Assembly (NCBI RefSeq): GCF_964019385.1
Contig: NC_088645.1
Location: forward strand, 19,891,158 to 19,955,157
Source: Sycon ciliatum
Taxonomy: Eukaryota; Porifera; Calcarea; Leucosolenida; Sycettidae
Reading direction: 5' to 3'
Length of the DNA: 64,000 nt
The notes under the pieces are model-generated. The model was not told the origin of the DNA. It made no database searches and saw only the letters and a list, made by a program, of their open reading frames with translations. The position numbers and the translations under genes were made by a program. This document shows, one piece after another, positions 1 through 64,000 of the stretch; positions within the stretch are counted from its first letter, which is position 1, and each line of letters starts with the position of its first letter.

Positions 1-862
1 GGGCATTATTGCTGTGTGACGATAGGCAGCGCGTCACATGCCTGCATGTCACTGTTGGTGTTCTGAGAAAGAAACATCACTCACGTAGACCTGAGGCGAT
101 CTGCAATTGAGTCAAACTTGTGGGCTGCACGATTGTCGACTAGCAGGGCAATGGACTTGCCTGCTCTGCTGGCCTTACTCACCCAATCCCTAAGCCAGCT
201 GCAGAACACTGCGCTGTTTATCTATGCCTTTGTGTTGCTTTCCCACTTGCCCTGCAGCACAGCAGCTGGGGTAATGTTGGCTGCTTTGAAAGCACGAGGT
301 AGTTTAGAGTACCATATTGCCAAAAGGCGTTGCTTCGCACCATCCATGCTGATGGCGATGGAAACTGTCACCCTGTCCTCCTGGGTCTTGCCTCCTTTCA
401 GCATCTCATCAGTGTGAGCCAGTTTCCGATTCGGCAATGCCCGCCATAACCGGCCCGTTTCATCTATGTTGTACACTCGGCTGGGTCACAGACACTATCA
501 ACATTGGCGAGGATCTCTGACCATGAATGTGTGATTCACGAAATAATTTGCTGCTGCCGAATCTGTGTCACCTGCTTCTCTATGCAGCTTTCTCGACACG
601 ACGCACCGCTTTTTTCAGGAAGCGCTGGACATGCGACTTCCAGGCGATGTCATTTGAAGGCAGTGACGAGCATCCAGCAAGCCCCCTCACATAAGTGTGT
701 CTGCGATCTCCTTGCCCTTTTTACAAGGAGCATTTTGTACGTCTTGATCATCTTGGACATGTCCTTTGGTGCCGTCTCGAGTGCTGCTTCCTTGCGCTTG
801 AGAATGGAGGATATCGTTGACTGAGCGACTTCGAAGTGACGAGCAACATCAGCTTGACTCAT
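1..862 (-). pseudogene. Tigger/pogo-type (CENP-B-like) transposase relic
   Basis: This is a degraded transposase read on the minus strand. Near 862-650 the frame starts with a helix-turn-helix like the CENP-B N-terminal domain (MSQADVARHFEVAQSTISSI). Near 476-222 it shows the start of the DDE domain (YNIDETGRLWRALPNRKLA, then DRVTVSIAISMDGAKQ), which is the usual NxDETG motif of Tigger/pogo and jerky-like transposases. The part between them, about 650-480, is out of frame but still reads GDTDSAAANYF-like residues typical of the family linker. The end of the DDE domain would lie left of base 222 and is broken or cut by the window edge. It is a dead copy; the family assignment is from motif recognition. 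Confidence 0.75.
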
Positions 863-869
863 CTCGGAT

Positions 870-1607
870 TTAGCACCTGTATACAGTTCTCTCTATGTGA
901 CCCACCGTCCTACACGCATCACACTTCGCAGTCTTAAGGTTTGTGACCAGACTTGTCACACCGAGAACATTTCTTGTCGGACGACTTCGGAGTTTGCTTG
1001 CTTCGTCGACGTGCGTGATGCTCCAGTTGAACGGCCGGCGTGGACGGGCTGTGCCGTCAATTGCTCCGAGTCTGGATGCTGTTTCGTAAGCTGATGCCAT
1101 CTTCACGACGTCTGCCAAGCTTGAGTTCTCCTTGGCTTTGGACAAGATCTCCTGCGTGACGCTCATTGACTTACTGACGAACTGATCTCTGATTGTTCTG
1201 TCCAAGTACACATCAAACATAAAATCCATAGCTGCTTTCTGTATTCTTGCTGCATATTGTGTCGCTGACTCTCCATCCTTTTTGACTAGTTCTCTGGAAC
1301 CTATGTGTCGCCACCAACACGCTAACATTCGGTTCGAAGTGCTCCGTGAGCAATGCTTCGATTTCCGCAAATGTCTTCTGCGCTGGGCTGTCGGGCAGAC
1401 AATGACTCTTCAGGATGGAGTAGTTCTCAGCGGACACTCGGTTGATCAGGACAGCTGCTTTCCGTGTGTGTGCGCCGCTCTCTGCTCGGCCGCGATGGCA
1501 CCAGCTGCGACTTGTTCTACGTTGTTCGCGAAAAAATAAAATGTGAATCTCTCTGCGTACTCACGAAAATCACCTTTCTCAAAAAATTCAAGCTTCGTTC
1601 GAGACAT
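870..1607 (-). pseudogene. Ty3/gypsy-like gag relic
   Basis: A minus-strand gag-like reading frame starts at an ATG at 1607 (MSRTKLEFFEKGDF) and runs to a degenerate zinc knuckle at about 870. The capsid-type segment (EALLTEHFEPNVSV, then GESATQYAARIQKAAMDF and LDRTIRDQFVSKSM) matches the pattern of Ty3/gypsy gag proteins. A frameshift near 1290 breaks the frame. The knuckle reads CDACRTVGHIERTVYRC, with the last cysteine displaced from the CX2CX4HX4C spacing. The bases just upstream on the minus strand (about 1640-1625, ending TAACA then TTTGGCGTCGAAG) look like an LTR end and primer-binding site. Downstream it is cut off against the Tigger relic. No pol is present. Confidence 0.65.
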
Positions 1608-2268
1608 CTTCGTCTTCTATCTTCGACGCCAAATTGTTATGTCCTGTCTCCTTGCGGACGAACGTACATGTGCATTCTGTTGCATCCTTACATGCTCTCA
1701 CGAACACTAAGACTCACTACTTATTGGTCTGGTAAAACAACAACAACAATCCAATCCGAGCATGCGCAACCGACACCTGTGGTCAGTGGAGCCCCTGGTA
1801 CCTATCTGCTCTGCATAGGCAATGAAAGTTCAAGCTACATTAGATGCCTACAGGACAGAAAAGATCACAGATGTAGTCTGAGCTATACTCAAACAATATT
1901 GTGAACCTGAATTAATGTATTTTAAAGCAATGCCAAGCGATGGAAACGACGCAAAAACAGTCTAAGAGGAAAATATAAATGTCCAGACTCCGTCTAAGGA
2001 ACACTGCTTTCAAGTGAAATAAAGTAACGCAATGTCATGTCAGCTCATCCTCCTTGTTGCGATACAGTTTTTTTCATGTTTTCAATTAAAAAGAAAGGAC
2101 GAAAGGTTTACAAGTGGCCCATAGTTGTAATTGTGCTAACTGCTGCACGTTATGCCTCATCAATAGCATGTTTCCGCCAGTGTTGGACAACCATGGGTAA
2201 CTTGTCAACCTTTGGTTCTTTCGTCTTAAGTTTGATCTGTGGCTCTCCATCCGAGTATAGTGTTAACC
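1608..2268. other. no gene; probable LTR/leader remnant and unique sequence
   Basis: Bases 1625-1640 probably hold the 3' end of a minus-strand LTR belonging to the gag relic. The other LTR border could not be found. The rest shows no convincing coding or structured signal. Confidence 0.4.
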
Positions 2269-2354
2269 GTGTGTGTGTATGTGTGTGTGTGTGTGTATGT
2301 GTGTGTGTGCGTGCGTGCGTGCGCGCGCGTGCGTGCGTGCATGTGTGTGTGTTG
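2269..2354. repeat. (TG)n microsatellite, interrupted
   Basis: Alternating GT/GC dinucleotides with a few TA interruptions; reading frames across it are low-complexity artefacts. Confidence 0.95.
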
Positions 2355-2489
2355 TGCACAGGTGCGGTGATGACTACGTACGGCCTGGACTACTATGTGG
2401 AGAATGCCGCAGCCGTGCAATATACCTGGCTACTGATGGAGGGGAAGTCCCCGCATCTCAAGTGTGTTCAGGTATGCTTCCAGTGCAAC

Positions 2490-2641
2490 TGCTGCTGTTG
2501 CTGCTGCTGCTGCTGCTGCCACTGCTGCTATTGCTGCTGCCACTGCCGCTATTGCTGCTGCCACTGCCGCTATTGCTGCTGCCACTGCCGCTATTGCTGC
2601 TGCCACTGCCGCTATTGCTGCTGCTGCTGCTGTTGCTCGTG
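2490..2641. repeat. (CTG/CCG/CCA) trinucleotide repeat
   Basis: About 150 bp of trinucleotide repeat built from CTG units with an internal higher-order period (TATTGCTGCTGCCACTGCCG, four copies). It directly precedes the LINE fragment at 2680. Confidence 0.9.
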
Positions 2642-2679
2642 CTAAGCAGCTGCTTTGTAGCATGGGTCTTATTTATGGC

Positions 2680-3223
2680 ATTTTTAAAGGCAGCACCCAT
2701 CCTGGACGACCATGGTCGAGTGACGGTCTACAAGGGATTCGTGCGACCCCTACTTGAATATGCCCCACTGGCCTGGTCGAGCGCAGCCGCAACTAACATG
2801 GCCCAGCTGGACAAGGTTCAGCAACGTGCCCTGCATTTCCTGGGACCTGGAACCATCCTCCAAAGTCTTCAGCTTCGTCGGATGGTGGCAGCCCTGTCAT
2901 ACTTGTTCAAGCTGCACTACATTCCAGGGCCTCCCCAGGTAAAGGCCATGCTGCCACCAACCAAGCCCCCTGCCGTAGCTAGCATGTGCACACGGCAAAA
3001 ACGTCAGACGCACCATGCCTTTCAGCTGAAGTGGACACTCCCTCGCACAGCCCCTGACTACCTCCTGCTATCCTTCCCCTTCTTCGCCATCACACCCTGG
3101 AACAACCTGCCTGCGGACCTCCTGCTTCACGAGCCTCATTCAAGACGCTTCCAAACCTTCAAGGTCAACGTATGTAAAGATCTAATCCGAAAGAGATGGC
3201 TGTGGTCCACACAGTATCTGTGA
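2680..3223 (+). pseudogene. C-terminal fragment of a non-LTR reverse transcriptase (LINE)
   Basis: An open frame of about 180 residues matches the region after the reverse transcriptase palm in jockey/CR1/L2-group LINEs: GFVRPLLEYAPLAWSS, LDKVQQRALHFLGP, RRMVAALSYLFKLHYI and a terminal ITPWNNLPADLL. It ends with a proper stop at 3221-3223. The 5' side is cut off and replaced by simple repeats, as expected of a 5'-truncated LINE insertion. The 3' UTR probably continues to about 3320. Confidence 0.8.
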
Positions 3224-4058
3224 CGATGATATTGAGATTTGAGACCCATTTAGTATTTACCTCTCTACTACTACTTGCTTGTTATGATTATTGTTCTCTT
3301 TCTTCATTTTCCCTCCTGGTTTAGTCATTACACGTATTTATAATTATTATTTGGTGCAATACTAGCGCCCCTTTCTCGCACCAAATTATTATTCTTGCTA
3401 CCTGACCATGCACCCCCCCCCCCCCTTTTTTTTTCGATGCCAGGTTGCAACGCTAACGCCGAGACCCCTGGTCGGTCGAGTTGCTCCCTGTACATCGGCA
3501 CGTCGTCCCTACATCCCCTGTGTCTTGTCTTGTGTTTGTCTCCACATGTCTCTTTGTAGGGCCGTGTTCCCAAAAAAAAAAAAAATGGACTTATTTGTTG
3601 TTTTGCCTTTGAGTATATTGTGTGTGTGTATGTGTGTATTGTGTGTGTCTCTCTCCCTCTGTCTACCTGTTTGCCTGTGTGTCTGTCTGCATCGGTGTTC
3701 ATGTCCGTGCGTTTTCAACGCTCCAGACATGGGTCATGTTGACGGCCGTTTGGCCACTGCTGTTGATCGCTGGACTTCTTGTGCAATGCCTCAAGACGGG
3801 AAAGAAGAAGGACGAGGATGAGGAGGATGGAGATGGCGAAAGACGAGGTGAGTGGGTGTAGTCTGACAAGGGTAATCAAGTAGGAATACACTGCTTCTAT
3901 GTGCCAGCTGGCTGCTATCGGAGGCATGATGATTACAAGTGACGCGGAACTTTTTCCTGCTTGCCAGTGCCCACTGTTGCCTTGTGGATTGCGCTAGTGG
4001 CCATGTGATTACATCATTAATTGACGTTCTTTGTACATGATGGCATCATCATTTGACA
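3224..4058. other. no gene; simple repeats and a dispersed repeat unit
   Basis: Contains a C/T homopolymer (3411-3434), followed about 10 bp later by GGTTGCAACGCTAACGCCGA and GACCC, a unit that recurs next to other pyrimidine tracts (24.1 kb minus strand, 27.4 kb). A TG/TC-rich stretch spans 3611-3690. The long frames here run through low-complexity sequence. Confidence 0.6.
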
Positions 4059-4060
4059 TA

Positions 4061-4421
4061 CCGTATTTTACCGGTTGTAAGTCGACCCCGGTTATAAGTC
4101 GTCCCCCTATCCGGAGGTCTCAGTTCTGCGTTTTAAAGTTATCACCCAACGAAGCACTACTAACAACTCCCTGCTACTAACATATCAACAAATCATGTAA
4201 ACTTTCCTTATTGGAGGGTATAACGTCCCAGTCCTCGAAAAAGGCCAATAAACTGGCACAAATGTGTACACACGGTGCACTCGTGCATGCAGTGCAGGTC
4301 ATTTTTTGTAAAATACTGATAGTTCCCGGTTATAAGTCGAATCCCGGTTGTAAGTCGACCCCCACCCTTTCTCCTTCTATTTTTAGTCGTGAAAGGTCGA
4401 CTTACAACCGGACAAATGCGG
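4061..4421. mobile_element. TA-flanked MITE (Tc1/mariner-like)
   Basis: Terminal inverted repeats of about 21 bp (CCGTATTTTACCGGTTGTAA on the left, and the reverse complement of CTTACAACCGGACAAATGCGG on the right) are flanked by TA on both sides (4059-4060 and 4422-4423). The inside repeats the same GGTTRTAAGTCGACCC motif in both directions. It is non-coding. An imperfect 22-bp direct repeat (TGATGRCATCATCAKTTGAC) lies just outside each end, at 4038 and 4435. Confidence 0.8.
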
Positions 4422-4483
4422 TACTTTCTATATGATGACATCATCAGTTGACATGCTTGGTATTATTATTATTATTATTATTA

Positions 4484-5028
4484 TTGTAGAAAGGAAAAGG
4501 ACATATGGATACGAGTTAAGAGTAACTCTCCATCACTGTAACTGGATACTATATACAGTCAGAAAGTGCAATAACTAGGCACAAAACTGACAAGAGTACT
4601 GAGACATTCGACGTCCTGACACCTAGCTTCAACACATCTCCGTAGCGCTAACCGACAGCCTTCCAACTTGGAAGGTGCTTTGCTGCTTCGAATTGTAGTT
4701 AGACCGCTTTGTCAAATATCGTACTGGTCTTGTCATCGTCCAGTAACAATCGACATTCTTTGTTCCGTTCGGACTGTGGCTTTTGCTCGTTTTCGTTGCG
4801 CTTGCCTTCCCCTCTTTGGTCTTTTCATAACCTTGAACCTTCCAAGTTGGAAGGCTGTCGGTTAGCGCTACGGAGATGTGTTGAAGCTAGGTGTCAGGAC
4901 GTCAAATGTCTCAGTACTCTTGTTAGTTTTGTGCCTAGTTATTGCACTTTCTGACTGTATATAGGATCCAGTTACAGTGATGGAGAGTTACTCTTAACTC
5001 GTATCCATATGTCCTTTTCCTTTCTACA
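4484..5028. mobile_element. foldback element with ~190-bp inverted arms
   Basis: The left arm (4484-4673) and right arm (4839-5028) are near-identical inverted copies, about 97% by eye, starting TGTAGAAAGGAAAAGGACAT. Each arm ends at a 17-bp palindrome, CCTTCCAACTTGGAAGG. The 165-bp centre is unique and shows no gene. The left end abuts an (ATT)n tract at 4461-4483. The same arm motifs recur in the larger foldback at 58496-59225, so the two belong to one family. Confidence 0.85.
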
Positions 5029-5324
5029 TTTATTTATGGCTCAACATCCAAGTTTCAAATTATTATTATTATTAAATTTTTGATAGGGCAATCCCCACAG
5101 GCCTAAGGCCTTTTGACAGGGTACCCTCAGAAATGAAGAACAGAATTACGGAAGGTATGCAGGGAAGAACTTAAGCGGACCTCGGCTGGGAGGGCATTCC
5201 AGCGGTCAGAGCCAAGGAAAGTGAGAGAAAATAAACCATAGCGACGTTTGGCTGTCGGAAGAGCAAGGGAAGAGGACACTTGAGAGCGGGTGCGAGAAAT
5301 AGTGCAGGTAGAATTAGAGCGGAG

Positions 5325-6842
5325 TCAGAAACAGTTAGCAACAAGGACACTAGCCAGATCATGAAGCGCACGGTACGTTAGAACGTACAGCTTGAATTGG
5401 TACCTGACAGACAAGGGAATGATATGGTAGCGGGCAATAACAAGGGACACATCAGATACGCGGGGCATGCAAAATACAATACGCAGCGCTCTATTGCTAA
5501 GTCGGACAACACGGTCATGGAGGGAGGCAGACAGGCAGTGAGCAAAGGAATTAGACCCATACTCAAGTATGGACTGAAAGGAACAGATGTAGAAAGCCCT
5601 CTTAGCATCGATCGTTAAATGGTCTCGGACCTTTCTAAAGATTCCTAACTTACAGCCTAGTTTACGTTCTAATTGTGAAAAGTGAACTCCAAAGGAGAGA
5701 TGTTCGTCAAGAACTATACCAAGGTATATCACCTGCGAAGTGCTCTGAACTGTTGTACGAGATCTGACTGGACTGGGTGTCTGAGCATTGCACGGTGCGC
5801 CCGTTTGCGCTTAAACAATAGAAGGCGGAGTTCATCATCCATCCATCCATGGGGCTGGAGTGTATGCTTTCTTGATATTCACACGTTTAGCAGGGCAATG
5901 CTCGTCTAGTGCACCCTGAACTGCAGTCTGCCAATGTAAAATGCGTGTGTTTAGAGACTCTGGCGATGAGGCATTAGTGTGGTGGGACAGGTTGAACATT
6001 TTCTCAGCGGCTGTTTCTTGGAAATCTATGATATTCAGAGACCAAACTGGTGGCTTGCGTATCTGTATTTGTCTACTCGTCTGGTGTGGCTGAGCATCAG
6101 AATGGACGGTGAAATGAACATGAACCAGATTATGGTCTGAAATATCACACGCAACTACAGTCGAACTACTGAAGACTATATCAGTCCCGCTGAGTACTGC
6201 AGGTGGTGTGGTGAGAGTGGAGTTGGGTGCTAATAGTGAGCCTAATACTAGATCTATCGTTGTTCCGCTTGGATACCTGGTTGGTGAGGTGACAACATTT
6301 CGGAGGTCGAAATCACTACAGAGTGTTTGTAGATGAGAGTAGTGTGTATGATTAGGATCTTGTACATTCACATTGAAATCTCCTAGAACAATAGAGGAGG
6401 TGGAGGCTGGGGCATGTCTCAGCGAGTCGTCGATCAAGTCAGTGAGGATCGACCAGAAGCTTACAGGTACCGCTGGCGCTCGGTACATGCCGAATATGGT
6501 CAATGGTTGTTGGCATACATTTATCTGCACAGCAAGCACTTCCACGTCTGAGGAGTGGTGTAATCTCCGATTATCATACTCATCTCTAACATACATGCAG
6601 ACACCGCCTCCTCTCCCAGTCTGCCTGTCCTGTCTGTGCACGGTGTAGTTCGGTATGTTTATACAGTTATCAAGGACAGTGTCAGTCAACCATGTTTCAG
6701 TGAGGGTCAATACATCAATATTATGAGCATGTAGAAGTGATTTGATCTCATGCAATTTATTATAAAGACTACATACATTAATATGAGCAATACTTAGCTT
6801 GCGAGTTGTAGCTGTTGATGTTGGGGATGCCCTTGGTGTGTC
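5325..6842 (-). pseudogene. LINE ORF2: endonuclease plus truncated reverse transcriptase
   Basis: The frame opens directly after the ORF1 stop and reads an apurinic-type endonuclease: HINVCSLYNKLHEI, LTLTETWL (catalytic Glu), FGMYRAP, IVLGDFNVNV and ISDHNLVHVHF. There is no ATG before the catalytic motifs. Near 5835 the frame breaks in a short GGAT repeat that looks like a 4-bp slippage. It then continues one frame over (DELRLLLFKRKRAHRAML) to about 5745. There it jumps straight to VIYLGIVLDEHLSF and the thumb/C-terminal part, ending at 5325. The whole palm domain with its FADD box is therefore deleted. The endonuclease would nick target DNA and the lost domain would do target-primed reverse transcription. 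Confidence 0.85.
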
Positions 6843-7949
6843 CTATTGGGTCGCGTCATGGTCATGTAGCATCCGTTCGATGTCCTCATCTGTGAGCACT
6901 TTGCCTCCGGAGATAATTGTATCGCTTGGCAGGTGGCACTGTATACCCTTACTGCGAAGGGCCTTCATTTTGGGCACCAGAGCCGTTCTCCGTGCTTGTT
7001 CGGGCCATGTCAGATCGTAATGAATGTAAACATTAGCCCCTTTGAAGGTAGCGTCGCGACGGTGCCTCATCAGGGTTGCCTTGCCGCTCTCAGTTAGGGC
7101 TACGTGGACTAACCGCGGCTTTATTTGGTGGGCAGTGGTGCTTGCGTTATTTGAACCGCGCGTTCCGATACGCGATGCGGACTTCACGTCCACGGCGGCT
7201 AAATTGGGCACCAGTGTCGGCACTAGAGTCGCAAGATCTTCGGACGGGAGCTCTTCCAGGCCACGCAGTATGACATTGTTGGAGCGCAATCTGGACTCTG
7301 TGGCCTCCTCAATCAGGTCACGCACCTTGATGTGGAGGTCATTTAAGGCAGGTGTTGCCGTGCATGGTGGGTTGGGGGTGGCGCCAGCCTGGCTGCTGTT
7401 GATGTTTGCAATCTTCTTTTCCATGTTGCTAATGGCGGATTTTGCAACATTCTCTACATTATTGACGGATTCAGCACACTTGTCGACAAGCACCCTTAGC
7501 TTACGGTTCTCAGCGGTCAGTCTCCTGAGTTCCTCTCGTTGCTGATCGTGCCGCAACTCCACTGCGCACACACGTACCTTCAGCGGTTCTACGATGTCTT
7601 CAGCAACGCGGCGAAGATCATCACGCAGTTCTCGCTTGAACTCTTTTAGCATTCTGGAGAACTCAGACAGCCCGCTGCCAGCTGGGGTACTGTCGCTGGT
7701 TGTCAGCAGCACGCACGGGGTCTTGTCAGTTCCAGGTGGGCGGGGCACTGCCAGAACCGGATCGTCATCCGTGGCACGCAAACTTTCTGCTGGGCTTTCC
7801 GCTTGTCTCTTCGTAGATCTACGTTCCTTGGGCGCGGCGTCACTGTCTGAAGACCTAGAACCACTACCGAAGGGTGACTGATTCCCCCCACGGCCAGCGT
7901 GGCTTTGGGAAGTCATCTTGCGGACAAGATTCTTAACAGCTTTCGACAT
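6843..7949 (-). CDS. LINE ORF1 protein (coiled coil, RNA-binding type)
   Basis: An intact 368-residue frame. The first ~100 residues are basic and Ser/Pro-rich. Residues ~100-200 have the heptad pattern of a coiled coil (LRRLTAENRKLRVLVDKC). From ~225 the segment SNNVILRGLEELPSED starts an RRM-like RNA-binding domain of the transposase-22/L1-ORF1 type, followed by a basic C-terminal domain (TWPEQARRTALVPKMKALRS). In LINEs such proteins trimerise and coat the element RNA. The TAG stop lies in the same frame as ORF2. The frame is intact although the element is defective, so decay is recent or the protein could act in trans. Confidence 0.8.
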   Translation of the reverse strand: MSKAVKNLVRKMTSQSHAGRGGNQSPFGSGSRSSDSDAAPKERRSTKRQAESPAESLRATDDDPVLAVPRPPGTDKTPCVLLTTSDSTPAGSGLSEFSRMLKEFKRELRDDLRRVAEDIVEPLKVRVCAVELRHDQQREELRRLTAENRKLRVLVDKCAESVNNVENVAKSAISNMEKKIANINSSQAGATPNPPCTATPALNDLHIKVRDLIEEATESRLRSNNVILRGLEELPSEDLATLVPTLVPNLAAVDVKSASRIGTRGSNNASTTAHQIKPRLVHVALTESGKATLMRHRRDATFKGANVYIHYDLTWPEQARRTALVPKMKALRSKGIQCHLPSDTIISGGKVLTDEDIERMLHDHDATQ

Positions 7950-8180
7950 GGCATCCGGATTGAGTATGCGCTCTCAATTGCGAATGGCAAAGCCACAGCA
8001 CAGTGATGCACTAGCTCAAGCGAATCCATTCACTTACGCTGTGTACTTGCGCCCACAGGAGAATCCCCTCGTTCACCACCATGACGTCATCTGTACAACC
8101 TCTATAGAACAATAGAGTCAATGGTGAAGACACAGTTGAGAAGATTGCCTTTGGAGAATTTGCCTTTGGAGATCAGAAAT

Positions 8181-8694
8181 TAGTGATGAAACGAATAGCA
8201 AATCCCAGTAGCCGGATATTCTGTGGCTTAACGAACGAACGAACGAACGAATATTCTTTTGTTACACGGATGACATCACACACCTTCCTCTCAGTAATTT
8301 TATTGGATATTGCCACTATCATTAGGCATGGCAAACGAAGGCACATATTTCTCGATCATTCCTAGGTCAATGTTCACAAAATCCCCAGCTGAAGCGCATT
8401 TTGCACGCTAAAAAAACCCAGCTTGAGACGAGATTTTTCGTTCGAGCGCCGTAACTCCACTCCAGAACCTCGGATCGCATTCGGGTTGCTTGGAGACGAC
8501 AGCTGACAGTTTTCTAATGCCGATAGAGCTGTCGAGGAAGCGATCCGGTCAAGTATTAGCGAAGATACGAAAGTTTGAAATCGCCCGGTAAACTCTGTGT
8601 ACCGGGTTAATGAATATTCGCCATGAGAAATATTCGTTCGAATGTGACAAACCGAACGAATATTCGAATATTTAGTATATTCGTTTCACCACTA
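8181..8694. mobile_element. hAT-type MITE with perfect 8-bp TSD
   Basis: Inverted ends TAGTGATGAAACGAATA and TATTCGTTTCACCACTA are flanked by the exact direct repeat TCAGAAAT (8173-8180 and 8695-8702). An 8-bp duplication with TAGTGRTG ends is diagnostic of hAT insertions. The right side is rich in ATTCG motifs (GAACGAATATTCGAATA) and the left holds a short (ACGA)n tract. No transposase is encoded. Confidence 0.92.
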
Positions 8695-8899
8695 TCAGAA
8701 ATACAGATTGCCAGATTTGAATCGGAATTCCACGCGATGTTTGGGTCAGTAGGCTGCGTATACTGTGTGTACATAGTCTTTGTGTTGTAGTGCAATGCAC
8801 GTAAAAGTATGCGTACAGTGTATGATGATGGTGTTGTGGAGTTTATGCTTTTCACTACACTGTACAGCCTTTTTACTGACTCAATATATCACTGTTGTA

Positions 8900-8982
<83 letters not shown>

Positions 8983-9044
8983 GCGTGCGTGCGTGTGCGT
9001 GCGTGTGTGTGTGTGTGTGTTCGTGTGTACATGTGTGTGTGTGT

Positions 9045-9108
<64 letters not shown>

Positions 9109-9112
9109 TCGT
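8900..9112. repeat. (TG)n microsatellite, ~210 bp
   Basis: Nearly pure GT repeat with a few GC interruptions; can adopt Z-DNA. No coding meaning. Confidence 0.97.
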
Positions 9113-11289
9113 GTCTTTGTTTTTGTCTTGTTCTGCCCCCTCTCCCCTTCAGGATATCGCCGCCGTGGGTCCAAGCAAGAAAGAGTATGGTTTTCTGAAC
9201 GTGTGCCTCTCCTGAAAGCCTCCTAGAGTGTCTGTAGGCATAGTTGTGTTATTGTAGGACCCCCGGGGCTCTTAGCCAAATCTGCACCGGCTTGTACGGC
9301 TGTATGGCGCCCGCCACAGTGTTTGTTATTCACCCCTGGTGTCATTGAACACTATCTCCATAGGGGTTGAGTGTGTAATGTACTGGTAGTGACAAGATGG
9401 CTTCTCATGCATACCAAGCCATGCTGGCATACCATGATGACGTCATGATTATGTCATCATTGTGTTGCTAGTCTGCCTGTCCGTCTGATTCACCAGCAGG
9501 ACATGTATTCCCCGCTTTGTACCAGGGTTGTCAGTGAGTTAGCTCTACTCCATCGACCCACGGTTCTCACACACGATGCTCACAGAGATGTTCACTGCCG
9601 TATTCCGGCACTTTGCCATACCCTGTTTGGCTGTTCCGTCACGGTGCAGTACACAAGCAAGCCGCCGGTGGAATTGTATCTCATACATGTGGTCACTGTC
9701 TCGTTCATTATGCCGTACTTCTGGGTTGACGCTGTTCTCCCAGTCACAGAGCATTGTCACCGGTGCCTCTGCGTGTGTGGGCTTGCCAACCGGTTTGGTC
9801 CGTGTGTGTATGTGTGTGTGTGTACGTGTATGTGTGTGTGTGTACGTGTGTGTATGTGTGCCACTGTGTATGTGTGCCACTTGTCCTCGTCGCCATGCCA
9901 CCTGTCCAGGGTCATCTGATGAGGGACATTGGTTAAGGAAATGCCACTGCCATGAATATCATTCCATGCCACTCTTGAAGCACCGAATCTCTCCATCATC
10001 CCGTCCAGTCTGCCACCCGCTTGTCCAACTACATGCCATGTGCCTACCTTTTTTACCATGATCAACCTGAAACAAGGTACCGAGCTATCTGCTAGCTTAA
10101 TTTGTGCAGTGTGTGCACGACCATCTAGATTATCGCCTTTGCACACATCAAAAGTCAGTAGACGTTTACTATATTCTCGTGTTCTCTCAGTCTCGATAAA
10201 CTAGCTATCTTGTTCAGTGTACACTTCTAGTCTGGGTTTCAATCTCCTTTTTTGTATCCACCGTATCGGCAGTTACTCAGTTTCTCTTCACTTCTGTTGC
10301 CTCCCCTCACTCCTCTATGTTGAAGTTTATCGATTCCTATTCTCTTTGCCAAGTTCTACTTTATTTTTAAGTAACAGTTTATCTTTATTTCGCGCCGTTC
10401 TCTTCGTCAAAGCACATAAATCTCCGACTGTATTTCAATTTCTACAGAATTTTTCAGCACCGGGAAGTGCATTTAATCACCTGGCAGCTGCATTCAGTTC
10501 ATTGGGCACTATTTGCGTGCAAAAGGACGCGTTCCTTTGTTATCATTCTGTTTTCCCTTTCCTCTAGATAGGAAAGCAGTGCTGTCAGCTCTGACAGGTA
10601 ATTATGTTGTATTCTTGTTTATACTCGCGTTTTCGCATCCTATTTTTCTGTCAACTGCCTCGAGCCACCTATTGAGAGGTGGCCGCCTGGACTTTCGAAC
10701 TCATGCTTTGTGTGCGTATGGCAGTGTGAAACTGCTGAACATGTAGGGGATTGTAGGCGCTTTGCACCACACCTCCATTCGCCTTGTACAGCTTGTACAC
10801 TTCCATTCGCCTTGTATGGCGCACTGGCGTTGTACCACGCCTCCATTTGCCTTGTACGGCAAACAGGACCAGCTTCCTTATCAAGATCCGGTGTGCTATT
10901 CACCCTCACAGGGCGAGCAAGGTTAACCTGTGTAATAGGTCTGCACTCGTCCGGCTTTGTTTTACGGCCGGGTGCCACGAATGACTGACTCACCATGCCG
11001 TGTATAGTGCATACTGCATACGACACTCGGTATTATACCGAATGGCCTGGTGATGGGTATGTTGAACACAACTGTGTACTTTGAGCCTTTGTCTGCAAAA
11101 ATACAGTGATGAGATTGGTAATAATAATATGCATGCTATGCCTACTTGTAGAAATCAGCATAGCATACGGAAAACTATAAAACTGATAGCTTGTCCCAAT
11201 GTGTGAATTAATTGTTCAAAAAATATATAAAAAACTGCATGTCTTTGGGGCATATTAATCGATGGCGTTGCGGTCGGTACTTGATGTTT
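9113..11289. other. no gene recognised
   Basis: About 2.2 kb between the TG repeat and the first transgelin-like gene. It holds a (GT)n stretch at 9806-9868 and a short cluster of imperfect repeats at 10770-10865 (CGCCTTGTA(C/T)GGC-like units). Reading frames here show no family pattern. Confidence 0.5.
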
Positions 11290-11405
11290 CCATGCTAGCT
11301 TGGGATACCAGCCCGTGTGAAGCGACTGCTTGCTTGCACACAAGATCGAGGTGGCACAGCCTGCACATGTATCTCGCATTCAGGCGCGAAGCCTAGCTCG
11401 TTATC
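11290..11405 (-). pseudogene. decayed calponin-repeat tail downstream of the stop codon
   Basis: Immediately after the TAG of the short transgelin-like gene, the same frame goes on as DNELGFAPECEIHVQAVPP and then QASSRFTRAGIPS before a second stop. This aligns with the C-terminal half of exon 3 in the neighbouring full gene (ENKRGFTDDEIRAQSA and AASHGLASQAGM). The nucleotides also align (for example CCAGYCCGTGYGAAGC on the plus strand). It is the relic of a calponin repeat lost after a premature stop. Confidence 0.7.
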
Positions 11406-12882
11406 CTAGGCGCCGTACTGTGGTACTGCACTGTTCCGCATGGCCAGGGAACACCGGCCCACTTGGTCGAGTGTGTTGATAACGCGACTGAACGGTCCTT
11501 TCTCCCCGTTGTACAGATCCTCCGGCTGCAGCGACAACAAGAACAGAAAGCGGCCAAGACTTGGCAAGAGACTGCGGAACACTTAGATCCCGGTGGTTTT
11601 CGTACCCGTGACCCATTCCTCTAATCCTACTCAGGGCCACCTATAGAAGGTGTGTGAATGATTTAATGGGCGAATTTTCAAATAGGCACTTCAACAGTAA
11701 TCACACAGCATGGCTCTGAGGATTTTCTAGTGGGCGGACTTAGTGCAGCGCTGTGCCGCGGCTTCGCCAAAGCATCCCAACTGATAATGCAATCCCATAA
11801 CTTCTATAGTATCCAGCCAGCCGTACAACGTTAGTTTATTGAGCACATCATCATGAATATGCGAACCACACCTACCCTAAGCTAGGAAACCACACGCATA
11901 AGAAACGCATCGCAGTTACAGACAAACGGACAGACAACCAGACCGACGGACAGACAGGTAGAGAGCCAAAGAGACTGGCAGACAGATAGAGAGCCCAAGA
12001 GACTGACAGACAGAGAAACAGACAGGGAGACAGAGAGAGTCATACAATCATAGTCATCCGTGATGTTACCGTACCTGGAATAAGTCGTCGTCCTTCACAC
12101 CGATTTCCTTAGCGGCATTCAGGAACATGCTAATGTTGTCCATGCAGGCGAACTGCGTTTGCGGGTCAACTCTCATGTCTGGAATCCTTCTTGGATCGCC
12201 CACAGACTTCATGAAGCGACAGAGACGTGTTCCGTCCTGTAAGAAAATAAGCATCCACAGCATCCGTCCTTTATTGCTGTAATTTTGCCAAACTCAGCTT
12301 TCCCTGGCACTAGTTCTTCGCAACCGAATATTGAACACTCCTCGTAGCGTTGGAAAGCATGCGCTTTCATTTTTTTATCAGATTGCACATACCTACGGTT
12401 CTGCCCCCTGCCTGCCGGTGCGCCTACCTACCTTCCTTTCTACCTGCCACCCTTTCCACCTTGCTTTCCGCCCTGGTTCTCTGAAGAACCTTTCTCCCAG
12501 CAAGATCTAGTCCTTCGGTTATTCTATCGATCTACCGCATTAGGGCTTAAATGTTACCACGTGCCAACCATCCAGCCTAATTGTGTCTTGTTTAACATTT
12601 TTGTTACCTTTTTTTCTAACGTGGCTGACAATAGTGACAAAGACCTGCGGTTTTGTTGAACGGACACCAAAGAGGTCTGCAACAATGCGTCCAACCTACC
12701 TTCAAAAACTCTTGGATGTCTTTCCAATCGTGACTCTTGCACGCATCTGCTGGATTGTCCAGGACAGCGTTCAGCCAGGAGACGATCTTTTCTGGAATAT
12801 CTGTTGCAGCAAAGGCATCCATCTTCTCCTCGAGCTTACCGTCCGTTTGGGGAACTAGCCCATATCCAGTGGGTCGCTGCAT
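11406..12882 (-). CDS. transgelin-like protein, CH domain only (three exons)
   Basis: Three minus-strand exons, 12882-12700, 12236-12075 and 11525-11406, join in phase 0 across canonical introns (AAG|GTAGGT, TTACAG|GAC, CAG|GTACGG, CTGCAG|CCG) to give 154 residues. The calponin-homology domain is complete: EKIVSWLNAVL, HDWKDIQEFLKDGTRLC, FACMDNISMFLNAAKEIGV, and FQ followed by PEDLYNGEKGPFSRVINTL. In this family the CH domain, with the calponin repeat, serves actin binding and bundling in the cytoskeleton. Intron positions and phases match the gene at 17219-20185 exactly, so the two are tandem duplicates. This copy stops about 50 residues early and lacks the calponin repeat, so it is either a shortened paralogue or an early pseudogene. 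Splice sites and the CH frame are all intact, which favours expression. Confidence 0.82.
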
Positions 12883-12975
12883 GTTCGTCGAAGATGATGG
12901 GCGCGTGGGAAGACAGAGCTATTTTGTGTTTCGCTGAGGAAGAAAAAGCAGTGTAACAGAATCAGATCGAGCACC

Positions 12976-12988
12976 GCTATTTGTAGGC
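12976..12988 (-). promoter_or_regulatory. TATA-like core promoter of the short transgelin gene
   Basis: The minus strand reads CCTACAAATAGCGGTGC about 100 bp before the start codon. The equivalent site of the paralogue reads CCTACAAAAAGGCAGCGC, and the flanks are also similar, so the element is conserved between the duplicates. Confidence 0.55.
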
Positions 12989-13784
12989 CTTGTGATGCTG
13001 ATCAACGTCGCGACTAGTCGACTTGCAAGCGTAAAAAATAGTACATGTATGTACATGTACTTGAAGTATTTCGGTAGGGAGTCGGTAGAGCTTGGGCTGG
13101 CGATGACAGTGCCAGGCGAAGAATAGCCAACTACAAGAAGATAAAAATGAACTCGGATTCCCAAAGATTATCGCTGAAGGCACTGAATTACATGCGAGTT
13201 ATGGGAGGCCCCTGCCGTACGAGACCATCTTTACCAGATAGGCAGCTAGTGCTGATAGAGAGAAGGCAAGGAGCTGGTGGAAAACATTGGATGAGCCAAG
13301 TCTAATCTTCGTGAGTGGGGTCAACAGGTTCAGGCCATTGTTCATTTGCAGTGGCGTACATCTCATTGTCTTCACAAGATCGCAGCAGCTACACAGGAAT
13401 GGACGGCTTTGTTGTCCGCAGTCCACTTCTGGTGGCTGAAACAAAGAGCCTCTTCAGGCTCTTGGCCATGACAGTGATTATGCACCACCATTAGGATTAT
13501 TATTATTATGAGCATTATCAGCAGTGATGGGCGGCCGTGAAGGGTAGCTCGTATCGCATCGCATTGGAGCTAGCAAGGCGTCGAATGAAGGCTTACGCCT
13601 ATGATCGGACTCGGACGGACATATGCCAAGATGGTGGAGTATGCGCTTGATATACAGTTTAGCAGGCAAGACAATCTTTTCGAAGATCAATACCGGGCTG
13701 TTCAGTAGCTAGGGTATCTGTGCTAACAGATTAATCTGGCAAGGATCACGCAACTGTAGCAGCAGAGTGGATGGCCGCTGCAAG
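12989..13784. other. no gene recognised
   Basis: Upstream region of the short transgelin gene. Contains TGTACATGTA motifs at 13039-13060 and a short (ATT)n at 13496-13509. Nothing else stands out. Confidence 0.5.
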
Positions 13785-13892
13785 CACGTCGCCTGACTGG
13801 GATAGCACTTCGCCTGACTGGGATAGCACGTCGCCTGACTGGGATAGCACGTCGCCTGACTGGGATAGCACGTCGCCTGACTGGGATAGCAC
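13785..13892. repeat. 21-bp minisatellite, five copies
   Basis: Five tandem units of CACGTCGCCTGACTGGGATA plus G, nearly identical. The period is a multiple of three, so the minus strand reads a repeated SQSGDVL heptad in a short frame with no other support. The units are contiguous with no spacers, so this is not CRISPR-like. Confidence 0.95.
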
Positions 13893-14659
13893 GGCGGACC
13901 TGCCAGAGTTCTGAGAAGCTACACGTGCAGTCACACCCGCGGAGAATATTGGCTTTGATGATAAATCGGTGACATTGTTGGAATTAGATCATGCTCACTC
14001 TCCGAGCGGTCCCTGGTGTGTACTCAAACAAACGCAATACCTGTTGCCATGTCTGATCCTGCAACCCGCGCAGGACGTAGCAGGGGACACCGTTGTACAT
14101 TCTCTGTTTGCGAAGCCTGAGCATTCCGTTATTTTCACCATACACCTGAAACACTCCGTGGAGAGATTTTCTGATGTTGACTCTCTTCCCTTGATAGCAC
14201 CGTACCAGATGCTGAAATCATGTGCAAAATTCCAAGCCGTTGCATACACCCTTCCCAGAGGCCTTTGTATTCCCCTACGTTCTCTTGCTGTTGTTGTTCT
14301 CTTCCATTCTATATCTAGGCATGTGCACTTTCATAAAATTAAAAAAATGGTAATAAAAACTTAAAAAGGACCCTTGCTCTCATAGTACCGTTTACACCTG
14401 ATTTGGCTAATTCACTTGCTAGTTGCTTATAAGTCTATAGCAATAGGAATCCGACAGTGCTTGTGATATGAACAATGCGCACAGGTTCCGAGGGGCTATA
14501 TTTGTCGTGGCCTGGCATGAGTAATACATGGATGTGGCAAATGGGATCGAGGCCTTTGGCCTCTGGTTGGTGGATCTGATCTATCCTCCCCCACCGTTTA
14601 GGAGCCGCATCTGACGCCTGATCCTGGGGTGGTGGCGTCCCACGGAAGCGGAAAGGTGG
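13893..14659. other. no gene recognised
   Basis: Unique sequence. Frames on both strands carry no recognisable domain. Confidence 0.45.
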
Positions 14660-14667
14660 TTCTTGAC

Positions 14668-14689
14668 CAGGGAGTTGTACGACTCCTTG
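14668..14689. mobile_element. ultra-short palindromic insertion, 22 bp
   Basis: The insert starts CAGGGAGTTGTA and ends ACGACTCCTTG, so it is almost entirely self-complementary. It is flanked by the exact 8-bp direct repeat TTCTTGAC (14660-14667 and 14690-14697). Same family as 14777-14814, 80 bp away, and 48023-48060. Confidence 0.8.
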
Positions 14690-14776
14690 TTCTTGACCTG
14701 CCCGGTACACGAACCCCGTCGAGTTTTTTTATTATTTTTATTATTTTATATTTGTCCAGATGATATTGTTCTTAAC

Positions 14777-14814
14777 CAGGGAGTCGTCAAAAACCGGTAT
14801 TTGACGACTCCCTG
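14777..14814. mobile_element. ultra-short palindromic insertion, 38 bp
   Basis: A 38-bp palindrome beginning CAGGGAGTCGTCAAAAACC, with its near-perfect reverse complement following at once. It is flanked by the exact 8-bp direct repeat TTCTTAAC (14769-14776 and 14815-14822). The termini and 8-bp duplication are hAT-like. Confidence 0.85.
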
Positions 14815-14822
14815 TTCTTAAC

Positions 14823-15720
14823 CATACGTCTGAGTGACTGAAAAGAGATAATTATAAAAAATTGAAAACATGCCGCCCAGTTCAGTTCATAGTCTAGTAC
14901 CCAGCAGTAAGTCAGCAGCTTTCACTCGCATGATCCTGGGATGCCTTGTGAACTGATGTATCTTGAGTCCGCAGACCAAGTCGTCTTTTGAACGACAGCA
15001 GAAGCCTTGAGGCGAGTGGAGTGCTAACCAAGATTTTCGGCGTCTGCCAGCAATTAGAGAACAAGAGGAATTGATTAACAGAGGATAATCTGTGTATCAA
15101 CGATTAAGGCCCAGTTGATTGAGGAATCAGAACATTTCCAGGCAGAGTTGCCCATACGGTAATTCAGACCCGAGGAGCCAACAAATTTACTGGCATCATC
15201 GTCTTTACGGCATATCTGGCCTGGGACAAAGACTCGAAGCTTCCGATTGGGGTAGGTCCTGTCACGATGCTCACAGACAAACCGTGGCGTTATTTCTAAT
15301 CAGTGATTCAGGCCTATGCCTATGGAGATCCATTGTACACATGGCTGTTGTCTGAAAACGTTCATGGGAGATAAGGACGTGTTTAGTGACCACTACTTGG
15401 TACACAGAGAACTGGTCTGGAATGAGAGACAGGTGGTCTGGCTATGCAGGTGTCGTGTCTATGCAGGTGTCCGTATGATGAAAGGTGGGTTAAATGCAGT
15501 GCCTAGTACAAACGGTCTCTGCAAGCAGGTGGTAGCCGTGGTGGCAAAATATACGTCTTTAATACTCTATTGCAGAAGTGTGACCAGGTTTAAGTATTGA
15601 TACGAGTCTAGAATACTACTGTATTTCAGTACTGTTGCCATGGTAAATTTCGTGAGCATGCCTTTGAGTAATATCGCTCTCATGCTCTCTCCTTCTCCCC
15701 CTCTCTATCTCCCTTTATCT
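14823..15720. other. no gene recognised
   Basis: Unique sequence leading into the large pyrimidine microsatellite; no family-like reading frame. Confidence 0.45.
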
Positions 15721-15721
15721 C

Positions 15722-16597
<876 letters not shown>

Positions 16598-17218
16598 TTC
16601 TCTCTCAACACGTTCACATGCAATGCACATGCATATGCAGTACCGGAAAGGTCACCATCACGTGATCGGTAGAACTCCGGCCCATCATTTACAATGTACA
16701 TCAGTCTATGCGTCTTGCACCTCCATACGAAGTAAAGTGGGATACAACTGTACAGCACTTGTGGCGTTCCAGGCCACAGCACCAGTGAGAGAGGGGGGGG
16801 GGGGGGGGGGAAGAGAGAATGCACGCGGCAAAATGTTCATAATAGTATGTATGTACATTGTATTCTTGTTGAATCATTATAATTATTTTCAGTGTGAAGC
16901 ATAGTCATATGATGGGTTGAAAGGAAATCAATCACTTCTATTCCCAGCCATACAGTCATGTACAATGTCATGTACATGTAGATAAGTACTTCTATGTACT
17001 TGGCGTCTCAGAGCTAATCTACGATCAGTTTGTACATACATGTACGTGAACATAGGTCACATGACTGTACATCTTCCATCTTGCACACAGGTCTAGAATA
17101 AATCAGTCTCATTCATTATCTTTTCAGACTGCATCTGCTCAAGCGGAATTTGTTGGTGCCGCTGATTGATTATTAGTGTTTGTACAATAGTTCATGGCAT
17201 GCTGCGTTCCCGGGGTGT
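16598..17218. other. no gene; poly(G) tract
   Basis: Contains a run of about 20 G at 16792-16810 and several TGTACATG motifs (16959-17052). Downstream flank of the full transgelin-like gene; no clear minus-strand poly(A) signal was seen. Confidence 0.5.
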
Positions 17219-20185
17219 TTAGTCGGCGATGTGGCGACCAGTACCAGGTGCTCTCATACCAGCCTGTGATGCCAGTCCGTGCGAAGCAGCCGACTGCTTG
17301 GGCAAGACCGAGGCGGACTGGGCACGGATCTCGTCATCCGTGAAGCCTCTCTTGTTCTCCTGGGCCAGTGCTCCTCGTCCGCAGTACTCTGGTAGGTAAT
17401 ACTTGGACTTGCTGACCAGGCCCAGTGCATGCAGCATGGTGAGAACGTTCACAAACGGTCCCTTCACTCCCTCGTACAGGTCGCTTGTCTGCAGGTTCAG
17501 CAAAGCAAGAAGTCATAGCATCGTTAGTCATCATTAAGTCTATGTGCGGAGTACCATACTGGAAGTGACATATTAAAATAGCTTTGTCGTAGAAGACATA
17601 CTGAAGGGAGGATTCAGCGTGCCTTTCTAAACTTCACCTACTGCGCCAACAGAAAGGCTGTTTACGCCTCCCGCTGGCGGGTTCGGAGGCAACAACATGG
17701 ACTCATCTCACTGCGGTGCCATCCTCCAGAATACCCAACCAACAGCGAAGTGCACTGGGAAATCTTTCTGGAGCCTGCACAAAGGCCTTGTTCCTGTTGC
17801 ACATGCAGATCTGCAAGACATTCGACGTCATACCAATTTCATTCATGACGGCATAATAATTATTGTCTTATACGGCTGGCCACTGTCATGCCTACAATGT
17901 TTTATCATCGCTGTTCCGGACTGTCGTGTTCATCGCAATGATCTTACCTGGAAAAGGTCATTCCTCTTCACACCGTAAGCCTCCGCCGTTTTCAGGAACT
18001 TGCCAATGTTGTCCATACAGAAGAAGGCAGATTGGTTCCTGCTACACTTGATCTGCGGAATGCCGTCTTCTGAATCGCCGACAGCGTTCATGACACGGCA
18101 GAGACGTGATCCGTCCTGTGCAAACACAAGAATGGATCAGCAGGCTCTTACACAATAGTACAATAACCTCCATAGGAAGAAGATGACGTTCACACGTAAT
18201 ACATGGCAGTCATGTACAAGTACATTCGCCTCCATGTATTTATAATCAGGAAGCGTCCTGGCCTCATTACAGACTTGCACACGTACGTACGAATGCTGAA
18301 AAACGTCACGCACCCACTGTGTCGACCACAGGTGCTCCAGGGCATACCTTCAACTTTTCAAGATTAGATTTTCGTTCTCCCTTTCTAACCTGAACTACAC
18401 GAACGGCAGGGTGCGGTGTTTCGTCGGGGGATTCCCATTGTAATCTAACTCGATCACACACTCCCCTACACTCCGTCAGTGCAGTGCGCAGTGGAGCGAC
18501 GAGGCCCTACTGTGTTCATGGTGTTGGCCTACAATACATCCATGGCATCATTCGTGTCTTTCCTCCAGAGGAGTGACGCCACACGGTACAGCTGTCTTAG
18601 TTTTATCTTGTGAGACCATTGAAAGAACTGCCTGGGTATGGGTGGCCACTTCAGTGCCCGCGCAAGTGGCTTGTTTCACGGTCTTTGGAGGCCATGCGAA
18701 CTTATCTACATGACTGTACATGTTGGCCATACAGGTAGATCCACGTACTAGTGCCTGTAGTGTAAAGCTCTACTAGTATAGAATGTTTTTTGGAACTGCA
18801 ATGTACAATCATGCACATGTACATGATTGTACATGTGCATGTAACTGCAATACTCCTTTAGTACTACACGTACACGTAGTATACGTTCTGCTGAAGCTCA
18901 CACTTCATACTCATAGGGCTAGAGGCGTGAGTCTTAGCGCATGACAAAGCGCTTCCTGAGCAAGTAAAATATTACTTGGTGAAAAGAAGGAGTGAAAAAT
19001 GTCCCTCTCATGCGATTAGCACTTTGCATGGTGTATGAATGACGCCTTGGTGTTACATGCAGTGAAGATGATAGTGGTATGACTGTGTTACCTGCATCAC
19101 GTGACGAAACGATTTCATTCTACGCTTCGTCGCTAGACATCACTCAAGCTCCTTCAGTATTATGTATTCCTCTCGCACATTGATCAAAGACAGCGTTACT
19201 CTACGTGGCTGTGGCGTTAGTTGGGCAAAGTAACCTGCATTTCTTTTGCTGAGCCTAAAACTAAGACCCTTCATTGTACGCGTGTACACCATACTACATG
19301 CACACACCAAAGGTCACATTAAGATTCGATAAGATGATATGGAGCAGTATCTGGTAATCATCACTTGCTAGGCATGCATGTTTCTGACCGGCAGGGGTGA
19401 CTCCGTGACCTAGTGCACAGCGATCAAGCTATCCACTTCTCTTCCTGTATGTCAATTACGATAATGGCGAGAGGACTGGCACGTATGGTACAGACTCTAT
19501 CACTGCACTGCACATGTACATTTGGGTGAACTAAAGAGTAAAGTTCGGGTACATGTCCCTTGGATGAGGAGAGAAGCTCGCACACGAGAACTATGATAAC
19601 GATAATAATATTATGTACATGTGGAGCTCTTTCTTGCCTGAGATGCTACTACGATTGGGAAGAAAATTAATGCTCTGAAAGAAATTGGCCAAGGTGCATG
19701 TAGCATTAGACATCTCCTCGACTTGGCTCTTTATGGCAGGCCGTTGATCACTATGCTATCTCCGTTCTCTAGCGCTCAGAAACGACGAGACTTACAATAC
19801 ACATCCTCACTCAGGCCACTGTTTCCTCAGGTCAGATTTATAATATTTATGTAGGTACCAGATCAGCGTGCTGGGAGAAAACATACATTAGTATACAATC
19901 ATGTGTATCATTATGGTCTTATTGGACCTGGATAAGCGTCCATGATCAGCAAACATGTGGCGGGAAAGATTTTCACCAAAAAACTCTCAAGCCTACCTTC
20001 AAAAACTCATGGATGTCCTTCCAGTGGGCACTTTCACACACGTCCGCTTGATCGTCGAGCACAGCGTTAATCCAGTCAACGATGGCTTGTGGAACACCCT
20101 CCTCCTCCAGCTCGTCCAGCTTTGCCTCGAGCTTCTTCTCGATATCGGCAGCAAGACCAGATTTGGATGCACGGAAGTTCGACAT
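17219..20185 (-). CDS. transgelin/calponin-like protein (three exons)
   Basis: Exons 20185-19997, 18115-17948 and 17488-17219 join in phase 0 through canonical splice sites (AAG|GTAGGC, CACAG|GAC, CAG|GTAAGA, CTGCAG|ACA) to a 208-residue protein. Residues ~33-145 form a calponin-homology domain: QAIVDWINAVL, KDIHEFLKDGSRLCRVM, FFCMDNIGKFLKTAEAYGV, and FQ with TSDLYEGVKGPFVNVLTML. The tail carries one calponin-type repeat (HGLASQAGMRAPGTGRHIAD). Length and layout are those of transgelin/SM22, myophilin and Mp20: cytoplasmic actin cross-linkers of contractile or stress-fibre cells. It is a tandem duplicate of the shorter gene downstream. Intron 1 (1881 bp) carries a small palindromic insertion at 18802-18842. 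Introns otherwise hold no gene. Confidence 0.93.
18802..18842. mobile_element. 41-bp palindrome-rich insertion with 8-bp direct repeats, in intron 1
   Basis: The direct repeat AACTGCAA (18794-18801 and 18843-18850) brackets 41 bp. Within this, TGTACAATCATG and CATGATTGTACA form a 12-bp-stem hairpin, followed by TGTGCATGT. The ends are not CAGGGAG, so it is a different family from the 14.7-kb insertions but of the same size class. Confidence 0.55.
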
Positions 20186-20270
20186 GGTTTTGGTAGATTA
20201 AGGTCGAGAAAAACACACCTGTTTGCCTTTAGATAAGAAAGCAGAGTCTGACTAGTTCAGAAAGAGCGCT

Positions 20271-20285
20271 GCCTTTTTGTAGGCC
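20271..20285 (-). promoter_or_regulatory. TATA-like core promoter of the transgelin gene
   Basis: The minus strand reads GGCCTACAAAAAGGCAGCGC about 93 bp before the start codon, matching the position and flanks of the equivalent site in the paralogue. Confidence 0.55.
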
Positions 20286-20377
20286 CTGTGCTGCAAATTG
20301 ACCTCGTGAACCACAAGCGGAAAATTGCGTGCGGCTTCGCTGCGACATCAGGCTCGGCAAAGCTGGGGCTAGGGCTG

Positions 20378-20869
20378 TCAATACACCAGTACAGCGCTAA
20401 GGGACAGTCCTATCTTGTTCGTTACCGTGGCGGCCATGTCGTTCCTTGCTCGTTGTGTCAGTCGTCTCGCCAATGACCCGTGGAAGATGCGGCTGCAGAG
20501 GCCCTGTACAATCAGGCCAGGACACTCCCGACGAGCATCGATAGATTGCGAACGCGATAAATAGGTTAGAAGGTGTGCGGTGCGCCCGATACCACCGGGA
20601 AGAAGAACAGGGTTCACAGCGAGGCGCGTGCCACAAGGTGTACAAATGGGGACAACGGAGCACGCGAATTCCCTGTACCTGCCAGTTGAGTACACGATAC
20701 TGCATGCAATGCAGCGACGAAACGAAGTGTTGAGGTCTGCCACCACAGTCTGCCCACAGACAACAACCTCAGTAGCAATTGCACATGTTGTCACACAGAC
20801 AAACAGTGTAGCGACAAAGAACAACTCTTTGTTGAGAGCGGAGTGCAGTGGAACAGTTGCACAAGGCAC
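20378..20869 (-). CDS. hypothetical cysteine-rich secreted-type ORF
   Basis: A 163-residue frame with a plausible signal peptide near the start (ELFFVATLFVCVTTCAIA) and then a cysteine-rich part (VVVCGQT, RRCIACSI, FACSVVPICTPCGTRL). The spacing loosely recalls a TNF-receptor-type cysteine-rich repeat. After about residue 95 the composition becomes less protein-like, so if real this is probably a first exon ending near there. It lies about 100 bp upstream of the transgelin promoter on the same strand. No family was identified with confidence and it may be a chance frame. Confidence 0.25.
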   Translation of the reverse strand: MPCATVPLHSALNKELFFVATLFVCVTTCAIATEVVVCGQTVVADLNTSFRRCIACSIVYSTGRYREFACSVVPICTPCGTRLAVNPVLLPGGIGRTAHLLTYLSRSQSIDARRECPGLIVQGLCSRIFHGSLARRLTQRARNDMAATVTNKIGLSLSAVLVY

Positions 20870-21464
20870 AATCGCGGGAGGTCCTTTTACAGAGATCGTT
20901 TCAACGACACACTGGGAAGGACAACTTGCACTTTAGCACTTTGCTTCACAATTACACAGTCTCACTAAGTGTTCTGAACTTCTGACACAATAATTCATGG
21001 TGTATGGGAGTTGAGGTCTTCTTGTGTGATCGGAAGAGGTTTTGCAGCTGCTTTTAGTATGAATAATGTCGCACTGCCTGGCCCCAAAAAGATGAAACTG
21101 CATGCACAAGAACGCTGTCACCTGTTTCATATTGAGAGCATTAGGAGTGTCCCATCAAAATCCACTTGAACTCGATTTATGCAACATGATTTGCTCTGAC
21201 ATGACTGCATACACGCCTGATGCCGTCAGTTGTCACACGGGGACGAACGCAGCATTGTTTACCCAGTGGGCGAACATATTTGACAGGGAGGTATTTGTAT
21301 GTAGGAAGGCCATGACTTCGCAAGGCTCTATCTACATGATTGTACATATATGGCTCTTGTCTAGGCTATGCTTGTGGCACACACTAGTCACTAGTTAAGT
21401 TCGTCTATTAGTGGGCATCGCCCTAGTACTAGTAGTGCCAGTGCTTTCAGTATAGTGAGCGTCC
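20870..21464. other. no gene recognised
   Basis: Unique sequence between the cysteine-rich frame and the transposon left end. Confidence 0.45.
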
Positions 21465-21607
21465 ACATAGGCCCATTGCGTAATGATGTCATGCGTACGC
21501 GACCAGCCTGGAAAGTGCCGAGTTGTGGGCAGAAGCAAATCTACATTTGTAGGCCGTGTCAGCTGCTTCTGCAAGGAACACTTTTCGTAGTATTTTGTTT
21601 ATCGGAG

Positions 21608-23973
21608 ATGGAGGCGCAGGCTGTGAAGCTCTCCGAGGACGATGTGCCTGGAGCATCGTTAGGTCGGAATCCTGATGGCTCTCAACGCTTGGCAAGTCAA
21701 CTTTCCGTGAAAGAATTGAAGCGTTGGCTAGCTTGCCGTAATGCTCGTCGATCGGGAACGAAACCTGAATTGCTGAAAAGGTGAGATTTGTGCTGGGATT
21801 TTTCTTTAGACCTAATTGCAAGACGGTATGGTAATACATGTAGTGAGTAGAACCGGGAAGTAACATTGTTTGGGTTTTACGTCACTTCGCCTTTAGTTAG
21901 GAATTATCCCACATATCCTCCCATAATCATTATTTTCCTTTTTCGGTTGTCAATGTTTTCAATTTTGAAATTTATTTCGTTGTTTGGGTGTTGTTCTTTG
22001 TGTTCAACAGAGTTGAAGACTACATACGTGGTGGCTTGGCACATGAAATTGTTGACCCTGATGGTGGTGTAAACATTGCTGCTAAAGCTGAGCGTCTGAA
22101 GTCCGCAGGTGTCGTGCACCCCAATCTAAGAAGTGTCCCCCCGTTCCCCACCGAGGGATGGAAGGATAATCTAAGTCAGCTGCCATCATTCTCATTCCGA
22201 ACCCTGTATGTGCATTTCACAGAGCGGACGGTCCAGGAAGTCATCAGTGGGCACGAGATTGCAAGAGGTGACGACACTGCTGCTATTCCTGCTACTTCAC
22301 ATGCCAGTGATTCTGCTGATAGTGCTGTCGCTGCTGATAGTGCTGTCGCTGCTGATAGTGGTGTAGCTGCTGATAGTGCTGTCGCTGCTGATAGTGCTGT
22401 CGCTGCTGATAATGCTGCCGCTGCTGATAGTGCTCTCGCTGCTGAAGTTGATGACGAATGGGAGGATGATGATGGGGAGGATGACGAGGAGGTTGGTGAT
22501 TCCGGCACAGCCAAGTACAGCTCGTTCCGTGGAATAGACAAAGGGTTCAGGTTCTTCAAGTCAGGCCACATCCAGAAGATCCAGTTCAATTCACTGCCTG
22601 TCTTTCCACAATTCTGTTTTGTCCGCTGCGTCGTCCTGCCCTCTTTCCGAAAGGACAGGAAATACAACGTTCGGATATGCTGCACTGCTGGCGGTGTGTC
22701 ACATGTCCCTACGGTTCTCACTGCCTATTGCACATGCCCTGCTGGGTTAGCTGGTTCCTGTAACCACATAGCGGGCCTATTATATGCATTGGAGGACTTT
22801 GTAAGGCTTGGCCTGCGTGAAGAGGCAGCCAAAACGTGTACTGAGAAACTGATGGAATGGAATCAGCCCCGAGCAGCACGCGTCAAGGCCAGCAGAGTAA
22901 CGGAAGTCCACCTGAAGAAGGACACGTATTCAGGCAGAGATCTTGTAGAAAAGAAAAAGAGCATCCCGTTTTATGACCCCAGGCCTACAAACCGCAGATT
23001 CGTCAATCCTGAGGCAGTTGCCAGGCTGCGTACTGACTTGGAGCGCGTTGAGGAGAAGGCTCTGGCAGAGGACAAATCGGGAAAGATCAAGATGTATGGC
23101 AGCTCATGTTGGCTAAAGCTACTTGAACCTTCTCCTGTCCCAAGCCCAGATGACTCGGAATGTGACGAGGGCAGCAGCAGTGAGTCAGACAGTGAGCGCC
23201 AGATGGGTGTACCAGAGTCTTCTTGTGAGGCGCCTGTGCCTATGGCTGCTATTAATCCGGAATCGCCTGCTGATTTTTATGAACACCGTGTTGCTGTGTC
23301 CAGTGCCCGTGCAGCTGAAATTGCAAGGGAGACGAAGGGACAGTCAACTAACCTCTCCTGGTACAACGAGCGGCGACTACGAGTGACTGCAACACTTGTT
23401 AAGAGTATTGCAAGCCGACGAAGTGATGATTTCTCCACCATCATCAACAGGAAATTGGCTCCACCGCAGCATCCTACAGCGGCTATGAAGTATGGCTTAG
23501 CGCATGAATGTGATGCTGTCAAAGCCTACATCACACGTGCACAGACTTCGGATGTTCCTGTTCTCGTCGAATCCTGTGGCCTTTTCATCCATCCAACCAA
23601 ACCATGGCTTAGTGCTTCGCCTGATGGTCTAGTCATGGTCAATGGCAAACTGCAGCGTGTGGTGGAGATCAAGTGTCCTTTCACCATGCGGAATGGTATG
23701 TCGCTTCGTGAGTTTGCTGGACGGCGGACTTCATGCTTGACGGATGTTGATGGCAATTTGGTCCTCAAGCGAACGCACACCTACTACTACCAAGTTCAAA
23801 CGCAGATGTATGTTTGCGATGTGGAGGCTGCCGACTTTGTCATATGGTTTCCAGATGGTCTGTTTGTGGAAACTGTCGCTGCTGATCATTCCCTTGTGAA
23901 GGAGTTTCTGCCCCGACTGGAGAAATTTTATTTCTCGCATTACCTTCCGGCCATTCATGCTGCTCTAATGTGA
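21608..23973 (+). CDS. SAP-SWIM-YqaJ nuclease-like protein of the ISL2EU transposon
   Basis: Two exons, 21608-21780 and 22011-23973, join across a GTGAGA...TTCAACAG intron in phase 2 to a protein of about 711 residues. Residues ~30-60 are a SAP-type DNA-binding helix pair (LSVKELKRWLACRNARRSGT). Residues ~170-210 are a seven-fold DSAVAAD heptad repeat, followed by a strongly acidic stretch. A SWIM zinc finger has the ligands C298xC300x7C308xH310. The C-terminal ~220 residues are a YqaJ/lambda-exonuclease domain with E557 (YGLAHE), D596 (SPDG), E610 and K612 (VEIKCP) and a downstream YYYQVQTQMYV helix, i.e. the full PD-(D/E)xK active site. The domain family degrades DNA ends; in the transposon it probably processes DNA during transposition. 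The frame is fully open. Confidence 0.9.
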
Positions 23974-24058
23974 TGTTGTTCTTAATGTCAACACTGGACT
24001 TCTTTCGAACTTTCTTTTCCTAGTTACTATTTTTTTTTACTAGAGCCACGTAAACCCG

Positions 24059-24546
<488 letters not shown>

Positions 24547-25089
24547 ACTTCACCATAGCACTATTCGAGAACTCACAATCTTCTTTCAAAGTTCTTGTTT
24601 TCCATTCAATCATAAAATACACTGTTAGTTCTCGTGGAGTACTCACAATCTTCTTTCAAAGTGATTGTTTTTCTATTCAATCATCAAAATTAATACACTG
24701 TACTCGTGGAGTACTGAACACGATTTGTAGGCGTCTGAGTACTGGCTGGGTAAGGGACTGGTTTAATGGATGTGCCAATAGGAAGCACTAGTAAAAGGAA
24801 TGGCAGCTTAGAACACCGTAGGTGACGAAATACAATAATGATCAAATAATAGGGTGTGGGGTGGTGCCAAAACCAGAAAGAACAGAGTAATGGCAACGCT
24901 CTCAACGCAGCAAATAGAAAGAATAATGCGCACAGCTGCACCTAAATAATACAGTTTCTGGGAACACCACCGTTTAGGTCTGTGATAATATAAAAATGTT
25001 CGCTTATTTACATAATTATGTACATTGTTCAACAGGACAGGGCGATTTATGAATGAAGGTGTGAAAATTGTATTGACATCGAGACCATA

Positions 25090-26742
25090 TCAGGTAGCAA
25101 CCAATGTGGGTTGGTAATTGCATAAAACACACGCTGAGAAGACAGCTTGCTCAAGAATATCAAATAAATTGTTGTCAATGACACCATCAAGAAGACGATA
25201 TTGCTTGATGCGGTTGATGGCTCTTTCCACATGAATTCTTACAGCAGCGATGGACTTCGTTTCGACAACATCCTGGGGGAGCATTTGATATGCCTTGGTG
25301 TTAAATGGTGGAATATTCAGCCGGACACCGTATGGAGCAAGGAGGTCTTGGATGTTGAAGCCCTTGTCCGCCATGACTGAGTCACCATGGTCCATCAGTG
25401 AGATGAAGCCCGAGTCAATGACTATATCCCTGTCCGAGATTGACCCCTCATACAACGTGGAGACAAAGCTGATAGTTCCGTTAGGAGTGATTCCAATGAG
25501 GGACTTGCACGTGGTGTGATTTTTGTAAGCGGAGAATGCTGCATTGTTGGTGGACAGACGGGACGGCCGCTCGATGAAAAACTCAGTGCAGTCAATAATG
25601 ACTCTAGTAGTGGGGTAGTATATCTTGAAAGATTTGGGCATGTCTTTGTCGATACGCCGACGAGACGGGAACACCAGCAATTCTTTAAAGGTCACATACA
25701 TCAAATTCACCCATGACGTGAAGTACCTTGACAGGGTTGAACTGTCCACCTTGAATCGATCTGCCAGATCGTCCAACACGAGTCCTTGCCGTAACCTGAC
25801 ACATACAAAGAAGAATTGCATCTCCAGGCTGAGTTTAGGCAATGGACCATTCTTTCTCCCGAGTCGCTCACCATCAAGCTTCGTCCTCGATCCTTTCCAA
25901 GCTCACATCTCAGCAGCGTCTGACTCCAGATAGCGAAAACATGCCATAAACATGTCAAATGACGTGAAGCCGGTGTAGAGCTTCACCATGTGGGCCTTCT
26001 CAGAGAACCTACGGATGTCAAATTTGTGCAGGACCAGGCTTTCCTTTGTCTGCCTGAGCTCCTCTTCCAATGTCTTTTGCTCTTTCCACAGTTTGGAGCA
26101 AAGACCCACACTCACATCCCGAGACGACTTAGCGGACTGCAGTTCTAAGTCAAGCTTCTCATTTTTCAAGTTCAATTCTGCTACTTGTTGCCTGAGTCTC
26201 TCCAACTCATCCACTGAGTCGTCTTGGTGGCTGCCCTCACCGTCATCCACAACCATTGCCTGAGCATCTTCGTCACTCGAACTGGAGTCTGACGTAACCG
26301 GCTTCAAGAACACCCGCTTAGCTGGTGGTTTTCGCGAAGGGCCCTGTGTCGCTGATTTATGGAACGAGAAGACGGTAGGTACTGTTCCAGGTACCAAGCG
26401 CGGTCGAGGCTTGCCACCCTTTCCCTCCTTTTGTCTTCGTTTCAAAGCACGATCACTCACAACACGATAGTCACTTTCTTGGAAGTGTAGTCCGCAAACT
26501 TTTGTTGTTTTCGGCTTCACCTTGAAGTGCTTCCCTTCATCACGACGAATGGCATGTAGCCAAGCAGACTTCAAAGCACGATCGGTTGGAAAGTCATGGA
26601 ACTTTGGTGAATTTGGTTTTCCATACTCAGATTTGCACAACGGAACACAACAGTAGCTACCAGTGACTCTAGGCTTGTCACCATCGTCTCCTGACAGAGA
26701 AGAATCGCTGCTGCCATCGGGATCAAACCCAGTCGCCGCCAT
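25090..26742 (-). pseudogene. THAP-DDE transposase with a single in-frame stop
   Basis: One continuous frame of 550 codons, broken only by TGA at codon 280 (25903-25905). It starts at M (MAATGFDPDGSSDSS); an upstream in-frame ATG at 26823 is less likely. Residues ~30-130 are a THAP zinc-binding domain (CC...C near 31-36, KFHDFP, KSAW, TKVCGLHF, ending VPTVFSF). Residues ~200-265 are a coiled coil (DELERLRQQVAELNLKNEKL). A helix-turn-helix (LDDLADRFKVDSSTLSRYF) precedes a DDE_Tnp_4 core with D384 (IIDCTEFF), D459 (ADKGF) and E506 (HVERAINRIKQY). The stop falls in the linker between the THAP/coiled-coil half and the helix-turn-helix; a CpG C-to-T change could explain it. Role: end binding and strand transfer for the ISL2EU element. 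Confidence 0.88.
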
Positions 26743-26954
26743 CACATACGGTACTACATGTACAATGTACAAAACTGAACTAAAGACACGAACAAGAAAA
26801 AAAGCACTGCACCAAACAATCAAAATAAATTTTTACAAACTCTTTGGCAAGGAAGAGGTTGCGGGCAAAGACTTTTGCCCACAACTCGGCACTTTGCCAC
26901 GGCACGCGATTACATCATCTCTCCCAAATATAGGATTACGCAATGAGCTTATGT

Positions 26955-29424
26955 CGTAGCGAGCGACGCCTCTCTTCCACGAAATGCTCGGCCGTCAAGC
27001 TGTCAAACGGACCGGGTCTCACCGGTATCTCACATCGAGCTACCTCCCCGCTCGCATAACTATCCGCCTTAATCTACAGTCAGTAATGATTGCTTCACCT
27101 AACGCTAGAGTGATCATTGATTAGCAGGTATTGTACTGCACTTTTCGTGCAGTCGAACTGGTAGTGTACGAATCCAACCCGCTCATACGTGTACGTGTTT
27201 GCTGTAAACACCTCTCCCCCGACCTTACCACTGCCTCCACGACCATGGCATTGAGTCAGGACGATGATTGATGGTGGCGACGACGACAACGACGACAACC
27301 ACCACCATAACTACAATGTACATGTACATACACGTAATCCCAAGTTATCTACCCCCCCCCCGCGTATTTTCTGTAACCTTTTGTTTTTGTGGAGCGCTTG
27401 GGTTGCAATGAAGCCGAGACCCTATGGATGGTCAAGCTGCCCCTGCCTCTCCCCCACTCCTGCCATTCCATTATGTCTCATCGCTGCCTTGCTGCTTTGT
27501 GCCGTCAAATGGTGTGTGTTTTTTATAAAACAAAAACAAAAAGCAAAAACATGTACCGGTATCCTTACAGATTTAAGAACGGGTGCAGTGCGCCAGTCCA
27601 TCTTACGCTTCAAGATGATGGGCAATACAACTGCACCCGAAAATTTGGTAAACCTAAATCGCTACAGTAGATACGTGCATACCAGTACATGTACCATGTA
27701 CCATGTTTTCGTATTTGAGGGCAGGTAATGAGTAAATGGCTGCAATGGAGTTTGAGAATCCTTAGAACTGTGCACCTTTGACGGCTTTGTAGGGCAAGAC
27801 GAGGGCCATGGGTTCTCCACGTGCGCGTTGCGTCTATTTCAACACTAGTCTTCTAGAACACCTGAAACGAGGTTTCTGCTGAATCAATTACCGGTAAAAG
27901 AAATGGACCAGTTAATGGCTGTCACTGTTTTTTTTTACATCTTTGGGGCAAACCCAGTCTTCACAGTTCACTAAGAAAGTGGTGGAAATCACGCAACTGC
28001 ATCGTAAAGAAACCCAGTCTTGCTGTATTACCCCCCCCCCCCCCAGGAACTGTTGGCAACGAATCACACCTCTTTACTATGGCAACCAACGTGTGATGTG
28101 TTACTTCGATGCAAACATGGACACGAACAGAGATCTCCGGCGACTCTAGTCTCACCCATGTACCATGATGTACGTTAGGTCGTTGTCGTAAGTGTACAAT
28201 AATCATCATGTACATGTACATGTAGCTAAAACTAGTAATACTAATAGTAATAGTCACTACTTCATGGCACTAGTCTACCATGCATGGTCTACCACTGGCA
28301 CTAGCGTGCAGAGATCACTCATTCACTGCCTTGTGTCACAGCCTCGCTCCTTTGAGAATAACTTACAGGTGTACATGACTGTACAGCACTCAGCATCTTG
28401 CGAGTACAGTTCGTAGTACTGCTGGTCTTTTGTGAAGTAGGTTGTGGGCATGCAGGAAAAGCAAGTCTTTGTTTTGGGCTAAACATACTGGAGCGAGTCA
28501 TTTTCGTCTTGCCACGGCTCGTATTTCCAGTTTTCAGCACACTGAGTTTGAAAATTTAGTGCACTAGCTTACTTGCTGGTAGCCTGTCTATTTCACTCGT
28601 ACTCACAGCCCAGAATTTGCCATACCCGTACCCTGGTTGCCGAGCTGTAGGCTGCACCGCTTCGCGACGGTTTCTCCTGCCAGTGTTGTCAATAATTTGT
28701 ACATCCGTTGCATTCGGAGGAAACGAAAATATGAGGTGTTCTGGTGGACTACCACTACAGCCCAGCCGGAGGAAACGCTACCACCCATGGCTATTGGGCT
28801 GATGCCAGTGATGGGGATCAGTCCAGGAATGGGTAGGCTCAGTGATTGACCTCCAGATGCCGTTTCGATTTACACAATGTGTCTTAGTAACCAGAATGGA
28901 GTAACACTACGTAGGACTTGGATACCAGTTACGTCATCCAGTAGTACCGGTACATGTATGCCGAAGTATTCAGGCGGATACTTTGCATCCCACCTGAATT
29001 CACTCATTTATATCGTGTACATTGCTGCCCAGCGCCATCCCAGATGCCCATTCGTTCCTGACCTGTCAAACCAGGAGGGGAGGTAAGCAAAACTAGCATA
29101 GGGCAGTTAAAATCTAAAAAATCAAGCTATAATTATAGTACACATCCTACAAAAAGTACGCACATGTACATGTAACTCCCAAGAGCATGTAACTCTACAC
29201 AAGGGTCTTTGGACAGCATATCTGGGATATTGCATGGGGATGATCTACATGTAGGACACAGATGGCTATTGTGTGAGTACTTGTGTCATAATTGATCCAC
29301 TACAGTTTGGAGCTTGAGCTTCAACATGCATTCTTCCACAGGCACAACATTCTGTGTACACTACTTCCCATATACAGACATTGCCTTCCAAATCACTTGT
29401 GTGTCCGCCTGAAATCTCTGCATC
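26955..29424. other. no gene; poly(C) tracts and a dispersed repeat unit
   Basis: Holds poly(C) runs at 27351-27361 and 28031-28044. The dispersed unit GGGTTGCAATGAAGCCGAGA sits at about 27410-27430, and TGTACATG-type palindromes lie at 27317-27330, 28188-28224 and 29161-29174. No reading frame resembles a known protein. Confidence 0.5.
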
Positions 29425-29842
29425 TAAGGGCGCGTTTGGTTGGTACGACCTAGAACAGGATTCACCAGAACAGCGCGTTTGGTTGAGACTGCACCTGTTC
29501 TGGGTCGGCCAGAACATGTTCTGCTTGCTCCGGCCTTGAGGCCGGAGCTCCGGCCTTGAGGCCGGAGCAAACCGAGCAGTTTCACTTTTTCACAGTGAAA
29601 CCTGGCGGGAACGTCGATTTTGGTCCCAGATGATCACGTGTGTACGCTTTTGGGTTGGATTCGTTGTACCGTACAAAGTGACCATGGTGACCCATACACA
29701 TTTTGCAGAATGCACCAAGTTTGGCACATTTTTCATAAAAATGTGCTCTGTTTCTGGAGTACCGTTTGGTGGGCATGAGGCTGCTCCATGTGCACCAGCT
29801 GTTCGATCTTGTTCTAGATCGTACCAACCAAACGCACCCTTA
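29425..29842. mobile_element. MITE with ~33-bp inverted ends
   Basis: The left end TAAGGGCGCGTTTGGTTGGT matches the reverse complement of the right end (ACCAACCAAACGCACCCTTA) with one difference, and the match continues into ACGAYCTAGAACA. No target duplication could be recognised. A doubled GC-rich palindrome lies inside at 29528-29569. Non-coding. Confidence 0.75.
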
Positions 29843-30376
29843 GCCACAGCTGCCATCACTATGGGAAGAAAAAGAAGCATGCCAAGAAAGATTAGTGTAC
29901 CGTGTGGGGCATTCATAGCTCCGGGAAATTTCAGAATTTCATGCCCTGTGTGTGTGTGTGAGTGGGAGGGGGCGTGGGGGTATGTGTAATGGGGTCCGCA
30001 AAAAAAAATAGTACATGCAATTATCACTCAGTTCTCGTGCATTCCCAATTTGTTCCTAGAAAGCAATGGAGAAGTAAAGATAAAATAAAATAATACCCTG
30101 GAATAAATCCACTCATCTTGTGTGAGTCATCAACATGATCGTGGCAGATGTCCAGGGGGCGTGCACGCAGGCGTTTTCTGCACGGCGTCGGCGACAATTG
30201 TCTTGGAAAGTGCTTGCTTACCACAATGTGTCAAGTCAAGTCTGCGGAAAAAGAGCGAGCTCCAGTGTGGTGAAAACAGTGTCTGTTCTAGGATTTCAAA
30301 CCACCCGGGAATGCTTGTGCCTGGCACAACTCTTACAACCGGGTCAGAGCCGGGTACATTCAAGTGTGGCTACTGC
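29843..30376. other. no gene recognised
   Basis: Unique sequence with a short TG run at 29947-29960 and a poly(A) run at 30000-30008. Confidence 0.45.
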
Positions 30377-30384
30377 ACGTACAC

Positions 30385-30415
30385 CAGGGAGTTGTAAATA
30401 TTTTACGACTCCCTG
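30385..30415. mobile_element. ultra-short palindromic insertion, 31 bp (older)
   Basis: Starts CAGGGAGTTGTAAA and ends TTTTACGACTCCCTG. The 8-bp flanks ACGTACAC and ATGTAGAC agree at six positions, as expected for an aged duplication. Same family as the 14.7- and 48.0-kb copies. Confidence 0.6.
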
Positions 30416-30433
30416 ATGTAGACTGTATTCCCA

Positions 30434-30455
30434 ACCGGGTCACAGGTGACCCGGT
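30434..30455. repeat. 22-bp perfect-stem palindrome
   Basis: ACCGGGTCAC, two bases, GTGACCCGGT. No flanking duplication was found. It lies 20 bp from the previous palindrome and just before a poly(C) run at 30483-30497. Confidence 0.7.
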
Positions 30456-30935
30456 GTTCTTTTCCAAACGGGTCCAAGTATCCCCCCCCCCCCCCCCAAC
30501 AGGGTTGCTGACCAGGCTGACCCGGCTCTGGAGCTGACACTGTAGAAAACACATTCCTAATTATTAGTAGGGCAATAAGGGATGAGTGGCTGATAGCAGC
30601 GGTCATTGAACACCAGCAAAGTCGAAACACTTTTAAATTACACTTTCAACTCTTATAGTGCCCATTCATATGCCGTATAAAAATAATGTGATTTTTTCAT
30701 TCCCTCAACTAGTGACTATGTTATTGTTTTTCCTGTGTGGAATTATTATGTTGCGCGTGTAGATCCTGATAAGGAGGCTTCAACCAGACATCCAGGACCG
30801 ATGGCATTGCTGATCTGGTGTGCTAAGGATACAAGGACTACGCAGCCTCTACAGCCCAACGCTACTAAATACGTTCCATCGTCAACTGGAAACCAAGTAA
30901 TCTGCCGATCGTCTTTGGAAGGCATGGAACCGGTA

Positions 30936-31117
30936 CAGTATCTCCCCAATTATAAGTCACACTCGATTATATGTCGCACCCCCATTTTCAGGTTTCAGCA
31001 ATATTTTTTCGACATGATCACTTCAGTAGTAAGTCATGCTCGATTGTAAGTCGCACCCCCTTTCTCACCCTTGAATTTTGGTGTAAAAAGGTGCGACCTA
31101 TATTCGGGGAAATACGG
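30936..31117. mobile_element. TA-flanked MITE (182 bp), family A
   Basis: Ends CAGTATCTCCCCAATTATAA and the reverse complement of TATTCGGGGAAATACGG, flanked by TA (30934-30935, 31118-31119). Its sequence is clearly homologous to 50942-51122 over the full length (repeated TAAGTCGCAC motifs). Confidence 0.8.
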
Positions 31118-31738
31118 TATATGCCCAACCCTGGAGACTGGGAGTGAACATTTGCCATAAGGCATTCAAAAGGTTAGTATAAACAGTAGCGGGTTATTCC
31201 ACAAATAACCGATGGATGGAAGTTTCTCCCACTGGGGATGTAAAGGAAGACTAAAGGAATGGTAGCTAACAGTAAGTCAGCACATTTGGTGCGATTTAGA
31301 CACCAGCCGTGACCTCCCCCGCCCCATGCATACTCTGCACATAAGCCATCCTGGAATATCCTGGCACTCAGCTGATCTCTGTTCAACAGCACAGGTTTTC
31401 TTGTCTGATTTAGTACACTGTTTTTTTACCCTTGTAGTCTATTTATTATTATTATTATTATTAAAAGCATGTCCGCGTAGGTGGCGGGGGTGCCACTTTC
31501 GCTTATGCCATTCAGGATTGATGTCTGAAGAGTAATACGATACAATAAAATGACAGAAGTGACGTCAACAAAAGCCGTTAGCAACAACACCAATATGACT
31601 AATGGAAAACTTCATCCAAAGTATAAAATAAAATAGAATATGCATACAACATGTCTGGTCAGTCCTGTTAGGTGGGGCGGGCTCCACGCCATGCCTGTCG
31701 GTCCGCTGCCATTGTGCGGACTGCGTCAACGTCTATAC
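31118..31738. other. no gene; (ATT)n tract
   Basis: An (ATT)n tract at 31441-31462, followed by a stretch (AAAGCATGTCCGCGTAGGTG) that may be a LINE 3' end. Nothing coding. Confidence 0.4.
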
Positions 31739-31740
31739 TA

Positions 31741-31935
31741 CCGTAAAGTCTTGTATAAAAGCCGCACTTGAATAGAAGCCGCAATTTTGGGCCCATCAAA
31801 CCACACATAAGCCTGGTTTTAGTGTTGACATACATAGAAATACCTCTCTTGTATAGAAGCCTGTCTCATATAGAAACCTGCAAAATTTCACCAAGAAAGT
31901 CATAGAAGCCGCGGCTTTTATACAAGACTTTACAG
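31741..31935. mobile_element. TA-flanked MITE (195 bp)
   Basis: A 25-bp inverted repeat begins CCGTAAAGTCTTGTATAAAA on the left and CTGTAAAGTCTTGTATAAAA on the right (reverse complement), flanked by TA (31739-31740, 31936-31937). Internal repeats of TAGAAGCCG. Non-coding. Confidence 0.88.
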
Positions 31936-32432
31936 TATGCGTTGTGTCTTACGGGTCATGATACATCTATCATGCACACCGAGGACTTTCAATGGCTGAC
32001 CGTCGTATGCCCCGAAGACTAGCTGTCAGTATGCTTCAAACTTAGCCTCCTACAATGCTGATAAACAATCCAATTTCGCAGACCTAACAGAGGTGTAATC
32101 TAGGAGGTATCTCCTGGTCAAAATTCATAGCTTTGCAGATCCTGCGCATACACATTAATTTTGGTATAATCATGCGGAACTGTCCATAGAGCCACTCCAA
32201 AGTTTCTTACTATGATGCAATCATCAATCGCAGTCGTACAAATATAGTTCACTGATTTTCATATCCTTCCTACACTCTATACATGTGATTTTACCCGTAA
32301 CCAACCACTGGGCGAGTTTATCCATCGTTCATTTCATGCAGTCAGTCATCCAGTTTCTTATATTATTTATGTTCGCAATAAAATCTTGATTTATTGCAAA
32401 GGCCTACATGCAAGGTAAGTATGTGTGCGTGT

Positions 32433-32481
<49 letters not shown>

Positions 32482-32657
32482 ATGTCACAGAGGTATGGCG
32501 AGCCCATAAGTGGGATCATAATTATCCAGAGTTTTTGGATTTCAGGGGGTGGGTGTTGGTGGGTTGAATAGCCAGTCATCTTTCCAAGATTAATTTTGAA
32601 TCTCTCTTCTCTCTCCTCGGGAGACCCACATGACCTGGTTTGGCCAGTGAACGAGTA

Positions 32658-32694
<37 letters not shown>

Positions 32695-33711
32695 ATGCGT
32701 GAGTGTGTGTACTTCATACATGAGTTTGGGCCATGCATAGGTATACTTGGCATAATCTGATTGGGGTAACACATATTGAGCCTTGCAGCACATTTCACAT
32801 CCCAGTGTTTAGCAGGTCTAGGACTCCACAACCAGAGCATGATTGAGCTACGAGATTGGGTTCCAGTCAACCACTTTGGTGTGATTTGTGGCATGTTTAA
32901 TTGTTGGATATGCATTGGACAACATAATGGATTTGTCATGTCTATTTCCTGACGAGTATCATGAACGGGAGGGATAAATTGGGTTAGGCTATGTGACATA
33001 ATCCTCTGCATCAAAGAACACCATGGTATTAAAACAGCAAAGGTTAGTCAGAGTGAGTTGTCTGTATACCCTGGAACGCCACCACCCTCAACGATGAAGA
33101 CGCAGGCGAGCGGTGGTGATGATGCAACGGAAAGCACTCATTCACGTTTTGCCTATGAAAATCCCCAATGCCTCTTGCATTTAAAATGCATATACATACT
33201 CTGTTGCAGTCATAAGGTTGAGGGAGTTGAAAATGGGAAAAGCCTGAAACAATTGACTGTCACCACCAGGACTCGAACCAGGGCACCTCGTTAAAATGGC
33301 CAGCTACTGGTATAGTTTTATCAATAAAGTATTCTTGGTTGCATATAAAATCAATATGAATACATTCAATACCAAGTCCGAAGCGGCAAGTCAATAGCAT
33401 CTGGAGTGGGATGGAAGTGATGCGAATTTCCACACCACAACTAGCACTTCGTGATAGGCTAGGGTAGTTTAGGCGGTGCTTCGGCGTGAACAACAGACAC
33501 GGGTAGGCAGCTATAAATTCAATATTTCCCTAGGGGATGGTGGTCGGGGCTAGGGATGGCTATTATATAGAAAATTTTGCTTTTTTTCAAGTCTCCTTGC
33601 TGCTGGCTGCTTGCAGCCTTCTTCTTGCCCTCTGCTACCTGCAAAGAAAAAACAAACACAAAGAAACATACAAACACGTTAGGAAGCTAATGGCTGCCAC
33701 TCTGCCAGAGA
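31936..33711. other. no gene; two TG repeats and a tRNA-type B box
   Basis: (TG)n at 32431-32480 and 32661-32692. At 33256-33290 the minus strand reads AACGAGGTGCCCTGGTTCGA and GTCC, a perfect RNA-polymerase-III B box with T-arm-like flanks. No A box or full tRNA fold was found, so at most this is a tRNA-derived SINE scrap. Confidence 0.5.
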
Positions 33712-33717
33712 TAGATG

Positions 33718-33806
33718 AGAGAGAGAGAGAAAGAGAGAGAGAGCGAGCGAGAGAGATAGAGATAGATAGAGACAGGCACAGAGAGAGAGAGGGAGAGAGG
33801 GAGAGA

Positions 33807-33854
<48 letters not shown>

Positions 33855-33886
33855 CAGACAGAGAGAGAGAGAGAGATAGAGAGAGA
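33718..33886. repeat. (GA)n microsatellite, interrupted
   Basis: About 170 bp of GA repeat with GATA and CAGA interruptions. Confidence 0.95.
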
Positions 33887-35303
33887 TGCATAAGAAAAAT
33901 GATCAAGATATGGACAAATACGTATTTCCTCACCATACTTTCCACGTCGGGTTGTTTAGACTTCTGGACAAGGGATTTACACACCAGTTTTTCTTCACCA
34001 GTCTGTTGACCCATGTGCGTCAAGCACTTGATACTGGATGGAATCAAAGAGAAGTAGACACAGTGCAAATCGAGCAAATCCCTAATGCCGCACTGCCCTC
34101 CACTTTCAGTGCAGTTGATGCCATCTTTATGATACAATGATAAGTGCACAAATATGTTCTGATGTATCCCAGACCTGTGATGGTCACATAACCAACTGAA
34201 CCAATTATACAATGTGCCAAACCACACGTGTAACGGGTTGACACTTTTGTATGAACATCGGATACTCTAATTTCAGAAATTTTCGGTGCTTAATATTCTC
34301 GGTATGAGGGCAACAGGCTAGGTTAGGTGAATAGAAATTTTCGGTACAGAGAAGCAGTTCCCTATTGTATTATGTGTGTTAGTGTTTGTTCGGTGTATCG
34401 AAATTTTGGGTGTGAAATAGATGCACCGAAAGTACCTTAATTTAAGTACAACGAAAATTTGTGAAATTACAGTATTCTCACTAGTGCTGGCTGCGTGCCT
34501 ACTGTGATCATTGTATACTTAAACGTCATCAACTTGAAATTCTTTATGCATGATTTTCATACCCTTTCGGAGGTGGGGGGTATTATGCTCAATCAGCTCT
34601 GCTTAGTTTGGTATTCTTTCTGGTTAGCGGCAAAGTTACTTGCCCTAGTGCAAAACTCGCTGTATATCTCGTACTTAGAGCTCTCTGACTTTTATGCTGT
34701 AAAAGTAGGCCTGAGTTGGGTAGCATTTTCTTCTGGTATCGGGTAGCACGGGTACCCTATCGGGTAATGTTTCCATGGTAACACCACAATGCACCGCTTC
34801 CCTTACACACTGGGTAGACATGCAGAGTTTTACATGAATTTGTACACATGCACTGTAGATGGTGTCATCTGCGACTTCAGGTTTTCGGGTACTATTCTGT
34901 ACCCGTCTGCCCGAGGTCCTCATGGGTAGCACAGGTCCCCGACTACCCGTGCACACCACTAGTTAAAAGCTTGTTTAAAAGATTTTCTTTGTTGAACACT
35001 GGACTTCATTGCAATCTGTTTGGCCAGCACAAAACTGACAAGTGGAATATGGGAGTTGAATGTCGACAATTTTCCGAGAGACGTTACAATGCAGCCAGTC
35101 TGTGGAGAACACTTCAGTCTTTTGAACCTTTCAGAGCAGGCGACTGAACTAGCAAACACTAAACTAGCAAAAGGGGGCCTTGAACAGGTCGAATTTTCGG
35201 CACTGTGCTTGACCTCGATCCTGCTTTGCGCCATACCACGACTAATAATGATCAGGGCACAATCAATCGTCACTCCGGTTTTCACATGGGTTTCGCCATC
35301 ATA
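33887..35303. other. no gene; possible hAT terminus
   Basis: At 34942-34963 the minus strand reads TAGTGGTGTGCACGGGTAGT, a typical hAT-like end, with related GGGTAGCACRGGT copies at 34743 and 34925. No matching left end was found. AAATTTTCGGT repeats occur at 34277-34455. No coding signal. Confidence 0.45.
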
Positions 35304-35496
35304 CAGTAAAACCTGTGACTAACGACCACCCGTTGGGGCTAGAGAAAGCGGTCTTTAGTGGCAGGTGGTCCTTAGTCAGAGGTTTGCACCGCACAACCAT
35401 AACTATGTGAATGTGAGACTGTCTGTGCCTGGCGCAGTGGTCGGTTGTACCAGGCTGGTCGCTAGTCACAGTGGTCTCTGGTTACAGGTTTAAGTG
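35304..35496. mobile_element. TA-flanked MITE (193 bp), family B
   Basis: Left CAGTAAAACCTGTGACTAAC and right, reverse complemented, CACTTAAACCTGTAACCAGA, flanked by TA (35302-35303, 35497-35498). The body is a string of GGTCGTTAGT/GGTCTCTGGT-like repeats. Confidence 0.75.
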
Positions 35497-35641
35497 TACT
35501 TCGTTCCATGAAGAGTACATAAACATTCAGGAGGGAGTAGAAAATTGAAAAGACCGTATATAAAATCTTTTCGATTTCAAACCTTGGGGAAAAGACAAAC
35601 ATGACTAGAAGCCCCATTTGAAGTCCTATTTTCAGCATCAC

Positions 35642-35806
35642 TTTACTTTCTGGAGTATAAGCTGCACCCAGAATATTTATTGACTACGGAATACAAATAT
35701 CTACGCTGTTTTTCACGGCTCATTTGACCATTGTAGTATAAGTAGAAGTCTTTTCTTGAGTGAATTGCTAGTGTTTTACGTGTGGCTTATACTCCGATAC
35801 TACGGT
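35642..35806. mobile_element. MITE-like element
   Basis: TTTCTGGAGTATAAGCTGCA on the left pairs with GTGGCTTATACTCCGATACT on the right (TIR core GGAGTATAAGC). Borders are approximate and the target duplication is unclear. Confidence 0.5.
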
Positions 35807-36169
35807 GTGTTTGGTATCACACTAACTGGACTGAGACCAACTCGTTGATGCCATGATGAGTAGACGCCTGCAAACTCATCACAAAGCCTGGTTTTCGCGG
35901 TCCAACGACGGGACTCTAACCCCCCCCCTCCCCCCACACACTTCTGGCAGTGTCGTTTAACGGCTTTCTCATGGTCCTAATCTCTCTAACCACCGTCTAG
36001 TGTGCGCCGGCCATAAGCTGGAGCTTGCCCACCTTCCCCGAACCTGTAAGCCTCCCCCACCGTGGAGCCATCACATCTGCTACTACTACTACTACTACTA
36101 CACTACTTGTTGTCACTGTCGTGCTGTTGCGTGACCTGGATAGGCTGCCGACCACAGAGCCGCAGCCCC

Positions 36170-36180
36170 CCCCCCCCGTC

Positions 36181-36252
<72 letters not shown>
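36170..36252. repeat. poly(C) and (AC)n microsatellite
   Basis: A C9 run followed by about 70 bp of (CA)n. Confidence 0.95.
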
Positions 36253-36253
<1 letters not shown>

Positions 36254-37951
36254 CAAACACACACACAATAACATGGCTACTAGCCAACAAGACTTTTGCA
36301 CCTGATCACTGCTCGTCTTTGCCTCATTGCCCCATCTGAAGCTTTTCTCTCTTTTTGCTCTCCGACTTTGCTGCTGACCCACGCACACCTGTCGTGTTAA
36401 TTCACCTCCGACGAAGATGAAGTTTATGTCATGCATTGCTTGCTCTATTGCCGCGCTGAACTTTGTTCTGGTTCATTTATTTCACTATTTGGCCCATGTT
36501 TTCAATATCGTCAGGTTTTGTTTGGCAGTTATTATCTATACACATTATATTATAATATTTCCTTAGTCTTTTTTTTTCTTCGTTCTCTGCGCTCCGCTTG
36601 CTCTCTGGCGAGGGAGTAATGTTGCGACCTCTCTGCATGACGTTAGTCTCCCTCACTAGCCCAGCCTTGCATTCATGCGCAAGAAACATTTTTTCCTTTT
36701 TGCTCTGAATAAAACAAAAACAGTAAGACCAAGTTGCCCTCTTCCCTGGAGTTGTAATTTATTAGGTCCCAGGATGGTACGTCCCGGGAATCATTTGTCT
36801 CCACTTGAGAAGATCAGACCTCTGCCGCCTTGGGGGCCTAAACTGGTGCCGCCCCCCGCCCCCCCCCCCCCCCCCGTAATCTCTCTATTGACGCTATCCA
36901 CATGTTGTATAAATCCGGAGGAAACAATTTGAGACAAAACACAAAGAGAATACTCTTACCAGGCCAGGGTGATGTCCACTTGGCTTCTATGAGTTCAATA
37001 CTGCAGGCCACTAGGCTCTCAAGGTACTAGTAATCTCTGCTCATCGCCCCATCACTCATCCGTAGATCTACGTCTGAATCTCATAAAATAGCGTTGGGCA
37101 TATCTCATTTATAAAGTATGTGCCGTTCCATCGGTTGAGTCAAGCAGTAGCGAAGGTGCTGGCCGTCAGCTGTGTGCGGAGTGTTCGTTGTCCGGCATCC
37201 GGCTGGTCGGGGGACTGCGCGACAAATTTCGACAATCCACACACAGTACAAGCCCACACTCGCTATGTCTTCTTGGACTTCGCTCACCGAACCACCAAGC
37301 TCTAAGAATGCGACACAGCGAATACGAGTCGACACATGCATTTTTCTCTTCTCTTAGCGATGGAAATCAGCATGATTGTCTTCATTGAAGGCTCAAGTCA
37401 CGTTAGTTCCGCCGAGCATCGGGAACGCTTGCGAGGATAACGGATTCGGAGTATGGGCTATGGCAGTCTGAGAACGGCTCTCGGCCTTTCGAAATATCCA
37501 GCAAACTGAAGTTTCGCGTCTTCGTAACTAGTCGCGTTGTGCTTCGGCTGTATTTTGTGCACGCGAAGAAAAAGCACTGGCTGGCAGCTGAGTTCCTATT
37601 GCTCTGTTGAACCGGCCTCACGCGTCTGACATTCTTGCCTCTATTCTAAACATTATCATACTGCAGCACCTGTCCTGTGGCTGTAGCACATGACGCTCAC
37701 CAGAATTGGAAAAAAACCCACATGAAAGTTATTCGACTACCACAAGTATCAGAACGAGGAAAAAAACTAGTCAAAGAAAGGACCAGGCACAACCGTCGCA
37801 CAACGGTGCAAGGCTACAAGTACAAGGCGAGTCCTGCAGCCTTCAATCTTCATGTAGATCTAGACTACAGTGTTGCTCAATGAAATCCACTCGCTGCATT
37901 CATGCACGCGCCAGGCGTTGCGCAGCCCTAGACCTGCAAACTGCAAACACT
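36253..37951. other. no gene recognised
   Basis: Contains a poly(C) tract at 36857-36876. No frame shows domain-like conservation. Confidence 0.45.
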
Positions 37952-38144
37952 GAGTGCGTTCGATTACACACTTGAATCGATTCTTGAATCCATTCGCATG
38001 CATTCAAGTCGTTCGATTTCATGTCATGAGCCCTGGAATCGATTCGGAATCCATTCCCTCTATTCACATGGGGTGATGTGAATAGCGCGAATCGATTCAT
38101 GAATCGATTCGTGAATCGATTCGCGCGTGTAATCGAACGCACTC
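37952..38144. mobile_element. MITE with 20-bp inverted ends and ACT duplication
   Basis: Ends GAGTGCGTTCGATTACACAC and, reverse complemented, GAGTGCGTTCGATTACACGC, flanked by ACT on both sides (37949-37951, 38145-38147). A 3-bp duplication suggests a PIF/Harbinger-type origin. The interior is dense in GAATCGATTC palindromes. Confidence 0.82.
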
Positions 38145-38317
38145 ACTGGGCTGCGAACCGGTGCAAGGCGCAAGCTTGAGTGCCGCGACTGGATTCATTG
38201 AGCTGGACTGTAGTGTAGTGTAGATCTACTGACTGCATGAATGATCCCCTCGCCGGGCCCTCGGCCGCACAATATACCAGTTATCCTGATGTACAACTCG
38301 ATGCAGACGAAGGCTGC

Positions 38318-38603
38318 GGGCGCGTTCGAATTGTCACTCTTTGACTTTTCTAGTTTCGTTTTTCTGAAGAGGTGGCTTATTGGCCTCTTCAGAAAACGTA
38401 ACTCCTCGAAACTCCACAACCTCATCCGATGGGAGAGGTGGATTAGTTCCGAAGAGTTTAGAATAGCTACATCGAGGTGGTCGATCTGATCGGACGTCAT
38501 TATCGCCATGACAATTCCACTGAAAAACTTTAGAACGATAGAAGCCCTTCTCTTGGGGCACTAATCTGTTCGAACAGATGATGAAGACAATTCGAACGCC
38601 CCC
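38318..38603. mobile_element. MITE with GTTCGAATTGTC inverted ends
   Basis: Left GGGCGCGTTCGAATTGTC pairs with right GACAATTCGAACGCCCCC. Inside, TTTCTGAAGAGG and CCTCTTCAGAAA form a 12-bp-stem hairpin at 38361-38395. No target duplication was seen. Confidence 0.65.
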
Positions 38604-39112
38604 TTCATACACCTGCTGTTCTCCAATAGATCTACACCATCGGCATACATGTAGACGTTATGATTGTCACCCATCTACATCTAACTGCCTTGATAATGAT
38701 GGTCATTTGTGCGCCGCTGCATGCGGGTTCCGGAATCGCTGCTGGGGCCCCTCTGCATCAAGCCATCAGCAATGACCTGATTCCAGTGCTGACTGGTCGT
38801 CCTCCGCCTGGCGAAAAGTTTGTGCAGCCTCTTTGCTTTGCCGTGCCTGGGCAGATTAGGCATCGGTGGATTGGGCATCGCAAGGCCATGGATGCTACCA
38901 CAGCAGTGGGAGTTCTCCGTGATAATCACAGACAGCCTCGTTCGTCACATTGCGTGGGGAGAATTTGCTCTTGGCGATGCGACACCGATGATTAGTAGGA
39001 CAGCACCAGCGAATTGTTCAGGGACAGATTCGACGCCTGCAGTCTGAGCAGCTCGACGCAATCATTCCCAACTCCGTTGACTACTTTAACAGAAGTACCA
39101 AAATTTCAACTA
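38604..39112. other. no gene recognised
   Basis: Unique sequence; frames on both strands lack recognisable motifs. Confidence 0.4.
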
Positions 39113-41419
39113 CCCTAGAATTACTGGAGGCATCATAATGACTCCACTGGACTTAAAACATACCTGCTTGGAATTATTATCGGCAATATGTGTAGAAACA
39201 GAAGTCCTTGAGGTAAAAGGTACCTTTTAAAAGGAAGAACCAATGACAGGTGCACTATCTTGGTGACCAGCAGCTGGCATTGCGCGCAGCGAAAGGGCGA
39301 CCTCTCGTCAGTTTACGGAAAAATAAAAGAGCATTTGCTTGCCATGCTCGTCCTGCAAACTCTACATTTCAGTCCATTACCCCGGAAATGGTTGCTGCTG
39401 GGCCAACTTGCTGGATGTTTCTCAGCCAGGTTGGTCATTCTTTGACTGCTGTGATAAATACATTTACGAGCGAAAGGAGAGCGTGGTGTCGGAACTCATA
39501 GCAAACGAATAATTTCCGATGGTCCGGAGACCATCTTCGTGATCAAACCTCAAGTAGCAGAGTAGTTCCCGGAAACTATTTTTAGGGATTTTACTTGATT
39601 ATATGGCGTCCATTCCTATCCAGCCGAAGGGCCGTCGGCAGATTATCGCGGGTACAGAGGACGCCTCTTTCGTAAATTTGCGAAACCAATGCCATGATAT
39701 TGGCTTCACTCAAAGTAGAGTCCTCTCCAAAAAAATTGTTTTCCCTCCTATCTTGTGCCCTTCATCATGACACGGATCATATTATTCTGGTCAATAAATG
39801 CAAATAATGCATCTGCCCCATCTTCAAAATAGTGAATATCTCGGAAAAGCCCGCATACTTCGGAAGCAACAACCGGTTGCGCGCGTTCGCGCTTGCTTGG
39901 TGCAACACATTTTCCACTATCTACCAACTTTGCCAGAGAACCCAGCTTCATGAAGGAAATCCTGCCCGGGTTTTGGAGATTGATGTTCTGTTATGTGTAT
40001 GGCTCCATAGCTTTATCACCACCATTATCCGCTTGCTCCCTCGACTCCGGTCCCGTATCAGACTGATCGAGAAGCCGGAGCAATTAGTTTTCACTCATCT
40101 TCATCTGGAGCATATAACTATGTGTCTCTGTGTTCGGTCACATCTAATTGCTCGCGCACAATGCTCCAGGCACTCTCCTCGCATTCACCCCCAACCTCCT
40201 GCCCAACATTTTTCAAAATCAAATGAAATGCTTTTTCGGCAGCAACACTCCGCCTACTGAACATGGCTTCCGCTAGACCAACGTGAACTCAAAGGACGTT
40301 CCTAGAATATTATAACTGCCCTGGCACTTCATATCGTTCTATGCTGCAGATGACATTGTGAATCACTTTCCAAACTTAGGACAAACAAATGTGTCTGTTT
40401 CGGCAGGATTCGGGATTAGGATATTGACCATAACGACACGTGAAATGTGCATATTAGCATGTCCACATGTACAAATCACCACCTTCATGGTCCCCAATCT
40501 TCTTGCTCCCAAATGTATTCATCTTCACGTTATTCACGTGAGGTTCTAACTTCTAAGCCAAATTTGCCCTTTTATTGATGCCTATGGTATGTGGAGTCAT
40601 ATGATGCTGCGCGGTAGTTCTAGGTAGCACCCCCTGGCTTTTCGGAACTGTACTAAATTTTTGAAAACACAACCCACTGCCTTTATGGACGGATTACTAG
40701 CACAGTACGCACCAGAATTACAAAATGTCAGTACAATTTTCAACTTTACCATGTCATAACTTTGGTGTCCTTCACTTGATTTTCACAATCAAGGGCTCAT
40801 TGGAAAGCGCTTGACGGGAGCAACGCCAGGGTACCAATCTCCATTATCCAGCCGCCACAAATCAGGCGCGGTAACACAGCAAAGTCGTCTCCAAGCCTGA
40901 TATGCAAGCAAATTCGTCCCATCAACGCCATTCCACTCTCCTTCATCGCAGAACGCTCAAATCTGTTTGAGACGATTCAAACTTCAGCCGGCTACGTCAT
41001 TATCATGTGCTCAGTCGCTCAAAGAGCACACGAAAAGGGGTTTTCCCCCAAAATGGCGAAATGATCGATCAAAAATTTGAATTTGCCGAGGTAAGAATAC
41101 GGCGTGCGATATCTCTGGCGTCCGACATCGTAACTCTTCGGCGATTGTTGCATTGGACAGCTTGGAGTTTCCGCTACCACGTAGACCCTTCGATTGTGGA
41201 ATTTGCTCAAGAAACAATGGAGTTACGAAGATTTTACCGCCTGCAGACTTTCGATCTTATTAGATCGAAACTCGTACAGTCCGTCCACAAAGGGTTAACA
41301 AAATACAAAAGAAATAAAAGTCAGAAAATTTGGGGAGATTCTAAGCCCCAGTATAACAGCAATCCCATTTTGAAATTCGCAAAAGCATCATAATTATGAT
41401 GCCTCCGGTACTTCTAGGG
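39113..41419. mobile_element. piggyBac-like element, decayed (~2.3 kb)
   Basis: Inverted ends CCCTAGAATTACTGGAGGCA and, reverse complemented, CCCTAGAAGTACCGGAGGCA share a further TCATAAT. CCCTAGAA is the classic piggyBac terminus. The right flank is TTAA (41420-41423), the piggyBac target. The left flank is ACTA, so one side has drifted. The inside holds a broken minus-strand transposase start at about 40264. Confidence 0.72.
39748..40264 (-). pseudogene. possible piggyBac transposase N-terminal relic
   Basis: From ATG at 40264 the minus strand reads MFSRRSVAAEKAFHLILKNV and then an acidic stretch with two stops. The start resembles the beginning of piggyBac transposases. A further open segment (AKLVDSGKCVAPSKRERAQP) lies at 39951-39748. 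The call leans on the piggyBac-type ends of the surrounding element. Confidence 0.35.
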
Positions 41420-41479
41420 TTAAGAACTCTATCGGGTTTGATCGGGAGAAGGCAGACCCTTAAAGTGCTGCAGTTTCAA

Positions 41480-41569
41480 TCTAACAAAGACAGAGTTTCG
41501 GGATGGCCTATGCCTTTGCTACGGGTGGGTACCACCAAGACTTCCAGCCTCGTGTGTGTGTGTGTGTGT

Positions 41570-41605
<36 letters not shown>

Positions 41606-41852
41606 CACAGAGTTCACAATCCACCATGCGTTATCCTGCCCGTACAGAGGCTTCCCCACCATCCGACACAATGAAATCCGAGATGTCTCCACAACCATGT
41701 TGAGGCAAGTTGCACATAATGTGTCCGTTGTGCCGTCCATCCAGCCTCTGTCTGGGGAGCGCTTTAGCATCGTTCGGCAACAACTGACGACCACGCTCGC
41801 CGAGATATTGGTGTCATTGGATTGTGGGATAATGGTCCCTACTACTTCGTAG
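41480..41852 (+). pseudogene. retroelement-associated C-terminal domain fragment, split by a TG repeat
   Basis: The plus strand reads CGTEFTIHHALSCPYRGFPT, IRHNEIRDVSTTMLRQV and IQPLSGERFS, ending at a stop at 41850-41852. The HALSCP-GGFPxxRHNEIRD pattern is common in a domain found after reverse-transcriptase regions in invertebrate retroelement ORFs. A (TG)n tract at 41552-41603 interrupts the 5' side of the frame. Confidence 0.55.
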
Positions 41853-42299
41853 CGACCTCGCTTCGCCAAAAACTGACATTATGATGTCCCCGGTTTTTTT
41901 AGCCGCGCCATGCCACGTATCAAGAACAGCGCAGCCAGAAGCCCCTGTGCTGCATCCTTACCTCCTGCCAACTGCAATAGTTCGGTTTTCGGCAATTACA
42001 TGTAGTACGTCTTGCCATACACGGCAAACCTACAAGGCTCATTCATTGAAGTCTAAACGGGATGGATTTCCTGACGAAAATGTAGACAACCGCCGTGTGC
42101 CACACTGCATACACCAGTGAGTTGTCGAAACAGATCCTACGTGATCCAAGAGAGGACTTAGTAAGTGTTGCCATGGGCCGCTACACGACAGTCAACAGTC
42201 TTTCTACCATTCGGTGAATGCTAGTTTCCAAAAAAGGCCTTTAATGCTACTTTTAATGCTAGCATTAGCCGCTGAGGCCTACCCAAACGAGACCATTCA
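41853..42299. other. no gene recognised
   Basis: Short unique stretch between the retroelement fragment and the Mutator-like relic. Confidence 0.4.
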
Positions 42300-42683
42300 A
42301 TGCTTCATTGGCATTCTGTGTTGCAGACCTGGCACAGCGAAGCAGAAGTGCGTTATCTGTTAGATGCACGTTGCATCCAAGTACCGTCCGTACTGACAGC
42401 AACACGATCTGGATACTCGACATTTTCCGCTGTTTTAGTCGTCAACAATTCCGTTGCCCATTTCCGGATAGACTTGTCACAAATCTCAACAGCTGCGTCA
42501 TGTATTGCAATAATGTGATTCTGGAATGGTTCTTTTCGCACAGGTTCTGGCAAATCCATAACTGCACAGAATTTATTTGCGCAGTCCCTCTCTAGCTCTG
42601 CCAAAAGATTTTCTGTTCACGCTGAAGTAGCGATGTGGAGGATGTGTTGCTAGACAGTGATTCGTCAAATACCTGCCCGCAAT
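42300..42683 (-). pseudogene. Mutator-like transposase, middle part
   Basis: The minus-strand frame reads AELERDCANKFCAVMDLPEP, then IHDAAVEICDKSIRKWATEL and VAVSTDGTWMQRASNR before stops. The DGTW motif and preceding helices match animal Mutator-like transposases. The bases just upstream give VNRKS in another frame, the usual FxVNRR motif. It continues the protein begun at 45483, separated by the element at 42684-45036. Confidence 0.6.
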
Positions 42684-45036
42684 AGATGACTTGCACAAAG
42701 ATCCGAGCCGCGAGTGAGACGGGGCAAGTGCACCCTGGCCTGTGCACCCAGGCTACCACCCTGCGGGCACCCTAGGCTACACCGTCTGTTTAGTAGAGTG
42801 CAGTGTACTTTTTTTGTCAGCATGAATGAACAGTACACGGCATGTACATGTACATGGTCAGTACCGTCACCATGGTCACCATGGTCACCATGGTCACTGG
42901 CTTCAGCAGCTCATGTGTTATGTGCACTTGACAGTTGTAGGGTTAGTGGAAGTACATGACTGTATAATTATTACATGTACATGTGAAGAGAAAGCCAGGC
43001 GTTCAAACCAGCCCAAAAATACTCTTGCCTTATTCTTCGGTGAAATAGCTATAAAAAATTGTCTTACCAAACAACAGTGAGCATAGAAGCAACCTCGATG
43101 CACCCAATAATATGACTTCCAGGAACAGCAAGTGTTGCACGATGATCCCAAGAACACGTCAAGTTCCATGCTACCCGCCGCCATCAAAAGAACGAAGGAT
43201 AACTGTGCTAGCCTAGTTCCTATTCAATGTAACGCTAACGGTACGGGATATAGGAGCCTGTTGGGAAGGCGTGGGTGAGCTGTAAAATCCTTGTACGGTT
43301 CGCACAGCCCAACATACATGCAGCAGTTATTGCGACGGTTAACGTCGATGGACGAGAGTCATAAAGCACAGTCCATGGGGTTGACGTTTCTGGGCTTCCT
43401 TTCCGAAAGGAAAGTTTTATTTCTTCTCAAATAAAGCAGAATCATGCTGATTATACCAGTCTGTTATGAAGACAAGAAAGCAGCCATGGACATTGTGCCA
43501 TTCTAAAGGAACGACAGGTAAAAGATAAAGCACTTCATCTGAAAACTCAAGGACTATCCATAAATACAGCAAATGATAATCCTAGCCTGGTAATGTCCAA
43601 CTCCGTCATGTGAGCCAATCGGTGAGTTATCATGGGAAGCATAATGTTCGAAATGCTGAAATTTGAACAGTTGCAGTTGTGTTCGTCGCCACACAATTCC
43701 ATCGCCAGTTCACATTCGAAATGTAGCCATTTTACGCTTGTGCCCCTGTACACGGCATGGAAGGTTGAACAGATTCAACTCCTCCATTGATTCCTGATCT
43801 GTACAGTAGTGCGGTTGCGTTCCCGTTCCTGACACTCACATCCGTCTCCGCTAACCAGCATCATGAGCACTCCAATGGTTCCCGCCGCTCCTTCCGTATC
43901 GTCCCAGCGCGCCCCGTCAAAATGTGAACTACTGTAGGCAACAGAGCCAGTGTATGATGAAGATGAATGCACTGTTTGATGATGCTCCAACAAATCCTTT
44001 CACCGTTGTATGGAATTTGTAAGAAGAGTAGTGGCTCAACTGTAGGTCCAACGCAGAAGGTACCTCACAGCCCAGTTCTGTTGCCTCGTTGCAACTTAAC
44101 AGGTATGTTACTTTCCCATGAGACCCAGCCGGAGCCGCATCGTCGTCATTACCAGCTAATCATGGAGAGGTATAATGTGACTTTCCACCACTCCCTGATT
44201 CAATCATAGTTTGCGAGCCTGCGCCAAACTGCTTGCTCACTAGAGCCAGGCATTGGATACATTTTGGCTTCAGTAAGGTTTACAATGCTATGTCTCTGGC
44301 CTAAGTCCAAGTCCAGATACAGCTACTCAGAGTCAGGGCTTTTTGAAATGTTCATTTCGGAACAAGTGAGACTTCAACAGTAGCTAGTACACATCAGGCC
44401 TGAGGACTTCGCAGCGTTTCTCCAGCACACTTGTTCTCTCCTTCAACTCAGATACTACTTGAAGTACTACTAAAGGCCATCTGGCTCTCACACTCAGTCC
44501 CTCCACCCTTCATTTTCGTGGTTCGGGCTTCCACTCGTGGCTCGGCAGGTTCCTGGCCTCTCCGCAGTCTGTCCTCAGGAGAGGGTCGCTCTGGAGCTAG
44601 TGCAGCCGAATCAAAGGGAATCGAGTTCTTTCTCAGACGTCCACAAACGTTGTGCTTGACTTCGCTTCCACTGCAGGAAAGTAGTCACACTTCAGGACCA
44701 CGACATGCTTGTTGCAGCCTACACCAATGATACTAATATAATATTTCCTCATTTTTCTGCCTCCCGGCCGGCCGGCTCGGAAAGGAACCTATGGACTGGG
44801 AGCCTCACTACGGTTCCATCTCTCGTCTGCTAGTGCATTCAGGAGCGCAGCGGCGCTTCGGCATGACGATCCAAGCCGAATCAAAACAACTCTACTCTCT
44901 AGCCAAAAAAACTAGCTCAGTGTTCGTCAGGCAAAAAGCGAAAGTCACGAACTCAAAAGGTGGGGAAGTCAGAGTCAGAAGGTCCACTTGCCGCGTCTCG
45001 AACCCAGACAATCTTTGTGCAAGTCATCTATTGCCA
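42684..45036. mobile_element. DNA element inserted into the Mutator-like relic (2.35 kb)
   Basis: Perfect 24-bp inverted ends start GCAATAGATGACTTGCACAA on both sides, with a second similar block (GAGACGSGGCAAGTG) 15-20 bp further in. The element separates the N-terminal (45037-45483) and middle (42300-42683) parts of one transposase frame. No transposase of its own was recognised inside, and no flanking duplication is clear. Tandem CACCATGGT units lie at 42868-42896. Confidence 0.65.
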
Positions 45037-45483
45037 CAAATGAACTGAATGGCAGAGGCCAAGCCATGGCGTCGCCTCTCGCGCAGTTTCAGTTGGCCAG
45101 TCTGACAACTTGAGCAAACGCAAGCAATAAGCAAGGGAGATTGCAGACAGCTCAAATCTACGATGCGATTTTTGCCAGCTGATTCCATTTCACCAGAGTC
45201 ATCATAGTCTTCTTCCTCTGCTTCACTCTCAGGCTCTGATGAAGTCGTCACTGTCTGCGTCGCTGCTTGACAGATCCAGGTCAAAGACTCAATAGTATCT
45301 ACGACATCTCCTTCCACATTTTCAACAATATTTTTTTCGAAGTAATTTCCAAATGACAATGACAACACTTGATGGCGAGTCTTCAGTCTCAGATATCTTG
45401 CCTACTCTTGAGCTTGGAGGCTGCCGTCTTCTGGCCCTACTAAGTAACACTGTTAGTTGCCTTCCCTTTCGCTTGTTCCCCAT
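45037..45483 (-). pseudogene. Mutator-like transposase, N-terminal part
   Basis: From MGNKRKGRQLTVLLSRARRR at 45483, through a frameshift near 45365, the minus strand continues as GKNRIVDLSCLQSPL, ACVCSSCQTGQLKLRERRRH and GLASAIQFICGN. The IVDL-CxxC-GLAS pattern is that of the N-terminal part of animal Mutator-like transposases. It stops where the 42684-45036 element begins. Confidence 0.6.
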
Positions 45484-45778
45484 TGCTACTTCACAAAGAC
45501 AAACCAAACTGAGGCCCCGAGTAAATAATTTGGAAAGGTCAACGATGCATATCGACAGGGCCGTAGCTGTAGTGTAGCTGCCATGCGCATGCAGTTGTAC
45601 AATGTAGTGCAGTAGATCTACGCACTGCATGGCCGGCATCAGTCAGCACGTATGCACCAGGGAGAGCGTGGGCAGTTGTCATGGAAAGAAAAACAAATCA
45701 AAATCGATAGGAGTTGAGCAAAATAGCCGAAAAACAGTTTGGGACAATTTTAAAAGACTTTATCAATTGAAATCATAA

Positions 45779-46586
45779 GGCCGATTCCACACTACACCAA
45801 ATCCTGCCTAAAAAGCCATTTTTCAGGCACTTTTTAGGCAAGTTGCCATGGCGATCACTTTGAGAAACGCGCGAAAGTGAAAAGTGCTTGTTGTCTACAA
45901 AGCAACACCAGCACCCTCTTTCAAGGCAACTTTTTACCTTTTCAGGACACTTTTCTGACTTTTCTTCAGCCTTTTCGATTTTTTTCAGAATGTGTTCCCT
46001 GTCGTATCTTTCAGTTGTGGTGAGTTGTGAGCTGTCAACAATGCCTAGAGTCATGTTTAGCCAGGAGCTTGAGGGCAAGCTGATCGAGCTTTGGAGCGGA
46101 TATTTGAGGCGACCTACGGCCGGTACAGTTGGCAGGAGCTACGCCGGAGGAGATCGCCATCAAGCTGAATTTGTTTGCTGAACAGCTCCGGGAGGATACT
46201 GCGTCGATCGTCCATTCCAAAATCGACAACATGAAAACGAAGGCGAAAGGACTGTACGAGACATACACAACAAAAACTGCCACCGGAATGCCTGTTGGCG
46301 AGGTTGACAAATATTCGACCTATGATCTGGAATCCGCCTACACAGCGCGCGCTAGCGTGGTCAAATTTCAAGATTGGGCGCGCGAAAATGGGTGGTATTC
46401 GAGGATTTGGCCCAACAAAGAGCCTCTCCACTACCGCCGTTGCTAGATCAAGCACAGGAAAGCCTCACAGTCTAACCTTCAAAGCAAAGTCCCGTGATCG
46501 ACACTTGTAGGTGTGAATGCAGCTTCACTATAAGCCACTTTATGCCTTCAAGGCAAAGCCACTTTCGGCGTAGTGTGGAATCGGCC
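45779..46586. mobile_element. PIF/Harbinger-type element with TAA duplication (808 bp)
   Basis: Ends GGCCGATTCCACACTACACC and, reverse complemented, GGCCGATTCCACACTACGCC, flanked by TAA (45776-45778 and 46587-46589). The 3-bp TAA target and an inner Myb-like gene relic both point to PIF/Harbinger, which encodes a Myb-like accessory protein besides its transposase. The transposase is absent. Confidence 0.85.
46041..46446 (+). pseudogene. Myb/SANT-like accessory protein relic of the Harbinger element
   Basis: Starts MPRVMFSQELEGKLIELWSG, then shifts by one base near 46120 and continues ATPEEIAIKLNLFAEQLRED, VHSKIDNMKTKAKGLYETY and ASVVKFQDWARENGW to a stop at 46446. The helix pattern (KLIELW, EIAIKLN, KIDNMKTKAK) is that of the trihelix/Myb-like DNA-binding proteins of Harbinger transposons. 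Confidence 0.6.
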
Positions 46587-46794
46587 TAACAATTATCTTC
46601 ATGATCTTGGAACGGGCAACTTTGAAAGCCTATATCTCACGAACCATTGGACCGAATCACCTCAAATTTTCAACATAGACCCTTTAGGATACATATCCAT
46701 TCCTAAATTGATGCCGTTTACGCGATATGAGGAACTTCAAATTTTGACCCCTGTGAAGGTGGTCTGCCACCTTGAGTTCAATTATTTTGATACG

Positions 46795-47055
46795 ATGCCT
46801 CGCCAGATTTTTTCAGAAGTTTTGGAGTCAAAGCTCATCGACCTATGGGCTGCATATCAACAGACGAAGAATGGCAAGATTTAGAAACGCGCTGTTCTGA
46901 TTCACGACATACCTTGTATGGAGGCTCACCCACGTTCCGCCAGAACGTGTGTGAAAATCAGAATGGAGCGCATTGTGCGAGCTGTGAGGGTGCTCAGCTG
47001 AAGAAGTTTCGGAAGCACGAAATCAAAATATTGGATGAATTTCTTAGGCCCGGGT
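46795..47055 (+). pseudogene. second Myb-like fragment
   Basis: MPRQIFSEVLESKLIDLWAAY is clearly related to the start of the preceding relic but stops after 29 codons. It lies outside the element borders, so it marks another, older Harbinger-type copy. Confidence 0.5.
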
Positions 47056-47512
47056 AGCTTCGTCTTTGACCAGGTTTGGGCCTTTCGCTTCATGCTTTTG
47101 TTTGTTCCGTGTGACTAAACACAACATTGCAACGTGGGAGCCCTTCATCCACTTTACGTGGATCACCCACGTACCCGTTTCCGTTACGTGGGAACTAAAC
47201 CTCCCTAGTTTTCGCGCCTGGCGCGTGAGTGACTAAACAACAACTTCAAACGAACAACTACAACTACTGTATCAGCATAAGAAGTGCAGCTAGCTCTGCG
47301 GACAACTGTGGCTTCAAGAATAGTCCAATCAGTCGTGGGCTGACATGCGATGAAGAACACTATTCACTATTCAGACGCAAACTAAACTTTGTTCTAAAAC
47401 ATTTTTGAGACGAGACCATGCGTATACATGCCGGCAGCGAGTTTCTATGGTTTTTGGATCCGCGCGTTTTTTTACGCAACCTTTCACATACACCGTGTGA
47501 ACACATGCTGGA
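47056..47512. other. no gene recognised
   Basis: Unique sequence with ACGTGGR repeats at 47133-47195. Confidence 0.4.
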
Positions 47513-47793
47513 TAATAGGGACCTTTCGCATTTGCTACGAATCGAATGCGAAACGAAAGTTTGATTCGGCTCGTAATCGTTTCGTTGAAAACAGAATTCA
47601 GGTTTCGCAAGTCGTCATGCAAATGTCCATGGCAACTACGAATACGGCCAGGAGCTTGGCGAGTTGGCGCGGCGTACGGGTGTTTACACGCACACGTGCA
47701 TGGATCAGGGAATCAAGGGCAAAAATGTGTACCTGGCAAAACATGTGTACCTGGCCAAATAAATGTGTACCTGACGGATTCGGAGCGTGCCAC

Positions 47794-47814
47794 CAAGAGT
47801 ACATAAACCTCTTG
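47794..47814. mobile_element. 21-bp palindromic insertion in the left arm
   Basis: CAAGAG, nine bases, CTCTTG, flanked by GTGCCAC on both sides (47787-47793, 47815-47821). The opposite arm has a single GTGCCAC at this point (reverse complement at 47962-47968) and no insert. Confidence 0.75.
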
Positions 47815-48022
47815 GTGCCACGAATGAAGAGGCTTCCATTCGTGAAAACGAGCTCTCCGCAGGGACTCTGACGAATCCTCGAACCTGGGTTCACCTGGGT
47901 TCGAGGATTCGTCAGAGTCGCCGCGGAGAGCTCGTTTTCACGAATGAAAGCCTCTTCATTCGTGGCACGCTCCGAATCCGTCAGGTACACATTTATTTGG
48001 GTATTCGTAGTTGCCATCATAT

Positions 48023-48060
48023 CAGGGAGTAGTACAATACCGGTATTGTACTACTCCCTG
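48023..48060. mobile_element. 38-bp perfect palindromic insertion in the right arm
   Basis: CAGGGAGTAGTACAATACC followed by its exact reverse complement. GTTGCCAT lies at 48010-48017 and again at 48061-48068, with five extra bases (CATAT) on the left. The opposite arm shows one ATGGCAAC (47629-47636) and no insert. Confidence 0.88.
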
Positions 48061-48191
48061 GTTGCCATGCAGATTTGCATTACGACTCGCGAAACCTGAA
48101 TTCTGTTTTCAACGAAACGATTACGAGACGCATCAAACTATTTACTTTCGTTTCGCATTCGATTCGTAGCAAATGTGAAAGGTCCCTATTA

Positions 48192-50135
48192 GTAGTTTTG
48201 TACTGCAATCAGTTATACGCAGTTTGTACCTCGTGTGAACCGCACCTTAGGCAAACACACAGGAATACATACGCCGAGGAGCAAGTCGCACAGTTTGCTA
48301 CCTTTTAGGCCAGGTTCTCTTTATATGGAGCCACAACACAATACAATCAGTACACAATCATGTGGGACCATCATCATACCGGGAAACTGCTACACGCATT
48401 TGGTAATTATTTGCTCTCTGCATTGCGTTTCATGTCTGATGCGTATATACGGCAATTTCCATCTCCAGAGGAAACTACCGGTACACACACATATCTCCAA
48501 ATTTTCAGCTGGCTCAGTCGCAGCACACTTCCAACGCGAGCAGTGTCTGCTTCTTCTGCAAGAAATCTGTTGTCGAGGACAACATTCGAAGGAGATGTTT
48601 TCAGATGTGTAATGGAAAAAGGCATGGGCGGGTGCGGTGCTTGTTTTCTTCATAAAAAAACGAAGATGCTAAGTTAGGTGAAAAAGGACAGGGATAATTT
48701 CGCACTGTAACGAGGCCGTGTCAACTCGACTCGACTGCTCAAAGTTCGGAGATTGCCACGAAAGGCGTCTGCAGCAGTTCACTGTTGCCGTCAATAATAT
48801 GCCAGTTAGTGCCAATGTAATTTTAAGGTCCTGGGATGTTCCGCACGTGCCGAAACGCCATTACAGGCTTGGCTCGCTGATCGGAACTCTCGCTCGTCCC
48901 CTGGCGGCCGCACGCAAGTCACTGTCCAAGGGAAACTCAGATTGTGCTGGAGATGTCAGCGGCAAGGACCGAAAGCGAAGTATATCGACTATGAGTGAGA
49001 CTAGGGGTATGGAGAAAACTCCTTCAACCTCCACCAACAGCAGAATGCCGGCGCCTGGCCAGGTCTTGATCATGGTGAGCAACGTCAAGGGAGACGTTAT
49101 AATGTTTATGGTGGCTCACAAGCGCCTGTGAACATGAATTGCCTCTGCACGCAGGATATGAGAGCGTCCATTAGCCTGCCAGATATCATCGTCACGGAGA
49201 ACATGTAACACTTGGATGAGGTCTTTGCAACTGCAATTGCTTTCGCGGATCCATAATATCACCAACACTTACAGTGCACAAAGCTGTCCTCAGTCATTGG
49301 CCGTGTAAGCCCACGGAAAGTATGATCCCTCCATGATCATCCAAATCGCCCATGCGTGACTGAAAATACAATGTATCCACTCATGTGGTTAATTAATGAG
49401 CTGCTAATATACATGTATGGTCACCCACAGAGCGACTGTGTTTCTGTAAAGAGAGTACAGTCATGTGCAATTTTATAATTGTGCTGTTCTTGGCATGGCA
49501 GTCAATTGTCTAGTTTTTCCTGCCATATGATGTACATGTTCAATTGCTCCTCTCTTTGTGAAGAATTCGCAGAGGATGCCAACTGCACATTCATCGAATC
49601 CAGCAAAATCCTTCTGCTCTTCTAGTTCCGACATGGTTGGTTTGAAAAAGACTGGATATTTATCTTGCCTTCATGTGTATAGCGTCTTATAGTATGATTT
49701 TTGCAATTATTACCTACTACACCCTCTCATGATTTCCTTGCGTGACGCACACATTGCAATGCCAATTGACCCCCCCCCCATTTAATCCAAGAAACACACA
49801 TGCATGCTCTGCCGAGGCAAACCCATCCATTTCCATGACATTTTCTCGACTTCAATATTGCTATCTTCTAGAATGTAGATCATTTTCTTCAATTCCACAT
49901 TTACTTTCCTATTCTTGAATTTTCTTCCGCATTCAGCACCATTGTATTTTAGTCCTTCAAAGAGAAGTGCTATGCTTCCAAGTACATTCTCTGTCGTGCA
50001 CGTGTCCAATGCACGAGTAAAAACATTATGCAAAGAGAAAAGGATCTACATTGTATAAGTTACTAGATATGACTAACCGCAGGGTGAACCCAGTGTGCTG
50101 ACAGTGCTCAACACCGCGGAGGCAGAGCGTCATAC
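48192..50135. other. no gene recognised
   Basis: Two moderately long plus-strand frames (48360-48677 and 48718-49131) have protein-like composition but no recognisable motif, and lack splice or promoter support. They could be exons of an unknown gene or chance frames. Confidence 0.4.
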
Positions 50136-50241
50136 AGAACAGAACAACAAGGACAATCAAGGCTTGCTTGCTGCGACTTGAGTTTTCATGCTCTCGCAAT
50201 CATCAGGCAACAAGCCTTGATTGTCTTTGTTGATCTGTTCT
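50136..50241. repeat. 106-bp hairpin-forming inverted repeat
   Basis: The left arm AGAACAGAACAACAAGGACA continuing ATCAAGGCTTG pairs, with a few mismatches, with the right arm CAAGCCTTGATTGTC continuing to GATCTGTTCT. The loop is about 45 nt. Flanks show no duplication. Confidence 0.75.
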
Positions 50242-50628
50242 AGATATGACTAACAATTTTTTTCCTTTATCTTTACGTACTTCGTGTACTGTAATTACTA
50301 CATCCTCCGATCCTAGCTTGTATTTTTAGGCAACTACATTATTAAAGTATTTGTCCATTTCCTTCAGAGTACTACATAACTCTTGCACAAGGTGAACTCC
50401 CTACCGAAAGGCATAGTCCAGGCACCAAATATGCACTTCGTGTGGGATTTCACCTTATACAACAGTGGTGTAGTACAGTGCTCTTAAGGAAGTGTAAACT
50501 TATTTTGACGATTCCCTGCCAGCCGGGTGACCGGCAAATTTAATCACCTGGACTTGAACATTTTCCTCCAAAAAATTGATCCTACAATCACGCTCTTGTA
50601 CACACCAGCACAAAGCACAACTTGTGCC

Positions 50629-50677
50629 CAGGGAGTACTAGTAGTAAGATTCTTACTGCTAAGTAGTACTAGTACTG
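50629..50677. mobile_element. ultra-short palindromic insertion, 49 bp (older)
   Basis: Starts CAGGGAGTACTAGTAGTAAG and ends TAGTACTAGTACTG, with inner CTTACTGCTAAG. The flanks CTTGTGCC and GTTGTGCG share TTGTGC. A diverged member of the CAGGGAG family. Confidence 0.55.
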
Positions 50678-50941
50678 GTTGTGCGTGCGGAGATATAATA
50701 GGACATGATTGTACCGGTAGATGTACATGTAGATGTACTGAAGTATGTAGTAAATTTTCAACTCTGAGTTTCTCTCGTGTCGATAGATGTGATGGAAAGT
50801 AGGAAAATGTTAAAAAGAAAATTAATGGTCATATGCACCATCAAGATATCAGGCAGCACTGCAAGCGTAGATCGAGAGCCAGATGTTGCGCAATTGATGT
50901 CATTGGCAAGACTAAGAGCATGCATGTACCTGATTCAAATA

Positions 50942-51122
50942 CCGTGTTTCCCCGATTATAAGTCGCACTCGATTATAAGTCGCACCCCCATTTCCAGGTT
51001 TGAGCAATATTGTTTGATATATTGACTTCAGTAGTAAGTCATGCTCGATTGTAAGTCGTACCCCCTTTTTCACCCTTGATTTTTAGTGTATAAAGGTGCG
51101 ACCTAGAATCGGGGAAATACGG
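50942..51122. mobile_element. TA-flanked MITE (181 bp), family A, second copy
   Basis: Starts CCGTGTTTCCCCGATTATAA and ends ATCGGGGAAATACGG, preceded by TA; the right TA has drifted to TG. Full-length homologue of 30936-31117. Confidence 0.82.
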
Positions 51123-51258
51123 TGCATGTACAGCCAGGCGTAATAAATGCGCAAGAAAATGTTGAGAAGGGAGATTCCTAGTTGTAGAGGTGTCATGTAG
51201 CCGCTCAAAATCGTCTACTGATCAATGCATGCGATAGAGAGCTGCTCACTGCGGCGGA

Positions 51259-51732
51259 TCACTTACTAATGGATACCGCAATGTTGTTGGTCGCTCCAGA
51301 CGAACACTGGAATTTAACGGTGTACTCATGATCACCATCACGGATGCGCTTGGTAGTAGGCTCATGATTGAAGCTGCGTAGCACAGCGAACACCTGCTCC
51401 GACGGTTCGCAGCCGACGTTGATCATGCCTCCAGACGCACCGTTGTAGAAGGCGATTGTGAGCACGGTACCCTGCTCTCCCAGCGAGTACCTGATGTAGC
51501 CTTCACATCGCGTGTAACTGAGGAACGTCTCAAACGTGCCGAAGCTTCTCACATCGGCAGAGGCACCAGGGTGAATGGTCACCGGCCAGCTCTGACCGCC
51601 CAGATGACCTTGACGAAAGAAGTTGCCACGGAAAACGAGTTCTTCCGATATTTCATTCTTAATGGTGATATGCACGGCATTTTGTCGCGTTGCAACCACA
51701 GGGCCAATACGAACGAAATCGGTACTATCCAT
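51259..51732 (-). CDS. actinoporin/lectin-fold-like protein, copy 1
   Basis: A single exon of 157 residues (start MDSTDFVRIGP). An upstream in-frame ATG at 51795 was rejected because it lies only about 40 bp from the TATA box, whereas 51732 gives the ~100-bp spacing of the other three genes. The family pattern is VHITIKNEISEELVFRGNFF, WPVTIHPG, CEGYIRYSLGEQGTVLTIAF, NVGCEP, RSFNHEPTTKRIRDG, and a final beta strand ending SISK. The order of strands, the central GY-Y-DG-LTIAF block and the NES/NET start recall actinoporin-like proteins and fungal fruit-body lectins, which share one beta-sandwich fold. The N-terminal amphipathic helix needed for pore formation in true actinoporins is not evident and no signal peptide is seen. 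A cytosolic or glycan/lipid-binding role is therefore as likely as cytolysis. Function is inference. Confidence 0.82.
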   Translation of the reverse strand: MDSTDFVRIGPVVATRQNAVHITIKNEISEELVFRGNFFRQGHLGGQSWPVTIHPGASADVRSFGTFETFLSYTRCEGYIRYSLGEQGTVLTIAFYNGASGGMINVGCEPSEQVFAVLRSFNHEPTTKRIRDGDHEYTVKFQCSSGATNNIAVSISK

Positions 51733-51832
51733 TTTGAAATGCAATGCGCGAAGTGAAACGCTTTCCGACAGGCAATCGGTGGGTCTCTCTTCCAATCCTG
51801 AAGGGATGCTTGTAGCGTTCCTGCGCTTCCTT

Positions 51833-51839
51833 TTTTATA
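51833..51839 (-). promoter_or_regulatory. TATA box, copy 1
   Basis: The minus strand reads GGGGGTTATAAAAAAGG, about 104 bp before the start codon. Confidence 0.75.
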
Positions 51840-53402
51840 ACCCCCTGCGTGAACGCTGGAACCAACTCATGACATCGATGGAAAGCATTGCGGATAGAGT
51901 CTACCTAAGGCACAGTCACAACAGATACAAGGAGTTGTGGAGAGATTGAAACTTGATAATCGGATAGCAAGCGATGTACGGGTAGACAAGGACAAATGCT
52001 CTAAAGATGGTGAACAAAATACCGTGAGGGGCGCTGGCAACCGTGAACGGCTGTTGGACCCGTACGCTGTCTGTGAGAACGAGGTTTGTGCAGGAAGACA
52101 CTCAGTAAATACACAATTATAACACTTCAACGTCAAACGTGAAAGGGAGCCAGCCATTGTAGGCGTGATGTTGAGTTTGAAGTAAGTAATCATTATTGTC
52201 TGTTCGGACTATAATATTATGCATGCAGGGTATGTACACTTGTAGAATCGGTGGCACAAAAGGGATTGCCTCAGCTGGATGTGTAAACTCACTGTCGATG
52301 TATAGAAAGGAGATAGCTATATGTGTCAATCCACTGCCAACATGCTGATTATCCCAATAGTGCTGCTTTTGAGGTGCATGTTGTTGTGTGTTTGGAGGTG
52401 TGATTATCATCGACCACGTACTAGCAGCCCATAATTATGACAGAGACCTCAGACACCAGACTAAAACATAGCTATACCTCCATTTCAAACGAAGTAGACG
52501 TTTGAGAATAGTTTCGAGTTTGTTCTTCTACAATCATGGAACATGCACTGCATGAAGCAGTTACGTAATGTTTCTGTGGACTGAAGCAACACAACGGGTT
52601 AGGAGTAGTATGGCTGCATTGATTTCTGCCCATTCTTGTAGTGGACGGGGTCGAATGACGTGGGTAGTTGCTCCAGGCGCCACAGCATTTGATACAAGTC
52701 CCAGTCAGAGTGGCATACACGTTGACCAATAGCTACTGTATGTTCATGTATAGTTTGTGTGAATTCGGCTTGCACAGGGAGGCATACGGAACTTTAAAAA
52801 TTCATTTGGGTCCGATGATTGGGTGTGTGATAGAAAAGCAACAAGGTCGTGGAAGTGATGCAAGCATTGTCTACCACAACTCACGCATTAGTCGCCATAT
52901 CACCCACAGTTCTACCATAATGCAGACACGGCATGCCATATCGCACATATTGTCCACCATGCTCCTCCCATTATCCACCAGCTAGGCACGTATGTTCCAT
53001 CGTAACCCATACAGTCCTAAAGTCAGTGGAGGATTTGGTAAAAAAAATCGAATTGTGACAGCGAAGAAGAACCTGTCCGGCAAGCTGCTGCTGAGTTTGT
53101 AATCTCATTCATTTGGTGGTAAGTGAACTGAACCATATCTATGTCACTATACATTGTACCATGATTTGCGGGCCCTGTTCACGTACATGCACATGTATAT
53201 ACAATGTACAGCAGTTTCCAATCACGTGGTGGAATCTCAGTTTCTGGCAGTTGCACTATTCTCTTGTAGTGGCCATCAGCGGAGAGAGGAAACGTACGCA
53301 AGATATGAACAGTCAGCATCCATGAAAATTTAAAACAATCGCGGTTTGTGTTAGACTCGGCTACAGTTAGTACCCTGCGCTATGTATACATTGCCCTACA
53401 GT
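51840..53402. other. no gene recognised
   Basis: Unique sequence with TGTACATG-type palindromes near 53185-53210. No supported frame. Confidence 0.45.
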
Positions 53403-53588
53403 TAGGGTCCGGCGGATTCTGCCGGCAGAGAAATAGGCAGATCTCGGTACTTTTTCTGGTAAGTTCCATGCATGTTTGGTACGTGGATAAAAAAAATGGA
53501 GCAGAATTCGAGGAATTGCCCGCCATAAGGTTTGTATGGTTCTGCCAATTTCACTGCTTTTCGAGCAGAATCTGCCGGTGCCTACGGG
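53403..53588. mobile_element. hAT-like MITE (186 bp)
   Basis: TAGGGTCCGGCGGATTCTGC on the left pairs with GCAGAATCTGCCGGTGCCTA on the right. CTACAGT flanks both sides (53396-53402 and 53589-53595), seven of eight bases of a duplication. A few extra bases (CGGG) lie inside the right border. Confidence 0.6.
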
Positions 53589-54317
53589 CTACAGTGACTA
53601 TTGTGGCGAATCTAAGCACCTGCATGGATAGGTTAGTAAAGGCTCACTTCGATTTTAAATCAGATGGGATCACTGAAAGCAGGCATTCGCATGAAAAGCA
53701 GTCAAAATTATGTAAGGGATCCCAGCTCTACCGAGAACCTGTACTACTTTAAGTTAACATTCAGTGAGTCCGACTGGGATCAGCAGTACACAATGGATTT
53801 ATGTACATGTACTCTGGATCCAATCTGACTTGCATTATGCACCGCAAGCATGTCTGGAAATCCCCCCCCCCCCCCGCCTCCCCAAGCCAGTAAATTAGCT
53901 TCACGCACCTACACAAATCCACGCCATGATTTCAAAAGAGAATGTTTATCATATCTACATGAACTAATAAGGTCCAAGAGTAGGTTGCTTTAGAAGAATG
54001 ATTTAGGGAGAAGAGAGGAGAAAATTAGTCAGATGTGAAAGGACACCTCCGAACCGTGAAAGGATTGCAAAGAGGAATGAAATCTCATCGCAAATCAGAC
54101 TAAGATGGGAGAACGATCGAAGTAAAAAGTTGTTGTAGATGAGACATTCAGAGTATAAGGTAGTAGGTTAGAAAGTCTCAATTGTCGTTTCAAAGAAGAA
54201 AGCCAGTCATCAGTCTCTGTTGGCAGATAAAGAGAAAAGAAATAGAGGAGAATATTTGGATTTGGTTGAGCAGCCGTTCGAGGTCCATTACTGGTCCTGT
54301 GTCCGCAGGTACCCCAC
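53589..54317. other. no gene; poly(C) tract
   Basis: A C13 run at 53863-53875. The last ~100 bp (from about 54225) is the 3' flank of copy 2 and is conserved with the 3' flank of copy 3. Confidence 0.5.
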
Positions 54318-54758
54318 TCACTGGCTGACCGTAACAGTGACCTTGTTCACAGCACCGGATGTGCACTGGAATCGGACTGTGTACTCGCGTGGACCGTCAC
54401 GGATGCGCTTTGTTGTAGGCTCATAGTTGAAGCTACGCATCTCCGTCCAGACCTCCTTGGGTGGCTCACAACCAACGTTGGTCTTGTTCTCCGACTTGCC
54501 GTTGAAGAAAGCGATGGTCATGTGCTTGCCATCCTCGCCGAATCCATAGCTGACGTAACCGGAGCAGTCGGAGTATGTTTCTCCCTCCTTAGCGCCGCAG
54601 CAGCTGACGTCAATGAACTGGCCAGGGCGAACGGAGACCGGCCATTGCTCACCGCTCAACTTGCCCTCACGGTAGAAGTCACCACGATACACAAACTCAG
54701 TCGACGTTTCGTTCTTGATGTAAACCTGAACCTCGTTCTTCATTGGAGACGCAGCCAT
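54318..54758 (-). CDS. actinoporin/lectin-fold-like protein, copy 2
   Basis: A single exon of 146 residues from MAASPMKNEVQVYIKNETS to a conserved TVTVSQ end. Blocks in order: NETSTEFVYRGDFYREGKLS, WPVSVRPGQFIDVSCCG, CSGYVSYGFGEDGKHMTIAF, NVGCEPPKEVWTEMRSFNY, RIRDGPREYTVRFQCTSG. It has five cysteines, including an adjacent pair. No signal peptide or membrane segment. It is most similar to copy 3 (57120-57566), including the 3' flank (GTTGAGCAGCCGTT on the plus strand), so these two arose by recent tandem duplication. The likely fold and the doubt about function are as for copy 1. Confidence 0.87.
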   Translation of the reverse strand: MAASPMKNEVQVYIKNETSTEFVYRGDFYREGKLSGEQWPVSVRPGQFIDVSCCGAKEGETYSDCSGYVSYGFGEDGKHMTIAFFNGKSENKTNVGCEPPKEVWTEMRSFNYEPTTKRIRDGPREYTVRFQCTSGAVNKVTVTVSQ

Positions 54759-54854
54759 TTTGGAAAAGGTAAAGACGGTAGGAATCTGAACAAGAGAAGT
54801 GGACTGAATAAATTCTTTTCAACCTGATGATGAGTTTGAAGGTCTTCCATGACC

Positions 54855-54863
54855 ATTTTATAG
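54855..54863 (-). promoter_or_regulatory. TATA box, copy 2
   Basis: The minus strand reads GGAACCTATAAAATGG, about 101 bp before the start codon. Confidence 0.8.
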
Positions 54864-55567
54864 GTTCCTCAGTCGGTCGGAATTCATGCTCGGAGCTGGA
54901 CATCGGCTCGGCTTGAAGCTATTCGACAGCGTGTCCACACGTGACACATCTCTAAGCAGCGAGAGGACAACGATTTTTTTTTACAAGATACACAACCCAC
55001 CGGCAGGCACATGGGGCTAGCATGGGGTGAGATGGTGCTGGTATTTGTGCTGGCCATCTGTCACGGGTACGCGGACTGAAGTTGTGGCGATTGGGTTTAC
55101 GAAGGATGGATCTAGTAGATGAACGGCAGATTACTGGTGGGAAAGTTGATACCTAGTGGTTTTTAGACTCAGTCCTAGGCGTGTGGTTGTGTTTGGTATC
55201 AGGGGAATAGGAGTAACTTGATCATATGATATCTTGTGAGAATCAACACGATTCCTAGGGCGGTATGAATACCACAAACGGCGAGTTGTGAAATCCCTGC
55301 TGGGTACGGTGACGATAGCAGAATAGCGCAGAACAGGAGAGCGAAGAATGGACTTGATGAGAAACCTATCTTAGTTGGAGGAGATCCTTTCCCACATACA
55401 GGTGCGAATAGGCGTTTGAATATGCCTGGCACGTTTATCCTGGCGTTATAATTATCTCCTGACGGAACTTCAAAGCATGGTAATAGGAGGACAAGCACAT
55501 AATCGTGGATGAAGTAAGTCAAATAACACCATTAGTATCATTATGTCGGGCAGGATGGCGTAATGGC

Positions 55568-55627
55568 GTGGACATACAAGGAGGTTCACATGCAGAGTTA
55601 GTATTTACAGGGTCGTATCACAGACAA
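55568..55627 (+). pseudogene. possible relic of the actinoporin/lectin-like family, opposite strand
   Basis: The plus strand reads HAELVFTGSYHRQ. Copy 1 has EELVFRGNFFRQ and copy 2 TEFVYRGDFYRE at the same place. Similarity fades on both sides, so this may be chance. Confidence 0.25.
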
Positions 55628-56361
55628 GCGGTAACAATAATTGTGTCAAATTGGTTTGTCTCAGGAGAATTGCTGGTATCGTCGAATCAATGTTAGTATT
55701 CCATTAATGTTAAATATGGTGTGCGTGCATTCGAAAATAATTGGAGGTGCGATTTGAGACATGTGAGGCAAGGCTAGTGGGGGAGCTCCACTGAAAAACG
55801 CACGTATCGCAACAAGCATACCTCAAGGCATTGGAGAGTACGACTGCTCAGGTCTAAATGAAAGACGAAACAGAACAAGACGCCAATTGTCAGACAAAGG
55901 TTAACTCGAGTGCTGGCGTGACTTATGCACGAGGCTCGGCAACTCGCCAAGACACGTGATTATAGTGTAGGAGCGGACCTGGGATACACACGTCAGGCAC
56001 ATGGATAGGTACTAGGTACACTGAATGAAAGGAGTTCTGTTACACATACACGTATGACCGCCCACCAGTTTACCACTGCCCATCATGGGCTTTACATTGC
56101 TGTCTGCTGATAGTCGTCACGTGGTCTATGCAGGAATACGATGCGAAGTACACTTACATGTACCTTTTACGCTAAAAATAATTTATTTGGAAGTGTGCAG
56201 TTATGAGGAAGCAATCCTCCACCAAGTCATGAGATCGTACTTGACTTCGAACTAGTGAACGTTCTCGGAGGCATCATGTAAATATGGGCAGCCATTTTTT
56301 CGGGCCAAACCGAAAAGCTCAAACTTGCCTTACGGGTGTTAATTATTCTGTGTGCCGCTAT

Positions 56362-56414
56362 AATTCCAAGGCTAATGTTGTCATAGTTATTATGACAACA
56401 TTAGCCTTGGAATT
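56362..56414. repeat. 53-bp perfect palindrome (24-bp arms)
   Basis: AATTCCAAGGCTAATGTTGT plus CATA, a 5-base centre, then the exact reverse complement. No flanking duplication. Its perfection implies recent origin. Confidence 0.9.
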
Positions 56415-56671
56415 CTGAATATTGTCACATGGCATTGCATGTGCGGGAAGTAAAAGTTCGGATTTCCGCATAGTGACTTCCTTGTGACTTCAGAGAATGT
56501 TGGTCGTGTGTGATTAAAGATTTCATTTGCTTTGAGATATGTTGCAACATAAGTCATGCGTGACCGTTCCATTAGTCTCCAGAGCATGGACGTACATTAT
56601 GATCACACATGCATCTATCTGCCCTCCCCATCTCATACTAGAACATGCAGTCGTGCAGTCATGTCATGAGA

Positions 56672-56753
56672 CGAGGGAGTTACATAAACCGGTTTGTCTA
56701 CAACTCCCTGCTCTCATCCGGGGAGCTGCATACACCGGGTGTACAACCCCCTG
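56672..56753. mobile_element. double ultra-short palindromic insertion
   Basis: Two adjacent palindromes of 39 bp (GAGGGAGTTACATAAACC ... ACAACTCCCTG) and 35 bp (CGGGGAGCTGCATACACC ... GTACAACCCCCTG) are separated by 8 bp, CTCTCATC. The outer flanks CATGAGAC (56665-56672) and GATGCGAC (56754-56761) agree at six of eight bases. Diverged members of the CAGGGAG family, perhaps one inserted beside the other. Confidence 0.55.
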
Positions 56754-57119
56754 GATGCGACCGTGCTTGAACAGTTCACTGCAAATAATTATAATTATCC
56801 CCTCAGTACCATGACTTCGCACACTGACTCCACTCCCAGAACAACATTCAACGCCGTGATTTGAAAACCGGTCAATTAGTATTCACTTGGAAAGGGTTAA
56901 CGTTATGGTATCCAGGTAAGTTTTGTTGAGAAGTAGGGAAAAAGACAGGGAAAAAATAAATGTTGAGATATACAGGATGAGTGTGGTTCTAGGTGAGAAG
57001 GTAGCCGTAAGTGGCATAGGGGGATAGAGAGAAGGGGAGAGAAATAAAAAGGCAGATATTGAGTCCGTTGAGCAGCCGTTTCTGGTCCATCACTTCCCAT
57101 GGGTCCGTAGGAATCCCAC

Positions 57120-57566
57120 TCACTGGCTGACGGTAACAGTGATCCTGTTCAAAGGTCCTGACGTGCACTGAAACACGACTGTGTACTCGCGTGGACCGTC
57201 ACGGATGCGCTTGGTGATGGGCTCATAGTTGAAGCTGCGCATCTCAGTCCAAACCTGCATGGGAGGTTCGCAGCCAACGTTGATCTTGTTCTCGCTCCCA
57301 TTGTTGTAGAAGGCGATCGTCAGCAGTTTCCCATCGTCGGCAAACGAATAGCTGACGTATCCGGAGCAATTGGAGAAGGTGGCCTCCTCCTTTTTGCCGC
57401 AGCAGGTGACGTCCACAACTTGACCTGGATGAATGCGGACTGGCCATTTATCACCACTAAGCTGGCCCTCGCGATAGACGGCATCACGATACAAGAAGTC
57501 AGCGGACGTTTCGTTCTTGATGGTTAGCTGCACTTCGTGCTGGCTAGGGGGTGAAACGAATTCCAT
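57120..57566 (-). CDS. actinoporin/lectin-fold-like protein, copy 3
   Basis: A single exon of 148 residues starting MEFVSPPSQHEVQLTIKNET. The blocks match copy 2 almost one for one: SADFLYRDAVYREGQLSGDK, WPVRIHPGQVVDVTCCG, CSGYVSYSFADDGKLLTIAF, NVGCEPPMQVWTEMRSFNY, RIRDGPREYTVVFQCTSG, ending TVTVSQ. All five cysteines are conserved. No signal peptide. Closest relative in the window is copy 2. Fold assignment is by pattern; the molecular role is not known from sequence. Confidence 0.87.
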   Translation of the reverse strand: MEFVSPPSQHEVQLTIKNETSADFLYRDAVYREGQLSGDKWPVRIHPGQVVDVTCCGKKEEATFSNCSGYVSYSFADDGKLLTIAFYNNGSENKINVGCEPPMQVWTEMRSFNYEPITKRIRDGPREYTVVFQCTSGPLNRITVTVSQ

Positions 57567-58495
57567 TTTAGAATTGGTGAGGGTGTAAAAATCTAAGCAG
57601 GAGAAAACAGTTTAGTGCTTTCTTCAAAGTTGTGGTGCTGGTGAAGCTCAACCGCGCCCGTTTTATAGCTGTGTCCAATGTACTAGTCCTGGCTGGAGTT
57701 AAGCTTTCCTTGATTGTGTTTCGCCGCGTCTCCTCGCTATTGTACAGCCGTCCGCGATTAGAAGATGCATCGCAATATGCTCACTCGTACGAAGTCAGAC
57801 AACGTGCGTCCTGCACACTTGACGTGCTAGGTGGTACCTCTTACCTCTAATTGTTGAGCGGACAGAAGTTGTGGGGATTTGGTTAGCCTGGGATGTATCT
57901 CGTAGATTAACTGCAGATTGCTCGAGGGAAAATCGCAACCTAGATTGTGTTACGTATTATTACAGAAGTCGGTACTTTCCTGAGTTGTAACTTGTAAGTG
58001 TCACGATCAACTTGTGAATTCCAAAATTGCATTGCCCTGCTAGAACAATAGGGATGGACCACAACTATCGAATAAACGTGAGAGTGAGGGTCTTGGCTGA
58101 GACGATAATAGATTGTGGGGGCGTATAGGGCTAACTTGAAATACGTGGTACCAAGTAAGCAGAACACAACAGCTAGTATTGACCGTACATGTATTGTATG
58201 TATTACTGTAACCAAAGTAACCGAAGTAACCGAAGTAACCGAGTCCATGTAGACCATCCCCATGTTATTATTATTTTTATTTTGTAGTGTGCGTTGATTT
58301 TGTTACTCTCTCGTTTCCCCTCCCTTTACTTCTTTTTATCGCCGTGGTTGGCAATCACCCACTCTGTTAACATTGGCCGGTGTTTCCACCGAGTCTTGAG
58401 ATGTTGTAATAAATAAATTAATATGGAAATTGTGGGCACAAGTTATGGGATCGAGTCCACCAACTAAAACAGATTTTGAACAGTCAGATGTGCAC
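57567..58495. other. no gene; TATA box of copy 3, then unique sequence
   Basis: Apart from the promoter at 57661, it contains four copies of GTAACCRAA at 58206-58240. Confidence 0.45.
57661..57668 (-). promoter_or_regulatory. TATA box, copy 3
   Basis: The minus strand reads CACAGCTATAAAACGGGCGC, about 98 bp before the start codon. Confidence 0.8.
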
Positions 58496-59225
58496 AATCT
58501 AGCACAAAACTGACAAGGCGTACTGAGACATTCCATGGCATGAAAATCGGCTTGAGTATAGTGCTAACCAACGGCCTTCCAACTTGGAAGGTTCATGGAT
58601 ATTAGTGTTAATTCCAAAGAGGGGAAGGCGAGCGCCATCAAGCCGAGCACAAGCTACATACCAAGGCTTCATAGAATGCTGGCCTGGTATGATGACGGGC
58701 CGGCAAGACCAGACAGAGTGTCAAACCACAATCCGACAACGCAAAGCAACAATCACCCCACTTGGGAGGCTCAATATTATCAGAGCAGAAAACATGAAGG
58801 GGAAGCTTCGGGAGGACGAATTGTAACAAACCGAACGCCAGTATCCTGCACTACTGTACTTAGTTGATGACAATGATGGACTAACTATTTGGAATAGCAT
58901 GTATAGTATCCCACAACTTCGGGGTTCATATGAAAATATGGACCCCCAAGTTGGATGATTGTTGCTTTGCGTTGTCAAATTGAGGTTCGACCGTTCTGTC
59001 TGATCTTGCCGTCCCGTCATCATACCAGGCCAGCATTCCATGAAGCCTTGGAATGTAACTTGAGCTCTGCTCGATGGCGCTCGTCTTCCCATCTTTGGAA
59101 TTAGCACTAATATCCATGAACCTTCCAAGTTGGAAGGTCACTGGTTAGCGCTATCGAGCAGTGCTCAAGATGACGTTCATGCCGTGGAATGTCCCAGTAC
59201 TCCTTGTAAGGTTTGTGCTAGATTA
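58496..59225. mobile_element. foldback element, second member of the family (~730 bp)
   Basis: Arms of about 300 bp (58496-58790 and 58940-59225) are inverted copies, roughly 85% identical by eye. They share AATCTAGCACAAA, GTACTGAGACATTCCA, CCTTCCAACTTGGAAGG and CTGGCCTGGTATGATGACGG. The sequences around CACAAAACTGACAAG, TACTGAGACATTC and CCTTCCAACTTGGAAGG are also present in the foldback at 4484-5028. Both arms stay open in the same frame (SYIPRLH-MLAWYDDG), a hint that the arm came from coding DNA. Confidence 0.82.
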
Positions 59226-62200
59226 TAGAACAAGAGCATCAGAGACTTGGCCACAGGTGGTAGCTGCAGTGTGAGCACAATTATGGGCGCGCAAGGTAAA
59301 GCGATCTCGCAGAAGAGGACTAGCAAGTCCATTCAGGCAGCGGTAAACAAAAACATAGATTTAGAAGTTGAGGCGTTTCTCAAGAGTGTACAAGCCATGT
59401 GCATCGCCATACCATCCACCTTTACTGGTCTCCACGGGAATCAGCTACAAACATGTATTTGTCTGTGGAAATCCACTTACTGAACAGTATAGCAGCACCC
59501 GTGCCTGCTTGTGTGTGTTTTTTTGCGCGCTTGCGTGCGTGAGCGGGTGTATGTGTTTCTTTATGTGCGAGAATGGATAATCGCTTAGACGCGCAGTGCA
59601 CCATACGTTTTTCTACTGATTAATTCTGGGCTGATAGTATGACTGACAATGTGATAGTGAACGTCAGCTGTGGTCCAAATCAGAAGTTCACACAGTGCGA
59701 GACGATGGGATTTCCATCCTTGTGGGATCGCAATCATTATGGTTGTCCCCCCCCCCTATGATTTCACGCCCTAACGTCTCGCCATGCACGAACCCATCTC
59801 ATCCCATGAATGACACACATTATGACTATTGTGTTGAATCTGCAGGTATCTCCGCTTCATCATCTGCATAATAAATCTACTGATCTTGGATACATCGATC
59901 ATGCTGCAACATGAGCCGTCGGATGCGAAAAGAGACCTATCGCAGTCAGCTAAGCACTGGAGAAAACCCGTTTGAATGGTTCAATGTCTGGCTCTTTAGG
60001 TGCCATATGGTACTGATCTCGGATATAGTGTCATTGTGATCATGTCAATATCATACTGGTCCATCACAAGCACATGATCCCTCCAGCTGCATTCACATTT
60101 AACTACTGAATACTGTGAGGAACCCCTGGTTGCCGAGAGAATGCAGCACTAGCTCAACTGTGTCCGTTCCAGTGCATCAAGTCTAGTACTGGGACTAGCC
60201 ATCTTGCATTAGAGTTGCTTGGCTGGCTGGTACCATCCGTCTCACATGCACCACACTGTCAAGCCACAGACATAACAAATCAGCAGCTGTCTACACAAAT
60301 CATGGCTTTCTCTCGCCATCTGGTGCAGGTAACCTTCTGGCCAGACCTGATACGATCACACAGTAAACTCTCAGGAACAATGTTCATACCCCTTTACAAG
60401 TGCATGCGTGCGTGCAAACCAAACAGACACTGGTCCTATTGTGCGTGTTGGTGTTGGTGATATGATCACACGATATCGCGAATCCATTATACGTCCTCAT
60501 TGACAGGTCAATTCTCCACCGAGGGCTCACGTTCTTCACGATCAACTATAGGAAATCTAGGCGTGCTAATGGACTCGTGCTGAAATCATTATCTCACCGG
60601 CTCCGTTACTCCCAGATGCCAGGCTAAGAAAAGAGTTACTAGCTTCTTCTTGGAATCAGGAGGGATCAAGGCCAGGTGTGGACACATCGATAAGAAAAGT
60701 GCAGTACAATGAGGTTGGCTTGTTGATTGACGGATTCGGTATCAATAGCACAGAACGTCCTTTAGGGGGAGAACAGGAATACCTCACTATCTGAACCTCG
60801 CTCCAATTACATAATACGTCATGCAAAATGACACTACACTGGAGACGGGTGGGCTGTTGTGAAACGTTCTGAATTAGTGCGTGGTATGGTTAGATTAGCC
60901 CCACAACAAGCTCAGCGCTCCCGCCTCCAGTAGCTACATGTATAAGTGCTGTACCAACACATGGATTTGCTCAGCTACATGTGTACATGACGTGATACAT
61001 ACGCGTGTTCATTAGCAGATAGAACTAGTTCGGAGAAGAACGGGATTAATATTTTAACTGATGCGAGAGCTAAACCGTCCCGATATAAGAGGTAAATGTG
61101 TCGTGCTCTCTACGGGGGAGCTCGCGCTTTCCCTGCCTACTGAATTCTCGCGGACTTACTCAAGACAGCCATGAAGAGCACAGGAAAGTCCATCGAATAT
61201 TCCACTCGGGAAACATGCAAGAAGGCCCCATTCCCTCCCCGATCAGCAGTATTTCGGAGAATTCAGCGTTAACTAGTTGAGCTTGAGTTGGCTTATGAAA
61301 TGTGTGCTCCCAAAACACTCCATCATGTAGTGTTCACTGAACCAAAACATCACTAGTTTTACACCAAAGTTACTTTGACAGTCCGTTGCCAGTCTGACAA
61401 ACACCTTTCGAGCTCCAGACAGCAGCTTGGGTCAGTATGTCAGTGTCGCTCATGTATGTGCAGTAAAAGAAGATATGCCGCGTGATGTCAGTCTTTGCCG
61501 GTTATTAGTGGAACTTGTCTACTGACTCTTTTGTCCGAGACAAACAATGATGCACCACACATCAAGTATGCTCTGACTGCCAGTGGGGTCATGTTCCAAC
61601 CTTTTTTTTCATACCAATTGAACGCTTGCATTGGGGCCACATCCGTGGGTATATGCAACCCCTGATTTACAAAGGAACCGTGGCCCGGTATGCATGCAGA
61701 TAGCTTCCGATACAAAAAAAGAGTCACGACCGGGTGTGTGTTTTAAAAGTAAGTAGCGGGTTGACAAGGGGGCCGCAGCGGCGCGTGTAGGCAATTCCAG
61801 GTTGCCTGATTGGCATGAAAGACAGGGGTGTTTGGTTCCATCTCCGCCCAGTAATCCCTATTTTTGCCCTCCAAATATTTGCGTCATGCATTCAGCCCGA
61901 GCTGATGATTGGCATTACACTTAGGGAGGTTAAAATACACGTTATTTCTGACATGACGCGCAATTTCACGTCAAATTTGGCGTAAAACTCCAAATTTCGA
62001 AGCGAGCTGCAGGTCATTCCCGTTGTTTTCCCACGCGCGAGCCAAATAAGCGGTGAGCTGAAATTTTGCGTCTCGTCAGAAATAACGTGCGTCTTACCCT
62101 CTCTATTGGTGTTATACATGCAAGTCACGCTCCCTGGTAAACACAGAGCAAGGCGTTCATCCTCATACTGACTTCAGGCTATCCAAAATCGGATTATGGA

Positions 62201-62432
62201 AGAGGCGGAAACAGGATCGGCAAGGAAAGAAGGCACTGAATCATACAAAGCATGTGATGGGAATAGAACAGCAATCGCAAACAGAGTCGTGTGCTGAAAA
62301 GAATTGCATAATGACTAAAACCGAGCAATGCTACACGGGACCTGCATGTCAGTCACGAGGAATATCATCACTCAACGTATCCTGCAAAAGATAATTCTGA
62401 GGACGCAGAGGTGTTTCATGACTGGTTGGAGC
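59226..62432. other. no gene recognised
   Basis: About 3.2 kb with no convincing frame. Features: poly(C) at 59748-59756 and a poly(A)/T-rich hairpin region around 61905-62100, in which two stretches, CACGTTATTTCTGAC and GTCAGAAATAACGTGCG, are inverted copies. Confidence 0.45.
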
Positions 62433-62867
62433 TTACAGTTTTCTCAAAGTTGCTTTGACGAGGTTGGCCTGGCCTTTGGTACAGGAAATGGTTACCTCAA
62501 CCGTCTGGTCGCCGAACTTAAACGGCTGGGTATAGGGTTGGTACTTAAAGCTGCTCTGGCTGTGGAAGATACTCATAGCGGGGTTGGTGCCCGCTGCCAC
62601 TTTGTTCTCCTTGTCGTCGCACGTGAAGGCAATGGTGAGAGTGCCGGGTCCCATGCTGTACGATACGTATCCAGCGCAGCTTCCGTCTTCTGTTGGTTGG
62701 TCCGTCCCGAAGCTCAGAACAGCTATTTTACCACCACAGTCGATGAGGCGCGGCCACTCGGCATCGTCTTCGACTTTTCCATGAACGTAGTAATCCCCAT
62801 CGAAATTCATTGAGAACCCAGAGTTGTTCTCAATAGTCACCTGCACCGGGTGTGATATTGCAGCCAT
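62433..62867 (-). CDS. actinoporin/lectin-fold-like protein, copy 4 (divergent)
   Basis: A single exon of 144 residues starting MAAISHPVQVTIENNSGFSM. It keeps the family frame: DGDYYVHGKVEDDAEWPRLI, VLSFGTDQPTEDGSCAGYVS, YSMGPGTLTIAFTCDDKENK, FKYQPYTQPFKFGDQTVEVT, with a final basic strand ATLRKL. It lacks the adjacent cysteine pair and the RIRDG motif of copies 1-3, so it is the oldest branch. The central GYVSYSM-GTLTIAF block is the part closest to actinoporins. Same strand and same promoter spacing as its relatives; 4.9 kb from copy 3. The role is inference. Confidence 0.84.
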   Translation of the reverse strand: MAAISHPVQVTIENNSGFSMNFDGDYYVHGKVEDDAEWPRLIDCGGKIAVLSFGTDQPTEDGSCAGYVSYSMGPGTLTIAFTCDDKENKVAAGTNPAMSIFHSQSSFKYQPYTQPFKFGDQTVEVTISCTKGQANLVKATLRKL

Positions 62868-64000
62868 TTTTGAAGAATAGAAAGCTCCGTTTTCAACCTG
62901 CGCACAATATTACACGGCTCAGAAAAATTGAAGTAGTGAAGTGAAGCTCCAGGTACGCGAAGACAACGATTTATACTGCTCGGGCTTCAGCCATTTCATG
63001 CTCACTAAGAACCTCTTCGCTTGGGAATGCGACATCTGGACCTGTACCTGACGGCAGGCAATGATAAGCCGTCGTAGCTGGTAGACACAACATCTATGAA
63101 AGATATTGATATCGTGAAATTTACTCGTGAGGTGTCTAAAGGCAATACGACAAAGTGAGACACTAGTATTATTATCATGTCATCGTACTATCCTGTATAC
63201 TCGTGTTATGTCGCTTTGCCACTATGTACCATCAGCTGTTATGATTGCTGTATTCATCCATTTCCAGCAGTTCTATTTGTTGAAGTAAATAGTTGATATT
63301 TCGTGTGTTTTTAGGATTGTCTTATTACATTTATAATATTACTTTTGCGGCGAGTTTTGCCTATTCTGCAGTTGCACGCGTATGTTCACCTCATTGGCCT
63401 CACTCGTTCCTTATTTCTATTGTTCATTTGGCTTATGCGAAAAGTAGCCAAGCGTGCTTGGTGATATCAACGCGAACAAGCAAGAATACAGATGACTAGG
63501 AGTTATTTGTGTTGGGAGTCAAGCAGAGTACATGTACACTGGCCTTCTGAGCCGAAGCCGTGTATCGCCTTGAGACACCTACATGTAGATGTTAACTATC
63601 CAGCAACTGGGTGCAAGCAACCGACGCCTTGTAAACCTGCTACAGTTGGTCGACGGAGCGCCTGGCCCCACCACCATGGCTGCTGCATGTTCCCATTGCG
63701 TGCACCACATGGCTTTATTTTTTTAGTAAAATCCCTCATGGAGTTGTTAGGGTACGCGATATCACCTGAGTGCCCGAGTTGTAGTGCAAACTAGATGATT
63801 ATACTGCTCGATAAGCAGAGAAAGAGGATCGAAGAGACGATCAAGTAAACTGTTTTGCGACTTAGAACTCGATTTATGGACCCAATAAACCAAATGGTTG
63901 CAGAAGTGGTAAGGCTATTGTAAATTCGATGCATACTATCTCTGTTCGCAGTCCAGTCCAGTCCTGTCCGTGAATTTTTGGACCATCACATGTAGCAGAG
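62868..64000. other. no gene recognised to the window end
   Basis: After the copy-4 promoter nothing supports a gene. A plus-strand frame at 63492-63794 has no recognisable motif. Confidence 0.45.
62968..62977 (-). promoter_or_regulatory. TATA box, copy 4
   Basis: The minus strand reads CGAGCAGTATAAATCGTTG, about 105 bp before the start codon. Confidence 0.72.

Follow-up and report, generated by a model that had tools for sequence, protein, structure and literature searches.

Among the closest described counterparts of the palindromes reported here are the hAT-type MITEs, such as Mar of Drosophila and the viral hAT-NA, which are likewise small and non-coding and carry inverted ends and target duplications. 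Inverted ends of the CAGGG type (CAG...) are usual for hAT elements. The target duplications are reported to be 8 bp long for the relatives of Mar and 2-8 bp long across a set of viral MITEs (PMC3517528, PMC6004678). The target of Hermes is given as NTNNNNAN (PMC10368747, PMC2803484), and hobo, which produces an 8-bp duplication like that seen here, has the target GTNCGNAC (PMC3276498); nTnnnnAn is the published hAT target pattern (PMC10368747, PMC2803484, PMC3276498). According to PMC10368747, the hAT transposases that have been studied need approximately 100-200 bp of each end: for the left end of Hermes the critical point of truncation falls between 140 and 190 bp, while the ends needed are 200 and 150 bp for Tol2, at least 200 bp for Ac and approximately 100 bp for Tag1.

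The palindromes considered here lie in a 64-kb window, by which we mean the whole stretch of DNA that was analysed. Positions count from its first base; flanks and target duplications are read on the plus strand unless stated otherwise, and palindromes are given without strand. A first-pass annotation had claimed two palindromes, each with exact 8-bp flanking repeats, and direct reading of the sequence confirms both: TTCTTGAC-CAGGGAGTTGTACGACTCCTTG-TTCTTGAC occupies positions 14660-14697, and TTCTTAAC-CAGGGAGTCGTCAAAAACCGGTATTTGACGACTCCCTG-TTCTTAAC occupies positions 14769-14822. Copy 1 is the 22-bp sequence CAGGGAGTTGTACGACTCCTTG at 14668-14689, which is without an ACCGGT centre and lies between target duplications TTCTTGAC at 14660-14667 and 14690-14697. 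Its palindrome is imperfect, with only 9 of 11 arm positions pairing and a right end that reads CTCCTTG. Copy 2, at 14777-14814, is a 38-bp palindrome with an ACCGGT centre and arms that pair at 18 of 19 positions, making it nearly perfect; its target duplications TTCTTAAC are at 14769-14776 and 14815-14822. Because the neighbouring target bases equal the end bases of the element, the direct repeat can also be read as 10 bp at copy 1 (GTTCTTGACC) and as 12 bp at copy 2 (TGTTCTTAACCA), and it is the palindrome boundary that fixes the duplication length at 8 bp. The annotation had also described the elements as little more than two inverted ends, and this description holds: at 22-38 bp, they contain nothing beyond two arms.

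We considered the interval 14668-14814 (147 bp) as one composite element, since its flanks agree at 7 of 8 positions, but copies 1 and 2 each have exact flanks of their own, so two insertions are the simpler account. The first-pass annotation had noted that the two targets resemble each other (TTCTTRAC) and had suggested target preference or local duplication. Duplication of a flank-element-flank cassette was rejected, since the similarity between the two sites stops one base outside the flanks; for the same reason target preference is favoured, if not proven, on this comparison, and may explain part of the likeness. TTCTTRAC also occurs in the window at 7930, 5706 and 41419, with no family palindrome at any of these three sites.

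We scanned the window for palindromic ends of 8 bp with at most one mismatch, spanning 16-80 bp and bounded by exact 8-bp flanks, with low-complexity spans dropped. Four places were found: 14668, 14777, 3351-3384 and 38098-38113, the last of which falls within a nested palindrome. The same scan of 200 dinucleotide-preserving shuffles found one place in 7 of them and two places in none. Those 7 shuffles are what can be said for the idea that chance palindromes have met with chance flanks. Against it stand the 0 of 200 shuffles with two such places, the presence of five related palindromes where a shuffle has at most one, and the uninterrupted twin site of copy 4 described below, and we find this idea scarcely credible. 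The nine non-family palindromes on our list for the window have flanks that match at 0-4 of 8 positions. The family members on that list score 8 (14777), 3 (48023, which has an offset) and 0 (30380-30420), the last with a boundary drawn five bases too wide. As a separate observation, the interval 3342-3392 holds a 33-bp stretch, TTGGTGCAATACTAGCGCCCCTTTCTCGCACCA, between 9-bp repeats AATTATTAT. It is possibly another tiny element, but the flank is AT-rich, and no relative turned up when the window was searched with a 17-base sequence from one end. Nested tandem palindromes are present at 29525-29570 and 38085-38126, one composed of GCTCCGGCCTTGAGGCCGGA units and the other of repeated GAATCGATTC motifs.

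The two reported palindromes belong to a dispersed family. In the window we observed four clear copies of 22, 38, 31 and 38 bp (at 14668, 14777, 30385 and 48023) and a diverged tandem pair of 38 and 35 bp (56673-56753), so that the six lengths found in 64 kb are 22, 31, 35, 38, 38 and 38 bp; the copies at 30385, 48023 and 56673-56753 were absent from the first-pass annotation. Copy 3 is the 31-bp sequence CAGGGAGTTGTAAATATTTTACGACTCCCTG at 30385-30415, whose centre is missing, and its flanks, ACGTACAC at 30377-30384 and ATGTAGAC at 30416-30423, match at 6 of 8 positions and are possibly a decayed duplication. The ends CAGGGAG and CTCCCTG are exact in three of the six copies, whereas 14668 and 56673 have one mismatch each and 56719 has two. 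The sequence CAGGGAGTCGT with at most two mismatches occurs at 28 places in the window against 14.2 expected, and several of these are paired. When CAGGGAGT..ACTCCCTG pairs were sought with at most one mismatch in total and a span of up to 60 bp, five were observed in the window, and 200 shuffled windows yielded one pair in 10 cases and two in none; the motif was derived from the reported pair, and the independent part of this count is 30385, 48023 and 56673. Comparison of 14777 with 48023 by blastn gives E=7e-6. A family profile returns five of the six copies at E values of 4e-9 to 5e-5, which are not independent, the same six copies having built the profile, and copy 1 by itself has E=0.065 in this search. 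Half-matches at 4163, 44164-44197, 50508 and 50629 were rejected as family copies, being at chance level. The copies show the traits of MITEs, in that they are non-coding, dispersed repeats with inverted ends and target duplication. A dispersed repeat with motifs like GATTATAAGTCGCACTC, its copies 62-88% alike, occupies 4059-4134, 30934-31130 and 50940-51135, and the window also contains long microsatellites.

The centre of the element varies among the copies. The ACCGGT centre of the 38-bp copies is missing from the 22- and 31-bp copies; it occurs in the same register and at the same length in 14777 and 48023, and 56673 has the same 38-bp length with ACCGGT shifted by one base. Palindromes are prone to central deletion, and the copies could in principle be remnants of longer hAT MITEs that inserted at full length and whose middles were later removed by hairpin-driven deletion, as the missing centres of the two shorter copies would allow. 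However, independent deletions would hardly have left the common centre, register and length of 14777 and 48023, with 56673 only one base off, and apart from the span of copies 1-2 the window holds no longer element with the family ends, so we think it unlikely that the copies are such remnants. That negative result comes from a search for the family ends with flanks matching at 7 or more of 8 positions over distances of up to 6 kb; the first-pass annotation had suggested a search for a longer hAT element with the same ends. Likewise, a search of the window for other CA..TG ends, with 10-bp arms, at most two mismatches and lengths of up to 800 bp, returned only the span of copies 1-2.

The flanking repeats were compared at the exact register of each palindrome. 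They match at 8 of 8 positions for 14668 and 14777 and at 6 of 8 for 30385, while those of 48023 match at 8 of 8 with a five-base offset and at 3 of 8 without it. Exact 8-bp duplications, the length seen in hAT elements, are thereby present at 14660/14690, 14769/14815 and 48010/48061 (with CATAT between), and duplications matching at 6 of 8 positions are present at 30377/30416 and on the outside of the tandem pair. When spans of 31-38 bp are drawn at random, flanks that match at 6 or more of 8 positions occur in about 0.6% of places. If a slack of ±6 bases is permitted, an 8/8 flank occurs in 3.2% of random spans, and the offset match at 48023 is therefore convincing only in combination with the twin arm.

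Copy 4 (48023-48060) is a perfect 38-bp palindrome with an ACCGGT centre, and it lies in a long fold-back sequence (47513-48191), at the inner edge of one of the two arms. The arms of this sequence, 47513-47636 and 48061-48191, are inverted with respect to one another and are 89% identical over 131 columns. The fold-back sequence has the ends TAATAGGGACC...GGTCCCTATTA and an inner 130-bp palindrome at 47827-47956. In the filled arm, the order is GTATTCGTAGTTGCCAT, CATAT, palindrome, GTTGCCAT, GCAGATTTGCAT; the left target duplication GTTGCCAT is at 48010-48017, the right one is at 48061-48068, and the five extra bases CATAT between the left duplication and the palindrome (48018-48022) are unexplained. 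In the other arm, the twin site is uninterrupted, with GTATTCGTAGTTGCCAT directly continued by GGACATTTGCAT on the minus strand at 47629-47645 (coordinates from the alignment). Relative to the twin arm, the filled arm has three additions, namely the palindrome, CATAT and a second GTTGCCAT, and once these are removed the arms align without a gap at the junction. To the left of the junction the two arms are identical over 17 of 17 bases; the duplication accounts for 8 of these, which leaves 9 (GTATTCGTA) as independent evidence. Inward of GTATTCGTA the fold-back arms differ. To the right, 120 columns contain 7 mismatches and one 7-column gap. The arm alignment scores 212 with the insert removed and 194 with the insert kept. 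This presence/absence difference at an 8-bp direct repeat is best read as an insertion of copy 4; the twin arm is the strongest of our observations and provides good evidence that this copy inserted here. Alternatively, the palindrome could have been lost by deletion between both copies of GTTGCCAT, as is known for palindromes between direct repeats. Since such a deletion would look alike, the twin arm gives presence and absence rather than direction, and the deletion alternative itself presupposes a palindrome that lay between direct repeats.

The tandem pair extends over 56665-56761 in the order CATGAGAC, copy 5, CTCTCATC, copy 6, GATGCGAC. Copy 5 (56673-56710) is 38 bp long and diverged, reading GAGGGAGT...ACCGGT...ACTCCCTG, with arms that pair at 11 of 19 positions. 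Copy 6 (56719-56753) is the diverged 35-bp sequence CGGGGAGCTGCATACACCGGGTGTACAACCCCCTG, with arms that pair at 11 of 17. The left flank CATGAGAC (56665-56672) and the right flank GATGCGAC (56754-56761) agree with each other at 6 of 8 positions. The spacer at 56711-56718, if taken on the minus strand, reads GATGAGAG and agrees with both outer flanks, at 6 of 8 positions each, against 2 of 8 for its direct reading; considered singly, copies 5 and 6 have flanks that match at 2 of 8. When every position of the window is examined for the same flank-spacer geometry, 51 of 63,860 positions match, with either spacer orientation allowed and low-complexity sequence included. These data suggest, no more than that, three copies of a single target of which the middle one is inverted, and an inverted middle target could have come from recombination between two palindromes or from a hairpin intermediate. 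Tandem hAT MITEs have been reported at inversion breakpoints in cod (PMC12368964). Approximately 260 bp from copy 5, at 56362-56414, there is also a near-perfect palindrome of 53 bp whose 8-bp flanks do not match.

Because the element is palindromic, its targets have no fixed reading direction, and we oriented them to agree. The five oriented targets are TTCTTGAC, TTCTTAAC, ATGTAGAC (other flank ACGTACAC), ATGGCAAC and CATGAGAC (other flank GATGCGAC). All five end in AC, and an RAC end is common to every oriented target except the second flank of copy 3, a regularity that was noticed post hoc and is weak as a test. The pattern nTnnnnAn is present in four of the five targets (three if copy 3 is represented by its left flank, ACGTACAC, and not by its right one), the target of the tandem pair being without T at position 2. 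At the window frequency of 0.068 the probability of four in five is about 1e-4 with the sites taken as independent, and copies 1 and 2, whose targets are nearly identical, may be non-independent events.

The same targets bear on the possibility that elements of this anatomy were moved by a transposase of the P superfamily instead of hAT. The P element produces an 8-bp duplication at GTCCGGAC and 1360 a 7-bp duplication at GTTNAAC (PMC3276498), and these targets end in AC, as do all five of the oriented targets here. Their other motifs are unlike those observed here: the CCGG middle of the P-element target occurs in none of the five, and the AC end is the only part of GTCCGGAC that agrees with all of them, a mismatch that is nonetheless compatible with the superfamily, in which targets vary. 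The nTnnnnAn pattern in four of five targets and the CAGGG-type ends also speak for hAT, although P targets fit this pattern too. On balance, a P-superfamily transposase is possible but unlikely.

We next turn to the relationship between the two arms. The 38-bp copies at 14777 and 48023 differ at seven positions, six of which are mirror-paired; the probability of this by chance is 0.0024 for the whole element and 0.015 if only the interior is considered. A test of base-pair covariation on the 38-bp copies points in the expected direction: paired positions are preserved in 84% of cells compared to 76% in shuffles, a score equalled by 6 of 500 shuffles. However, this test involves only three sequences, and 7 of the 19 pairs vary only by broken pairs. 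Arms that change together could reflect either several perfect source palindromes or a step in the life cycle that restores palindromy. As single strands, copies 2, 3 and 4 fold far better than their shuffles (z from -8.5 to -9.3), copies 1 and 5 do so moderately (z of -2.7 and -2.5) and copy 6 shows no advantage over its shuffles (z of 0.34). The mirror-paired differences, together with the other, unrelated palindromes of the window, are also what might be expected if template-switch replication or hairpin repair had made the palindromes, with the flanking repeats as a by-product. Such an origin leaves unexplained why a common end sequence recurs at dispersed sites and why these sites have 8-bp flanks and a target pattern, and we judge it very improbable.

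Given these observations, we consider it probable that the palindromes constitute an ultra-short, TIR-only family of non-autonomous hAT-type DNA transposons that would be moved in trans by a transposase encoded elsewhere. The dispersed family, the exact 8-bp flanks at three sites (one with five added bases) and the one uninterrupted twin are observed; we infer the transposase class, the mobilisation in trans and the origin of the 22- and 31-bp copies as centre-deleted derivatives. Membership in hAT is tentative, its basis being the ends, the duplication length and the target pattern. The first-pass annotation had proposed hAT-type transposition, and the family, the 8-bp flanks, the twin arm and the hAT-type targets all favour that proposal; against it, no longer element was found in the window, and Pfam scans detected no hAT domain in 39 distinct ORFs out of the 139 that run from stop to stop over at least 95 aa. 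The ORFs of the window include adjacent THAP and DDE_Tnp_4 ORFs at 25090-26832, which are probably one DNA transposon gene, and two neighbouring minus-strand ORFs at 5835-7973, one with a retrotransposon-type endonuclease domain, which represent a probable non-LTR element. A 661-aa ORF at 21988-23973 has a YqaJ-like recombinase domain and an internal 18-bp tandem repeat, and at least eight protein relatives of 38-48% identity were found among the best 7,999 word-sharing candidates scored. Taken with the long microsatellites, these ORFs suggest that the window comes from an animal nuclear genome.

In the mechanism we propose, the founding unit would be a 38-bp palindrome in which two inverted ends (CAGGGAGTnGT...ACnACTCCCTG) meet around a central ACCGGT. 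A hAT transposase from elsewhere in the genome would recognise these ends and cut at CA/TG, insertion across an 8-bp target of roughly the form nTnnnnAC would duplicate the target, and the 22- and 31-bp copies would arise by loss of the centre. An element of 22-38 bp has no room for the long subterminal regions that studied hAT members need in cis, regions that are a functional need of those members and not a definition of the superfamily. In addition, a 38-bp duplex is too stiff for easy end-to-end pairing. A folded form, either cruciform or hairpin, would solve the problem of end pairing, and this is the boldest and most speculative of our readings. In such a route, each strand of the 38-bp palindrome would fold into a hairpin whose base resembles one transposon end, so that one short palindrome would offer two adjacent ends without bending of the 38-bp duplex. 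The two hairpins would then be inserted on opposite strands of the 8-bp target, and the chromosome would be healed by opening and joining of the hairpin tips. This route would regenerate near-perfect palindromes with arms that change together, would lead to the loss of the centre in the 22- and 31-bp copies, and could also generate the T-E-T'-E-T arrangement at 56665-56761, in which the spacer is inverted. Nevertheless, we regard a hairpin route as decidedly unlikely in comparison with a linear excised segment.

If the 38-bp palindrome is mobile, two adjoining ends with hardly anything else can make up a eukaryotic transposon. Such a unit would be much shorter than the cis sequences that the hAT transposases studied so far have been measured to require, and would have a direct bearing on the pairing of transposon ends. 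Families of this kind would escape annotation that looks for longer elements. With six copies in 64 kb, this family could be large across the genome.

Among known elements, Galileo of the P superfamily has a fold-back form and is of large size. Kat1, a domesticated hAT transposase of Kluyveromyces lactis, is relevant to the handling of palindromes in that its hAT chemistry is reported to make hairpin-capped ends; unlike the miniature element described here, it is an enzyme of mating-type switching (PMC4763223). No hAT element of 22-38 bp was present among the matches listed in the open-licence literature, which accords with the earlier suggestion that such elements are undescribed without proving their absence from print. 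The 38-bp form, with its ends and ACCGGT fixed, had 0 matches in viral and prokaryote genome contigs, a result that is uninformative for eukaryotes. Among autonomous hAT elements, Hermes likewise makes an 8-bp duplication at an nTnnnnAn target and has 17-bp TIRs, approximately the length of one 19-bp arm here (PMC10368747). Nonetheless, none of the long ends of Hermes, Tol2, Ac and Tag1 could fit in a unit of 22-38 bp. The reported MITEs are also longer: the viral set, which spans several superfamilies, measures 116-422 bp, and Mar PCR fragments are approximately 270-450 bp in most species (PMC3517528, PMC6004678), compared to 22-38 bp here. On the best-supported reading, the TIR-only unit would be an extreme hAT-type miniature element, far shorter than the MITEs with which we have compared it.
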